From Mytilus galloprovincialis (Eukaryota > Mollusca > Bivalvia > Mytilida > Mytilidae), in NCBI RefSeq assembly GCF_965363235.1, contig NC_134845.1, positions 68,787,261-68,851,260 on the forward strand: a stretch of 64,000 nt of DNA. Reading direction: 5' to 3'. Numbering within the stretch: position 1 is the stretch's first letter; every line of letters begins with the position of its first letter. Shown in pieces: positions 1 through 64,000 of the stretch. The position numbers and the translations under genes are program-made. Below the pieces are notes generated by a model, which saw only the letters and a program-made list of their open reading frames with translations, made no database searches and was not told the origin of the DNA.

Positions 1-600
1 AAAAGGGGGTTTGACAAATTGTCGATTTCCCTTGAAAAAAAAGAGGGAAGTAAATAGGACATTCCATTCCATTTAAAAAACAAACGTGTATGGTATTAAA
101 AAATAATTTAATGATTTGATTTGTTGCTGAATAAATTCACAAAAAGACCGTTTTGAAGAGAGAAAACACATAAATTCTAAATAAAATGGTAATGTGAGTA
201 CTGTATTTTGGAATGGAGAGAAACTAAGAACCTAAATATATATAGATGTATACCAACATTATTGACATAAACATATAATTTGTACCTATTCTTTAAAAAC
301 ACAGATCAGAAGTTTCACCTGGTAATCGATTTTAATCTGTATTGTATTATAAACCAATAAAAAATCGTACGATTCCAATCAACATGTAAATGTATTTTCC
401 ATAATTTAAGCTTGCAAAGAGAAATTAAAAACACACAAAGGTGTCAATATTTACACACCCATCGATAAGTTGTCATAAATCACGCATGTGGACGCTGGCA
501 TTAATTAACGGCCAGTATAAGAAGTCAAATCAAGCTGTGATTCATTTCCGCTCTAGATATTAAGAAGATTCAGTAGCAATAAAATTATGTTAAAATTTTT
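1..600. other. no gene seen; AT-rich DNA
   Basis: I see no coding signal, RNA gene or recognisable repeat here beyond ordinary AT-rich sequence. The only landmark is the start of a G-run at the right edge. Confidence 0.5.
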
Positions 601-618
601 TTTTGGTGACCTGAACTG

Positions 619-680
619 GGGGGGGGGGGGGGGGGGGGGCACATGCCCCCTGTGCCCCCCGGTAAATCCGCCACTGTCAT
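619..680. repeat. poly-G tract with MITE-like end
   Basis: A run of about 21 G is followed by C-rich sequence ending in TCCGCCACTG. The same end motif bounds the small palindromic element at 11460-11632, so this is probably a partial copy of that family. Confidence 0.5.
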
Positions 681-718
681 TTGTTGTAGTAAAATATAAA
701 CTCAAAAAGCAGATGGCT

Positions 719-1512
719 AAAACATAGGCAGAAGTCTCAGTAGTCGACGCCATTCTGACAACGTCATGACAAAACATAGGCAGAAGTCTCATTATTAGAC
801 GGCATTCTGACAACGTCATTACAAAACATAGGCAGAAGTCTCATTATTAGACGGCATTCTGACAACGCCATGACAAAACATAGGCAGAAGTCTCATTAGT
901 GGACGGCATTCTGACAACGCCATGACAAAAACATAGGTAGAAGTTCATTGGTCGACGGCATTCTGACAACGCCATGACAAACACATAGGCAGAAGTCTCA
1001 TTAGTCGACAGCATTCTGACAACGCCATGACAAACACATAGGCAGAAGTCTCATTAGTCGACGGCATTCTGACAACGCCATGACAAATACATAGGCAGAA
1101 TTCTCATTAGTCGACGGCATTCTGACAACGCCATGACAAAACGTAAGCAGAATTCTCATTAGTCGACGGCATTCTGACAACGCCATGACAAAACGTAAGC
1201 AGAAGTCTCATTAGTCGATAGCATTCTGACAACACCATGACAAATACATAGGCAGAAGTCTCATTAGTCGACGGCATTCTGACAACGCCATGACAAAACA
1301 TAGGCAGAAGTCTCATTAGTCGACAGCATTCTGACAACGCCATGACAAACACATAGGCAGAAGTCTCATTAGTCGACTGTATTCTGACAACGTCATGACA
1401 AAAACATAGGCAGAAGTCTCATTAGTCGACGGTATTCTGACAACGCCATGACAAAAACATAGGCAGAAGTCTCATTAGTCGACGGCATTCTGACAACGTC
1501 ATGACAAAAACA
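719..1512. repeat. 52-bp minisatellite, about 15 copies
   Basis: A tandem array with a unit of 52-53 bp. Each unit contains CATAGGCAGAAGTCTCATTA, then a GTCGACGGCATTCTGACAAC block, then the linker GCCATGACAAA. Copies differ by a few substitutions and one-base length changes. Because 52 is not a multiple of three, minus-strand reading frames change from unit to unit. The open frames of 60-90 codons here are by-products of the repeat, not genes. Confidence 0.95.
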
Positions 1513-1679
1513 GAAAAACGTCCAAAAGACAAACAACAGTAGAAAGAAGGAGGGGGGGAGGGGCTAGAGGGGGTCTCATCCTGATTTCCCGGTTTTAATA
1601 TCAGAAAATCCCGAAATCCCGGACATATTTTGTTAGAAATCCCGATCCCGATAAACAAGAAATCACCATTTATTTATTA

Positions 1680-3340
1680 AAGAGGTCCTCCACTATTTTA
1701 GGTTTGCAGCTGGACCAAATCACTACTTTCCCACTACTTTCCTTTAAAATTCTGGAACTAATTTTTTTACAGTGTAATTTCACCCCTACTTCCAATTTGA
1801 GGCATCATTAAACATGGAGAAATAAATTTGGAAGAGGTATGAAAAATATTGTAAAGTAAACCAATGTCAACAGTAGGGACTATATTCGCGAACAACGAAA
1901 ATCAAGGGACGACAATTGTGGTCTCGGACCAAATAGGTATAAGAAAATGTGGTGTGAGTGCATATGAGACAACTCTCCATCCAAGTCACAATTTGTAAAC
2001 ATCTGGAAGTAAAATGAAAGTCAATATAATACTTCCATGGTTAAAATCCGTTGAGTTATTATAAAATGCAACATGGTAAAGACAACATAAAGAAAAAGAG
2101 GAGCATTACGATTGGAAGAAAATTACAAGTGCAATATGACACAATTCTTTATGTGTATAAATGTAAATGTCGGTTGTCTGACTTCCGGTTATATTGGCCC
2201 TTTGGTACACACCATACGACCTTTTGCACACAAACAACCTGGCTTATCTCTTGGTGATTGCCCAAATGGTACACATTGACCTTCAAATGCGCAAGCTGTA
2301 ATAAAAAAGAAACGAAATTACTTTCCTTTATTAAGCCAACACTATTATTGATGTTTTTGCGAGGTCATGTTTGTTTCGTATATGTGACGATTTCTTCTTA
2401 TTTATATATCTGGCACATCTTCAAGGTCATCTATCTGAAAATATACTTTACTAGTAATTTTATTTTATAAAGTTATGCCGAGTTTTGGATGAGTTTGGAG
2501 TAAGGGTACAGTATGTATTACAGGAGACGGTTACCATGAAGACGCACTCGGTATCAATCCGTTGGAAGCCCATGCAGTTTCCTCAGAAGGCTGTTTTTAC
2601 TCGATTTTGAATATTTCTAACAGATTTACTAGACTTTTAAACTCGGTTAACTACAATGTACCTACTGTTGACTCAAAATGTAACCAATATATTACAATGG
2701 TATTTGTATGTTAATCATATGATTTCTTCGTTTTCTTCTCTGGTTGATTGTTGAGCTTTTCAAAAATACCAGGAATCAGTGTCAACAACACATCTTACGA
2801 CTAATGTTGATCGTAAATATACCGAATTGTTCACGACTTATGACCCACTTTTGATGTAAGATTTTTTGTGAATCTGATCACAGTCATATACTTAAGATAT
2901 TTTAGAATTTATGGCGGCCATCTTGAAATAAGTCGCCATATTAAATGTTGAGTGTGAGTCCATAGCTAATATTACTCAGTACACAAAAATGATGTGCCAG
3001 TTAGTATTTTAGAGTGTGGTATATTGCAAAGAAAACGATCAAACGAGTTCCTTTATATATTATTTTCTTCCAATTAATGTTTTTTAAAGAATATAAAATG
3101 TGTCGTTCGAAGTGAGAAATATGTTTAGAGTGTTTTTTCAATGTTCTGATGCTCGGACTTTTATATAATTGACACATCTGAATCTGAATGATTAGGAAAA
3201 CAAAATACACTTTTTTTGCGTGATAGGCGGAGTAGCAACAATACCCGTTTTAAAGGCTTTGGTTCCACCTGGACGGGGTTCGAACCCATGAAAACATTGA
3301 ATGAAGATAAAGTATTTATGTAGAAAAAACGTATAAAGTT
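1680..3340. other. no gene seen; short repeat remnants
   Basis: No convincing exon. Positions 1948-2000 resemble a diverged end of the retroelement tail repeat found elsewhere in the window (compare 48938-49100). The rest is unassigned AT-rich DNA. Confidence 0.4.
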
Positions 3341-3344
3341 AGAC

Positions 3345-6300
3345 CTAACCTTTCATTCTTTTAATTTGTCTTCGCCCACGTCGACCACACTTTATACCAT
3401 GACATTTATCTTCTCCGGAATCATATTCGTGCCAGTTAGTACCTCGTCGATGGCAAACATCAGCATTCTTTTCTTTGCAATGTTTTGACCCTGTGGAATG
3501 AAACAAAAACATATATAGAGATGGTGATATAATAGCCGAATGACACAATTGTTGAAGGGCAGCTCTTCTGTAACATGTTCGTGTTACTTAAAACAAAAAT
3601 AATTGTTCAAGATCAACCCAATCGATTGAATATGACTTTTATAGAGGTTATCCCCATGGAGTGTTTAAAAGAAAAACGTATCATTATGCAGATAAGCATT
3701 TATAATATTAGAGTGTGGTATATTGCAATTAAAAAAAAAATATCTCAATAGTCCTGTCATGTAGTGTTATTGTTTTAGTGTTATATTCAACATTGCAAAA
3801 AAAAAAAACCGCGAGGTTTGGCTAGCCGCAAAACCAGGTTCAACCCACCATTGTTTTTCTGAAAATGTCCTGTACTAAGTCAGGAAAATGGCAGTTGTTA
3901 TCTTATAGTTCGTTTCTGTGTGTGTTGCATTGTCGTTTTGGTTTATTTGCTGCACTTCAGTGTTTCTGTTTCAGTTTTAGTTTGTAACGCGGATTTGTTT
4001 TCTCTTGATTTATGACTTTCGAACACCGGTATACTACTGTTGCCATCTATCAATCCCATAGGCAACTTACACGTTATTCCCACCAACAGTAATAACTAAA
4101 ATGCACATATTGTGAAATTAAATGAGTCCATAAAAAAAGTTATCAAAGGTACCATGATTATAAGTTAATACGCCATACGCGCGTTTCGTCTTCATAAGAC
4201 TCATCAGTGACGCTCAGATCAAAATAGTTATAAAGCCAAACAAGTACAAAGTTTAAGAGCATTGAGGACCCAAAATTCCAAAAAGTTGTGCCAAATACGG
4301 CTAAGGTAATCTATTCCTGGGTTAAGAAAAATTAAAAGTTTTGTAAACAGGAAATATATAAAAATGACCATATAATTGATATTCATGTCAACACCGAAGT
4401 GCTGACTACTGGGCAGGTAAAACCCTCGGGGGCGAAACGTCCACCAGCAGTGGCATCGACCCAGTGGTGTTTATGTCATAAAACCTGATTAATTCAAATG
4501 TTATATTATCACACCAATATAATGAATGGAAAAGAACTGTTACATTCCTGATTAAGAACAGTCATTTTCCAAGAACAATTGTGTGTAAAATCTGTTTTTT
4601 TTTCATGATAGCTAGCTATACTTCCCACTTGCATGGCTGTTATTTATAGTTCCGTTATATTGACAAAATTGGGTGAGCCATCAATACAGGTATAATTGAT
4701 TAATGTGACAATAACTTTCACCCAGTAGTAACAATTTTGTAAGCATACAATTATTAAAGTTTGAATCATTTTTCTTTAAATAAGGTACGAACATACGAGC
4801 TAGTGATTCTATTTTGCTAATGAATCTTTTCCCTTTCACCAACCGGGCGACACATTTCTCGGTGATACAGGATTCGCCTTCAATCTTTCCCCATATTGCT
4901 TTATTCTTCTTGCAGCCTTCACTTGTGTCACAACCTATTTACAAATGTAAATGTGTAGTAATACAAAGTAATAAGCAGAAAGTATAATGATATAAAAAAA
5001 TATAACGATCGCCTGCAAGATATTGAAGTATGAACAAATAAACTTACGGTAGGTCTACTTCACTTCATTCTGATAAGGAATTTATACTTATAATCTTAAA
5101 CTGTAGTAAAAAATAATAATCTTGTATTGAAATCGTTTTGCATATGGTAAGACAAAAGTCAGTATAATGAGATGTTCATTTCAATAACAAAACGTGACGA
5201 GTGAATCGATTTCAGAATGCCAACAAAACCAGTATACATACCTATACTAATAGAAGAGATACAATCTGCGACTTAGTCAACATACTTACTTTTGTTTTCG
5301 TTGTATATTTTTTAGATATATATATATATATATATATTACAAAGCTACAGTATATAAAAAGGTGTAAATGTACACTAGTGTAGTAGATAAGACATTTATT
5401 TACAAGAGTCATTAAACACTGCTTATTACCAAGTTTTTTAACTTCTACAATTCCATTTAAATCGCATTTTAGTACTGAACAAGCGTTAGGCATTAATAAA
5501 TCATCCTGGTCATAACATTCACCGTCCACTTTACATCCTGCAAAGAAATTAGATGTTAACAGTGTGTGATATTGCAAACAGATTCTGAGGACAGTGTGTT
5601 CCATTTCTAACAGAGTAGGATATTGTGTGATATTGCAAACAGATTCTGAGGACAGTATGTTCCATTGCTTACATAGTAGGATAGTGTGTGATTTTGCTCA
5701 AAAAATATATCACAAAAATAAAGAACTCCGAGGAAAAATAAAAACAGAAAAGTCCCTAATTAAATGGCAAAAAAGCGCTTAAAAACATCAAACGAATGGA
5801 GGGAGATGTTTTATTGCTAACAGAGTACCTTGCTGTTCAGTGTGAGCCAATCCTATACAGTGAAGGCTGTAATTCATTACTGAGTGTGCTAAATTGTTAT
5901 CGTCTTCATTGGTGTCATCTTCTTGTGTTTGTGGTGGTATGTTTTCATTTGTTTGCAGCACTTGTTTTTGATAGTATGTTGTTCAAGATACCTGTTACAA
6001 ATAGGACATTAAAACATGTATGGTTTTCAGTATTCTGAAATCTGGTTTGTTAAGGAGAATGGTTTAATCGTGAGAGGAAGACGAAATGTAATATCTTCAT
6101 TATCCTCCTCGACTGAAATGTCCAGGACAACACGCTACTCCAAAAAATGCGAACAGATCATAGTATTCGTTAGCAACATTATTCCTTAACTCCAACCAAC
6201 GATGTTTTGTCGTGTGAAACGATGTTTTATCGCGTTAAATGAAGTTTTAACGCGTACAATGCAGTTTTAACGCGTTAAATGATATTTCAACACGTTAAAT

Positions 6301-9300
6301 GACATTTTAACGCGATAAATGATGTTTTAACGCGTTAAAATAATGTATCGTAGCAACGTTATTGTGTTGAATTTAACGCGTTAATGTGATTTATTATGAC
6401 ACATTATGGCCAGTGCGACGGATATTTTATCGCGATAAACGTCTATTTTCATCTACGGGATAAATCCCAAACTTGATAATTGCAAATTTTAACGCGTTAA
6501 ATATATTGATTTCTTTTCGCGTTAAAATCTTCTTTTAACGCGTTAAAACTGTATTTATCACGTTAAATGTGATTTTATCGCGTTACTTTATCGGGTTTTT
6601 GACATGATCGGCCTCTCATATAATACTTACCTTTGCTTTGTTTGATAACGTATATACTTTCTTCCATCGTGCATTTAAAGAACGCACACTCTTTTCTATC
6701 CATCCAGTGGGTATCCAGGTCAAGACAGAGCCCATTGTCGTTTTCACATCCTTCAAAGTATGAAATGATAGGGTATACTTTTGATTTTGCTTTTATTTTT
6801 AAGAAAAGACAAAAAACAACATAAATGTTAACTCTTAACTTTACTTGCACGGCATCCCATGACGCAACTCATAATTATACGTTTCGAAGGAGAGTTGAGC
6901 ACTTACAAGAATGTAAACTCACCACATTCTAAAAATAATTAAATCTTTCTTAAGTCAAGGCCTTAATGTGATAGTGTTCTTGGTTGCTGTTTGCCTTTTT
7001 TGTTGTTCTATTATTGTTTTTTCGTTAATCAGGGGGTTGGATTTTTCATTTGATTTGTTTTACATTTTACTAATTAGGGGCCTTTAATAGCGGACTTTAA
7101 AGTATAGGCTTTAAACTGTTCCTTGTTGAACGCCACACCGAAACATATAACCGCTAAAATCCACGTCATTTCGACCATGTTAAGTATAATTTTCCTTGGC
7201 AATAATAACACACCAATTTATTTTATGCTACTAGTAATTGGTGGATGAGTATATTAGAATCAAGGTAACAATCAACCATTAAATACCATAGGAGCAGACA
7301 TTTAAATTTTTATGAACAATATGGTATTACCAATGTTATTTCAACTGATCGGGCGGAGCTTACGTTTTAATTTGCATAAGGATAGTCTATTTGAAGATGT
7401 GTGTAATAAAGATGGTTGCTGTTATAATTATTACTGATTTCTAATCAACTATCAGTGTCATATAAGGAATTTACAAAATAATGACTGGACACTTCATTGA
7501 TGAGTTTATCCTAAAACACCTATCTATAGATGGACCGGTTTATTGTGAGCGAATCGGTTAAACCCCGCCCAGCTTATCCTGATTTTTATGAACAACATGG
7601 TATTCAGAAGTAAGAGTATGGCTAATCCTGATTTTTTCCCTTTTATCATTAAAGACTTCGTGCACTCTAAAGGATATCAAAGGCAAAGTAACTTATATTT
7701 CTTTAGCCTAAACGGAAATGACAAGCCTTTTTATAGCTAGGATGAGATGTTCTACATTGCATTATTGAAATGCAACGGTTACAAATACATATAACGTCAA
7801 GAAAAGCAACGGGAACCTATACTTTTGGACTATAAATACTGCTCTTATAATTGTCCCTTAATATTAGAAAGGTTTCCTTAAAGAATCTACTTTTTGAATA
7901 TATAAAAAAAGAAGATGTGGTATGATTGCCAATGAGACAACTGTCCACAAGATACCAAAATGACACAGACATTAACAACTATAGGTCGTCGTACGGCCTT
8001 CAACAATGAGCAAAGCCCATACAGCATAGTCAGCTATAAAAGGCCCCGATAAGACAATGTAAAACAATTCAAACAGGAAAACTAACGGCCTTATTTATAT
8101 GAAAAAATGAAGTCTGTATCTTGAAAAAGACTACCATTGTCGCCTATGGAAAAATTAATCGTAGTTTGAATTATTCAAACTGCATGGTTGTAAATAAAGG
8201 CAACAGTAGTATACCGCTATTCAAAACTCATAAATCCATGGACAAAAAACAAAATCGGAGTAAAAAACTAAAACCGAGGGAAACGCATTTAATATAAGAG
8301 GAGAACAACGACACAACACTAAAATGTAACACTAACAGAAACGGACCAAGCATCAGACAAAATCCCACGAGAATAACAAATATAACATTAAAACCAAACA
8401 CATGAATTTGGGATAGACAAGTACCGTGACACGTCTTATCGCAATATGAAATTACACTCAAAAATAAGAAAAAAACAAACGACGCAACGTTAAAATGTAA
8501 CACACACAGAAACGAACAATAATATAAGAAAGTCTTACCATCGTTGATTACCGTATTGACTTTTCCATCATCGCCACAATGGTGTACTTTACAAACTGTA
8601 TGGTTTTAAGAAAGTCTTACCATCATTGATTACCGTATTGACTTTTCCATCATCGCCACAACGGTGTACTTTACAAACTGTATGGTTTTAAGAAAGTCTT
8701 ACCATCATTGATTACCGTATTGACTTTTCCATCATCGCCACAGCGGTGTACTTTACATCCTAACGCCCAGCTTTCTCCTGGAGCCTTTCTTTTTCCTTGC
8801 CATAAACAGTGGTCGACATCTGCAATATTTATAAGTATGAAATATCATTATACAATTACATATTGGTTATTATGGAGGGTTGTCTCATTGGCACTCATAC
8901 CACATCTTACTATACCTATTAGGATGATAAACTTGATGATGTCTGAATAGTCAGTACAAAAATAATTAAGTTTTCCGAAAGTACGCGAAAACGTTTGCTT
9001 CCTGTCAATAGTTTTTAAACTATTAATCTACAAGTTACTAGTAATAGTTCATAGCGAGTATTTGCCTTTAGTAGTTAGTTTATACTCAGTCAATATTGTT
9101 TGAAACTATTAAGCGGTAAATAGTCTTTTTACGAGAAAATGCTTGCTTCCTGTAAGTAGTTTGTATCCAGTCACTCTCAATACATAGTGTTAGTATAAAT
9201 CTGCTGTCAAAGTTGGAGAACACTGTACTCCGTATTGCCACCAATGTACTAGGGATTAATTAAATTCAGAACACCAAATGCGCGTTTCTTCTGTATATAA

Positions 9301-11115
9301 GGCTCATGGAAAACAATCGATTTTAAAGAGTTGGAAAATTATCAAAAATAACGTAAGTAAACATTGATGAAACGAAAATTTCAGAAACGTTGTTCCAAAA
9401 GATTTTCAGACCATCTAAGCGTTGGGATTTTTTTTAAAGCAGTAATTACTCAGAACAAAATGCAATTCCTTAATTATATTTCCGCTTACTACCTACGTAA
9501 AGCACATAAAAAATAAGCGAACTTCAACAGTTTATTGAGAATTGATCTGAATAATTCAAAATAACTTAGAGTATTTAAATCGACTACTGGCCAGGAATTA
9601 GGGCTACTATATTTGTATATTCCAATTACCTGTTAAAACCCTTCAAATGAATTTCATATTAGCACAAGAGTGTCGATACCATACGGGGGGATCGTCCTTG
9701 TAAAAAGTCAACAAAGACATTTTAAGACTATAAAAGTACGTTTAGGCAACTATGAAGGCAATCAAAAACCATTATTCATAAACAAAGAAAAGACAGAAAG
9801 AAAAACATGCCACTAAACGTTAATTAAGTCAGTCAGCCACAGAATCAAGGAGAAGATAACTCAACCTTGCGTTTGATACCACTGTTGAACATAATCGGAG
9901 TCTCCTTTGACTAAGATACCCCAAATCATGATGGTGGCCTTAAAACATTCAAACGTATATAAACTTCCACTTTACCATTTGGAACCGATGGCTCAATACT
10001 GTCCTAATACATGAAAACCTCGTAACTCTATGAAGGAAGTTATGACAGAAAACGCAAGCGTGTGTACTTGAAAATATATACATCAGATTCATAGGCAGCT
10101 GGAATTCTACAACTCAAAAATAGGACTGAACTTGTTTGTTGTAAAGTTAAGTTATCAACCGATCATCTCTGTCAATTTCGAGCAATGTAAAGATATGAAA
10201 CAGAATGAAACCGGTATCAGCTGCCATGTTTCTTCCCAAACAAGTACAAGTACATTTTTTTATAGGAATATACAATTTGGTAATAAGGTATCAACATATT
10301 CAAGTGTCACCGAGTTTGTTTTTGTATACTAGTATTTAAATTTCACTTCCAACTTCGATCTCATTGTTTATAGTGAAGAGATTCCAATGATGTACACAGT
10401 AGGGATTAAATGTATATTTTATTATTTATGTGCTAAATGCAGTATTGTCAACATTATCTTTTTTTAATTCTTAAATCGACCCCGAAAGTGTTTAAGAGTT
10501 TTTTTATTTTGATAAATTATTTATATTTGCATTCGTTTTCATCGAGTAATTCTTCCATTACATCAAAGTTATACTCATTGAAACTGATTAAGTTTGTGAT
10601 CTGTTCGAAATATAAAAGAACTTAATAATATTGTCAAAAAGTAAAATAACAAAACATACCGAACTACAAGGAAAATTCAAAATGAAAGTCCCTTGCTAAA
10701 CAAATGACAAAATCGCAGTTAATTTTGACAATTTTCAATCAAACTGACTGTAAAAGAGAATTATTATTTAACTATTCCACTTTCCACTTTCATTAATGGT
10801 AGAATTAAAAAAAAAAAACCAAATATATTTTTTTTATATCTCGTAGTTAAAGCCCCTTTAATGAAGTACTGAATTGTATATATATATAATATTTATCATA
10901 ATTGAAATGTATAGACTGTATTACATTTGGAATAGAGAATATAGAATGGAAATTAAATTTAAAATAAATGTAACGAAAATTAAATATAAAATAAATTTAA
11001 TAACTTGCAAGTTCGTAAATGATTTAAAGCTCTTGTAAGACATGACTAAGAATAACTTACCAGCAAAAACAGCATTTACTATACACAGTAAGAAACTTAA
11101 AGACAGGAGAAACAT
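3345..11115 (-). CDS. secreted protein with five exon-encoded cysteine modules
   Basis: I infer a six-exon gene, 11061-11115, 8703-8819, 6631-6750, 5430-5537, 4797-4934 and 3345-3490, giving 684 nt (227 aa plus stop). Every intron has GT and AG ends and every junction is phase 1, so the internal exons are 117, 120, 108 and 138 nt, all multiples of three. Exon 1 encodes a hydrophobic signal peptide (starting MFLLSLSF, ending near NAVFA) before a GTAAGT donor. An in-frame ATG also lies at 11160. Each later exon encodes one module, roughly C-x(5-8)-C-x6-W-x(5-10)-C-x4-C. The first module lacks the first cysteine and the third has Leu for Trp. The last exon ends in a basic tail and TAG. The spacing is faintly like half a single von Willebrand C domain, but I do not recognise the family. 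Likely secreted; function unknown. Exon calls are strong; linkage into one transcript is inferred from phase. Confidence 0.72.
3765..4065 (+). repeat. dispersed repeat, R3 family fragment
   Basis: This copy contains CAAAACCAGGTTCAACCCAC, then a CTGTACTAAGTCAGGAAAAT block, and ends near CGGTATACTACTGTTGCC. Similar copies lie at 17860-18400 (+) and 8175-8517 (-). It lies in the last intron of the cysteine-module gene. Confidence 0.7.
4138..4470 (+). repeat. dispersed repeat, R2 family
   Basis: The core reads CGCGCGTTTCGTCTTCATAA then GACTCATCAGTGACGCTC. This copy extends right into a GGGGGCGAAACG-containing segment. Related fragments are at 17246-17440, 22820-22935, 26183-26400, and inverted at 43015-43160 and 52965-53108. 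It resembles a common mussel repeat, probably a SINE or retroelement tail. Confidence 0.75.
5700..5805 (-). repeat. dispersed repeat, R4 family fragment
   Basis: Reverse-strand copy of the end that reads TTTTCCTCGGAGTTC in the fuller copies at 26985-27195 and 39240-39460. It sits in an intron of the cysteine-module gene, next to a ~55-bp local duplication at 5570-5690. Confidence 0.6.
6200..6597. repeat. ACGCGTT palindrome array, 20-bp period
   Basis: From 6200 to 6345 a 20-bp unit, close to TTTTAACGCGTTAAATGATG, repeats about seven times with variants (ATCGCG, AACACG). More copies occur near 6375 and 6430, and a second block spans 6485-6597. The core TTTAACGCGTTAAA is self-complementary. 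The array lies immediately 3' (in gene sense) of the exon at 6631-6750. Confidence 0.85.
7908..8130 (-). repeat. R1 tail repeat (retroelement 3' end)
   Basis: Begins AAGAAGATGTGGTATGATTG and continues through the block shared with 19858-20060, where the same sequence forms the 3' tail of a reverse-transcriptase element. This looks like a 5'-truncated copy without coding sequence. Confidence 0.8.
8175..8517 (-). repeat. dispersed repeat, R3 family
   Basis: Reverse complement of the R3 copy at 17860-18400. Both have an internal CGTGTCACGGTACTTTTCTATC-like segment and GGTATACTACTGTTG. The hydrophobic open frame it contains (8228-8503) resembles that of the other copy because both are the same repeat, so I do not call it a gene. 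Confidence 0.8.
8539..8595 (-). CDS. duplicated mini-exon, cysteine-module gene
   Basis: A 57-nt phase 1-1 cassette with an upstream CAG acceptor and a downstream GTAAGA donor. It encodes the second half of the first cysteine module (CKVHHCGDDGKVNTVIND). It is part of an 82-bp tandem duplication (8526-8607) of the 3' end of exon 8703-8819 and its donor. If spliced in, it would add 19 aa in frame. It could equally be a silent intronic duplicate. Confidence 0.45.
8621..8677 (-). CDS. duplicated mini-exon, cysteine-module gene
   Basis: The second 57-nt copy (CKVHRCGDDGKVNTVIND), in the 82-bp unit 8608-8689. It has the same CAG acceptor, the same GTAAGA donor and the same symmetric phase as the neighbouring copy. 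Near-identity of the copies suggests recent duplication. Whether it is spliced is unknown. Confidence 0.45.
9770..10090 (-). repeat. diverged dispersed repeat, R5 family fragment
   Basis: Contains CACTTTACCATTTGGAACC and neighbouring segments also seen at 12480-12640 and 47350-47530. No exon is seen between this and the signal-peptide exon at 11061. Confidence 0.45.
10630..10745 (-). repeat. dispersed repeat, R4 family fragment
   Basis: A diverged reverse-strand copy of the R4 end (CCGAACTACAAGGAAAATTC on the plus strand) in intron 1 of the cysteine-module gene. Confidence 0.5.
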
Positions 11116-11459
11116 TTTCAAAAATACAACAAAATGTGTCGTAAAATATCGTAGATTCAATCTTTACTGATCTTACTCAATAATCTTTGATACAGCACAA
11201 CCATATGTTACTTGTAACATTTCACGTATTGTTTATTTGTTCCGCTGTCTATCTCATTTTTTCAACATTTGAATCAATAAGCGGTTTCCGCCTATTCACG
11301 GTATTATAACTGTTTCATGGTTATGCATATCTTGATTCAAATATCAATATAATAAGTCAAGTTATATATCTACAATTTCAGAACAGAGGTAATATTTTAT
11401 TAATATATATGATCAAATAAATGAGGTCAACATTACATTTACTTATATATATACCAAGA

Positions 11460-11632
11460 CAGTGGCGGATCCAACCACTTTAAAAAGGGGGAGGGGGGGG
11501 GGATTCCCAACACAGAGTAAAGGGGGGTTCCAACTATATGCTCCCATTCAAATCCATTGATCGGCCAAAAAAAAAGGGGGGTTCCAACCCCCGGAACCCC
11601 CCCCCCCCCCCTTCCCCCCGGATCCGCCACTG
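11460..11632. mobile_element. small palindromic element with GC-rich core
   Basis: Both ends match as inverted repeats: CAGTGGCGGATCC on the left and GGATCCGCCACTG on the right, with runs of G and C inside. Partial copies occur at 619-680 and 45940-45978. This is MITE-like; the superfamily is not determined. The Gly/Pro-rich open frames here are by-products of the palindrome. Confidence 0.7.
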
Positions 11633-11689
11633 CAAGAAAAATGTAGTATGATTACATTTGTAGATATGAAACAAGACAACCGGATACCA

Positions 11690-12690
11690 AATAATCTCGA
11701 TGTCAGTAACAACAGATCTCCCGAAAACTTTCAAAAAGACAAAGGAAAGAGCAACCAAAAACCGTTATTATCACGGTAATGGTAATGGTCGAGACATGAC
11801 AAAATGAAAAAAAAATAATCAAACTTTAAAAACCAACTGTCTGATTAAGGCTAAGACAATAAAGAAAAACATAACGAACCGTAAGACATAACTTAAAAAA
11901 ACCCACCGAACCTGTAAGAGAACACATGGACATCTGGCGACGTTTAATCTTTAAGCCGTACACATCAAATTAAGGTAACTTAGTGTCAGCTAATCATAGT
12001 AGCTTTACAATTCATATGAACGACCTTTTTACAACTATACCAGAACGTTCATGTGTTTCACACACAACATTCGAAAGAACGACCAGTAATAAATCAAAAA
12101 TGATAAATGATATGGGAGGAATTTGAATTAAAGTCAGTTGATTGACTCAATTGAGAAATGAGGCATATATATACATATCATAGTAGAATGAAAACTGACA
12201 ATCCCATGGTAAAAAGCCGAATATGACGAAAAAAAGAAAAATCCTCAAAACACTACATAAAAAACTAAAGATGAAGCAACAGGAACCCAACCAAAACCCG
12301 AGTCTGAACTCGATGCCCCTGAAGGGAAGACAGGTTCTGCTCTATCTGTTGCAACCGTCTTGCTGTTCATGCAAGTACAAGTCCGTTGACAAATTTCATG
12401 CAATGATGTTACAATCGAGGAAAAGAAAACATAATCGTTGTTTTAACAAATGTAACATATTCGTGGTCATCTGTAAAATATTCAAAAACTGTCAACAAAC
12501 TCGTGATGGTATTTAAAAAAAAATCGATGCATGACTACAACTTCACCAATTTGATGCTTTGGTATTAAATTTTCATTGTAAGCAGCAAGCTTTTCGACCC
12601 CACAATGGAAATCATGATAGAAAACGCAACCTCTGGAAGGTCGTAAACCTTTTTTGAAATTTTTACAAATTACATCTGTTTGTTTTGTGT
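11690..12690 (-). repeat. dispersed repeat, R5 family, degraded
   Basis: Segments match the repeat copy at 46990-47530, including a CAACAAACTCGTGATGG block and AATCATGATAGAAAACG. The plus-strand lysine-rich open frame at 12223-12516 lies inside this repeat and is not called as a gene. Confidence 0.5.
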
Positions 12691-12699
12691 GCACACATC

Positions 12700-14685
12700 G
12701 TTGTCAATATAATGGAATGTTATGTGAATTTCATGCAAGTGAGGGGTTAAACTAGCTACAAAAGGTATAAAACATATTTTATCGAACATTTTCTAAAAAA
12801 AAAAATATGCTTATAGTACAAAGTCATTCCTTATATTATAAAGTTTTGTTGTCAACCGACCTTCACTGTAAATGTCTAGATTAAGTCAAACTATGTAAAT
12901 ACTTAATTGTATCTGTGGCATTCTTTATTTCAAGTTCGATGGGAAAAATGCATTCAACATAGTCACCAAACTTATGATGTAAGAGAACATTACTCATATA
13001 GCGGAATGTGAACCTAGATTAAAATTTTATTGATAAATAGGATGTAAATTTTTAAAACATTAAAACAAATGTAATTATACGTGTTTACTTTACTGTTTGT
13101 GGTTCTTTAATTCTTATTTACAACCAATTGCAAAGGGTCGATACCGCTGCTGGTGAAGGTTTCCATTCCGCGAGTATCACTACCGAGCTAGTAGTTGACG
13201 TACTGTAATTTTACAACACGGGGGAACTAGCGGTAGATTTAAATAAATAAAAAATACACAGTTGTACTTTCAATGTTCTATTGTTGAATCCAAACTACAT
13301 CAATACAATTACATAAAACAAAGTTACACATGGAAGTCCATAAAACAATAACAACGGCACAGTCCGCTTGAAAGTCCTTAAAAGTAGCAATACGAGTTCC
13401 GTATTCTAACGTTCGGTAATCCTCACTGATTATAATTTCTGAATGTTTCTTTTTATAACAAATGTTGAGTTACTCTAATATAAAATGACACTAATTAATA
13501 CAAATGTGACAAATTTGGTCTATTCACGAGAACTTGTTAAGCTTAATCTGTTATCTCAAAATGACATTAAGTTCTATTTTACTAATTGTACTTTAAGAAG
13601 ATTACGACATATGGATTTGTGAAAGTTTGTAACAACATAAAACTGTATTAAGAATTATGAAATAAAATCACAGAAATTTACACTATGACATAGTCATCAC
13701 TTTTGTGTTGGCATGATTTTTCATTGATATAGTCAAACGAATTTTCAATGAATTTACTGTTTACTTAACTTTCAATTTTTCGAAATAATAAGGATTTTCT
13801 TGGCCTGTTTAACGTTTTTCCAACGAACTTTACATATGAAGTTTTTTTGTAGACGAAACACAGTCATGTCTGTCGTACACAATTTTAATCCTGGTTTCTA
13901 TGATGAGTTTATTTGTATTTATTATATGATTTCCATCCTCTCTAAGTGGTAGTTGGTGATTATTTGAATTGACGCAAAACGAATAAATAAACATACATGG
14001 CCTTATCTCTTTAAAGATAGACTGTATATGCGATTAAATCGATATGCAATAAATATTTATGTCCCAGTTTGTGGACATTTTACTTCCCTGTACAATTTAC
14101 GTTTATAATTACAGTATGGTAAGAACATTTCTTAATATCAATTTCTTTTTATCACTGTCAACTTATAAATATACCGACATACTATACTTAATATTCATGG
14201 TTCAGATTTTATTGCGCAGGTCTCGCGTTTTGATCATCATGTCATGTTAGTTACAGTTTTGAGAAGAATACATACACAAAACAGTGGAAATCGTGTCAAC
14301 TTTCGTATTACTGTTTAACTAATCAAATTAGAATTAAATGTTCTATTCTGATACCATAACTATAAACATCATAGATGAGTTTTAGATACCAGTTGCGGAT
14401 CCAGAATTATGAAAAGGGCCAAACAACTATGCAACGTTTATTCATTAACTTGATATGCAGCAACCTGTCACCTTTCCCGCCAAATCAATTCTGATCATTG
14501 CTATTGGCACTTTCTATGAAATTACTAGAGAAACAGACCTTAACACGATACCCCAATAAGAATAATATTTACCTGCTGTTAAATTGTAGCTGTACTACTT
14601 AAATATATGAAAGGAAATATTGAAACACTTTCATTGATATTGAGGGGTCAATTTAGTTGACTGACATTTGTTTTTCAATAAACTG
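12700..14685. other. no gene seen; R2 fragments
   Basis: AT-rich sequence without a convincing exon. Short pieces near 13130-13215 and 13835-13925 resemble the two ends of the R2 repeat. Confidence 0.4.
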
Positions 14686-15150
14686 GTTCAGGTTGCAATT
14701 CTGTCAATATAGACAATGCAATTTTCCATACGAACTCCCTTTGCGGCTAAATTGTGACACTTTTACTACGAAGTTTCTTGAAAAATTATATCCTAGAATG
14801 GGAAGTTGATATGCACTACTATTTTATTCAAAGGTCAAAAGGCTGTGTGGCATATGTTCAACATTTATTTACATATGCCATGAACTTGTTAGAGTTAAAC
14901 TTGTACTAAAATTATGTACTACCCTACCTGTACTTTTTGCTTACTTCAGAAATCATTTTTCACCGAAATAGTATGTTTTTGTACTGGTAACAGTCCTTAG
15001 TTATGTTTCTATGAGATGAAACATAGTCATCATATCCAGGAACCAGTACATTAACAAATTCACATATCTATGAATATTATATATCTCCCCAAAAGAGGCG
15101 TGGTTTGGGAAACAGCTATATTTAAAAAGTGCAACCTTCAGTCTGAATTT
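14686..15150 (+). repeat. dispersed repeat, R6 family
   Basis: Aligns by eye with 37732-38485. Shared landmarks are TTGACAATGCAATTTCCCAT-like sequence, TTTGCGGCTAAA, TTATGTTTCTATGAGATG and AAAAGAGGCGTG. The other copy is interrupted by a MITE at 38087-38378, while this one is not. No coding content is recognised. Confidence 0.75.
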
Positions 15151-15387
15151 CTTTTAATATTTCATGAAAATTTGCAGAAAGTAGAAAGTAGAAAATAAAC
15201 TATACTTAAAAGTCAATTCAAACAAAACATACACATAATGTTCATACAGCTAGATTGTTTTACAGTGTTTGAAAATATTCACACAGCTTTCCTAGGTACT
15301 AGTAATATTTTTCCCAAGTCCAATTACCGGTATAACCAATTAACTATGTAAACACTTCACCAAAATGTAGACATATTTTAAATATAC

Positions 15388-15475
15388 ACATACTCGTATG
15401 GTCGGACCATATGAGTATATACCCATATGGTCATGACCATACGCGTATGGTACAAATACTCATATGGCCCGGAAC
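15388..15475. repeat. cluster of CATATGGTC-type palindromes
   Basis: Short inverted motifs (CGTATGGTC, GACCATATG, CATATGGTC, GACCATACG) alternate four to five times within about 85 bp, just left of the SINE cluster. Confidence 0.7.
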
Positions 15476-15496
15476 ATATACATATATATATATATA

Positions 15497-15735
15497 TGAA
15501 GCCCAGGTGGTCGTGATTAAACCTGACGTGAAAAGCTAACACCCGGCCACCGAAAGCTTCATTTTGAAGCCCAGGTGGTCGTGTGGTCTAGCGCGCGGGT
15601 TACAGTGCAGGCGATTGGTGTCACGATATCTCAGCAGCATTGGTTCGAATCCCGGCGAGGGAAGAACACAAAATTTGCGAAAGCAAATTTACAGATCTAA
15701 CATTGTTTGGTTGATGTTTAGACGAATTGTATATA
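15497..15735 (+). mobile_element. tRNA-derived SINE, copy 1
   Basis: The head beginning CCCAGGTGGTCGTGTGGTCT has an A-box-like TGGTCTAGCGC and a perfect B box, GGTTCGAATCC, at 15642-15652. The tail contains TTTGCGAAAGCAAATTTAC and ends near GTTTAGACGA. A partial head duplication precedes it at 15497-15550. The anticodon arm is not tRNA-like enough to call a functional tRNA gene. Confidence 0.75.
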
Positions 15736-15975
15736 CAGAATGTACACAACCATGTATCACCATCACTGCTTGTGATCCGATGGATCAATCTGTTGTAGAG
15801 TTGTCACTGGTTCAGACGTACTTATAAATATAACTATTTCTGTGACTGTATCTAACATTAATTTGTAGGATCCTTTACTATAGATAATTTAGCTGATCTG
15901 TAAAAATAACATCTTCATGCCTTATATATCATGTACTGTAGTACGACGTTAGATTAAAACTGACGTGAAAGGTAA

Positions 15976-16163
15976 CAACCGGTCACCGAAAGCTTCATTT
16001 TAGAGCCCAGGTGGTCATGTGGTCTAACGCGCCGTTTACAGTGCCGGCGATTTGGTGTCACGATATCTCAGCAGCATGGCTTCGAATCCCGGCGAGGGAA
16101 GAACAAAAAATTTGCGAAAGCAAATTTACTGATCTAACCTTGTTGGGTTGGTGTTTAGACGAG
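15976..16163 (+). mobile_element. tRNA-derived SINE, copy 2
   Basis: Same head and tail as copy 1, with a slightly altered B box (GCTTCGAATCC). It ends in a TA microsatellite. The last ~50 bp of its tail are duplicated at 16183-16222. It forms part of the left arm of the ~1-kb palindrome. Confidence 0.75.
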
Positions 16164-16219
16164 TTATATATATATATATATTTACTGATCTAACCTTGTT
16201 GGGTTGGTGTTTAGACGAG

Positions 16220-16315
<96 letters not shown>
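16160..16315. repeat. (TA)n microsatellite at palindrome centre
   Basis: Long alternating TA tracts, the main one about 95 bp (16219-16314), separate the two inverted SINE copies. Length is likely to be unstable and hard to assemble. Confidence 0.9.
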
Positions 16316-16480
16316 CTCGTCTAAACATCAACCCAACAATGTTAGATCTGTAAATTTGCTTTCGCAAATTTTTGGTTCTTCCCTCGCCGGGATTCGAACC
16401 CATGCTACTGTGATATCGTGACACCAAATCGCCTGCACTGCAGCCGTCCCGCTAGACCACACGACCACCTGGGCTCTCAA
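16316..16480 (-). mobile_element. tRNA-derived SINE, inverted copy 3
   Basis: Reverse complement of copies 1 and 2, with an inverted B box (GGATTCGAACC at 16390-16400) and the TTCGCAAATTT tail signature. It forms the right arm of the palindrome with the shared flank running to 16740. Confidence 0.75.
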
Positions 16481-17245
16481 AAAAGAGCTTTCGGTGGGCA
16501 TGTGTTACCTTTCCACGTCAGTTTTAATCTAGCGGCGTACTACAGTACATGATATATAAGGCATGAAGATGTTATTGTTACAGATCAGCTAAATTATCTA
16601 TAGTAAAGGATCCTACAAATTAATGTAAGATACAGTCACAGAAAATAATTATATTCATAAGTACGTCTGAGTCAGTGACAACCCTACAATAGATGTATCC
16701 ATCGGATCGCCATCAATGATGGTGATACATGGCTGTGTACATAATATATATATATATATACACAGTTGTGCCATAAAATTCATTTACTAAATTAAGTAAA
16801 AATCGAAGTATCAGATATATCTGGATCTCACTGCCCAGTTTCAACTCAATTCAGATTACACATTGGCCACCATAAAATGTAACCGGAGGGTCGGGTGGCT
16901 ATGTGTCACCGTTCCTTCGTGTCGTTTATGCATCGGACATATGGTCTTTCCTCTGGGACTGAGCTCTGCCGAATGAGACCAAATACTTTATTGAATATTC
17001 TATATACATTTATACTTTAATGTAGAAACCAAAATGTATATTTAGTAAAGTAAAGTAATCAGTAAATAAGTGCAGAGCTATTGCAGCTTCTCTAAGTAAT
17101 TTCACAGTGAAAGTTTGTGGGCAAATATAGCGCCACTGCTCTAATTGAGACCCAGTCCAAAATATTTCTGTAATAAGTCTATTATTTTAAGAAATTCATT
17201 TATAAGGTATAATTCCTCCATAGAATGGCAAAGTTTTCTATAATA

Positions 17246-17440
17246 GTTATCAAAGGTAGCAGGATTATAATTAAGTACGCCAGACGCGCGTTTCGTCTAC
17301 ATAAGACTCATCAGTGACGCTCATATCAAAGTATTTATAAATCCAAACAAGTACAAAGTTGAAGAACATAGAGGATCCAAAATTTCAAAAAGTTGTGCCA
17401 AATACGGTTAAGGTTATCTATACCTGGGCTAAAATATAGT
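17246..17440 (+). repeat. dispersed repeat, R2 family
   Basis: Contains the CGCGCGTTTCGTCTACATAA core and GACTCATCAGTGACGCTC, collinear with 4138-4320. A shorter inverted fragment follows at 17764-17845. Confidence 0.75.
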
Positions 17441-17859
17441 AAGTTGGAAAAAACGTCTATAAATCATCATAATATGATTTTATATATATTTTCACTTTGG
17501 TATTCCGTTCTTGCACAGTGATATATATAATTCATTTTGACTCATCTCATATTCAAGCAAAGAGAGATTATTTCACAGCATAACCGTTATAAACGAAACG
17601 CACTGTTGGAGTTTAGTTCTTTTTTTTAAAATCGTCATTTACCGCTTTACTAATAACGGGAGACATAGCATCTGCCTAGATTCCTGACATGATGAGATGG
17701 GCGTTAGATCGCGTAACATGCGTAATGTGCAAGGGAAACATTGAGAACAATAATATCCTTTTATATCTGGGCGTCACTGGTGAGTCTTGTGTGGACGAGG
17801 CGCGTTTTTGGCGTATTGAATTTTAAACCTGATGCCTTTTGTTATCTATTAATCATGTG

Positions 17860-18665
17860 TTTCTTTGTGTAATACGTTCTCCTATTTATTTGTATTGTAG
17901 TCCTGTAATATTATGTTGTCATTTCAGTGTTATATTTAACATTGCCATTTAAGTGCGAGGTTTGGCTTGCCACAAAACCAGGTTCAACCCATCATTTTTA
18001 TCTTTAAAAATGTCCTGTACCAAGTCAGGAAAATGGCCATTGTTATATTATAGTTTGTTTCTGTGTGTGTAACATATTAACGTTGTGTCGTTTGTTTTCT
18101 CTTATATTTGAGTGTGAATTCACATTACTATAAGACGTGTCACGGTACTTTTCTATCCCAAATTCATGCATTTGGTTTTGATGTTATATTTGTTATTCTC
18201 ATCGGATTTTGTCTAATGCTTAGTCCGTTTCTGTGTATGTTACATTTTAATGTTGTGTCGTTGTTCTCCTCTTATATTTCATGCGTTTCCCTCAGTTTAA
18301 GTTTGTTATCCCAATTTTGTTTTTTGTCCATAGATTTACGAGTTTTGAACAGCGGTATACTACTGTTGCCTTTATATATGGTCCATCATGTATTATAAAA
18401 ATATTCCATGTGTCATTTGTCCTGTAGTCCTGTAGTCCTGTCATGTAATATAGTCATTTTAGTGTTATATTTAACATTGCCATGAAAGCGCGAGGTTTGT
18501 CTAACTACAAAACCAGGTTCAATCAAGCATTTTTCTTAAAATATCTTGTACCAAGTCAGGAATATGGCAGTTGTTATCTTATAGTCCGTTTCTTTGTGTG
18601 TTGCATTGTCGTTTGTTTTTTGTTGCACTTCATGCAGTGTTTCTGTTGTTTCGTTGGTTTCCTGT
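17860..18665 (+). repeat. dispersed repeat, R3 family, two partial copies
   Basis: 17860-18400 is a long copy ending CGGTATACTACTGTTGCC. 18425-18665 repeats its first part (CATTGCCATGAAAGCGCGAG, ACCAGGTTCAATC). It lies just upstream of the TRIM-like gene and could provide promoter sequence, but nothing shows that. Confidence 0.75.
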
Positions 18666-18794
18666 TATAGCTGATTATAATACGATTGTATACAATGTCT
18701 TAATCCATTTGTTTTTAAAAAGAGGATATTGAAACCTAACAAAAGTAATTTCTGCAAATTGAAATGCTTTTCAGATATGATATAGTAAATAAAA

Positions 18795-21700
18795 ATGGAA
18801 TCACTAAGAACAGATCTGTGCACCCTCTGTACGGACGATGGAATATCTAATAACGCAGTCACGTGGTGCACAGAATGTGAAGGTTTTCTTTGTACAGATT
18901 GTGAAAAACATCACAAAAGATCAAAAGCCTCTAAGGAACATAGCACAATGTCCACTGTAAATTATCATACGTTACCGAAGTCCATACGTGAAACGAGTAA
19001 TAGGTGCAAAGGCCATGACAAAAAGTACGAACTTTATTGCTCTTCCCATGCAACGCCTTGTTGCATTCAATGTATCGCCGATACATACCAGAAGTGTCAA
19101 GACATGAAGCCATTGGCCGACATTTTGAAAGAAGTCAAGTCATCTGCTGCTATTCCGTTACTGAAAAACGATTTGAAAGATTTGAAAGAAAATTTTGAAG
19201 AGGTTATAAAACACATAGGAGACAGGATTAAAGCAATGAGCTCTCAAAAAGGAAAGGGAATCGATGAAATAAGATCCATGCGTAAATTACTAGATGAACA
19301 TTTCGATAAATTAGAAAGAGAAATTCTTGGCGATATAAATGACAAATATTCAAAAATAAAATCAAAGTTGGCGGAACTTGTTAAAGAAATGGAAAATAGA
19401 GCCAAATTGGTTGGTCAGTTGGAAGACGAGTTTAGTACAATGACAAAATATGCAACTGAATTGCAAATATATGTCGGTATGCAAGAACTTGAAAAAGCAG
19501 CATCAAAAGAAGCAAAATTCCTAGAAGATTTAGAAAGTGGAAGAAAGTTGCATGACAAAAACATAGAGATTAAAATTTTGTCAGAAGTATATTCAGTATT
19601 GCAAGATGTCTATTCCTTTGGAAAGATATCTATCAAGTCTACACATTTATGGTCCCTGGTAAGATAGGAAGAAAAGATCAAGCCCAGCTATTAGTTCCAC
19701 ATGTTCCGACGGTTCCTAAAACTGAGCCAATTCAACCATCACTAATGAAAAACCTGGAGTTCCTAAAAGGTAAATACTTCATATGTATATGCACATGTCA
19801 ATTATTGCCCTACAGTATATTAGTTTTTCACTTCTGATAAGAACAATTATTGATAATTTATAAAAAAGAAGATGTGGTATGATTGCCAATGAGACAACTA
19901 TCCACAAAAGACCAAAATGACACAGACATTATCAACTATAGATCACCGAACGGCCTTCAACAATGAGCAAAGCCCATACCGCATAGTCAGCTATAAAAGG
20001 CCCCGATAAGACAATGTAAAACAATTCAAACGAGAAAACTAACGGCCTCATTTATGTAAAAAATGAACGAAAAACAAATATGTAACACAAAAACAAACGA
20101 CAACCACTGAATTACAGACTCTTGACTTGGGACAGGCACAAACATAAATAATGTGGCGGGGTTAAACATGTTAGCGGGGTCCCAACCCTCCCCCTAACCT
20201 GGGACAGTGGTATAACAGTACAACATAAGAACGAACTATAAAAATCAGTTGAAAAAGGCTTAACTCATCAGATGGACAACAATACAAGTGGACGTGGCCG
20301 GGTACTTATACATCTCGACAAAAAAAGACACAATGAACAGACCTGAGAGTACTCGCAGTTATCTGACAGCTAGTTCAAAGCCACTAACAACTAATAAAAA
20401 ATCATGCATCTAAGACTAACCTATCAATCCTTACGCATCCAACATCCAATGGATTTAGTGTAAAGACGTCATAAACAGCCAGAGAAAAACATGACCTTGT
20501 GCAATGCCAATTTACAGGTATCGACAGATTGTAGATCCATGAATATGTATATATATATAACATACTAGTAATATTTAGTTGGCTTTTAATTTACTGATAA
20601 CAAAATCAATATCTATACCAATAAAAACAATATTCAATGATCTTATTACAGTGTTGAATAGTTAACCTTTTAGAATAAGTTTATTTAAAGGCGTGACAAG
20701 TTTACATGGATCATATCTAAATTTCCGGGCACGGTTAACAACATTTCCGTAAAAATGATGATGTGCTATCCCGTTTGAAATAAGTTTTCTACAGGTACAA
20801 CCAAACTTCAAAACTAAATCTTTATATCTATGGAAAAATTTAGTAAAAGTTTTAAGTAATTTATGGTAACGATATCCCTGGTTTAATAATTTACCAGTAA
20901 TACATAGGCTGCGTTCGTTAAAATCAAAAACATCACAACAGACACGGGCATAGCGAACAAGTCGTGAAATATAAACACCGTAAGATGGTGCCAAAGGAAC
21001 ATTACCATCTAAAAATGGAAGATTAACAATAGGGAACGAAAAATCGTCACTTGTCGTAAATTTTAGTGTGGAGTTTCCCGTTTAAAACCGAAATATCTAA
21101 ATCCAGGAAAGGACAGTTATTATCGAATAAATTTGATTTATTTAAAGTAAGTTCCTTAGGGTAAATTTCAGCAGTATTTTAAGAAAATTCTTGATTATTT
21201 AACGAAAAAATATCGTCAAGATAACGGTAAGTGTTGTTGAATTTATCAATTAAATGCAATTTCGACGGGTCTTTACTGAGTTTAGTCATAAATTGTGATT
21301 CGTAACAGTACAAAAACAAGTCTTCTATTAAAGGGGCACAATTAGTGCCCATGGGGATACCTACAACCTGTCGATAAACTTTGTTGCCGAAACGTACATC
21401 AATATTATCAAGGAGAAAATTAACAGCTTCAATCATCTCATCACACCTCCAGTAAGTATATCTACTGTGAAAGTACTTTTATTCGTGGGGTACCAATTTT
21501 CGTGGTTTTCGTGGATGACTTTATCCACGAATTTAAGTTTCCAACGAAATAAAACAACCATTGTCCAAATCAAGACATGGAAAGATCCCCGTCGGTAGGT
21601 TTGACTACTGATATAATCTTGAGAATATATTGAATAACGCCAAATCTGAGAATACTTTAATAGCAGTCACAGAACTACAACCACATGCAGGATTATACTC

Positions 21701-24700
21701 ATTTAATCTTTAATAGCCTAAACTGTACAACTTTTGATCTTTTAATTCTCATAAAAAATATTTTTGATCGATGAAAGTCAGATTTCTGGTATTGATATGC
21801 TAGTATGATAAAGTATTCATTTCATATCCTCATAGTGCTCGTACATATGGGAAATAATAATTTCATACTGGGCTTGATTTTGATAAGAATTATTTCAAAA
21901 TTTAAGATACGTTTATATCATTTTTTATGTTATATTTTCTTTAGGTGACATGTTTATGGCCTAATTTACACCTTTGATGATCACTTTTTCATGGGTTCAT
22001 TAGTGTTATCACTTCAATTTACAGGGGTCAATGCTTACTTTGCAATTTTTACCATTCAAAACATTTGTAACCTTCGTTTCTAAAGGCTTTAATTTTCAAT
22101 TTAAAAAAAATAAAATAAAATCCACGAATTAAAAAACCCACGAACATGTAAATATTGCTCAATCCACGAAAATTGATACCCACGAATTAAAGTACTTTCA
22201 CAGTATCATATTTACCTTTCTCATTAGAGAAGAAGGCTTTAAATGAGTTGCAGCAAATATATCTACATTCAGCTTTACCAATCGACCATTTAACAAAATA
22301 GGAAAACTTTTGTTTAATAAGATAGTGTGGAAGTGAAGTGTACAGAGTAGAAAAAAAACTATTAACAGAATCAAAAGGACCATCAAAAGCACGTAATTTA
22401 TCTAAAACATCCAAAGAATTTTTTACACTCCAAAAATGGTTTATACCACTATGTTCATATATTTTATTACAAAAGTTTATGACAAGCTCTTTAATAGTAG
22501 TTAATGAACTAGTTAAGAGCACTGAAAGATTAGTTGTAGAACACTTACTAGAGGCCGAGATGAAACGATATGTATATGGTTTTTTGTGAAGTTTAGGTAG
22601 CCAATACATAGTAGGGACCTTCAAATGTTCAGTCTTAAGCTTTGATGTGGTTGTGATATGCTTGTTTACTATATGACTCTCTGTGGAGCGGATGGACTTG
22701 AATGTAGATGAATTTAAAATTTCATTCTTAAGAACGCCCGTGTAGTATTTACGCTTGTATCCGATGATGTCTTTTACTTAAATAACAGAAGTCGAAAGTT
22801 CAAAAAAGGTAAACCTCATAAAAAATATCAGACATACAATTTATACACCAGAAGCGCGTTTCGTCTATAACAGACTCATTAATGACGCTCTAATAAGAAA
22901 CTTAAAAAAGCCAAAAAAGTTCGAAGTTTTTAAAGCGGTCATAATACTTTTAACTTGAAAAAAAATTAGATGTCATGAAATTAATATGATAACAAAAAAC
23001 TTTATTGATCTATTTTGCATTAGAAATTTTGAGGTGCAAGCTTGCCCGAAATTGCATAAATTCGTCGTAATTTTGCAACACTTACAGTATTTACCTTTAT
23101 TTCAACCAAAGAAATACTTTGCATGAATAAAGTTTAATCCTTTCCAATGCTACAGTGAAAATTTCACACTACATTTCATTGCATATAAGAAAGTAACCAT
23201 CACCGGAAGTAAACAACCCAATTTTAACACTGTTATTTACTGGTTACCTGCTTTGATAACTATGTAACCTTAACTTTCCAAAATATTTTAAAAGACCATC
23301 AAATAAAAAAAGAATGATGCTTTCAGACACCCAACATACATGTTTATGACTCAGAAAAAATTAAGTGCATTGAAATGCAGGGTTAATTTTCTACAACTGT
23401 CAAATTCAAGGGATTATATTTTTAGACCTACTTTCGTATACAACCGGATGTGACGTACCATGATTTGGTGGTATTACACCTTTATATGTTTTGGCACATT
23501 TGATATTCACAGCCAAATTTTGGAAAATTTAACCTTGTTAAGGTTTTTAAGCTGTACAGTGAATTATGTTACTGTCCCGTTAAATGAGTTATATTTCCTT
23601 AAACGATGAATTTTTGAACTTTTGTTTTACTGGATGACATCGTTATTTACACTTCAAAGACACTAGACATTCTCATAGTGACCGAAATGGCGTCTTGTTC
23701 TTTTATTCATATCCCGCATATTACATGACGATCTTTCGAACAAGATTGAAGCTGGCTTTGTACATTGTCGAAGGCCGTACGGTGGTATAAAGTTTTAACT
23801 TATATGTCATTTAGTCTCCGGTTGAGACATATCTCATTTGCATTCAAACCACATCTTATTGTATTTCATCTGTTGTAGTTATGAACAACGATCCAGATAG
23901 CATACCACAGATTCGTCGTGAGTAGCAATATATTAAATGAAATAACAAATTTCCTATGAAAAAGTTAGTTTTCCTATACACAGAAAAAAAACCCTAATCC
24001 AAATAAAGATGTTTAAATTGAGCAGTACAGTTTTTATTAATCTTAACGACTGTAATCATATTTGCATTTATTTATGAATAATGCAAAGTGTCCATTCTAA
24101 ATATAAATTTTGAAACACATTGAAATATTTTCAAAAGAATTATTGCTTCAAATTTTGTATAAACTTGATATAGAATGACAGTTGCCATTGCTACTATAAA
24201 AAACTCCTTTTGAAACACAACCGTTAGATTTCAATTTCTAAAATCGTTTGTTCTATCACCTTTGTATAAAAGTAGCAAATTTATAAAATAATACTAGTAG
24301 TACTGTCGCATATAAAGGAATAACATAACATAGTTTTAAACAAGCACAAACAAACGCATACTATACATTTATAATATTAAACCCTGTCCGTACAAAACAT
24401 GACATGTACAGATTTGTGCAATAGCTTGTCAAGTTGTTTACATGAACCAGATATATATGTCGATACGTCTATCTGGAAATCTAAAATCATCTACTGTTGC
24501 CTTTATTTTTCTTCGTGTACAGAAATGAGATTTTTCCTTGATAAGGAAACTGCACATAAGGACGTGAGTGTTTTGGAAAAGGGAACAGTCTTTGCAAACA
24601 ACGCACCGGACGTTCCACTAAAGTCATTCAATTCTAACAGGTATACTGCTGTTTTATGTATCGTTCATATTTCATTGTAATATAGGGTGCAAATGTCGAG

Positions 24701-26125
24701 ATCTCTCCGCTACTATTCCGATCTTAATTGAACTTGACAATGGACGTCTTAACGATAACATATTAATTTCGTATTCCACAACATCTTATAAATTAAGGCA
24801 TACTTCAAAATTATATCACCAAAGAAGATATGAGCCCTGTCAAACGGACATGTACATCTTACATTCATATCATTACACCATATATAGTTCAGCTTTTAAT
24901 TAAAGTATATGAGACACATAGCTACTACAAATAAATAAAATCGATCGCTTACCAAGAGGAGGGACATCATGCGCCACTCTGAATTTACCTATATTATTTT
25001 GATGAGGAAAAATGATAGTTGAGCGAGTTATGATTGTACAAAAAGACATAATAAACAAACAGGTCAACAGTCCACCTTCGAGTTATGTTCTTCACCGCAA
25101 AACGTCAACTAACGCCTTGATGGCGTTATTTACCAGATAGAGGGAATCGCCTGTATACCTGCACTATTAAACGTTTATCAAGCGTTTTAGTGATTGTCAT
25201 TGTGCATGATAAACTAGAAATATGTATGTTCCGTCCGTACTTAAACCCAAATGCCCTAATGACAGCAGTGCTGATTGTCAATTATAAGTATTTAATTTGA
25301 CGAACAATTCGTGCAATATAGCGTCATAATTTTCCACCCATTCGCTCCACATGGAAGCAGAAGTGACGATCGAGGCCCCTGAACGCAAATATCGTGTTCA
25401 CTTAAACCAAAGCTTACGACTGAAATGCAACTCGAATATGTTTTATTTTCAAAATATACGTGTTAATAATAAGTCACTGGTGTGGTCATATGAATTTGAC
25501 AATCAAACATGTAAATATCCAAAAGGATAAGGATATTAAACAGACCAAACATATGTTTTAAATGTGGACTTTAGTCATTGTGATAATGTTGGTCAGATAT
25601 TTTTTTTAATGATTTTATTATGATTACAGACACACACGCTTCAAAGGTGCACGGGGAACACATGTTTTTACACAACCTGGGATATATTTTTATGAAGTTA
25701 TATTGGATCTGAAAATTGCAACACCTCTGCAAGAAAACAATATTGCTTTTGAGATTGGTATTGCTAGGAAGTCATCCATAGATGAGAAAAAATATATTGA
25801 AGGTCAACCATATTCATATTCGATAGTGGGAGCTCATCATCCAGCATGTGAAGCTGTGTGTGTCCATGTGGTCGCCGATAAGAAAGTTCTACTCCATAAA
25901 ACTCTCGTGAAAAACAAGGTAGACGAGGAATGTCGTATAGTTTCAGGTTTCCTCTTAAATACAGATATTGGTACATGGGAAATCTATAACATTGAAGACG
26001 GAGAAAACCTCTGTATCGTACATAATGTAAATTGTGAACAGCCTTTGTTTCCAGTTGTTTCTGGTTACAATCCCTTACAGATTCAGGTTACTGCTAAATT
26101 TGTTACAGGCAGCAGTTTGCTTTAG
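18795..26125 (+). CDS. TRIM-like protein: 2 B-boxes, coiled coil, PRY-SPRY
   Basis: I infer three exons: 18795-19769, 24523-24640 and 25630-26125. The start AAAATGG is a good initiation context, with a possible 5'-UTR acceptor at 18773. Exon 1 encodes B-box 1 (CTLCTDDG, Cys/His to about residue 41), B-box 2 (CKGHDKKYELYC, residues ~72-103) and a Lys/Glu-rich coiled coil (~120-260). Exon 2 carries the PRY signature LDKETAHKDVSV. Exon 3 carries the SPRY core (FKGARGTHVF, then YFYEVILDLK) and ends TAG. Junctions agree: the 'G' at the end of exon 1 plus AA makes Glu, and AG plus A makes Arg. There is no RING finger, so E3 ligase activity is unlikely; adaptor or innate-sensing roles are typical of such proteins. 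Near 19655-19660 one base seems missing: the frame closes, and the conserved-looking KIGRKDQAQ continues in the next frame. This means either a pseudogene or a sequence error. Confidence 0.75.
19858..22785 (-). mobile_element. decayed reverse-transcriptase element with R1 tail
   Basis: A retroelement without visible LTRs, antisense inside intron 1 of the TRIM-like gene. On the minus strand it shows the RT landmarks WLPKLHKKPY, GIPMGTNCAP and YRYLDD, then SYGVYISRLVRYAR and a short C-terminal region ending near 20662. A ~800-bp non-coding tail follows and ends CATACCACATCTTCTTTTTT at 19858. The LPKLHK motif suggests a Penelope-like element, but a LINE-type RT is not excluded. No endonuclease is seen. 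It is broken and interrupted by a MITE at 21465-22203. Its tail is the source of the R1 repeats. Confidence 0.75.
21465..22203. mobile_element. 739-bp MITE, TA duplication, inside RT element
   Basis: The ends are inverted repeats: CTGTGAAAGTACTTTTATTC on the left and its near-complement on the right, extending ~40 bp. TA flanks both sides (21463-21464 and 22204-22205). TA duplication points to the Tc1/mariner group. There is no coding content. It has inserted into the reverse-transcriptase region. Partial copies are at 30612-30920 and 41229-41331. Confidence 0.85.
22820..22935 (+). repeat. dispersed repeat, R2 family fragment
   Basis: Contains AAGCGCGTTTCGTCTATAAC followed by GACTCATTAATGACGCTC. 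Diverged from the other copies. Confidence 0.6.
22940..24520. other. TRIM-like gene intron 1, distal part
   Basis: No exon seen. A diverged plus-strand R1 tail fragment ends at about 23862 (ACCACATCTTA). An open frame at 24399 simply runs from the intron into the exon at 24523. Confidence 0.5.
24641..25629 (+). other. TRIM-like gene intron 2
   Basis: Bounded by the GTATAC donor and the ATTACAG acceptor (AG at 25628-25629). No repeat or exon is recognised inside. Confidence 0.6.
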
Positions 26126-26182
26126 CCGTATTTTGCACAACGTTTTTTTGGAATTTTAGGTTATCAATGCTCGTCAATAGAT

Positions 26183-26400
26183 ATCAAAGGTATCAGGCTT
26201 ATAATTTGATACGTCAAACGCACGTTTCGCAAACACAAAACTCATCAGTGACGCTCTGATCTAAATAGTTAGATAGCCAAACAAGTATAAAGTTGAAGAG
26301 TATTGAGGACCCAAAATTCATCAACCTTGTATTTGTTAAGCATTCCACCAAAGTGTCTTGTGTAGACCAAACACGCGTCTGACATACTAAATCATCAACC
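26183..26400 (+). repeat. dispersed repeat, R2 family
   Basis: Diverged R2 copy (ACGCACGTTTCGCAAACACA, then CTCATCAGTGACGCTC) just after the TRIM-like stop codon. A possible AATAAA signal for that gene follows at 26432-26437. Confidence 0.65.
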
Positions 26401-26984
26401 TGGTATCTTGAAATCTAAAGTACTGAAATGAAATAAAATGTCTTCAACAGTTAAGACTCATAACTTTTCATGGTATTTTAAATCATATTGTATCCATGCT
26501 AGTACCCTTCTCATATATGAATCCACCGGTGGATTAGTACTGGTGACCTAAACATTATCGACATTTTTTCTCTGCGAAATGTGGTATTGAAATATCTGAA
26601 CCGTAATCCATCAATTAAAAACACAACTTCAAAATATTAATGAATTCAATCGATAATTATGTCAGGCAATGGGTAAAACACGAAAATCGAAAAATAAGCC
26701 TGATGTAAATATTCAAAGTTTTGTGACAATCTATCTTCAAATATTTCAATCTTTTATGGGTTAATTCAAATACAAAAATAAATAAGCAATGAACGTGGTT
26801 GTTAAATTTGATATATGCTTTTGTGTGATTCTTTGTTTAATATTTGTTTGTTTTTGTTCTGATTGAGATTGTGACACGGTGATGACTGCTGTGCCCCTAT
26901 TTTGACAATTTGACCTAAAATAGATTATGTCTGTTTTGTTTACGCGCATCGTTGTAAATATAATGGAATTTGATGCGACTGTCA

Positions 26985-27195
26985 TATAAGTGAGAGGTTT
27001 AGCGCTATAAAACCAGGTTCAATCCATGCACCATTTTCTACATTTTACAATGCCTGTACCAAGTCAGAAATATGACAGTTGTTGTCCATTTGTTTGATGA
27101 GTTTTATCATTTGATTTTGCCATTTGATTACGGACTTTCCGTTTTGAATTTTCCTCGGAGTTCAGTATTTTTGTGATTTAACTTTTTCCCATCGA
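26985..27195 (+). repeat. dispersed repeat, R4 family
   Basis: Contains GCGACTGTCATATAAGTGAG, ACCAGGTTCAATCC, a CCTGTACCAAGTCAG segment and TTTTCCTCGGAGTTCAGTAT. Collinear with 39240-39460. Reverse copies occur at 5700-5805, 10630-10745, 56455-56680, 58850-58920 and 60480-60720. Confidence 0.75.
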
Positions 27196-27489
27196 ACTAG
27201 ACATTAGAATATATCATATACAGCAAAGTGTGAATTATAGCTTGAATTACATCTAGAAATTGACAATCAGGGCCAATTGAAAACAAAACTTTACGACTAA
27301 AGGAATGATTTCAGCTTCCCAATTGTGAACTTTCCATTTCTACATGTTGTTCTATGTAGCAACATAGATCAGCGGCTGCATACGGAATAAAGATCTCCAA
27401 GTTGATACTACATTTCACATCAGAATTTCCGGAATAGAAGGTTGAGTTCACGAGGAATCACTTTGTTGATCATGTTAATTTTACACGGA

Positions 27490-27850
27490 CGATATCAGAA
27501 AATGGTTGACCATTATGAAATACCCGTTTCACAGATTACAGTGGATATGTCCCAATTGGTACTACAATCCCGTTCCCCTTTCCCCGAATGTTATCTACCG
27601 AACTAGACTTCTTACAGGGTTTTTACTTACATGAGCAACACAATGGGTGATATATATGGATCAGGATCTGCCTACTCTGAGATCACCCCAAGTTTTTGCC
27701 AGGGTTCCAGTTGCTCAGTTTGTAAGTTATCTTGTGTTTTCTTGTCTTGTTCCATTTTTTTGCCATGGCGTAGTCAATTTACTTTGTGTATATGAGTGTT
27801 AATGTCACTTTTGTATCTTTCTCCTGTATTTCACTTATGGAGATGGGGTA
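27490..27850 (+). repeat. dispersed repeat, R5 family
   Basis: Plus-strand counterpart of 46990-47480. It includes GAGATCACCCCAAGTTTTTG, TGCCATGGCGTAGTCAATTT and an end near CTTTCTCCTGTATTTC. Another partial copy is at 29120-29290. Confidence 0.6.
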
Positions 27851-30600
27851 CAGACAGATATGATGTGATCTCATTTGCTCCTCGAAATTCAGCATGTTCT
27901 GCTTATGTTGCAACTGTTCTTGAATTCATAATTATCTCATGCACGGTTAATTTAAAATTAATTGAGAAAGTTAAGGATACAAGTTACATATGTGGTTCTC
28001 ATATGAGTATCGACTGCATGCTGTTTATCTCGTATTCAAACCGTTATAAATATGGTGTCATTTAAAAAGCAAGCATTTTTTGTGATGCAAAAGAGCATTT
28101 ATTTTTACAAATTATAATTTACCCAGTGCAACACAAGATATCAACGTTGGCCACTTTGTTTTGAAATTAATTTCTACGAATTCCTTCAATTTGCATTTAA
28201 GTTTAGAACGAGGAATACAAGTGTGAAGGATAGAAAAGTCAAATACAATTGCACAAAAAAAAAAGACTCAAATTGACTGTTCTCTTTTCAAACAGATATT
28301 TGGAATTTGTACGTATACTTAGGCAATCCTACAAATTCTTAAAAGATCGAGATTAGATGTGTCGACAGGGAAAGCTACTGTGCATCACTATTCCACAATC
28401 AGGAAAAATAACACTATCGTTTACGTACAAAATTTCCCTGCCTTTTCTGCTATCAAGAGTCCAAACAGCGAAAACATGTCGTTAGAGAGTTGAGACACAG
28501 ATATTTTGTACTGAACAACCGATTGCCATGATTTATAACATACCTTTCTTAAAAATGTACTTATATAAAGAAACTAAGATTCCAATCCATTTAAGCGAAT
28601 TTTGGTGAACTTGGTTTTGCTTACTCTTTTAGTTGCCTTTTTTGGCATTTATTCATACTTATTATTTAAGTAATTGAAAGTCCATGCTGCAGGTAAATAC
28701 AGAAAAGCACTCAAGAAGAAACAGTATCATTATTCCAAACCCCAAATATGGTAGGTATACTTATACCACAAATGTTTGTCCCATTTTTCAATTTAAATGA
28801 AATAATCATGTGGTTACGAAGTTATATATGTTGGCAGTCACTGCGGTGTGTAATTGATGAAGACTACAGTACACAGATTATTTCACATATGGACATATCA
28901 GACATAATGCAGTTGTAGTTTCAATGTCTTTACCATTCCGCAATATAATGCGGTGTGCAGCGTTTATGGAACTGCAGCCAGTTTTGCAACCTATGATTGT
29001 CAATTTGTGAGAATCATATGCAAATCAATGAAGAACAAATAGCATTCCTTTCCAATACCAAGGGACACATTTTTCTTAAATCACACCTTATAACCGAATA
29101 AACATGTGGAGCAAATCCTGCCTTAACTTCAGGAGAATCTAGGATCACCTCCGGTGTTTGGGGGGGAGGGGGTCCTCTGGTGCAGTCTTTTGTTTATTTT
29201 GTAGTGTTTTGTGTACTTGTTGGTCTTTTTGTCGTTTACTGGTCATTGCTTTTGTCTGTTTCTCTTCAAATTTCGCCTCTTTTTAAAGTTGGGTTTGAAG
29301 TTGTGCTTATGGAACCTCAGACAGACTTTTTAAGGAATCAGAGCTGAATACCATTTTACTTGAAAAAATTATTTTGATTATTTAAAGAGCAAGTGAAATT
29401 AATTTCATATCTAAATTGTGAAAACTAAATCTGAATATGAAAAAAAATAGAAGAAGTAATGTCTACAGGACATCACGCCTGCTAACTCTATCACTATGTA
29501 CATGTGTACTAAGTTTCAAGTTGATGTGACCACAATGCATGCCAAATTACCTAATTCCATCATTTCAATTAAATAGAACGGGCACAGAACTAATGCTCCC
29601 ATCATCAATGATGATTGGTGGAGAAAACAAAATGATTACCCTGCCACATGAGATAGATGTCAGTGCTGGTGTATAGTTACATTCTTATTATATGATTTTT
29701 CCTAGTTTCTATTATGTACATTCACAAATTTCTTCACTCCAACACAAAGATATATTGAAAATATGAAATGCATATGTTCAACAGTAGAATATATCGTAGT
29801 GTATTGTTGACAGATGTACAGTGACTTATAGTTTCATTAATCTACTTTTTTTGGTTTCTGATTCAGTTTTCTCATTGGAAATTACACCACATTTCCTTAC
29901 TTTTATATCAATCTTAGATTTCTATTAATTGTTTATATATCAAACAAAATATAAGTTGCTTGTTGTATTTTTTGTCACATTTTTTACAACATGTTTAAAT
30001 CAGTTACATGTTAAATGATATTTTGGCCATCTTTTCTTCTCTGATGATTTGACACTAAGCAATCACATGAGAGTTACAAATGACAGGAACTTGGTTGATT
30101 GTCAATTCTAGAAATAGCACAATACTGATCTTGTCGTATTTCATTATATCATGAAGAAATATCTCTGTATGGATGACTAGTATAGATCAGGTCCTGACTG
30201 GTGATGGGCTGCAGTTAAACCTGGAAAAGAAAGCAAATTTTTAAAATGATCTCTTCCAATCTCAGAATTTCAGAATGCTTGTGAGCACAGATGTGTAAAG
30301 AATGGTTTCATTTAGCAATGTGAAACTAAAAAATTAAACATCTTATTAATTTATATACTAGTATTCAAAATGAGCATGATTAGAGTGTTCTTCCTTTGTT
30401 CATAATTGTAGTTGAACATGAACTGATTTTTGTATAAGATCACATAGATTCATACAACATGACAAAGTTAAACAACTGTTAATAAAAGCTGTTGTTTAAT
30501 AACAAGTTTAGCTTTAATTAATGATTTATACATGTATACAGGATTTTTTCTCCCATTTTGTGCAATATTAACACCAATAAAAAAAAATAAACTGATTTTA
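27850..30600. other. no gene seen
   Basis: AT-rich sequence with an R5 fragment at 29120-29290 and an unassigned moderately complex stretch at 29380-29700. No exon with credible splice sites was found. Confidence 0.4.
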
Positions 30601-30611
30601 AATTTGTTATA

Positions 30612-30920
30612 CTGTGAAAGTACTTTTATTTGTGTGGCACCAATTTTCGTGGTTTTCGTGGATGACTTTATCCACGAATTTAAGTGTCCAACGAAATAAA
30701 ACAACCATTGTCCAAATCAAAACATGGAAAGATCCCCATCGGAAGGTTTGACTACTGATATGATCTAGAGATTATATTGAATATTGCCAAATCTGAAAAT
30801 ACTTTAATAGCAGTCGTCACAAAACTACAACCGCATGCAGAATTATACCCATTTAATCTCTAATAACTTAAAAAAAAATAAGAAAAAAAAAAATTAAACT
30901 GTACAACTTTTGATCTTTTA
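30612..30920. mobile_element. left half of the CTGTGAAAG MITE
   Basis: Matches 21465-21744, from the CTGTGAAAGTACTTTTATTT end (preceded by TA) to GATCTTTTA, where similarity stops. A right-end fragment in the matching orientation lies at 41229-41331. Confidence 0.75.
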
Positions 30921-32165
30921 AGGTAAGGTTTGCATGAAACCTGGATTTTTTTCTTAGTGACATTATACCAATATGATACATCATTTTGTTCAGGGAGGAG
31001 TACCCAATCATTCAATGACAAAAAATCGAACATCGCCCGTCCCGTTTTTTCCGGTGAAAAGCTCAAAATTCCGATTTTTGACGATTTCTAGGGAAAATTG
31101 TATTTGAATTCTTCTGAAATAATAATGTATGCGAGTGAGTATAATAATATAAAACTGAATAAAACATGTATAAATAATTGTGGTCCATTCATAAATAATA
31201 AATTTTAATTAAAAAAATCATAAAAAAGTTCCTAAAAACAAGATTTTTTCATTTCTAGGTTTAAAAAAACCCTGTTGCCATGGCAACAAAAAGCCAAAAA
31301 CATCCCTTTTCCGGGTCCACCGTTTTGTAAAATTTTAACTATTTCACAGTGTAGATACTATTCTGTACGCTATCCGGAAGTCGCGATTTTCGAAGCGAGA
31401 ACTTTTTGGATCACATTTTAAATTTGATGGGTATACTGAATTAAGCGGTAAGTTGATCATCTGTACATTGCTTAATCAGCCGACATCGATATTCTCAAAT
31501 GGTTTAGAATTAAATTCCGCACATTCAATATTCGTGTCTTTGCCTTAATCAAGAGATTTTCAAGTGCATCACTAAGAAAAATCAGTCGGCGAACCTAAAA
31601 ACAATCTTTTTACCTTCTTAGTGTACAAATTAACGTAAAAACCAGACTTAATTAACTCAATAAAGTATATTTCAAGTGGTGGTAAAAGTTTCAACCAGAT
31701 CTTTGAAGCCAGAAATAAGATAATTACACTTGTTTGAATTTCACACTGTACGATCAGTCTCGCTTGTTTATCTTAAAACTGTATGATCAGTCTTTATGTC
31801 ACTGTATTCTAGTGGTGATTTCAAAGTTATTTATACATTAGAAGGTGGCATTTTTCTAAATAACACAAATATATTTCAATACATTCACATCCTGAAAACT
31901 TATGAAACATGTTTTAGCTTGATAGGGTGTACTCGACTTACCGGTACTACATTAATTATAAGGATGTTTAAATGTTGCTAAAATAAGAGGAAGGTTTGAT
32001 GTATACTAGTATATAAGTTTCAGAAGTGTCCTCCGTTATACTTAAAATTATACAAACACACAGATTTAATTGTTATATAAAAATGCATGCATTTACACAC
32101 ATTCGAGGCCGTACTGTAGCCTATAATTGATCACAGTTCCTTCACTTTGTTTAAGATGTAGAGCT

Positions 32166-32345
32166 ATATAAAAAAGAAGATGTGGTATGATTGCCATTGA
32201 GACAACTATCCACAAAAGACCAAAATGACACAGACATTAACAACTATAGGTCACCGTACGGCCTTCAACAATGAGCAAAGCCCATACCGCATAGTGAGCT
32301 ATAAAAGGCCCCAATAAGACAATGTAAAACAATTCAAACGAGAAA
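32166..32345 (-). repeat. R1 tail repeat, 5'-truncated
   Basis: AAGAAGATGTGGTATGATTG and about 170 bp following match the tail at 19858-20040. It lies inside the CACAGTG element. Confidence 0.85.
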
Positions 32346-32848
32346 ACTGTCTCTTTGACACTCAATTGTACACCACTTTGTCAAGCGGGGGGTTATAGTG
32401 ATAAAGAAGTCCGTCTTTCCGTTCGTCCGTTGGACCGGTACAATATGTTTCGCCGGTTTTGTAAGCGCATCCATTTTTAAATGGAGAGGGGTCCAATCCA
32501 GGAGAAAAGGGGATTCCCTTTTTTTGAATCCGTCACTGATATAACTATTAATTAATCTTATTCGGATTCCTTATCATAAATGATAATGACTGTATTGTGT
32601 ACCGTCTATTTCGAATTTTACTAAAAATCTTTTATGGGGTTACTTTATATAAGATACGGACTTGAACATTACATTATATGGGGGTACCCATCAGGTATTT
32701 CCAACACCTTCTAAACCAATCCTTAAAGTTTTCTGAAATTGCTCCATTTTTACTCGATTAATGCATTATGGACCTTCTATTTCTGTAAACTTACCAAAAT
32801 TATATCACATGAATTATCCCCCTACACAAAGCTGTCTTTATCCATTTT

Positions 32849-35349
32849 TAGTTCACCTGGCCTTAAAGGCCAAGTGAGCTTTTCTCATCACTTGGCGTCC
32901 GGCGTCCGTCGTCGTCCGTCGTCGTCGTTAACTTTTACAAAAATCTTCTCCTCTGAAACTACTGGACCAAATTAAACCAAACTTGGCCACAATCATCATT
33001 GGGGTATCCAGTTTAAAAAATGTGTCCGGTGACCCGGCCAACCATCCAAGATGGCCGCCATGGCTAAAAATAGAACATAGGGGTAAAAGGCAGTTTTTGG
33101 CTTATAACTCAAAAACCAAAGCATTTAGAGCAAATCTGACATGGGGTAGAATTGTTAAACAGGTGGAGATCTATCTGCCCTGAAATTTTCAGATGAATCA
33201 GATAACCCGTTGTTGGGTTGCTGCCCCTGAATTAGTAATTTTAAGGATATTTTGCTCTTTTTGGTTATTATCTTGAATATTATTATAGATAGAGATAAAC
33301 AGTAAACAGCAATAATGTTCAACAAAGTAAGATTTACAAATAAGTCAACACGACTGAAATGGTTAGTTGACCCCTTTAGGAGTTATTGCCCTTTATAGTC
33401 AATTTTTAACCATTTTTGGTAAATCTTAGTAATATTTTACAAAAATCTTCTCCTCTGAAACTACTGGGCCAAATTAATCCAAACTTGGCCACAATCATCT
33501 TTTGGGTTAGTATTGAGAACTAGAGGCTCTAAAGAGCCTGTGTCGCTCACCTTGGTCTATGTGCATATTAAACAAAGGACACAAATGGATTCATGACAAA
33601 ATTGTATTTTGGTGATGGTGATGTGTTTGAAGTTCTTACTTTCTGAACGATTTTGCTTCTTACAATATTATCTATAATGAACTTTGCCCATTAGTAACAG
33701 AGAACTATATTTGGTAAAAATTTACATAAATTTACCAAATTAATGAAAATTGTTAAAAATTGACTATAAAGGGCAATAACTCCTTAAGGGGTCAATTGAC
33801 CATTAAGGTCACGTTGACTTATTTGTAGATCTTACTTTGCTGAACATTATTGCTGTTTACAGTTTATCGCTATCTATAATAGTATTCAAGATAACCAAAA
33901 ACGGCAAAATTTCTTTAAAAATTACCATTTGGAGGGCAGCAACCCAACAACCAGTTGTCCAATTCATCTGAAAAATTCAGGGCAGATAGATATTGACTTG
34001 ATTAACAAATTAACTTCTTGTCAGATTTGCTCTAAATGCTTTGGTTTCATAGTTATAAGCCAAAAACTGCATTTTACCCCTATGTTCTATTTTTAGCTGT
34101 GGCGGCCATCTTAGTTGGTTGACCAGGTCACGCCACACATTTTTTAAACTAGATACCCCAAAGATGATTGTGGCCAAGTTTGGATTAATTTGGCCCAGTA
34201 GTTTCAGAGGAGAAGATTTTTGTAAAAGATTACTTTAATTTACAAAAAATGGTTAAAAATTGACTATAAAGGGCAATAACTCCTACACGGGTCAACTGAC
34301 CATTTTGGTCATGTTGACTTATTTGTAGATCTTACTGTGCTGAACATTATTGCTTTTTACAGTTTATCTCTATCTATAATAATATTCAAGATAATAACCA
34401 AAAACAGCAAAATTTCCTCAAAATTACCAATTCAGGGGCAGCAACCCAACAACCGATTGACCGATTCATCTGAAAATTTCAGGGCAGATAGATCTTGACC
34501 TAATAAACATTTTTATCCCATGTCAGATTTCCTCAAAATGCTTTGGTTTTTGAGTTATAAGCCAAAAACTGCATTTTACCCCTATGTTCTATTTTTAGCT
34601 GTGGCGGCCATCTTGGTTGGTTGACCAGGTCACGCCACATATTTTTTAAACTAGATACCCCAAAGATGATTGTGGCCAAGTTTGGATTAATTTGGCCCAG
34701 TAGTTTCAGAGGAGAAGATTTTTGTAAAAGATTACTTTAATTTACGAAAAATGGTTAAAAATTGACTATAAAGGGCAATAACTCCTAAACGGGTCAACTG
34801 ACCATTTTGGTCATGTTGACTTATTTGTAGATCTTACTTTGCTGAACATTATTGTTGTTTACAGTTTATCTCTATCTATAATAATATTCAAGATAATAAC
34901 CAAAAACAGCAAAATTTCCTCAAAATTACCAATTCAGGGGCAGTAACCCAACAACCGATTGACCGATTCATCTGAAAATTTCAGGGCAGATAGATCTTGA
35001 CCTGATAAACATTTTTACCCCACGTCAGATTTGCTCTAAATGCTTTGGTTTTTGAGTTATAAGCCAAAAACTGCATTTTACCCCTATGTTCTATTTTTAG
35101 CCGTGGCGGCCATCTTGGTTGGTTGACCGGGTCACGCCACACATTTTTTAAACTAGATACCCCAATGATGATTGTGGCCAAGTTTGGTTTGATTTGGCCC
35201 AGTAGTTTCAGAGGAGAAGATTTTTGTAAAAGTTAACGACGACGGACGACGGACGACGACGGACGACGGACGACGACGGACGACGACGACGGACGCCGGA
35301 CGCAAAGTGATGGGAATAGCTCACTTGGCCCTTCGGGCCAGGTGAGCTA
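32849..35349. mobile_element. foldback element A (AGTTCACCTGGCC ends)
   Basis: The left end TTCACCTGGCCTTAAAGGCC mirrors the right end (GGCCCTTCGGGCCAGGTGAG at about 35328-35347). Each end has a small GGCC hairpin followed by a GTCCGTCGTCG-rich run. The interior consists of ~500-bp units (landmarks CTTCTCCTCTGAAACTACTG and AACTTGGCCACAATCATC) in plus orientation on the left and minus orientation on the right. This family is abundant in molluscs. There is no transposase. Open frames repeated at 32983 and 34981 are copies of this unit. Confidence 0.75.
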
Positions 35350-36465
35350 AAAATGTGTCCGGTGACCCGGCCATCAAACCAAGATGGCCGCCATGGCTAA
35401 AAATAGAACATGGGGTAAAATGCAGTTTTTGGCTTATAACTCAATACCCAAAGCATTTAGAGCAAAACTGACATGGGGTAGAATTGTTTATCAGTTCAAG
35501 ATCTATCTGCCCTGAAATTTTCAGATGAATCGGACAACCCGTTGTTAGGTTTCTGGCCCTGAATTAGTAATTTTAAGGAAATTTTGCTCTTTTTGGTTAT
35601 TATCTTGAATATTATTATAGATAGAGATAAACTATAAACAGCAATAATGTTCAGCAAAGTAAGATTTACAAATAAGTCAACATGACTGAAATGGTCAGTT
35701 GACCCCTTTAGGAGTTATTGCCCTTTATAGTCAATTTTTAACCATTTTTCGTAAATCTTAGTAATCTTTTACAAAAATCTTCTCCTCTGAAACTACTTGG
35801 CCAAATTAATCCAAACTTGGCCATAATCATCTTTTGAGTTAGTAGTTTGAAAAATGTGTCCGGTGACCCGGCCATCCAATCAAGATGGCCGCCATGGCTA
35901 AAAATAGAACATGGGGTAAAATGCAGCTTTTGGCTTATAACTCAAAAAACAAAGCGTTTAGAGCAAATCTGACATGGGGTAAAATTGTTTATCAGGTCAA
36001 CATTTATCTGCTCTGAAATATTTAGATGAATCGGACAACCCGTTGTTGGGTTGCTGACCCTGAATTGTTAGTTTTAAGGAAATTTTGCTGTTTTTGGTCA
36101 TTATCTTGAATATTATTATTGATAGAGATAAACTGTAAACAACAATAATGTTCAGCAAAGTAAGATTTACAAATAAGTCAACATGACCGAAATGGTTAAT
36201 TGACCCCCTTAGGAGTTATTGTTCTTTATTGTCAATTTTTAACAATTTTCATAAAATTTGTAAATTTTTACTAACATTTTCCACTGAAACTAATGGGCCA
36301 AGTTCATTATAGATAGAGATAATTTTAAGCAGCAAGAATGTTCAGTAAAGTAAGATGTACAAACACATCACCATCACCAAAATACAATTTTGTCATGAAT
36401 CCATCTGCTTCCTCTTATATTCACATAGACCAAGGTGAGCGACACAGGCTCTTTAGAGCCTCTAG
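33520..36465. mobile_element. foldback element B, interlaced with element A
   Basis: The left end CTAGAGGCTCTAAAGAGCCT, continuing to GCTCACCTTGGTCTATGTG, is mirrored at 36422-36465. Mirror similarity continues inward (ATGGTGATGTGTTTG at about 33616 against CACATCACCATCACC at 36364). Its inner arms are the same ~500-bp unit as element A. It starts inside A and ends beyond it, so the two overlap rather than nest. Confidence 0.7.
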
Positions 36466-37292
36466 TTTGTTATTTCAAAAGACAAGCTTGATTTTTGTTA
36501 TCATCAATTGGTCAACGGCGGACGGTGTAAATAATCTTTAAAAATGTAATAGCTAAGCAGATAACTGTAACGATACACTATTACAAAGTCCAGAAGCGAA
36601 TCATGTATTACTTTTTAGGCATTTGATAAGATTGATGGAACAAAAATACAATTATTTTGCCGTCTAAAAAATTCATCAGAAATATATTTGTTTTGTCTGA
36701 TGAAAGTAATTACACGTTATAATAACCTTGATAGTTCATAATATCACATATACACGTATATACCTTCAAATTGCTGTTGTTTTTTCTTCAAAATCACGAC
36801 TGGTCATACAGTCAAAAAATCTGAAATCGCTTCTAGAATACAGTCAGTTCTAGACTGATCGTACAGTAATTTATTTTGGGATCCTCAAGGAAAACATATT
36901 TTTTATGGGAAATACGAATATTCTACTTAAATACGAAAAGAATATTGAAACAGTATATATTTAACTGTAAACTGATGCAAATATTTGCAATAAAAGATTA
37001 TTTGCTTTGTACTACGAGAGCAAAATTGTCCATCGATTTCACTTTTTCTACCAAGTTGATGTGATGCACACGTATATTTTATATTCTAATGCATGTTTTT
37101 GTTACAGTTACTCATATTTATGATGCTATATATACCTTGAAGATGTTCAAAGCACTTTGTAGATATTGAAGTAAACACATGATGAGAAAAAGTTACCGTA
37201 GGCAAAACCGTCCTGTTAGCCAGTTGGAAATCATCGCTTCGAAAATCGCGACTTCCGGATAGCGTACAGAATAGTATCTACACTGTGTATTT

Positions 37293-37731
37293 GTATTATA
37301 ATGATCTAATAAAATTGGTATGTCTCTGAACTCGTTTTTACGGAAATGGGCGTTTTTTGTTCACACAAAAAAAAAAAAAAAAAAATTGTTGATCTGCAAA
37401 GAAGAAAGTCATCTTTAATAGCATCTATTTACAAAGAATCATTTTGTCTTGTAACACTTTGGGATTGACCATAATCAATGAGAGAAAACAGTGATTAACT
37501 TAGGGATGACATCAAAAGATCAATGTAGGATAAACAAAAACTTAAATTCAAATAGTTTTTGGGTGGGGGGGGGGGGGGATAAAATTTGCTGCAAGTTTTG
37601 TTAATTTCACATCGATTTTACATATTTCCATATTGCTCAATCAATTTTTCCCAAATTAAGTTACATTGTAAGAGGGGGGAGGGGTGGGGTCAGTGAACAA
37701 ACTATTTGAATTAAGTTTTTTTTTATCCTAC
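37293..37731. other. no gene seen; G-rich runs
   Basis: Contains a poly-A run near 37368 and G runs at 37562-37579 and 37673-37688. Nothing else is recognised. Confidence 0.5.
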
Positions 37732-38485
37732 AGGTTGCATTTCTGTAAATATTGACAATGCAATTTCCCATAGGAACTCCTTTTTGCGGCTAAAACTGTA
37801 CCACTTTTGCTATCATGAAGTTTTGAAAAAATCTTATCCTAGAATTGAAAGTTCAAATGCACTACAATTTTTCAAAGGTCAAAATATAGGGCTGTGCGAC
37901 ATATTTTCAACGTTTATATGCTCTGAACTTTTCAGAGTTTAAACTAACACTAATTTTCTTAACTATCCCTACCTCGAATGAAGGGTTACCAACTTACCAC
38001 AGATTTCAATGTAAACAATATGCACATGTATTTACTGGTAACATTCCCAAGTTATGTCTCTATGAGATGGAACACAGAGAGCATAAGGCAGCAACCATTT
38101 GATTTTCTGGGGGGGGCTATGGTTTTTTTTTTGGGACAAATTTTTTTTCCGCCTGCGGCTAAAAACAATCCATTTTTTTTGCGACAAGTCAAAAACAATT
38201 TTTTTCTTTCAATTTTAGCATTACATATAGTGGCAGCTGAGGGTGAAACAAACAATTTTTTTTTTCTCAGAATCAAAAACAAATTATTTTTTTCTCCAAA
38301 AACTGGAAACAAACTTTTTTTCCAAAAAAACCATAGCCCCCCCCCCCCCCCCCCCCAGAAAATCAAATGGTTGCTGCCTAACTGGGAACCAGTTTGTAAA
38401 CAAAATTAATTTCTATGAATATAATCTCACCAAAAGAGGCGTGTTTTGAGAAACAGCTGTATTTACATAATGCAACCTACATTGA
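37732..38485 (+). repeat. dispersed repeat, R6 family, interrupted
   Basis: Second R6 copy, collinear with 14686-15150 and carrying an insertion at 38087-38378. Confidence 0.75.
38087..38378. mobile_element. 292-bp MITE, TAA duplication
   Basis: The inverted ends begin GGCAGCAACCATTTGATTTT (about 36 bp plus a G/C run). TAA flanks both sides (38084-38086 and 38379-38381). A 3-bp TAA duplication and G-starting ends fit PIF/Harbinger-type MITEs. The Phe/Lys-rich open frames on both strands are by-products of its poly-T/A interior. Confidence 0.8.
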
Positions 38486-38489
38486 ACTT

Positions 38490-39235
38490 TTGATGTTGTC
38501 CCTTAACTTGTATGCCCACAACTATCAATCGGAAGGGGAGGTGTTTAACTTTGGTCATACTTGTGTATTAATACATGTACAAGACTCTGATTTTGAAGGA
38601 AACATATATATTCTTTCAGTGTTTCAAACTGCAATATTTTGAATCTTAGGAAAGCATTCAAATTGCGATTAAAAGTAATGAAAATTGCTTTATTTCCCCA
38701 TGTATGGTCAATTGTTTGCATGCAGCAATTGGATGAAAAGACATCAGTTTTGACTAGTAAAGTCATTTACAGCAGCCGTGTTTATGCCATTCATTTAAAT
38801 CTAGACATCAACAAATGTTATTCAAATATGATCAAATATTTATGACTAAGCTGGAGAAAGATAGATTACTGGTATGATTTGTCCAATTGTTACACACGAT
38901 GTTCAGATTTGGGGTCTTTGACCAAACAAACAAACTACATGCTTCTATACATGACGAAAGACGAAACAGAAGATGGCCTGGTAATACATATGACCAGCCG
39001 TATATGTATTGTTCATATTTAAATTAAGAAATGTAGTTATGTAGACCTGTAATATGAAAAACTTTCACATACTTTCAATAAATTAAATGAGGATGTTAAA
39101 TTTGATGTATGCCTTTTTGTGCTTCTTTATTACATTTGTTGTTTTTATAGTGATTAAGATGATAACATAATGTTGACTGCTTTACCCCTATTTTGACATT
39201 TTTACTCTTTGAGTATGTTTGTTTTGTTCACTAAT
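38490..39235. other. no gene seen
   Basis: Short overlapping open frames without splice or codon support; I assign none. Confidence 0.4.
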
Positions 39236-39239
39236 CGTT

Positions 39240-39460
39240 AACAATGTGATGAAATTTGATGCGACTGTCATATAAGTAAGAGGTTTAGCTAGCTATAAAA
39301 CCAGGTTCAATCCACCATTTTCTACATTAGAAAATGCCTGTACCAAGTCAGGAATATGGCAGTTTGATGTGATTGGACTTTTGATTTTGCCTTTTGATTT
39401 TGGACTTTCCTTTTTGAATTTTCCTCGGAGTTCAGTATTTTTGTGTTTTTACTTTTTAAA
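39240..39460 (+). repeat. dispersed repeat, R4 family
   Basis: Near-collinear with 26985-27195 (GCGACTGTCATATAAGTAAG, ACCAGGTTCAATCC, CTCGGAGTTCAGTATTTTTG). Confidence 0.75.
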
Positions 39461-39469
39461 ATCAGTTCA

Positions 39470-41228
39470 ATGAAGCTCACAGGAGTAACGGCACTGTAGT
39501 TGAGGAGTCCCTACCGTCAATTGGCGATTTGATGTTCGCAAATGCAGTTTTACTGTTGACGCGTAGGCGAGACAGTAAAACGGAAATTTGCGACCGTCAA
39601 ATCAAAATTGATTGTGGCTACTCTTAAATAATACGTTAGAGCTTGGAATAAATGGGGAATGTGTCCATGGGACACTAATGATGCCCCCTCTTGCATAAAC
39701 ATAAAACATTATAAAGCATTACGTATAAATTTTATAACATTTTGTTGAAGCAAACTAAAGGTAGAGAACAGAAACGAAAAATTCAGAAAACGATCTCCTA
39801 AAAATATTCCAAGCGTCGTCACTACTTCATTATGATGTCTTATATAAGGAAAAAGACTAAAAACTATCAATTTCTCGGATTTCATAGTGAGTCTGTGCAT
39901 GTGTAGAGACACATGTTACCATCCTTGTTTTTAGATAAATTGATTCAAAGTTGACTGATATGCATAGAAGTTTGTTTGATAAGAGGTTGTAAACTGTCCG
40001 GTTGCAAATACTTCAGGCATGTTCAGAACGACACAATACAGTAATTGTGTCTGAAAGACACATTTTAATGCATCCATAAATTACTATTAGAAACATTCCG
40101 TCAGTTGTAAAAGTGCTTGATAAAATAACATATATTTGGAATGACGTAAACATGTGGGTTGTGTGCGTATTTGCGGACAAACCTTGCAAACTGTACATTT
40201 GAAAAGACCAAGTTCAACACTCTGATATTCGTAAAAATTATGCAATAAAAATATCTGAGAATATATATATATGCATCCTCTACAAGTAAAACACACAGCG
40301 CATTATGTAAATTCCAACCATTTTAAACGAAATTGACTGAAAGTGTCACAAAAATGTGCCGTTTTTCACTCAATCCTGCGTTTCTATAATTTGTATTTAT
40401 ACTTTATAAAAAATCGGAAACTGTGTGCATCAGACTTACAAATTCAATGAAAGAGACAGCGTAACAGTCAGTGAAAAAGTTATTGGGGTTCTTGAAGCAG
40501 AATAAACGACACTTCTATCTTGTGAAAGGACAAGACGGGGACAAGCCATAAAAACACAAGATATTAGATTGATTTCTATTGAAATGAGCTTCCCATACAT
40601 TAGTTTATTTTAGGTTTTACGGCGGGAGATAAGAGAAAGGGGACGTGAGAAAGGAGAAATTTATCCCATGTCCGACCCCTCATAAATCTATTAGACTGTA
40701 AAAGTGACGACATCAAAAATCAAATTTATTCTGTCTTTTTGTGGTAAAAAGCATTGTGCATAACTTTTATATCAGTTGGTTGAGGTTAAAGTTAGAGAAC
40801 GGAAACCAATTTTGTTAAAACAGACGTATACCATGATACGTACATTCGGATGGACGTACAAACAGACAAGGATAAAACTCAATGCCCCTTTGCTACGGGG
40901 GGGGGGGGGGGGGGGGGGGGGAGGCATAAAAATGTACATTTATGAAATAAAAATAAAATTCCGCGAAACTTCATGAATGGTTTTTGCACAAAGAAGTTAT
41001 GGCTTAACGTGACGTCATATAAATGAAAACTAACAAACTGAAGGTCATAACGTTACTTGTACGATTCAAATTTTGATAAAATTACATCAAAACGGCGATT
41101 TTGAGGTAGGTGTTGTTTTATTTTCGATAGTATTGTAGTTACCGAACATTGGTTAATCAAAGCAATTCAAAATGGCGGGTCCCTCCTTTTTTGAATTATT
41201 TGAATTCGAGTTATCTCCCTTATTTTTT
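39470..41228. other. no gene seen; 24-bp G run
   Basis: Unassigned AT-rich sequence with a G run of about 24 at 40898-40921. No exon supported. Confidence 0.4.
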
Positions 41229-41331
41229 TTTTTTAGAAAACTAAAATCAACGAATTTAAAAACCCACGAACATGTAAATATTACTCAAACCACGAATATT
41301 GATACACATGAATTAAAGTACTTTCACAGTA
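41229..41331. mobile_element. right end of the CTGTGAAAG MITE
   Basis: Ends TTAAAGTACTTTCACAG followed by TA, and matches about 22115-22203. The left part is absent locally. Confidence 0.7.
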
Positions 41332-41399
41332 TTGTCAATGTGTTAATTTGAGCCATGGTCACCATCATAGAGTAATTTCAGACGGGAAATCCAAATATT

Positions 41400-41655
41400 T
41401 TCTTTTTTATATGACTTGTTTGTTGGTCCTTGAGTTACAAATATTCAACATAGCGAGAGTTAAGCCCTTTTTTAACTGATTTTTATAGTTCCTTCTTATG
41501 TAGTTCTGTTACAACGCTGTCCCATAGCTGACTATGTGGTATGGACTTTGATCATTGTTGAAAGAAATATGGTGACCTATAGTTGTTAATTACTGTGTCA
41601 TTTGGTCCCTTGTGAAGAGTTGTCTCATTGGCAATCATACCACATCTTCTTTTTA
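41400..41655 (+). repeat. R1 tail repeat, plus orientation
   Basis: Ends TTGGCAATCATACCACATCT followed by TCTTTTTA, the terminal sequence of the RT element tail. The upstream part carries CTGATTTTTATAGTTC, also seen in the tail at about 20240 (complement). Confidence 0.75.
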
Positions 41656-41871
41656 TACATAAACATTTGATAAAGATAGACAAGTTACATGTATATATAG
41701 GTATCAAAATGAAAATAATATAAATTTTGTGCACTCAAAGTTCTTTTCTTGCTTTACCCGTATTCCGATAAGCGCAAACCCCAAAACTTTTAAGCAAGGA
41801 GGTATATGTAAACAAATTGTCTATGATTGAATTAAACATTTCCTCTTATTTATAATCTTACCACATATTTC

Positions 41872-44800
41872 TCAAAATGAATCCTTTTTCTTTGGAAGGT
41901 TCAGCGTCTTCTCCTGTTTTGTCAAGGGAAGAGCATCCATCTCTTTATACCGTCTAGGATAAAACCTGTTCCTCATACCAAAAGTCTGTTCTATCATAGT
42001 TTTGTGCTCAAATGACAACACATGCAAAAATCCACATGAACCTTTAAGTTCTTGAACAATGTGTTCCTCAAGACTTGTTCGGAGTGTTAAATGATTGAGA
42101 ACCATCCAAATTTTAAGAACAGATGACATATCTAATTCAGCCTCGGGATATTCATTTCTCCATAACGGAATTGGTGGTCCTTTATTACGCAAAAAAATAT
42201 CATGTTCATGGTCATATAAATAAATGTCAAAATGAGTTCCAGTAACGGCTAATGTTGGAACAAGAGTAAAAGGAACGACATTGCTCTTGTTCTTATTCAT
42301 TTTCAACTGATAATATTTATGGTAAAAAGAAAAAGTGATAGCTTGAGCAACAAACTTTGATACATTCCTTTCATATCTTAGAAGTGCAATATTTTCTTCA
42401 CTTTCAATTATCTGTCTTTCTTCAAAATCTGCATGAAAATAGATATCACCTTCAGCTATTTGTTCATCTCTATCTTTTTCTTCAGGCCTTGCAATCAAAG
42501 TACTTCCCCCAATAGAATTGACCAATATATCTGGATATCCATACCACAGAAATTCACTTCCTACAAAAAATGAAAAGTGAATCTTGTAAAAGTTGAAACA
42601 ATTGCAAGTAACTTCTTAAATCTTTTCCAAAACTGGATCAGGAAAATTAATCCACTTATGGTTGAGCACATAGTGGGGCTTAATTTAATGCAATGACTTT
42701 TTGAGATTGTTGGTTTTCATCCCTTATAGATCTTGTTACTGTATATATATACTGTAAATTCAGAAATTATTTCATGCATTTATTATGAGAATTTTATAGA
42801 ATGGACTAATATGTACATTCAATTTAAAGTAGTTGTAATTTCAGGAAAATCTGCATACAGCTCCATGCATGTAATTAATAGAATAGTTCCTATTCATGTT
42901 TTTAAAACATACACCCAGCTGCATTTGATTATTCATACTGATAAAATTCTTAATTTACATGTACAGTAATTAGTGGTTTCCTGTTAAGATTGACAAATGG
43001 TTAATTTTCGTACTCAATGCTCTTCAACTTCGTACTATATTTGGCCTTTTTAACTTTGCTAAATTCAAGGGTCACTGATGAGTCTTAATTTGTAGACGAA
43101 ACAAGCATTTGGCGTAAATACAAAATTTAATCCTGGTATCTACATTGTACATGTATGATGAGTTTATTTACTTTAAGAATAATACTGATCCAGAAAAAAG
43201 TATATATAAGGTATATGTACACTGTGAATGTAGAAACTAAAGGTCATTGAGGTCATTATGATTGATGCTTCTGCATTCAATTTTTTGTCAATATTACTTT
43301 ATTAGTGCTTACATGTAAGTACATACGTAATTCACACAATGAAAATCAGACCATGTTTTATTATCATTTGGGTCAAGTTTAAACTCAAGGTCAGAGTGAC
43401 CTGTGAGCATTAGATACATACCTATACCAGAATTGTTGTATGGTATTTTCTCTCCACACTCATCACAAGGACATTTATTATATGTGTCATGTGATCTATG
43501 ATCATGTGATACATAATAATTTTGACCAAAGTTTGCTGCTAGTCTTCCAAACAGATGGTTAGCTAGAAGTACGGTCCTGAATAATTCACTTTCCTCTTCA
43601 GTATAAAACATCTTCTCTAAGCATCTTTCATGAAAATCTGAAATGAAAGGATTTGTATTTATATACAAGTGATGGGAAATGACTTGAAAATCAAAATTTA
43701 TTGCTTAAAATATTTGGACAGTATGCTCCAGCTGAATTTTAAGTTTTGTAAATAAATATGGATATAGTGTAGGAATTTAGTATTAAAACACCTTTTATAT
43801 ATATAGATGCGAATAAAATGCATAAAAAACTATTGAACAAATACATGTATCATCTGATAACATAAAATAAACTTATACAGTGCCAGATCTAGACATATGA
43901 ACAAACTATAAAAAATCTCTTATTTCCGTTTTAATATTTCTTTTTAAAATTAAGCAAATTTAAAAATACAAAGGAATATTCATCAGCAATACCAAATTAA
44001 ATAATTACATGGTGATATTTTTATAATCATAGACCATGTAGACAGTTAAACATTTATATTTAGTTTTATATGAAAAACTGTGTTATGTGAATTGATTTGT
44101 TTTTTTCAATAGATTAAATTAACATTCATGGACAAAAAGACTGCATGTACAATTATTCTGAAATTTGTGATTAAAGGGAGAAAACTCAATTTATCAACCT
44201 GTTTCAATTTCAAATAGTCACATTTGTTTCTTTTAAATGAATATAGTACATGTATACATTGTACATATATACATGCTAGTCATGAAATTGAAGATTTTGA
44301 CAAAGGGGCCCACAAAGTTAATAAAATCATTATACATATATATATATAATACAATGTATATCCATAATTTTCAAGATACAAAAATGTAACTGAAAACCAG
44401 CAATTGTATTGTAACATTAAGACAGCAACAAATAAAATAAGAATGTAGGCTTTATAACAAATTATTTATGTTTTTTATACGCTGTCATGACTGTGTAAGT
44501 ATACAGTAACTTTTAATATTTAGATTATTAAATTCAGTTATAAATGATTTATCATGGTTATCGCTATTTTCAATCAAACCATTATTGTAGAGATAATGAT
44601 TCTGTCCAGTGGCTGATATTTAATAACAGAACTACACAAAAAACATGCATGCCATATTTTTCCGACCATTAATTGTAGTGCTCTACCTTTTCTGGTCAAT
44701 TATTTTCTCCATTTAGAAACTTACCACTTGGTAGAGCAAACAAAAGTAAGTTTGATATGTGTGCAGTCATGTCATGATGACGCTGAAGCCTGTCAAATTT

Positions 44801-45758
44801 TCCTTACACATTTTGATGTCGCAGATAATTTAAATTTATTTCTGCTCACTTTATAAAAGTCATGTACTTGTCATGCTTGTCTGACCTGAAGTGTAACATG
44901 ATACGGATGCTGGACATCTAAGAGTGACTGACAATGACTAAGCAAGGTGTCAGATAAGCCAAAGTATTATGAAGTCTTGACTCTTGAAAGGCTATATTAT
45001 TTTTTAGAGAGAACAGGCCATATTTAATATTTTTCCTTAAAATATGCTGTAACAGTTGCACTAAATATAACTAAGGTGTCAAAGCAAAAATATTAAAAAG
45101 CCTTTCTAGACGTCATACATGTTTTAATAGACTACTATCAAGCTCGTTTCAAATCCGTCAAAAACTTTGGTTTTATTGAACATCATTGATTTTTTTTACG
45201 GTTACAGAAGAACTCCATAGGGACAATATGTACAGGTAGGTGTCAGAAAATATAGGCCTGGTATAAACATGATAAAAGTAAGTTACACTTTTAAATCAAA
45301 TTACCTTGGTTTTCTAAAAATCCTGTCCTGAAAGCTTGAGTTGCAAAGTCTAATTTTGCACTTTTACTTAATTTACCATCTGTAGTATTACAAAGGGCAT
45401 CAAAACCTTTCTTGAAAACTGATTCAAATTTAATTTGAGTTGTGTAAATGTTTTCGTCATCTTCATTTGAAACAAATTGATCAATCCTTTTTCCATTTGA
45501 ATTTTTTACTATTTGTCGAATGTCTATACCAGAGTTTGTGAAGCTTCTTCCGAGTGAGAATTTAACAATCTGATACGGTTCAAAGGTAATATCAGTATAC
45601 TTTTCAAGACACCTGCTAATAGCATTGGAGATATCGTCTTCAGAATAAATTTTATATGGAAAGTTCTTGTTATTTGTTTGCATTAAAGTATGAGCAGATC
45701 GAAATGACTGTGTAATGACGACAAAGCTACATTTTCTTCGAACAAGTGATGTTATCAT
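41872..45758 (-). CDS. uncharacterised ~452-aa protein, possible PD-(D/E)XK fold
   Basis: Three exons: 45305-45758 (from the first ATG), 43422-43637 and 41872-42560, total 1359 nt. Donors are GTAATT and GTATGT; acceptors are TTTCAG and TTTGTAG. All junctions are phase 1, and exon 2 is exactly 216 nt. The N-terminal third is hydrophilic (EDDISNAISRCLEKYTDITF). Exon 2 has a CPCDEC cluster that could bind zinc. Exon 3 begins SEFLWYGYPDILVNS and contains FVAQAITFSFYHKYY, LVPTLAVTGTHFDIYLYDHE and LKIWMVLNHL before a Lys-rich end and TGA. That order resembles a large uncharacterised bivalve family that I associate tentatively with PD-(D/E)XK nucleases, although no clear E-x-K is visible. The exon 2 frame stays open another 110 bases past the donor, so a longer form is possible. 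Confidence 0.68.
42561..43421 (-). other. intron 2 of the nuclease-like gene, with R2 fragment
   Basis: Contains an inverted R2 fragment at 43015-43160 (CTGATGAGTCTTAATTTGTA, GACGAAACAAGCA). No exon is seen. Confidence 0.55.
43638..45304 (-). other. intron 1 of the nuclease-like gene
   Basis: 1.67 kb of AT-rich sequence with scattered TA-rich runs. No exon or repeat is recognised. Confidence 0.55.
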
Positions 45759-45829
45759 CTTTTTGAACTTATTCAATCCTCAATCTCAGGGAATGCTTGT
45801 GAAGGGGAAAGGAATCTACGTTATTGTGG

Positions 45830-45980
45830 TTGGAATCTCTTTCGATACTAATACTTAAAAAATAAACCACCGGAGCACCACCGATACCAACAATAATGGG
45901 ACATATAGCTGGACCTCCCCTTTATCCTGGGTTGGGAACCGGCCCCCTTTTTAAAATGACTGGATCCGCCCCTGCAGTTT
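45830..45980 (-). repeat. partial palindromic MITE-like copy
   Basis: Right end ACTGGATCCGCCCCTGCAG, related to the element at 11460-11632. Confidence 0.5.
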
Positions 45981-46985
45981 CAAGGTCTCTGATACAATGG
46001 AATACAATACAAGAGAATTGATTTTAAGATATAGTTCAAATTGAATTATTACAGCTTGCATGATGATGGGTCTGAACCCTCACTGCTTCTAAAAACTTCT
46101 TAATGAAGACTCCAACCATGACAAACAAGTTCAGGGTGGGGTTTAGAATGTGTTTTAGTTTGTTAAATGCATCAAGATATTGAAATAATAATGGTACCTA
46201 TTAAAATGGTACATAACGTGAGGATACCCAAATTGCACCTATTTTAATATTTTTTTAACTTACGTATATTTATGCTTCAGACAAAATTAAAGTTTTAATT
46301 ATGAGGTTTTTTTTGTAGATGTATCATTATTTACTATATAGTTTCATCATTTTAATTTTTAATCCATATGGAATCATATAAAAATTGGTCTGAACTGACC
46401 TCCAACTGATTCTGAAATGAGGAGTACCCAAATTGCATCCATGCTTAAATTTGCATCGTCAAAAGTCAAATAACAGAGCTTTTGTTTAATTTTTTCAAAT
46501 ATGTTGAACAATTGGATATAAGTCCATGCTTATTCTTCATTTTTTAAGAAATGGACACTTGTAACATTTTGTGTTTGTGTCGACGCATGGCGACGTTTAC
46601 GTACATTTTGCTTTTTTTTTTTAGTAAACACTTCATCTGTTGATAAATACTGTGAACGTTTTATATATCTTAATAGTTTTACCTATGTTAAAAGACGTGC
46701 ATAATATCAAATAGTCTTTGAGATAAGCAAACAAAAAATAATAAAATTGAACGGTCCTCCAGTCATGCTTCACTGTTTCCCTATAATATAATATATCCAG
46801 AGGATTAATATCATAAGAGTTTTCAATGTAATATAAGAGTCCAAAGTAAATCCACCCAATTCTAATCTAGCATCTATGTTATTGGCTGTTTATTTCAATC
46901 CTAATACTCTTCATAAAAATGAGAATGAACCTTCTCAACAGGATATTTTTCAATCTGCCGGTGTAAGAGTATCAGAAAAATATTA
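45981..46985. other. no gene seen
   Basis: AT-rich. A local imperfect repeat of the phrase ACCCAAATTGCA occurs at about 46227 and 46426. Nothing else is found. Confidence 0.4.
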
Positions 46986-46989
46986 TTTT

Positions 46990-47530
46990 CTGCAGCTCTA
47001 TAAAAGAGGGACGAAAGATACCAGAGGGACAGTCAAACTCATAAAATAAAAATAAACTGACAACGCTATGGCTAAAAATGAAAAAGACTAACAGACAAAC
47101 AATAGTACACATGACACAACATAGAAAACTAAAGAATAAACTGCACGAACCCCACCAAAAAATAGGGGTGATCTCAGGTGCTCCGGAAGGGTAAGCATAT
47201 CCTGCTCCACATGTGGCACCCGCCGTGTTGCTTATGAGATTACAAATCCGGTAAATAGTCTTATTCGGTAAGTCACATTTATGAAAGGGAAGGGGATTGT
47301 AGTTACGACGTAAGGAACATATCAGATATCATTTGTGAAACGGTTATTCCATAACGGTCAACAAACTGGTGATGGCGTCCGTAAAATTTACGAAGAGATA
47401 ATTTATAAACTTCACCATTTGGAACTCTTGATTTAATAGCTTCCTTGTGAGCAACAACCCGCTATCAAGAAAATCATGATAGGAAATGAAAGCACGGGAA
47501 TATCGTATCAATTGGGAGATATATATACAC
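46990..47530 (-). repeat. dispersed repeat, R5 family, longest copy
   Basis: Starts CGAAAGATACCAGAGGGACA and runs through GACAACGCTATGGCTAAAAA, the ATAGGGGTGATCTCAGGTGC block, CAACAAACTGGTGATGGCG and TATCGTATCAATTGGGAGAT. Shorter copies lie at 9770-10090, 11690-12690, 27490-27850 (+), 29120-29290 (+) and 52085-52160 (+). Confidence 0.75.
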
Positions 47531-47879
47531 CGTATAAGATGCCATTAAAATTGACTGAATCCATGATAAACCAAATTTTAGAGTTGTATGTCAAAATAGG
47601 TCTTATAAGGGTATCAAGTAATTTACATGACAAATTAAACAGAAGGAAACAAAACTAAAATATGACATATATGTTCTCAATAAAAGTAAAACTTTAAAAC
47701 CTTATTTAGACAACTCTTCAGTAGATTTTCAATAATTTCCTCTAAAGTTAAACAAATAATATTCCCTAGAATAAAAAAAAATAATCTATAATTGAACAAG
47801 AGGGTGTACATATATATTCTGAAACATTGGAATCTTATAGGCCTGTTTATATTTAAACTCAACAGCCATTTAATGCAAT

Positions 47880-48490
47880 ATATTTATCAAGTATGTACTG
47901 ATATAGTAAGGTTACTTTTAATGAAAAATTCTATTGTTGATCTATGTGACAGTGATGACTGTAGTTCCCTGTACTTGGCTTGTCAGAATGGACAATACTA
48001 AAATAGTAAGGATACTATTAGAAAACAAATCTAATGTTGATATATGTGACAATAATGGCAGGAGTCATCTGTACATGGCAATTTTGTGTGAACATACTGA
48101 TATAGTAAGATTGCTGTTAGAGATGAATCCTAATATTGATCTGTGTGACAATGACGGCTGAAGTCCTCGAGATAACATAGCTTCTGTTACAGAACAGTGA
48201 TGACTGTTACATATGTATCCATAGTAAAAAGTCATTAGTAGACACATATACTAAGCATCCATAGAAAACAGTTAAACAAGTAAAATAATTAGTATGCGAT
48301 AGCCTTATAAAGACTAAATCATCATATGTTACAGATTATGTCAGTAAGAAGTCAGTAGATTATACCTTTGGTTTTGTAGCTGGTTCTTCTCCATTGCACA
48401 TTGCCTGTTTTACGGGTAAGATAGATGTAGCCCGTTATCGTCTGAACAACAATGCTAACACCGACATGATAAAAAGAAGATGGCACAACA
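47880..48490 (+). pseudogene. decayed ankyrin-repeat gene segment
   Basis: Successive ankyrin-like units are visible: DIVRLLLMKNSIVDLCD, SSLYLACQNGQY, KIVRILLENKSNVDICDNNG, SHLYMAILCEHTDIVRLLLE, then SPLHIACFTGKIDVARY near 48385. The units fall in different frames, with stops after QNGQY and after NIDLCDNDG. No start, intact frame or credible splice bridges are seen. Likely a relic of a tandem ankyrin protein; similar arrays are common in bivalve genomes. Confidence 0.7.
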
Positions 48491-48671
48491 CCGTTATTTT
48501 GTGTATGTGAAGTCTAGTTCATCTAGTACGTTTATTAGAAGACAAGATAGTTACTTCACAGAGTTGTAGACTTGATGGCCAATCCCCTTTTAAATATTGA
48601 AACCGATAATTTACATAAATCTGTAGTAATGATTATTACAGAACACTTACAGAAGGAGGAAAAACGTTCTT

Positions 48672-48925
48672 CTTAACTCTTGTTCCTTTGTCCATGAAAG
48701 TTTTACCTGTACCACGGCACATAAATGTTCAGAAAAAAAATCTTATTTAGTCTTGTTGTCTAGTCTATGAAAGTATGACATGTATCAGAGCACACAGTTA
48801 ATCAGGAAAAATAACCTTCGTGTTTACTCTTGTTTTTTGGTCTGTGAAAGATTAACTTGACCGAAGCTAAACAGTGAATCAGAAAGTAGACATTATCTTT
48901 ATCCTTGTTGTCTGGTCTATCAAAG
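48672..48925. repeat. degenerate ~80-bp tandem repeat, about 3.5 units
   Basis: Each unit has CTCTTGTT or CCTTGTTGTC, then GTCTATGAAAG, then a CAGAAAA-like stretch. Diverged copies. Confidence 0.6.
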
Positions 48926-48937
48926 TATATAGATATA

Positions 48938-49100
48938 GAATGATTTGGTATGAGTGCCAATAGGACAACTCCCCATCCAAGTCACAATTTATAAAAGTAA
49001 AAAAAAAGGTCAAGATACGGTCTTCAACACGGAGCCTAGGGTCACACCAAACAGCAAGCTGTAAAGGGCCTCAACATGTATAACATGTAACAAAACACAC
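48938..49100 (-). repeat. R1-like tail repeat, diverged
   Basis: GGTATGAGTGCCAATAGGAC, then ATCCAAGTCACAATTTATAA, then a GGTCTTCAACA block. A subfamily relative of the R1 tail; also at 1948-2000. Confidence 0.6.
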
Positions 49101-49840
49101 AGTTGATCATGATATGTAATTTGCATGAAATGAATAAAAACATGCTGCACAGAATAACACTTTATTTCACTCTGGTTCTTTGGTAGTTGTTGATATGTAC
49201 TGATATTCATTGGATTACTTTGTTTCAAACTTTACGAAACACGTGCAGCTTTACATTGCTAATGTGATACAAATGCAGGGAAACCATACCATTCTGCTGA
49301 TTACAACGAGTTCAACTGCACCGCACTAAGTAAATATTGTAATTCTGTCATCACTTAATAGTTCTCATTATCTTCATTCTATATATTTCTAAAGTGTCAT
49401 ATTAGCTGTTGTCCTACTTATTTGTTATGCTAAAGATTCAATGTTTTACTGAGTGTATGAGATAGTTACACTCTACTCATGATCCTACAATTTGTCGATA
49501 CTGGTAACTTATTTTTTGGCATTGCATATGTTCAATTGTTTTTTTCATACCGTCCTTACACTATATCAGTTTGATTTGTATTGATCGATACGTGAATTCA
49601 GGAAAATATGATTTAATTATTACATTATTAGATTAATTGTCTTTTAACTGGCTTTTAGTGATTGCATACTCTAATGTTATTGCTTTGCGTTTTATGTTAG
49701 TTGAGTTATTTGTACTTCGTATCCATTGACTGAGTTAAGCCTTTTGCAAATTGATATTAACAGTTTGTGCTAATACTGTGCTATAACACTTTGCATGCAT
49801 TTTTATACTAGTAGCTGATTATACGGCATGACTTTTCACC
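49101..49840. other. no gene seen
   Basis: AT-rich, no supported feature. Confidence 0.4.
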
Positions 49841-49844
49841 TTGT

Positions 49845-49935
49845 TGAAGACCATACCGTGATTTATGAAGGCTTTTATCTTTTTTCGTTTGAACACTTGT
49901 GAATAGTTTTGGCACTCATACCACATCTCCTTATT
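49845..49935 (+). repeat. R1 tail repeat, short plus-strand copy
   Basis: TTGTTGAAGACCATACCGTG and the end GGCACTCATACCACATCTCC mark a diverged R1 end. Confidence 0.6.
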
Positions 49936-49976
49936 TAATGAATGGCTGTTATTTATTTTGAATTTATTGAACCATA

Positions 49977-50055
49977 AAATTAATTTTTGACTCTTCACAT
50001 TGAATAATCCGCGAAGCGGATTATGTTAAATGTTAAGAGTCAAAAATTAATTTTT
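49977..50055. repeat. near-perfect hairpin (~79 bp)
   Basis: Arms AAAATTAATTTTTGACTCTT and AAGAGTCAAAAATTAATTTT enclose a second palindrome, AATAATCCGCGAAGCGGATT, at the apex, with short mismatched spacers. Possible foldback end or transcript hairpin. Confidence 0.8.
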
Positions 50056-50268
50056 AAAATTAAGCATTTAAAAAATAAGGCTCAAAGATATATATTAATA
50101 CGAATAACAACGTACACAGATGTTTGCGTATGAATACACAACGTTAGAATGGGCGTGTCGCTATAAAAATTGATAACATTGAAAATAAAGCTAAATCGTA
50201 CTTTCGTGTTCAGTTAATATGCTGACACAATTTGTAATGCATTTCAATAATTCAATGTTTTTACTTAT

Positions 50269-50457
50269 CTAGTGTTTTATAATTCGTCTGACTATTTCCA
50301 ATATGTACCACCTTTGGTATGTATTTTGTGTAGCGATGAATTTTCTCGTACAGTGAACAACAAATTCATTGATTGTGTAAAAATGTTTTACTTCCGTTTT
50401 AACAACAACATTTTTATATTTAAATATAAATCTGTACGTTGTTTTATTTAGCGCCAT
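50269..50457 (-). CDS. putative small 62-aa protein, unrecognised
   Basis: An ATGGCGC start in good context opens MALNKTTYRFIFKYKNVVVK and closes IRRIIKH-like (EIVRRIIKH) before TAG. The sequence is basic, with mixed hydrophobic and charged residues and no low-complexity run, unlike most short frames nearby. Start context and composition are the only support; no family is recognised and no splice partners are seen. It lies 200 bp from the hairpin at 49977-50055 and may belong to the same unknown element. Confidence 0.3.
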   Translation of the reverse strand: MALNKTTYRFIFKYKNVVVKTEVKHFYTINEFVVHCTRKFIATQNTYQRWYILEIVRRIIKH

Positions 50458-50479
50458 TTTGTATTTATATTGTGTCATA

Positions 50480-51220
50480 GATAAAACTTATACGTTGAGT
50501 AAATGTTTACTTGTTTTTGTTTAAATGTATTTTTGATAGAGATAAGCCATGTTAAAATATGTATAGTCCTATTTCTTAGTCATTTTGTTTTATGGCGTCT
50601 TTTAACATATCTTGGAGTTATATAACTGTAGATCAATAGCTATTTTTAACATAGAGCCGGTGTATCATTTTTGTGTACCCTTGACGAAGTCAAAAAAAGT
50701 TACTTATGAATGCTGTTCTGTTTCTGGAACAATTTGGTTTACATCAAATTATAAGAGTTACAATATGGAAGCTGATGGAGATATTCCTCGGAAATGTTAT
50801 ACGCTGCCATTTTGAAAATTGATCGTACAAGGACATTATGCGAATAGTTTAAAAGGTTCTCCGGAACCATGCTTCTTGCGTATGAATGCTACTGTCAATG
50901 TAAAAATGTAATGTTGACTGTGAATTTGAATCCATTACATTGGAAAAGTACACATTCAATTGGAAAAAGAAAATCAAATATTTTCTTTAGTTACTTTTAT
51001 TGTATTCGTTATCTAAAAGATTGGCTTCTGTATAAGTTTCTTAAAAAGACACGGAGGTTAACAATCCTTTAACAAAACATGTGCTAGACAGTTTATAAAT
51101 GTAACATGCGAACAAACCTAGTCAAAGTATCAGTACAATACTGAAAATGATAAAAAAACCAACATATTTTTAAAACTTTGCTTCAGAATTTTTTTTACAT
51201 AAATTAGACCGTTATATAGT
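50480..51220. other. no gene seen
   Basis: Short plus-strand open frames (50612, 50869) have no supporting signals. Confidence 0.4.
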
Positions 51221-51224
51221 TTCC

Positions 51225-51990
51225 TCGTTTGAATTGTTTTACAATTGTCATTTCGGGACCTTTCATTTCTAATTATGCGATATGGATTTTGCTCATTATT
51301 GAAGGCCGTACGGTTACCTATAGTATATGTTATTCAGGTCTCAGACAGGGTATATACTGTGACATTCCCGGCTTAGAGTTTATATCCCCTGAGCCGAAGG
51401 CGAAGGGGATATAAGCCCTAAGCCGGGAATGTCACAGTATATACCCTCTCTGAGACCTGAATTACACAAATATTACGGATTACCCCTGACTTAATGTTAT
51501 TTTCCAGTGCAGGTATTTGTTGACAACACATATATATTGAAAAACCCAACCTGATATGTTCGGCATACGTGAAGGATTTTCTAATTTGCTGTGAACATAA
51601 TTTAATCGTGTATGTAATAATTTATAATAACACTTTTAACATTAAATTTAAGTATTAAAAGTGTAAAATGCGTGATTTTGTATCAAAAATGTATTATTGA
51701 CTGAAGCACGTCATTATTTTCCCTCTGTGAGCCTCTGACAGTCTGATAGCTTTTGACTACGTCACATAGTAACCGGTGTTATGCTGACGTTTTTGAGGTT
51801 CCAATTGGGGATAAAAATGTCGTATATACCCCGGCAGTTTCCTGAATATATACTGACATCTCTGTGTTGTTATCCAATCACAAACCTCGACACATTTGTA
51901 ATCCGTAATATTTGTTTATATCTGTGTCATTCGGTCTCTTATTGAGAGTTGTCTCATTGGCAATTATACCACATCTTCTTTTTTATATAA
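51225..51990 (+). repeat. R1 tail repeat split by a ~580-bp insertion
   Basis: The left part runs to GTACGGTTACCTATAGTATA near 51325. The right part resumes at CTGTGTCATTCGGTCTC near 51924 and ends CATACCACATCTTCTTTTTT. Uninterrupted copies such as 41520-41652 join these directly, so the middle was inserted later. Confidence 0.75.
51334..51916. mobile_element. palindromic insertion in an R1 tail
   Basis: 51334-51458 is a near-perfect palindrome (arms ATTCAGGTCTCAGACAGGGT and its near-complement) folding at about CTGAGCCGAAGGCGAAGG. It is followed by ACAAATATTACGGATTAC at 51459-51476, which returns inverted at 51899-51916. The element type is not known. Confidence 0.65.
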
Positions 51991-52084
51991 ATCATTTTAT
52001 CAGAAAAATATAGAAAAATGAATACAATATTTTCACATTTTTTGCTCTAGATACTGTCTTTGTTCATAAACTTGTGGGATTTTT

Positions 52085-53327
52085 TTTTATTAAATTCAAA
52101 GGTCTGACAAAGAAATTAGACTGTCCCTCCGTAATCTTTCGTCCCTCTTTTATTGACGACAAAACACTAATAACCTTAGGCTGAATTTTAATGTCAAGCG
52201 AAAAAATAATTATAAGTAAAATACAGGAGAATGCCTCTGTAGGAAATACATTTTCGAGTAATGACAGTTATCACACAAATTAGTTTTGATATTCCCCTGT
52301 AGACATAGTGCCGATGTGGCATCCGTGTACTGTGGACACATGTTTTACTTATAGGTGTGGTTCTTGCGATCTAAAAACCATGGTATGGTAAACGCTCTGA
52401 TTAGCTGATTTATTTTTCATTTTTGTTATCTTTTAAACGATTGGTTGTACTTGTGCATGTTTAAAACCGGAAGTCTTATCTATGACTAAAAGTCAGTCTG
52501 ATGACGGAAACAATATCCGGACACTTTTTTTTCTCGTTTTTTTCCAAAATAACTTAATTTGCACAATCATAAGAATGGATGACAAATGCGACTACAAATG
52601 TATGCATGTTACCTATAGAACACAGAGTCATGATGAATAATTTATTGTTGAAGGAAGAGAAGCGACACACAAAATGATGTCTTCTCGTTTAATAGTATAG
52701 AAGATGTCTTTATAAATTTGACATTAACAAATAGTTTGTAATTTATAGTAGCTTACTGTTAATTTTAGAAATTGTAAATTTGAAAAATTCTATAAAAGTA
52801 AAGTTTGCTTTTACAATTTTTCCCAAGGCTTTAATTGTTATTTCTATATGATGATTATTCAGCAAAGCTTTGAACATACACTTTGAATTTTTGAAATACT
52901 AAAGCTTTTCTACCTTAGGAATAGCTTAACTTATCTGTATAAGGCAACATTTTTGGAATTGTTGGTCCTCAATGCTCTTCAACATCGTATTGTTTTTGGC
53001 CTTTTTAACATTTGTTTATTCGAGCGCCACTGATGAGTATTTTGTAGACAAAACGCGCGTCTGGCGTTAATATAAAATTATAATCCTGTTATCTATGATG
53101 AGTTTAATTATACACAAATGTTGAAGGTTTTATGTATTAAAATAAATATGTGTAACAAACACATTTTGTTAGTTTGGATATATTGTTATATATTGTTTAC
53201 GTTGTTATATAAAAACACAGGTATTTTGCTGATGTGATATGAGTCAGAAAATACAATCATAATATTATATGTTATCAGTTTTATATTTATTTGATTACAT
53301 TCTATCTTCTTATTTGTTGAAAAAAAT
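52085..53327. other. no gene; R5 and R2 fragments
   Basis: An R5 end fragment is at 52085-52160 and an inverted R2 fragment at 52965-53108 (GACAAAACGCGCGTCTGGCG). The rest is unassigned. Confidence 0.5.
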
Positions 53328-53450
53328 ATAAAAATCAGGAGATGTGGTACGATTTCCGCTGAGTCATTTATCCACCAAAGACCTAATGACTTTAGAGTAA
53401 TCAACTTCAGTTAATCGTACGACTTTCAACAATTATCGAAACCTAGGACT
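53328..53450 (-). repeat. R1 tail repeat, diverged
   Basis: AGGAGATGTGGTACGATTTC and the following ~110 bp resemble the R1 tail with many substitutions. Confidence 0.6.
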
Positions 53451-54845
53451 TAAGAAAATGTAAAACGTCCTGATTTAGGCAAAAAAAAAAAAATAAAAAA
53501 AAAATTAAAAACAAACAAAAAAAATCCAAAAAATAACAACACGACAGACAGTAACAAAAACAATATTAAACCACATGCTACTGATTTAGGACATAATCGT
53601 ATTGAATTTGAGTAGTAAAAAGTATATAATTTTATGGACAATGAAAATGATCTCATTGGTAATGATAATCGCGATTGTCAAGCTTTAGAAAAATATATCT
53701 TAAAACTTTACGACTCTACTACAGAACGAAACATTCTTTTGTTTGAATACAGGTGACAGTAGTTAACTTATGTTCAATCATAATAATCAATTGAAAAGAC
53801 ATACAGCAAGGTAAAAAGAAAAACATAGAGAGTTACATCAGCATCTAAATGAGTAGATAGCATTCCGTGTGTACTCACACAGGTAAAATGTCCCAATCTG
53901 GACCATACACTGTTGGCAACAGGCAGACAAGTATAATTGTACCGAAAGTTCTAAGACCGAGAAAAAGATGACCTACTTCAATCCACCCACATGCGTCAGT
54001 CTGGGTCATTCGTTCTATCAAGATTATTACACAGTTTGCTTATCAGTACATACTTGAGGGAATATAGGACTGCAATCATACACCAGGTTTCTATTTGTGG
54101 ACATACATAAACGGTGAGAACATATTTTATGCTAATACTTATGATGACACAGTTTTTATGTTCGTGTGTTGTTAATTAAGGATCATAGTTTTGTACTCAA
54201 CTAAATTTGTGTCGATAATATAATTAGATTCAGTCATATTCGTTTTAGCTGTTACTTATCTTTTAGTAGATGCTGTCAGAAATGTTGAATCATAAATACG
54301 CTAACTTTTACAACTGGTTCAGTACTCGAATTGAGGAACTCAAAGTTGTGTGTAAACACAAAATATCTGTGTAGTGATATTTGAAATGTTTCTATTTTTA
54401 ACAGGCGAATGAGCTTTGAGTTGATTTTGAATGTACAGGAACATACAATAAATGTGTAAAAACTATGGAGCTATTAAATGCGTTCAAAGTAAATTTCATA
54501 GAACTTATTGGGTTTAAAAACGAATCTCAATTCGTACCCCGAAGATTCAACCACATAATTATGTGAAAATGTCACAGCTTCGAAACGAGCCATCATACAT
54601 ATCTAAGTTTACAATATGGACTGACCTACAGGAAAAACGTTACCATTACCGTCTATTCAAAATCAATTAAGGATATTAATCCAACTGTTCACTAATTTGT
54701 TTCTAACGTCAATTCCTGCACAATTACTTAAAATTTAATATTACGGATTATTTCATAGGCGTTCTGATCATATACATGCATATATATTATGATGGTATGC
54801 TATTAAATTTCTAACGGGAGTGATTGTGCATGCTTTATTTAAATA
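53451..54845. other. no gene seen
   Basis: A-rich stretch at 53480-53540; otherwise unassigned. Confidence 0.4.
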
Positions 54846-54849
54846 GGAT

Positions 54850-55345
54850 GAGGACAAAATCTTTAAATCTCAGTCAAATAGAGGTCTGGAGCTGGCATGT
54901 CAGTAACTGATAGTAATCCTTTGTTAATTTATGTATCATTGTCATTTTGCTTAGTTTCTTTTGATACCTATTTTGACATCGGACTCAGGCTTCTTCTTAC
55001 TGTGCGTAGATGTGTGTTTCTTTTATTTACATTGGCTGGAGGTAGTAGGGGAGGGTTAATATCTCACAAAACATGTTTTATATGAGGAGCCTCTAGTCTT
55101 TGTTAATCTTGTATGTTTTTAAGCGTAGTTCATTTATATGTATTTGACTTTAATATGACGTCCATTTTCATTGAACTGGTATTTATTTTTTATTAAGGCG
55201 CAAGCTAAGACCCACCTCAACGTGCGGGATGTTTTTGCTACGTTGAAGGCCTATTGGTGGCCTTCAGCTGTTGTACACTGTTTTGTCGGGTTATTGTCTC
55301 TTTTACATATCCCCCATTTCTATCCTCAATTCTATTTTTGAATAT
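54850..55345 (+). repeat. dispersed mussel-type repeat, R7
   Basis: I recognise the order GGTCTGGAGCTGGCATGTCA, TGACATCGGACTC, GGGGAGGGTTAATATCTCAC, GGAGCCTCTAGTCTTTGTTA, GAAGGCCTATTGGTGGCCTT and CCCCATTTCTATCCTCAATT as a very common repeat in Mytilus sequences. The hydrophobic open frame at 54897-55085 belongs to it and is not a gene. Confidence 0.7.
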
Positions 55346-55588
55346 AAAATATGTATTTTCCTCAGTTAAAAGAAAAAAAAACTAAAGTTTCAAGAAATAT
55401 ATATGCATTGAAGACGCTTATATTTTATATTTTATAAGACACACACTGAATTTCAATTAAAGCAAAGTCAAAACAAAGCAATTGCTTAAGAGCATTGAAA
55501 CATTTTGATTAATAGATATTTGCATGTTCAGAACGAGAACACATAACATTTAACACTAAATGTAATAGGTAAGTGTGGGAAATCTGGA

Positions 55589-55819
55589 TTGCCACTGGAA
55601 ATTAAAGGTTTAAAGAAAAAGACAGGAATGTCGAATCCGTCCACCTACTGTTACAATAATTCCAAACTGTCAGAGAGCGATGCTATCTTTATAAACAAGA
55701 CACCGTTTATATTGATCAGACATTGTTCCGTATGTGTACAACCAGTACAACGAAACAAATGTTCGAATAGATTTTTCATTCTACCGAATATGTTGAACAG
55801 TCTATACATGTACACTTAA
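55589..55819 (+). other. unassigned open frame, possible 3' exon
   Basis: A 76-codon frame with five cysteines (RHCSVCVQPVQRNKC) and mixed composition ends at TAA. An AATAAA lies about 180 bp downstream, inside the 215-bp duplication. A weak acceptor (TAATAG) lies just upstream. No upstream exon was found and no family is recognised. Confidence 0.2.
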
Positions 55820-56240
55820 TATTTTGAAATTCGACAATTGACATCGCATTCAAATTTTTTATCAAGTTAACAATAAATTGCCTGTTGCTACTGTTAATAC
55901 TGTTAAAAAGTACTTTTATAACATAAACAATACGATTATACTGTTTCCCATTCCACCAGTTACATTCACGTACGCGGTGTACAGGTCAGCTCTGAAATAA
56001 AGTATGAACAGAACAGATTCAAACATACACTTAATATTTTGAAATTCGACAATTGACATCGCATTCAAATTTTTTATCAAGTTAACAATAAATTGCCTGT
56101 TGCTACTGTTAATACTGTTAAAAAGTACTTTTATAACATAATCAATACGATTATACTGTTTCCCATTCCACCAGTTACATTCACGTACGCGGTGTACAGG
56201 TCAGCTCTGAAATAAAGTATGAACAGAACAGATTCAAACA
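55813..56240. repeat. tandem duplication, 215-bp unit, two copies
   Basis: CACTTAATATTTTGAAATTC through ACAGAACAGATTCAAACA occurs twice in succession with almost no differences, implying a recent duplication or an assembly artefact. Confidence 0.9.
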
Positions 56241-56454
56241 GTGTAGCCAATGACATTTACTCTTTTTAAAAAGCTATTAGAATTTCAAGATCAAGACAGA
56301 TTCTGGCGTAATTTATCACGTCTAAATTTATTTCAGTAGCGAACTTAAAGCTCAACTTGTTTGGAAGTCTGTCAAAGTCGTACGACCAAGGTTACTTATT
56401 GAATTGTAGTTAATTTTTGGAGCAGTAACATATCTCATCATCAGTTAGAATTAG

Positions 56455-56680
56455 TAAGAAGAAAATTACCGAAAATACCGAACTCTGATCATACTATAAA
56501 ACTGATAGGCACTTATTCAATGGCAAAATCAACTGCGCAAACATATGAAACAAATGGATAACTGTCAGATTCCGGACTTGATAGAGACATGTTTTTAGGT
56601 AAACATGGTGGATTGAACCTGGTGTTAGCTAGCTTAACCTCTCTGTATGACAATCGCATAAAACGCATAAAAATGTCTTT
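56455..56680 (-). repeat. dispersed repeat, R4 family
   Basis: GGTGGATTGAACCTGGTGTT and GACAATCGCATAAAACGCAT identify a reverse-strand R4 copy upstream of the small secreted gene. Confidence 0.6.
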
Positions 56681-56858
56681 ACTAGTTGCATGATTTACAC
56701 CTTCTTTGAAAATACAACGGAAGCTTTATTTAAAAAAAAACAATGATTATATCATGATTATGTTCTTCTTCGAAAATCCGCGTAGTAATATATATTTTCG
56801 TGTGTTCGCTTGTAATTAATATATGAACTTTTTTTGTAGTAAGTTTTAAAAAAAAAAT

Positions 56859-59037
56859 ATGGCAGCATTAAGAACTTGTTTAGTCTTAGGTTTAAGTATA
56901 GTGCTTACTATGTCAGCCCCAGACAGGACATGCGATGACATACCAAGTGAATGCTGCTACGTACAGGAAGGTTTAGTGGTAAAAGACTTTAGAGCAGAGA
57001 GATGTAGATTATATACGGAACATCAAGGTATATCAATTTAAATGCAAACTATTCATGAAATATTTAAAGTCTTATGTAGCTCTATTAGTAGAACACATCT
57101 ACAGAGGCAAATTAACTCTCATCTCTGAATTTTTTTTATCCACGTTTATATATTGCTGTGTAAAATTCAGTTTTCTTGCAATTATTGAATGCTTTCCCTA
57201 GGACTTTCTCTTCGTAATATAATACAAATCGGCTGCCATGATAAATGCATGGGCAAGGTCAAAGACTAGAAAACAAAATTAAAGACTCTGAAAAAAAAAA
57301 AACGTTGTCGGTAACGTCTGAATTTTTGCATTTCAACAAAAGGAACTCTAACACATTGTACACTAGAATATAGTATGAATACATATTGTGTTTCTAATAT
57401 GTAATGTTTCACTCTGTATTCTATATGTTTTGTCAAAAACACAAAAAAGTTAAAAATGATCAGTCACGGGTCCCCATAAAACATATAAAGTCGTACAATT
57501 TCCCATTTAAGAATAATAAGGATTCGACGTACGATTTGATTTGGTAAGAGCTTTCATCTTGGCGATACGTTTTCCTTGTTCATATTTGAACTTGAATGGC
57601 ATATGTCTTCATGAGTGTTTCAGAGAGGAAGACTTAAATTTATGAGAAAAGCTCACTTATTTTAGGCAAACCAAGCAATGGATGTACGTGAATACTACTA
57701 TACTGATATTCCCATAGTGCACTTTTGTTCAAATTTAGAATAATTTCAATGATAAGTATGTCTTATATCTCTCTAGATTATTACGTCATTCAAAAGATTG
57801 AACATTTATTAAACTATCAAGAATTACTACACTGCAATTATTATCAGTGTATATGTGTATTATTAAACGAAGTTATTATAGACTAAGCACTAAATTCCGG
57901 CGGTCATATCTATTTGATTGTGCCCTTTTATATCAAATTTAATCAAGTAAACATTTTATAGGCTTAGTGAAAACAAGATCAAGCAACTGTAACGATCCAA
58001 ACACGCTTACATTCCATAATGCTGGGTGCGAGGCTATGTGCACCTTTCTACCTTGGAACAACTACGGATGTTTGGACACACAACACAGAAATGCTTGGTT
58101 ATATTGTCGAAATGGTAGCTCAATTTACGACACAAGTAACGGTGCTTGTGACAAACGCAGAGGAGGTAAGAATACAAAAAAAAAGATTATTTCTTGGGAC
58201 GTTAACATTCTAAGTTGAAAGGCAGATAATCTGATTTTGATTCTTATTTTTTATCTTAAAGCTGGCTGTATTTTCCCCTTTTTTCACCTTGTGTGATAAA
58301 AGCGAAATACCAAATGACCAGGGTCTGTTGAATACATGAACTCACGTGAGCTAGCACACACGGTATAGTTCACTATGTTCAAATACATATATACAACACG
58401 TATGCATTGCAACTATGTAGACGACATTAAACGCATTATAAATATTTCATCAAAGACTATTTCTTGGGACGTTAACATTCTAAGTCAAAAAGCAGATAAG
58501 CTGATTTTGATTCTTATTTTTTATCTTAAAGCTGGCTATATTTTCCCCTTTTTTCACCTTGTGTGACAAAAGCAAAATACCAAATGTTCAGGGTCTGTTG
58601 AATACATGAACTCACGTGAGCTAGCACAAACGGCATAGTTCACCATGTACAAATACATATATACAACACGTATGCATTGCAACTATGTAGACGACATTAA
58701 ACGCATTATAAATATTTCATCAACTTGAAAAATAAGAATATGATATGTACTTTTATTTAAGACTTTTAGTCGTAGCCGTCTTCTCAATCAGCTAACAATA
58801 CCTTAAACTATGTTGATGGCATTTTATTATGTAGAAATTGTTGATTTAACCTGGTTTTATAGCTAGCTAAATCTCTCACTTGTATGACAGTCACATACAA
58901 TTCATTTATTTTGACAATAGTATTTGAACAAAACAAAACAAACATACATGTAACGGGTAACAGTGTCAAAACAGTAAACTATGCTTATATGATGTTAACT
59001 TGTTTATTTTTTTGTAGATTTGTGTGTTATTGGGTAG
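56859..59037 (+). CDS. small secreted 11-cysteine protein
   Basis: Three exons: 56859-57027, 57962-58165 and 59018-59037, total 393 nt (130 aa). Both introns are phase 1, with donors GTATAT and GTAAGA and acceptors TTTATAG and TTTGTAG. Exon 1 encodes a signal peptide (MAALRTCLVLGLSIVLTMSA, cleavage probably before PDRTC) and the start of the mature chain with a CC pair. Exon 2 supplies most of the cysteines (GCEAMCTF, NNYGCLDT, WLYCRNG, GACDKRRG). Exon 3 adds only DLCVIG before TAG. An AATAAA follows at 59063-59068. The mature chain is about 110 residues with 11 cysteines, suggesting an extracellular disulfide-rich fold. I do not recognise the family; a defence, shell-matrix or mucosal role would be guesswork. 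Not obviously related to the cysteine-module gene at 3-11 kb. Confidence 0.75.
58189..58724. repeat. tandem duplication, ~268-bp unit, in intron 2
   Basis: TATTTCTTGGGACGTTAACA through ATTATAAATATTTCATCAA is repeated with few differences. The first copy begins just after the exon 2 donor of the small secreted gene. No coding sequence is duplicated. Confidence 0.9.
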
Positions 59038-59062
59038 ATCATCACAAACACGTGGTTTGATA

Positions 59063-59068
59063 AATAAA
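59063..59068 (+). promoter_or_regulatory. poly(A) signal AATAAA
   Basis: Lies 26 bp after the stop codon of the small secreted gene, a plausible but short 3' UTR. Confidence 0.6.
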
Positions 59069-60330
59069 GTAAAATTATTTAACAATTGCTGCTGTTGTGA
59101 TTGTCTTAAAGTATATTATTATAACATAAAAACGGATTTACAGATGTTTATATGTTAACATTTCAAAATACAAGTTGTAGAAAAACAACAACCAATTATA
59201 ACGTATTGTTCACAGGGAAATTGAAGATCTTTCCAATTTTTCAAAATCTTTTTTAAATATGATAAGTTAAACGGTTCCAGTTTAAACCGTTATTATTATT
59301 ATTCGGTGATAGATTTTTTAACACAGATTAAGAAATACATAGATTGTGTATTTATTTCTTACGATAATTTAGATAGTTCACTAGTATAAAAATCCACTTC
59401 GTGTTTTATATAGGGCCGTTGTGGTTGAGTTGTCTTATAGTCCTTAATGTCAACACTGTGGATGTAGGTTGTGAGTTCAGTCAATGAAAGTGATATGTCA
59501 ATCTTAATAACTAGGATTATCAAATTTTCCTTCCGAAAATCGGTATTCTCTCCAATGAAATTCCCAATTGATTATCATATATGCAATCACTTATTCAAAA
59601 ATAAACCCACGCTATCGTATCGGTTTTTTGCAAATGTTTAAAATATCAAATGGGGCCTATTACTTCAAAATAATTTAACAATCATGAGTGATTTTTTTAT
59701 AATATACTTTTAGCAGAAACATGGAAATAATCGTCTTAGAAAATAAACTGCATTGAAAAAGATTAATTAAATATATTTAATCGACGCCGTACATTGACCT
59801 ATAATGGTTTACTTTTGTTTAAATTGTTATTTGGATGGAGAGTTGTCTCATTGACACTCACACCACATCTTCCTATATCTACCTAATGCTGAAGGCTTTT
59901 CTGTAGTCAGGAATGATAATATCTGAAGTGTGTGCTTTAATCATTGTTTTTAACGTTGAAATTGGTATTTATCATTTTTCTGGAAGGCCTAGGATAAATA
60001 ATATATTTTTTAAAAAGTCACTGTGAATAGCAGTTATAAGATAGACATTGAGTGGTGACCAAAACATTAAATCACATGAAAAAAATAGATTGATTTAAAA
60101 AAAATACTTAATTAAAATTGGTTTTGGTTAGATGTCAGATGAAGTTCTAATGAATGGCATGAGATATATATGTATAACAGGAAAGAAACTATTACCAAAC
60201 ACAGCTGACAAGGAATTCAATGCCAACGCTGTGTTTAAGACCAGTTATGTTTTTTTTTGCTTGATGTTGCCATATACATACTTGGAAGCAGTATTATTGT
60301 AGAAAGGATACACTAGTTGATTTTTTAATA
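59069..60330. other. no gene; R1 fragment
   Basis: A plus-strand R1 end fragment is at 59790-59875 (GTTGTCTCATTGACACTCAC, ACCACATCTTCC). The rest is unassigned. Confidence 0.5.
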
Positions 60331-60331
60331 A

Positions 60332-60720
60332 AAAAGAGGTGTGGTATGATTGCCAATAAGAAAACTGTCCAATAATGTGCAAATTAGAGGATGTAAACAA
60401 TTAAAGGAAATCCATGAATGAGGAAAACCCATACTTTTAAGTCGGATAGTGTAAGGTTTAATCACAAATATACTGAAATCTGAGAAAAAAGTCTTTAATC
60501 AAATGGCAAAGTTAAAAGCTGTAACATGCTTAAACATATGAAACAAATGGAAAACAACTGTCACAATCCTGATTTAAAATATGCATTTTCTTAAGTACGA
60601 AATAGTGAATACACCTGGTTTTGTAGCTAGCTAAGCCTATCACTTGTATGACAGTTGCATACAATTCCAATATAATGGCCACGATGTGTGAACATAAAAA
60701 AGAAATAACAGGTAAACATG
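60332..60720 (-). repeat. R1 fragment followed by R4 copy
   Basis: 60332-60400 carries AGAGGTGTGGTATGATTGCC (R1). 60480-60720 carries TGGTTTTGTAGCTAGCTAAG and TGACAGTTGCATACAATTCC (R4, reverse). Confidence 0.6.
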
Positions 60721-60735
60721 TCAAAGGGACATCTA

Positions 60736-60811
60736 CCAATTAGTATTCAGAAACAAGCATCAAGTGCTTATATTAATAAGCACTTGATGCTTGTTTCTGA
60801 ATACTAATTGG
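60736..60811. repeat. perfect hairpin, 36-bp arms, 4-base loop
   Basis: The left arm 60736-60771, beginning CCAATTAGTATTCAGAAACA, is exactly complementary to 60776-60811, with loop ATTA. No mismatch was found by eye. Confidence 0.95.
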
Positions 60812-60967
60812 GAAGGTGTTTTATAAAATATACTTGCATTATTCATAATAAAATATTGTTACACCAAACATGTAAAAAATAAGGATATAGCAGTCAACAT
60901 TGTGTTTTTATCTTAATCACTTTAAAACTCACAAATATATACACAAACATTAACCATGGCCCAATTA

Positions 60968-61250
60968 CACAATGATGGGATGTATAAGTATAGAGCCAAG
61001 TCATATATTACAAAGAAACACAAATAGTCAAATCGACAAAGCATATAAGGAAAAATAAAAGACAAGAATACAGAAATTATCATAAAACAATAACAAAATG
61101 ACAGGATGTATAACAGAGCCACGTCATATATAATAAAGACACATAAAAAGGCATATAGACAAAGCATATTAGTTAAAATGAAAGACAAGAGTACACAACT
61201 AATCATAGATCAATAACACAATGACGGAATGTATAAGTACCGAGCCACGT
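60968..61250. repeat. ~121-bp tandem repeat, about 2.3 units
   Basis: The phrase ACAATGAYGGRATGTATAAG followed by GAGCCACGTCA recurs at about 60970, 61092 and 61218. It lies next to the RT fossil and may be part of the same element's tail. Confidence 0.7.
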
Positions 61251-61399
61251 CAAATGAATACAACCAAAACAACAGACAAAACAGTAAAAATAATATTCAT
61301 AAAGACAAATTTAAGAATTCTATAACACGTTATTAAGATGATAAACAACTTCATTATCCATAATCTATACTTCAGAACCTTGGTAGCTTCCGAAGAATT

Positions 61400-61960
61400 T
61401 AAGAAAAAGGACGAGACGTTCTTTGACATATCCCTGGTTCATCAACTTTCTGCTTAGACACTGGTGGCGTTTTAAAATTCGCAGTAGTAACTGCATGCTC
61501 TTGAATACCGAAAAAGTTGGGAATGTATATCCAATATGCAAATGAAGTTGATATATTGCTACTTAGGTTGGGGGATTTCATAATTTCAAAATTAAAATCG
61601 TCTTGTTTGTAATAGATTCTTGTACTGAGATGACTCTGTATGTCAAATTAGAGGTATAAGTTTAAAAATAAGACAGAAGAGGCCATGTCTGTTGTTTCTT
61701 TAATTTCTAGTTCTAGGGGATATATTTTTTTAAATCCGGTCAAAAAGGTTTGGATTGTCAATGAAAAGAACATCATCAATATATATGAATTTGAAATTCA
61801 ATGATCTGGCCTCTTTAATCTTTTTGTTTTTGAGATTCATATGAAAATAAGAAGAAACCGACAAGGAGAGGCGTACATATCGTTCCCATAGGAATGTTCG
61901 AATGCCAGTAAAACAATTATCGATCATAAAACAATGGTTGATGATGTACATGAATTAGCA
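61400..61960 (-). mobile_element. second reverse-transcriptase fossil
   Basis: The minus strand shows remnants of the same type of RT as at 20.6-22.7 kb: an ARSLNFKFIYIDDVLFIDNP segment carrying the YIDD catalytic motif, and a LSSNISTSFAYWIYI segment corresponding to the region before the C-terminal part. It is broken in several places and only a fragment remains. Confidence 0.6.
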
Positions 61961-61979
61961 AGTAGCAAAACACAAATAT

Positions 61980-64000
61980 AGAATATAGAAAGCGATAAAA
62001 GGTTCCATCATAAAATTATAATAGCAATTCAAACGAGAAGAAAAGTCCTTATTGTACTAAAATGAATACAAATATGACAGACAGCAACCAACGCCACTAT
62101 ATTACTGGCTTCTGGATTGGAACATTCACATGCATAATATGACATTTATAGGATTAATAAAACGTGTCTACTTATATCTGATACTCCTTCTTATTCGGAC
62201 AAAGGTGTACACGCACAACACAACGCAACTGTGTAAAATTCAGGTTGAAACATCAAATCGATATGATAAGGTAACGGAACGTTTACGTGGAGTACAGACT
62301 GTATCCGAACAACCCTCTTAACTCCCCATAAAGATAAAATATAATTTATGAAAGATATTGATGTATATATAAAACGCATGAAATTACTCCATGTCAATCG
62401 TTCAAATAACGTATTAACAGTAAACACTCGATCTACATATTAACATCTCGTATTATGGAATGTTAACTATAATATAGATCATTTCGTCAATGACGTTTCG
62501 TTTAGTTGTATACTTTTTCAATACTGCTGTTAAAATTTGATTTGATTTTCATTTTTGCATGTTTTATAATGATATATTGCATTTTTTTTATTGTCGCGAA
62601 ATAAGGCACTTAGCCTCATTTCACATTTAATTTGATAACATCTTAACAATCTGTGATATAACTGATTAAGATGTTTAATGGACGATAGTGGGTGTATAGT
62701 GAATTTGGAATTTCAAAATAAAGTCAACAATCACTATCAAAATAATAATATGATGTTTTTAGTTTTATAGATTTTAGTAACAACCAGAATACAGAATGAT
62801 CCGTCAAGGTAATGTGCCTTAATTTTTGTACTGATTCACTGTCTGTTCTGAAAGGTTTTATCCGAATAAACACGAGTCCTTCAATTTCACACGATTAAAG
62901 TCCTAAATGTGTATGTTAATTTTGTGGAAATATATATTGCATTCTGCATAGTACAAGATAAGGACTGGATATTCAAGTACGGGACACTAAGCTATCACAA
63001 CTTTCAATGATTTTTTTTAACTCCTTTTGTTTCAATGTCTCTTGAAATTATGTATTGGTGTATTGGAGCGCTAGGACTGGATCAACCGGGAAAAACAATT
63101 TTGTAACTATTAAACTATTAACTATAATAGTAACTCTAAACAGTACTTGATTACGTTCTAGCTAATATAAATGTATAAATAAATATGAATATGTTCATTT
63201 GCTATTACAATACAATTTTAATTTAACTTACACTTAATTTAACTGTTAGATCTTTAATTGTTGCATTTATAAAATTCAAGAGCATTTTATATATGTATCC
63301 CACACTAATAAGTGCTCGACATCGTATAGACATGTTTTTGTTGACCTTGAAATTTATGTGTGTCTTTTAACCGATTTTTTTTTTTATTAATACATTTGTA
63401 AATATTTAAGATATTTGTGTTTGGTTAAGATACTGTATAAACAAGATTACGTGTTTGTTTTGTATTGATATTATAGTTATCATCTGTCTGTATCAATTTG
63501 GAAAACATCTTACAGTTGACTAATGTATATTAATATATGCATAAACATGGTCGATATTAGGAAATCGAATATACATGTATAATTGTTAGTTCATTAATTA
63601 AAAATAAAATGGAGTTACAATTTCATTCACGACATATTAAATAGGAACGATTATTATCTCAGTTATCATTTTTTTTATATAAAATAAGTACAAAATAGTT
63701 TGCATTTTTTTTTCAAATTTCAAGCGTTATTTATTTGACTGCGATAAAACTATTCCACCGCAAGCGTCATTAGGGTTCGCGGATTTTACAACGTACGTAC
63801 AGGATTGGAGGATTTAAAAAAAAATTGCAAGACTAACGACGTCAAATCTTACCTATTGTATCTAGGGTTGAAAGTCAGTTCAAGACGCATCCGTTTCATT
63901 TCAGAATATTGATGAAGTTAACGTTATGGATGGGTTTATGCTTTTTATATAACTATAGTTTATGTATCACCCCATTTATTGTCTGTTGTCATTTTGGATT
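61980..64000. other. no gene seen
   Basis: AT-rich. Short open frames at 62130 and 62191 lie on opposite strands of the same sequence and have no support. Confidence 0.45.

Follow-up and report, generated by a model that had tools for sequence, protein, structure and literature searches.

Transib transposons and the RAG-like elements (RAGL/ProtoRAG) have terminal inverted repeats (TIRs) that start with CAC and make 5-bp target-site duplications (TSDs). In the available text of PMC8289069, CACAGTG is given as the consensus heptamer of the RSS, and the TSDs of ProtoRAG, Transib and RAG are described as GC-biased. Oysters are known to carry RAGL elements, a mussel has RAG1L/RAG2L genes, and a consensus for protostome RAGL TIRs, CACTWMCAAACKTYKBB, with AAA at positions 8–10, has been published (as excerpted from PMC7204232); the consulted part of a mollusc genome survey lists one Transib element (PMC10294476). 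A different point of comparison is offered by ISL2EU (PHIS superfamily), DNA transposons with a YqaJ exonuclease gene, for which the available portion of PMC4482050 gives TIRs usually starting with GG, autonomous elements averaging about 4.8 kb, and YqaJ on a separate ORF.

Here we describe a transposon copy in the window, the whole 64,000-nucleotide stretch of Mytilus galloprovincialis DNA that was analyzed. The family to which it belongs resembles Transib and RAGL/ProtoRAG in its CAC-starting TIR, the RSS consensus heptamer CACAGTG and a 5-bp TSD, but differs from them in its AT-rich targets, the absence of a nonamer at spacing 12 or 23 and a poor fit to the RAGL consensus, as well as in its 54-bp perfect TIR, paired internal motifs and YqaJ-bearing 12.6-kb partner. 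We consider it likely that the copy is non-autonomous and related to a cut-and-paste transposon that bears YqaJ, that its RSS-like ends are convergent, and that it is mobilized by a 12.6-kb element on C2.

Structure of the window copy

The copy occupies 31345–37287 (+ strand; 5,943 bp, nested insert included), the coordinates of an earlier note on this DNA having taken in both TSDs. The structural features reported in that note are present: a 54-bp perfect inverted repeat beginning CACAGTG reads inward from each end (left, 31345–31398, +; right, 37234–37287, –, same as the left), TATTT stands on both flanks (31340–31344 and 37288–37292), and mirrored pairs of CTGTAYGAYCAGTC lie roughly 400 bp inside the ends, all four without mismatch. 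The pair on the left consists of CTGTACGATCAGTC at 31746–31759 and CTGTATGATCAGTC at 31779–31792 (both +), and that on the right of CTGTATGACCAGTC at 36798–36811 and CTGTACGATCAGTC at 36853–36866 (both –). Each strand of the window has a single exact occurrence of the 21-bp terminus, two in all, with 0.00 expected from 100 shuffles, which rules out a chance inverted repeat; with up to two mismatches allowed, CTGTAYGAYCAGTC occurs in shuffles 0.69 times on average and three times at most.

The left part of the element proper (31345–32853, +) is 93–95% identical, with a gap, to positions 1–1616 of the 2.44-kb copy L013, and the right part (36466–37287, +) is 95.4% identical to positions 1611–2443. 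Between them lies a nested 3.6-kb insert (32854–36465) with inverted units of about 500 bp, which is foreign to the transposon family; it is missing from L013, and the same repeat is present in L021. Because this segment is a nested unrelated repeat, the element proper measures about 2.4 kb, as does the common copy, and 5.94 kb is ruled out as the real element length. The window copy itself is non-coding and 2.4 kb long, enlarged by an unrelated insert.

Copies, target sites and conserved regions

Searching the 1.38-Gb genome with the 30-bp terminus (at most two mismatches) returned 545 matches, 273 forward and 272 reverse, against none on either strand for the reversed pattern used as a control, revealing a large family. 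Among the 40 matches listed, 22 start exactly at the first base of CACAGTG and the remaining ones begin one to five bases further out; the CACAGTG boundary is fixed independently by other copies. Divergence from the family majority sequence is 1.38% for the window copy and 0.50–2.15% for 18 window-type copies, each with more than 500 aligned positions (L017, L018 and L020, with only 108–116 aligned positions each, were left out of these values). The family has spread recently, and the earlier proposal of a non-autonomous TIR transposon with exact ends, a 5-bp duplication and fairly recent movement is supported on other copies.

Identical 5-bp duplications flank 33 of the 34 copies in which both ends are readable. 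This count leaves out L021 and L025, which reach beyond the stretch on the right, L050 and L051, whose left ends are damaged or missing, the partial probes L043–L048, and the short stretches L001–L008 (the window copy and copies refetched at full length). The duplications contain 23 G+C in 125 letters compared with 31% in the flanks (P 0.0005), and 29 in 155 in a larger set of 31 TSDs; the targets are thus AT-rich, as the earlier note had cautioned for the duplication in the window. Empty sites with a single 5-mer were found, in related repeats, for three copies (L017, L018 and L024). Low-identity matches of L010 to its own flank were not used as empty sites. The alignment of L024 to L013 is less clean and reads ACCAA instead of ACTAA, and a second L024–L009 alignment and the L034–L029 alignment are gapped at the target site.

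Across 12 loci of other subfamilies the left TIR is 99.1% identical, compared with 92.1% in the next 66 bp, and across other subfamilies the right TIR is 99.6% identical, compared with 91.8% in the adjoining 89 bp. The four internal motifs reach 98.7–100% in other subfamilies (140 of 140 aligned letters for each of the two left motifs; 98.7% and 99.4% of 154 for those at 36798 and 36853, respectively), with a mean of 93.1% for 14-mers. Against this, 24% of all 14-mers reach 98% identity; the blocks holding the motifs are 95.0% conserved, no better than the neighboring positions 496–640 (95.7%). We regard the motifs as putative binding sites.

The 12.6-kb relative and its YqaJ gene

The most likely mobilizing partner of the window copy is the 12,620-bp element G000:C2:22321503-22334122, which has the same ends, with both 30-bp termini exact, and a 5-bp TSD, TGTAC. 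Its subterminal DNA (731 bp) is 97.9% like that of the 3.0-kb subfamily, and a link to the window type is provided by L049, which is 89% identical to L013 over 509 bp of subterminal DNA. The window copy is tied to the C2 element by TIRs, subterminal DNA and TSD length only, and no scrap of the YqaJ gene was detected in it.

The C2 element contains an open frame of 1,511 codons that matches YqaJ (PF09588) with a Pfam E of 4.7e-8, above the cut-off, and the RecE-like phrog_434 with an E of 7.5e-10; the portion of the gene that was read amounts to 1,730 bp (L052 and L053) of the 12.6 kb. Past the YqaJ domain, the frame runs into a segment with what we take, by eye, to be an RNase-H-like D...D pattern; a transposase core of the RNase-H type appears to start here, and Pfam returned no match for the 130-aa segment with this pattern. 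Searches with the YqaJ fragment gave just two matches in the PDB, with E about 0.2, and no relatives in viral_contigs. On each of C2, C5 and C7 the same gene lies 1.36–1.42 kb inward from a family end; the relatives on C5 (from 96082592) and C7 (up to 5165838) have one located family end apiece and broken frames. Less similar relatives include two at 46% identity, C9:83881025 and C9:26323017, and others at 30–40%. In L050, a peptide scrap matches the 1,511-codon frame at 88% over its first 32 residues, and L040, L041 and L042 show weak traces of that exon (E 5e-5 to 8e-5). A second peptide, from L037/L050, had no Pfam match, looked like repetitive non-coding DNA and was rejected as coding. Eight long copies (L009, L015, L022, L028, L029, L030, L031 and L037) were rejected as the autonomous form, having non-shared inserts or no long frame, and in L021 and L025, both cut off on the right by the limits of the stretch, the longest frames are 168 and 115 codons, respectively, with no transposase recognized by inspection.

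We propose that the protein encoded by the YqaJ frame is the candidate transposase: it would recognize the 54-bp ends, probably with help from the CTGTAYGAYCAGTC pairs placed in mirror image; cleavage would fall at the CAC end, and integration into AT-rich DNA would follow with a stagger of 5 bp. The earlier note had looked for a full-length relative with a RAG1/Transib-type core, and took an autonomous relative with an unrelated transposase to argue against its reading. A full-length relative was found; it carries a YqaJ domain, with no RAG-type enzyme visible, and comes close to the latter outcome.

Origin of the RSS-like ends and alternative mobilizers

Were the copy a non-autonomous Transib or RAGL transposon moved by a RAG1-type DDE transposase, which has C2C and H3-4H zinc motifs, as the earlier note supposed of its superfamily, its CACAGTG would be inherited. 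The CAC start at both ends, the identity to the RSS heptamer, the 5-bp TSD and the bivalve RAGL and RAG1L/RAG2L records (in the available text of PMC7204232) all point that way. Membership of this superfamily is nevertheless unsupported, and we judge it improbable: the TSDs are AT-rich, against the GC bias described for the group (as excerpted from PMC8289069), the family fits the protostome RAGL consensus at only 8 of 17 positions, CAC included, and has TAG at positions 8–10, so that two of the three A are missing, and the 12.6-kb relative codes for a YqaJ domain. The V(D)J RSS nonamer, ACAAAAACC, is matched at one of nine letters at spacing 12 and three at spacing 23, the best match anywhere in the TIR being five of nine; the earlier note had already remarked on its absence. 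Searches for RAG1 (Pfam PF12940) and for a Transib C-terminal peptide gave no matches, both weak negatives without a positive control (the control for RAG1 gave a signal in 0 of 14 genomes), and the single Transib element in the consulted part of the mollusc survey (PMC10294476) also speaks against this origin. Since the likely parent carries a nuclease-bearing protein and no visible RAG-type enzyme, the resemblance to RAG signals is probably convergent rather than inherited from a Transib ancestor, although the family's transposase core, read in part, may be remotely akin to Transib/RAG.

The YqaJ gene might instead be a passenger, with the real transposase elsewhere, for example in a different family or in the remainder of the 12.6-kb element. 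We think this unlikely, even though the gene was read in part, 8.6 kb separate the two gene scraps on C2, and in ISL2EU, according to the available portion of PMC4482050, YqaJ and the transposase are encoded by distinct ORFs, YqaJ on the second. The gene-to-end distance is similar in three copies, and scraps recur in L050 and, weakly, in L040–L042. The continuation of the frame into the D...D segment likewise favors the YqaJ protein itself as the transposase.

The hAT terminus rule includes A2 and G5, both of which CACAG retains, and this would suit mobilization by hAT5, a group of the hAT superfamily. A search for the hAT dimer domain yielded 638 candidates, of which 150 were scored and 140 placed; none of the 140 is closer than 65 kb to any of the 186 family ends sampled (of 545), and, to our knowledge, hAT elements do not feature YqaJ domains. 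With no placed domain match near the sampled ends, hAT5 was rejected as the mobilizer and appears very unlikely indeed, although its families share the 5-bp TSD (in the excerpted text of PMC12730594). The 12.6-kb element could also belong to the Academ lineage, with an unusual TSD length; this doubtful assignment is a question of classification and is compatible with mobilization by the C2 element. Academ proteins are large and carry extra nucleases, which makes the two alike as large multi-domain elements. Academ transposons are common in bivalves (consulted part of PMC10294476), but the TSDs given in the available text of PMC10045372, 3–4 bp for AcademX and 9–10 bp for AcademH, differ from the 5 bp of the present family.

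Returning to the C2 element as mobilizer, we tentatively raise the possibility of an undescribed eukaryotic cut-and-paste lineage with RSS-heptamer ends and a 5-bp stagger independent of RAG/Transib. Its large transposase would begin with a zinc-finger-like region, fused to a YqaJ/RecE-type nuclease and a core of the RNase-H type; through TIRs plus paired internal motifs it would drive several young non-autonomous subfamilies. If this were true, a CAC heptamer and a 5-bp stagger alone would be no proof of RAG/Transib ancestry, which would matter for finding invertebrate RAG-like elements from their ends. It would also provide a young family represented in a single genome by hundreds of ends, together with empty sites and candidate internal binding sites; the candidate autonomous partner, with its open 1,511-codon frame, would allow a direct test of the part played by a nuclease joined to the upstream side of what may be a transposase core.

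Two further groups were rejected. ISL2EU shares the YqaJ gene, but the present family has CAC ends (CA...TG) in place of a GG start, a 5-bp TSD and a 12.6-kb element. KolobokP, found in Mytilus, resembles the family as a mollusc DNA transposon with TSDs of 3–5 bp; it has long terminal direct repeats and RR...YY termini, whereas the ends of the family are inverted and its termini are CA...TG.

The window copy and its family

The element was recovered as described in the earlier note: the window copy (31345–37287) has two 54-bp perfect inverted repeats, which open with CACAGTG at 31345 and 37287 and abut TATTT on the outside. Its 21-bp terminus was found at two places in the window, where 100 shuffles gave an expectation of 0.00, and the subterminal motif CTGTAYGAYCAGTC has four exact, mirror-placed sites. 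It consists of the common copy of ~2.4 kb and a 3.6-kb nested repeat at 32854–36465. The nested insert contains inverted units of ~500 bp each, plus two interleaved outer inverted-repeat pairs (32843–32928/35270–35355 and 33518–33577/36408–36467).

Other copies are abundant: the 30-bp terminus (≤2 mismatches) matched the 1.385-Gb genome (331 contigs) at 545 positions, against 0 for a reversed-pattern control. The 5-bp duplication length likewise holds beyond the window, with identical flanking repeats in 33 of the 34 copies with both ends readable (25/26, the window copy among them; 6/6; L036; and the 12.6-kb element on contig C2). The sole exception is L032, whose flanking 5-mers differ at one base. 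When lengths from 2 to 11 were tried in 19 copies, the longest flanking match was 5 bp in every one, and 29 distinct sequences were found among 31 of the repeats. These target-site duplications (TSDs) are AT-rich (G+C 23/125 versus 31% in the flanks; P 0.0005 against flank 5-mers).

The joined flanks of three copies (L017, L018 and L024) align to element-free loci containing one 5-mer each, at 82, 94 and 99% identity, respectively. Empty sites, which the earlier note had suggested looking for in related individuals, are seen for these three at other loci fetched from the same genome, beside less clean alignments from the same comparison. The short word GTCTTGTCCGTAGACA, which is repeated at irregular spacing across L037:2880–4100, is also present at the L018 insertion site and at the matching empty site in L015.

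Copy types and conserved ends

The 2.44-kb reference copy, L013, contains no frame of at least 90 codons. Divergence from the majority sequence is 0.50–2.15% in the 18 window-type copies with >500 aligned positions (window copy, 1.38%), and 5.3% in L029, which is of another type. The non-coding ~2.4-kb copies and their low divergence agree with the earlier proposal of a non-autonomous element that moved fairly recently, and we conclude that the family is a real, young, non-autonomous transposon family. Subfamilies of 2.05 kb (L034, L035), 3.0 kb (L040–L042) and an L032/L039 type are also present; the L037 end recurs with 99–100% identity at seven loci, L037 included, and the other six, for each of which roughly 700 bp were compared, belong to the 3.0-kb subfamily.

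At 12 loci of other subfamilies (two partial), identity to L013 is 99.1 and 99.6% for the terminal inverted repeats (TIRs) and 98.7–100% for the four internal CTGTAYGAYCAGTC motifs, compared with an average of 93.1% for surrounding subterminal 14-mers. Two results speak against the motifs being special: 24% of subterminal 14-mers also attain 98%, and the blocks surrounding the motifs reach 95.0% versus 95.7% for positions 496–640. Conservation of the TIRs is therefore strong and that of the internal motifs suggestive; both are candidate sites for a transposase or cofactor.

A likely partner encoding a YqaJ-type nuclease domain

In L050, a 3.7-kb copy, splice-acceptor-like sequence precedes a peptide scrap that shows a zinc-finger-like pattern. 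Compared with the genome, the scrap gave 9 matches from 22 candidates; its residues 1–32 are 88% identical within open frames of 1,511, 663 and 110 codons on contigs C2, C5 and C7, with weaker matches on C1 (84%, 61 codons) and C3 (69%, one stop). On C2, the match falls within a 12,620-bp element (C2:22321503–22334122) that has exact 30-bp termini of the family and TGTAC on either side, and the subterminal DNA of this element is 97.9% like L040 (731 bp) and 89% like L013 (509 bp). The start of the scrap lies 1.36 kb inside the family end on C2, and 1.41–1.42 kb inside the one end located on each of C5 and C7. Weak scraps of the same exon occur in L040, L041 and L042 (E 5e-5 to 8e-5).

In the 1,730 bp read of the 1,511-codon frame, Pfam identifies a nuclease domain of the YqaJ type (E 4.7e-8, above cut-off), and there is a RecE-like phrog_434 match (E 7.5e-10); the NCBIfam lambda-exonuclease model matches below its cut-off. 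Beyond this domain the frame stays open into SDLDR...PVGFSMKGYSL...PVVSFDGQW, a segment with no Pfam match, in which we see, by eye, the putative first and second acidic residues of an RNase-H-type core. With 86 of 114 candidates scored, the YqaJ-bearing fragment matched the genome 84 times, and several of the matches lie in open frames of >1,000 codons at 32–46% identity; the match on C7 has two stops and that on C5 is split by about 2.3 kb. Judged by sequence, these relatives form a large, diverse protein family within one genome.

Mechanism and kinship

Cut-and-paste transposition is the most likely mechanism, the copies showing precise termini that are conserved, a stagger of 5 bp, empty sites and recent spread. 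The 1,511-codon protein would bind the TIR, and perhaps also the internal CTGTAYGAYCAGTC motifs, cut at CAC and join with a 5-bp stagger. Non-coding copies would be internally deleted derivatives of the 12.6-kb element, an origin that gene scraps back for L050 and, weakly, for L040–L042; for the window type, only the common ends speak for it.

The ends and stagger resemble those of RAG and Transib elements, and the earlier note had placed the family in that superfamily, looking to a relative with a RAG1/Transib core. A 12.6-kb element with the same ends does exist, but what was read of it carries a YqaJ domain, and we know of no RAG or Transib element with one. RAG1 and Transib queries gave no matches, a weak negative since they were run without positive controls, and the family TIR lacks a nonamer at either RSS spacing (12 or 23). 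Published accounts give RAG/Transib TSDs a GC bias (PMC8289069), whereas ours are AT-rich, and the protostome RAGL TIR consensus (PMC7204232) fits the family TIR at 8 of 17 positions. Membership of the superfamily is thus not supported, and RSS-like ends that are convergent rather than inherited are more likely. A remote kinship within the CMC-plus-Transib clade may nevertheless exist: its members mostly share CA...TG ends and make 2–5 bp TSDs (PMC12730594), and the C2 catalytic core has been read in part only.

Among other families, hAT5 shares the 5-bp TSD (PMC12730594), but none of the 140 hAT domain hits placed (of 150 scored) lay within 65 kb of the 186 of 545 family ends sampled; it is an unlikely mover. 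ISL2EU has YqaJ in common with the C2 partner, but its ends are usually GG (PMC4482050); Academ TSDs are 3–4 bp (AcademX) or 9–10 bp (AcademH) rather than 5 bp (PMC10045372); and KolobokP ends are RR...YY rather than CACAGTG-starting (PMC9587614). A literature search by text, not sequence, found no description of the family in the portions available; it is new to us, and may be catalogued in Repbase. What makes it interesting is the candidate partner with a YqaJ domain rather than any connection to RAG.

One family copy is interrupted by a 3.8-kb insert (L031:2188–5986) whose inverted ends (..GGTCATTTTCAAAAAATGTAGATAT) are nearly identical and whose junction shows a 4-bp overlap. Of its open frames of 186 and 779 codons, the larger is without a Pfam match above cut-off; the insert may be a complete transposon from a different group. 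In the window, a 139-codon frame at 20662–21081 (−) has a close relative in L030 within another family copy, and appears from its sequence to be a dispersed repeat with coding content. A 292-codon open frame at 18789–19667 (+) encodes B-box zinc fingers (PF22586, PF00643).
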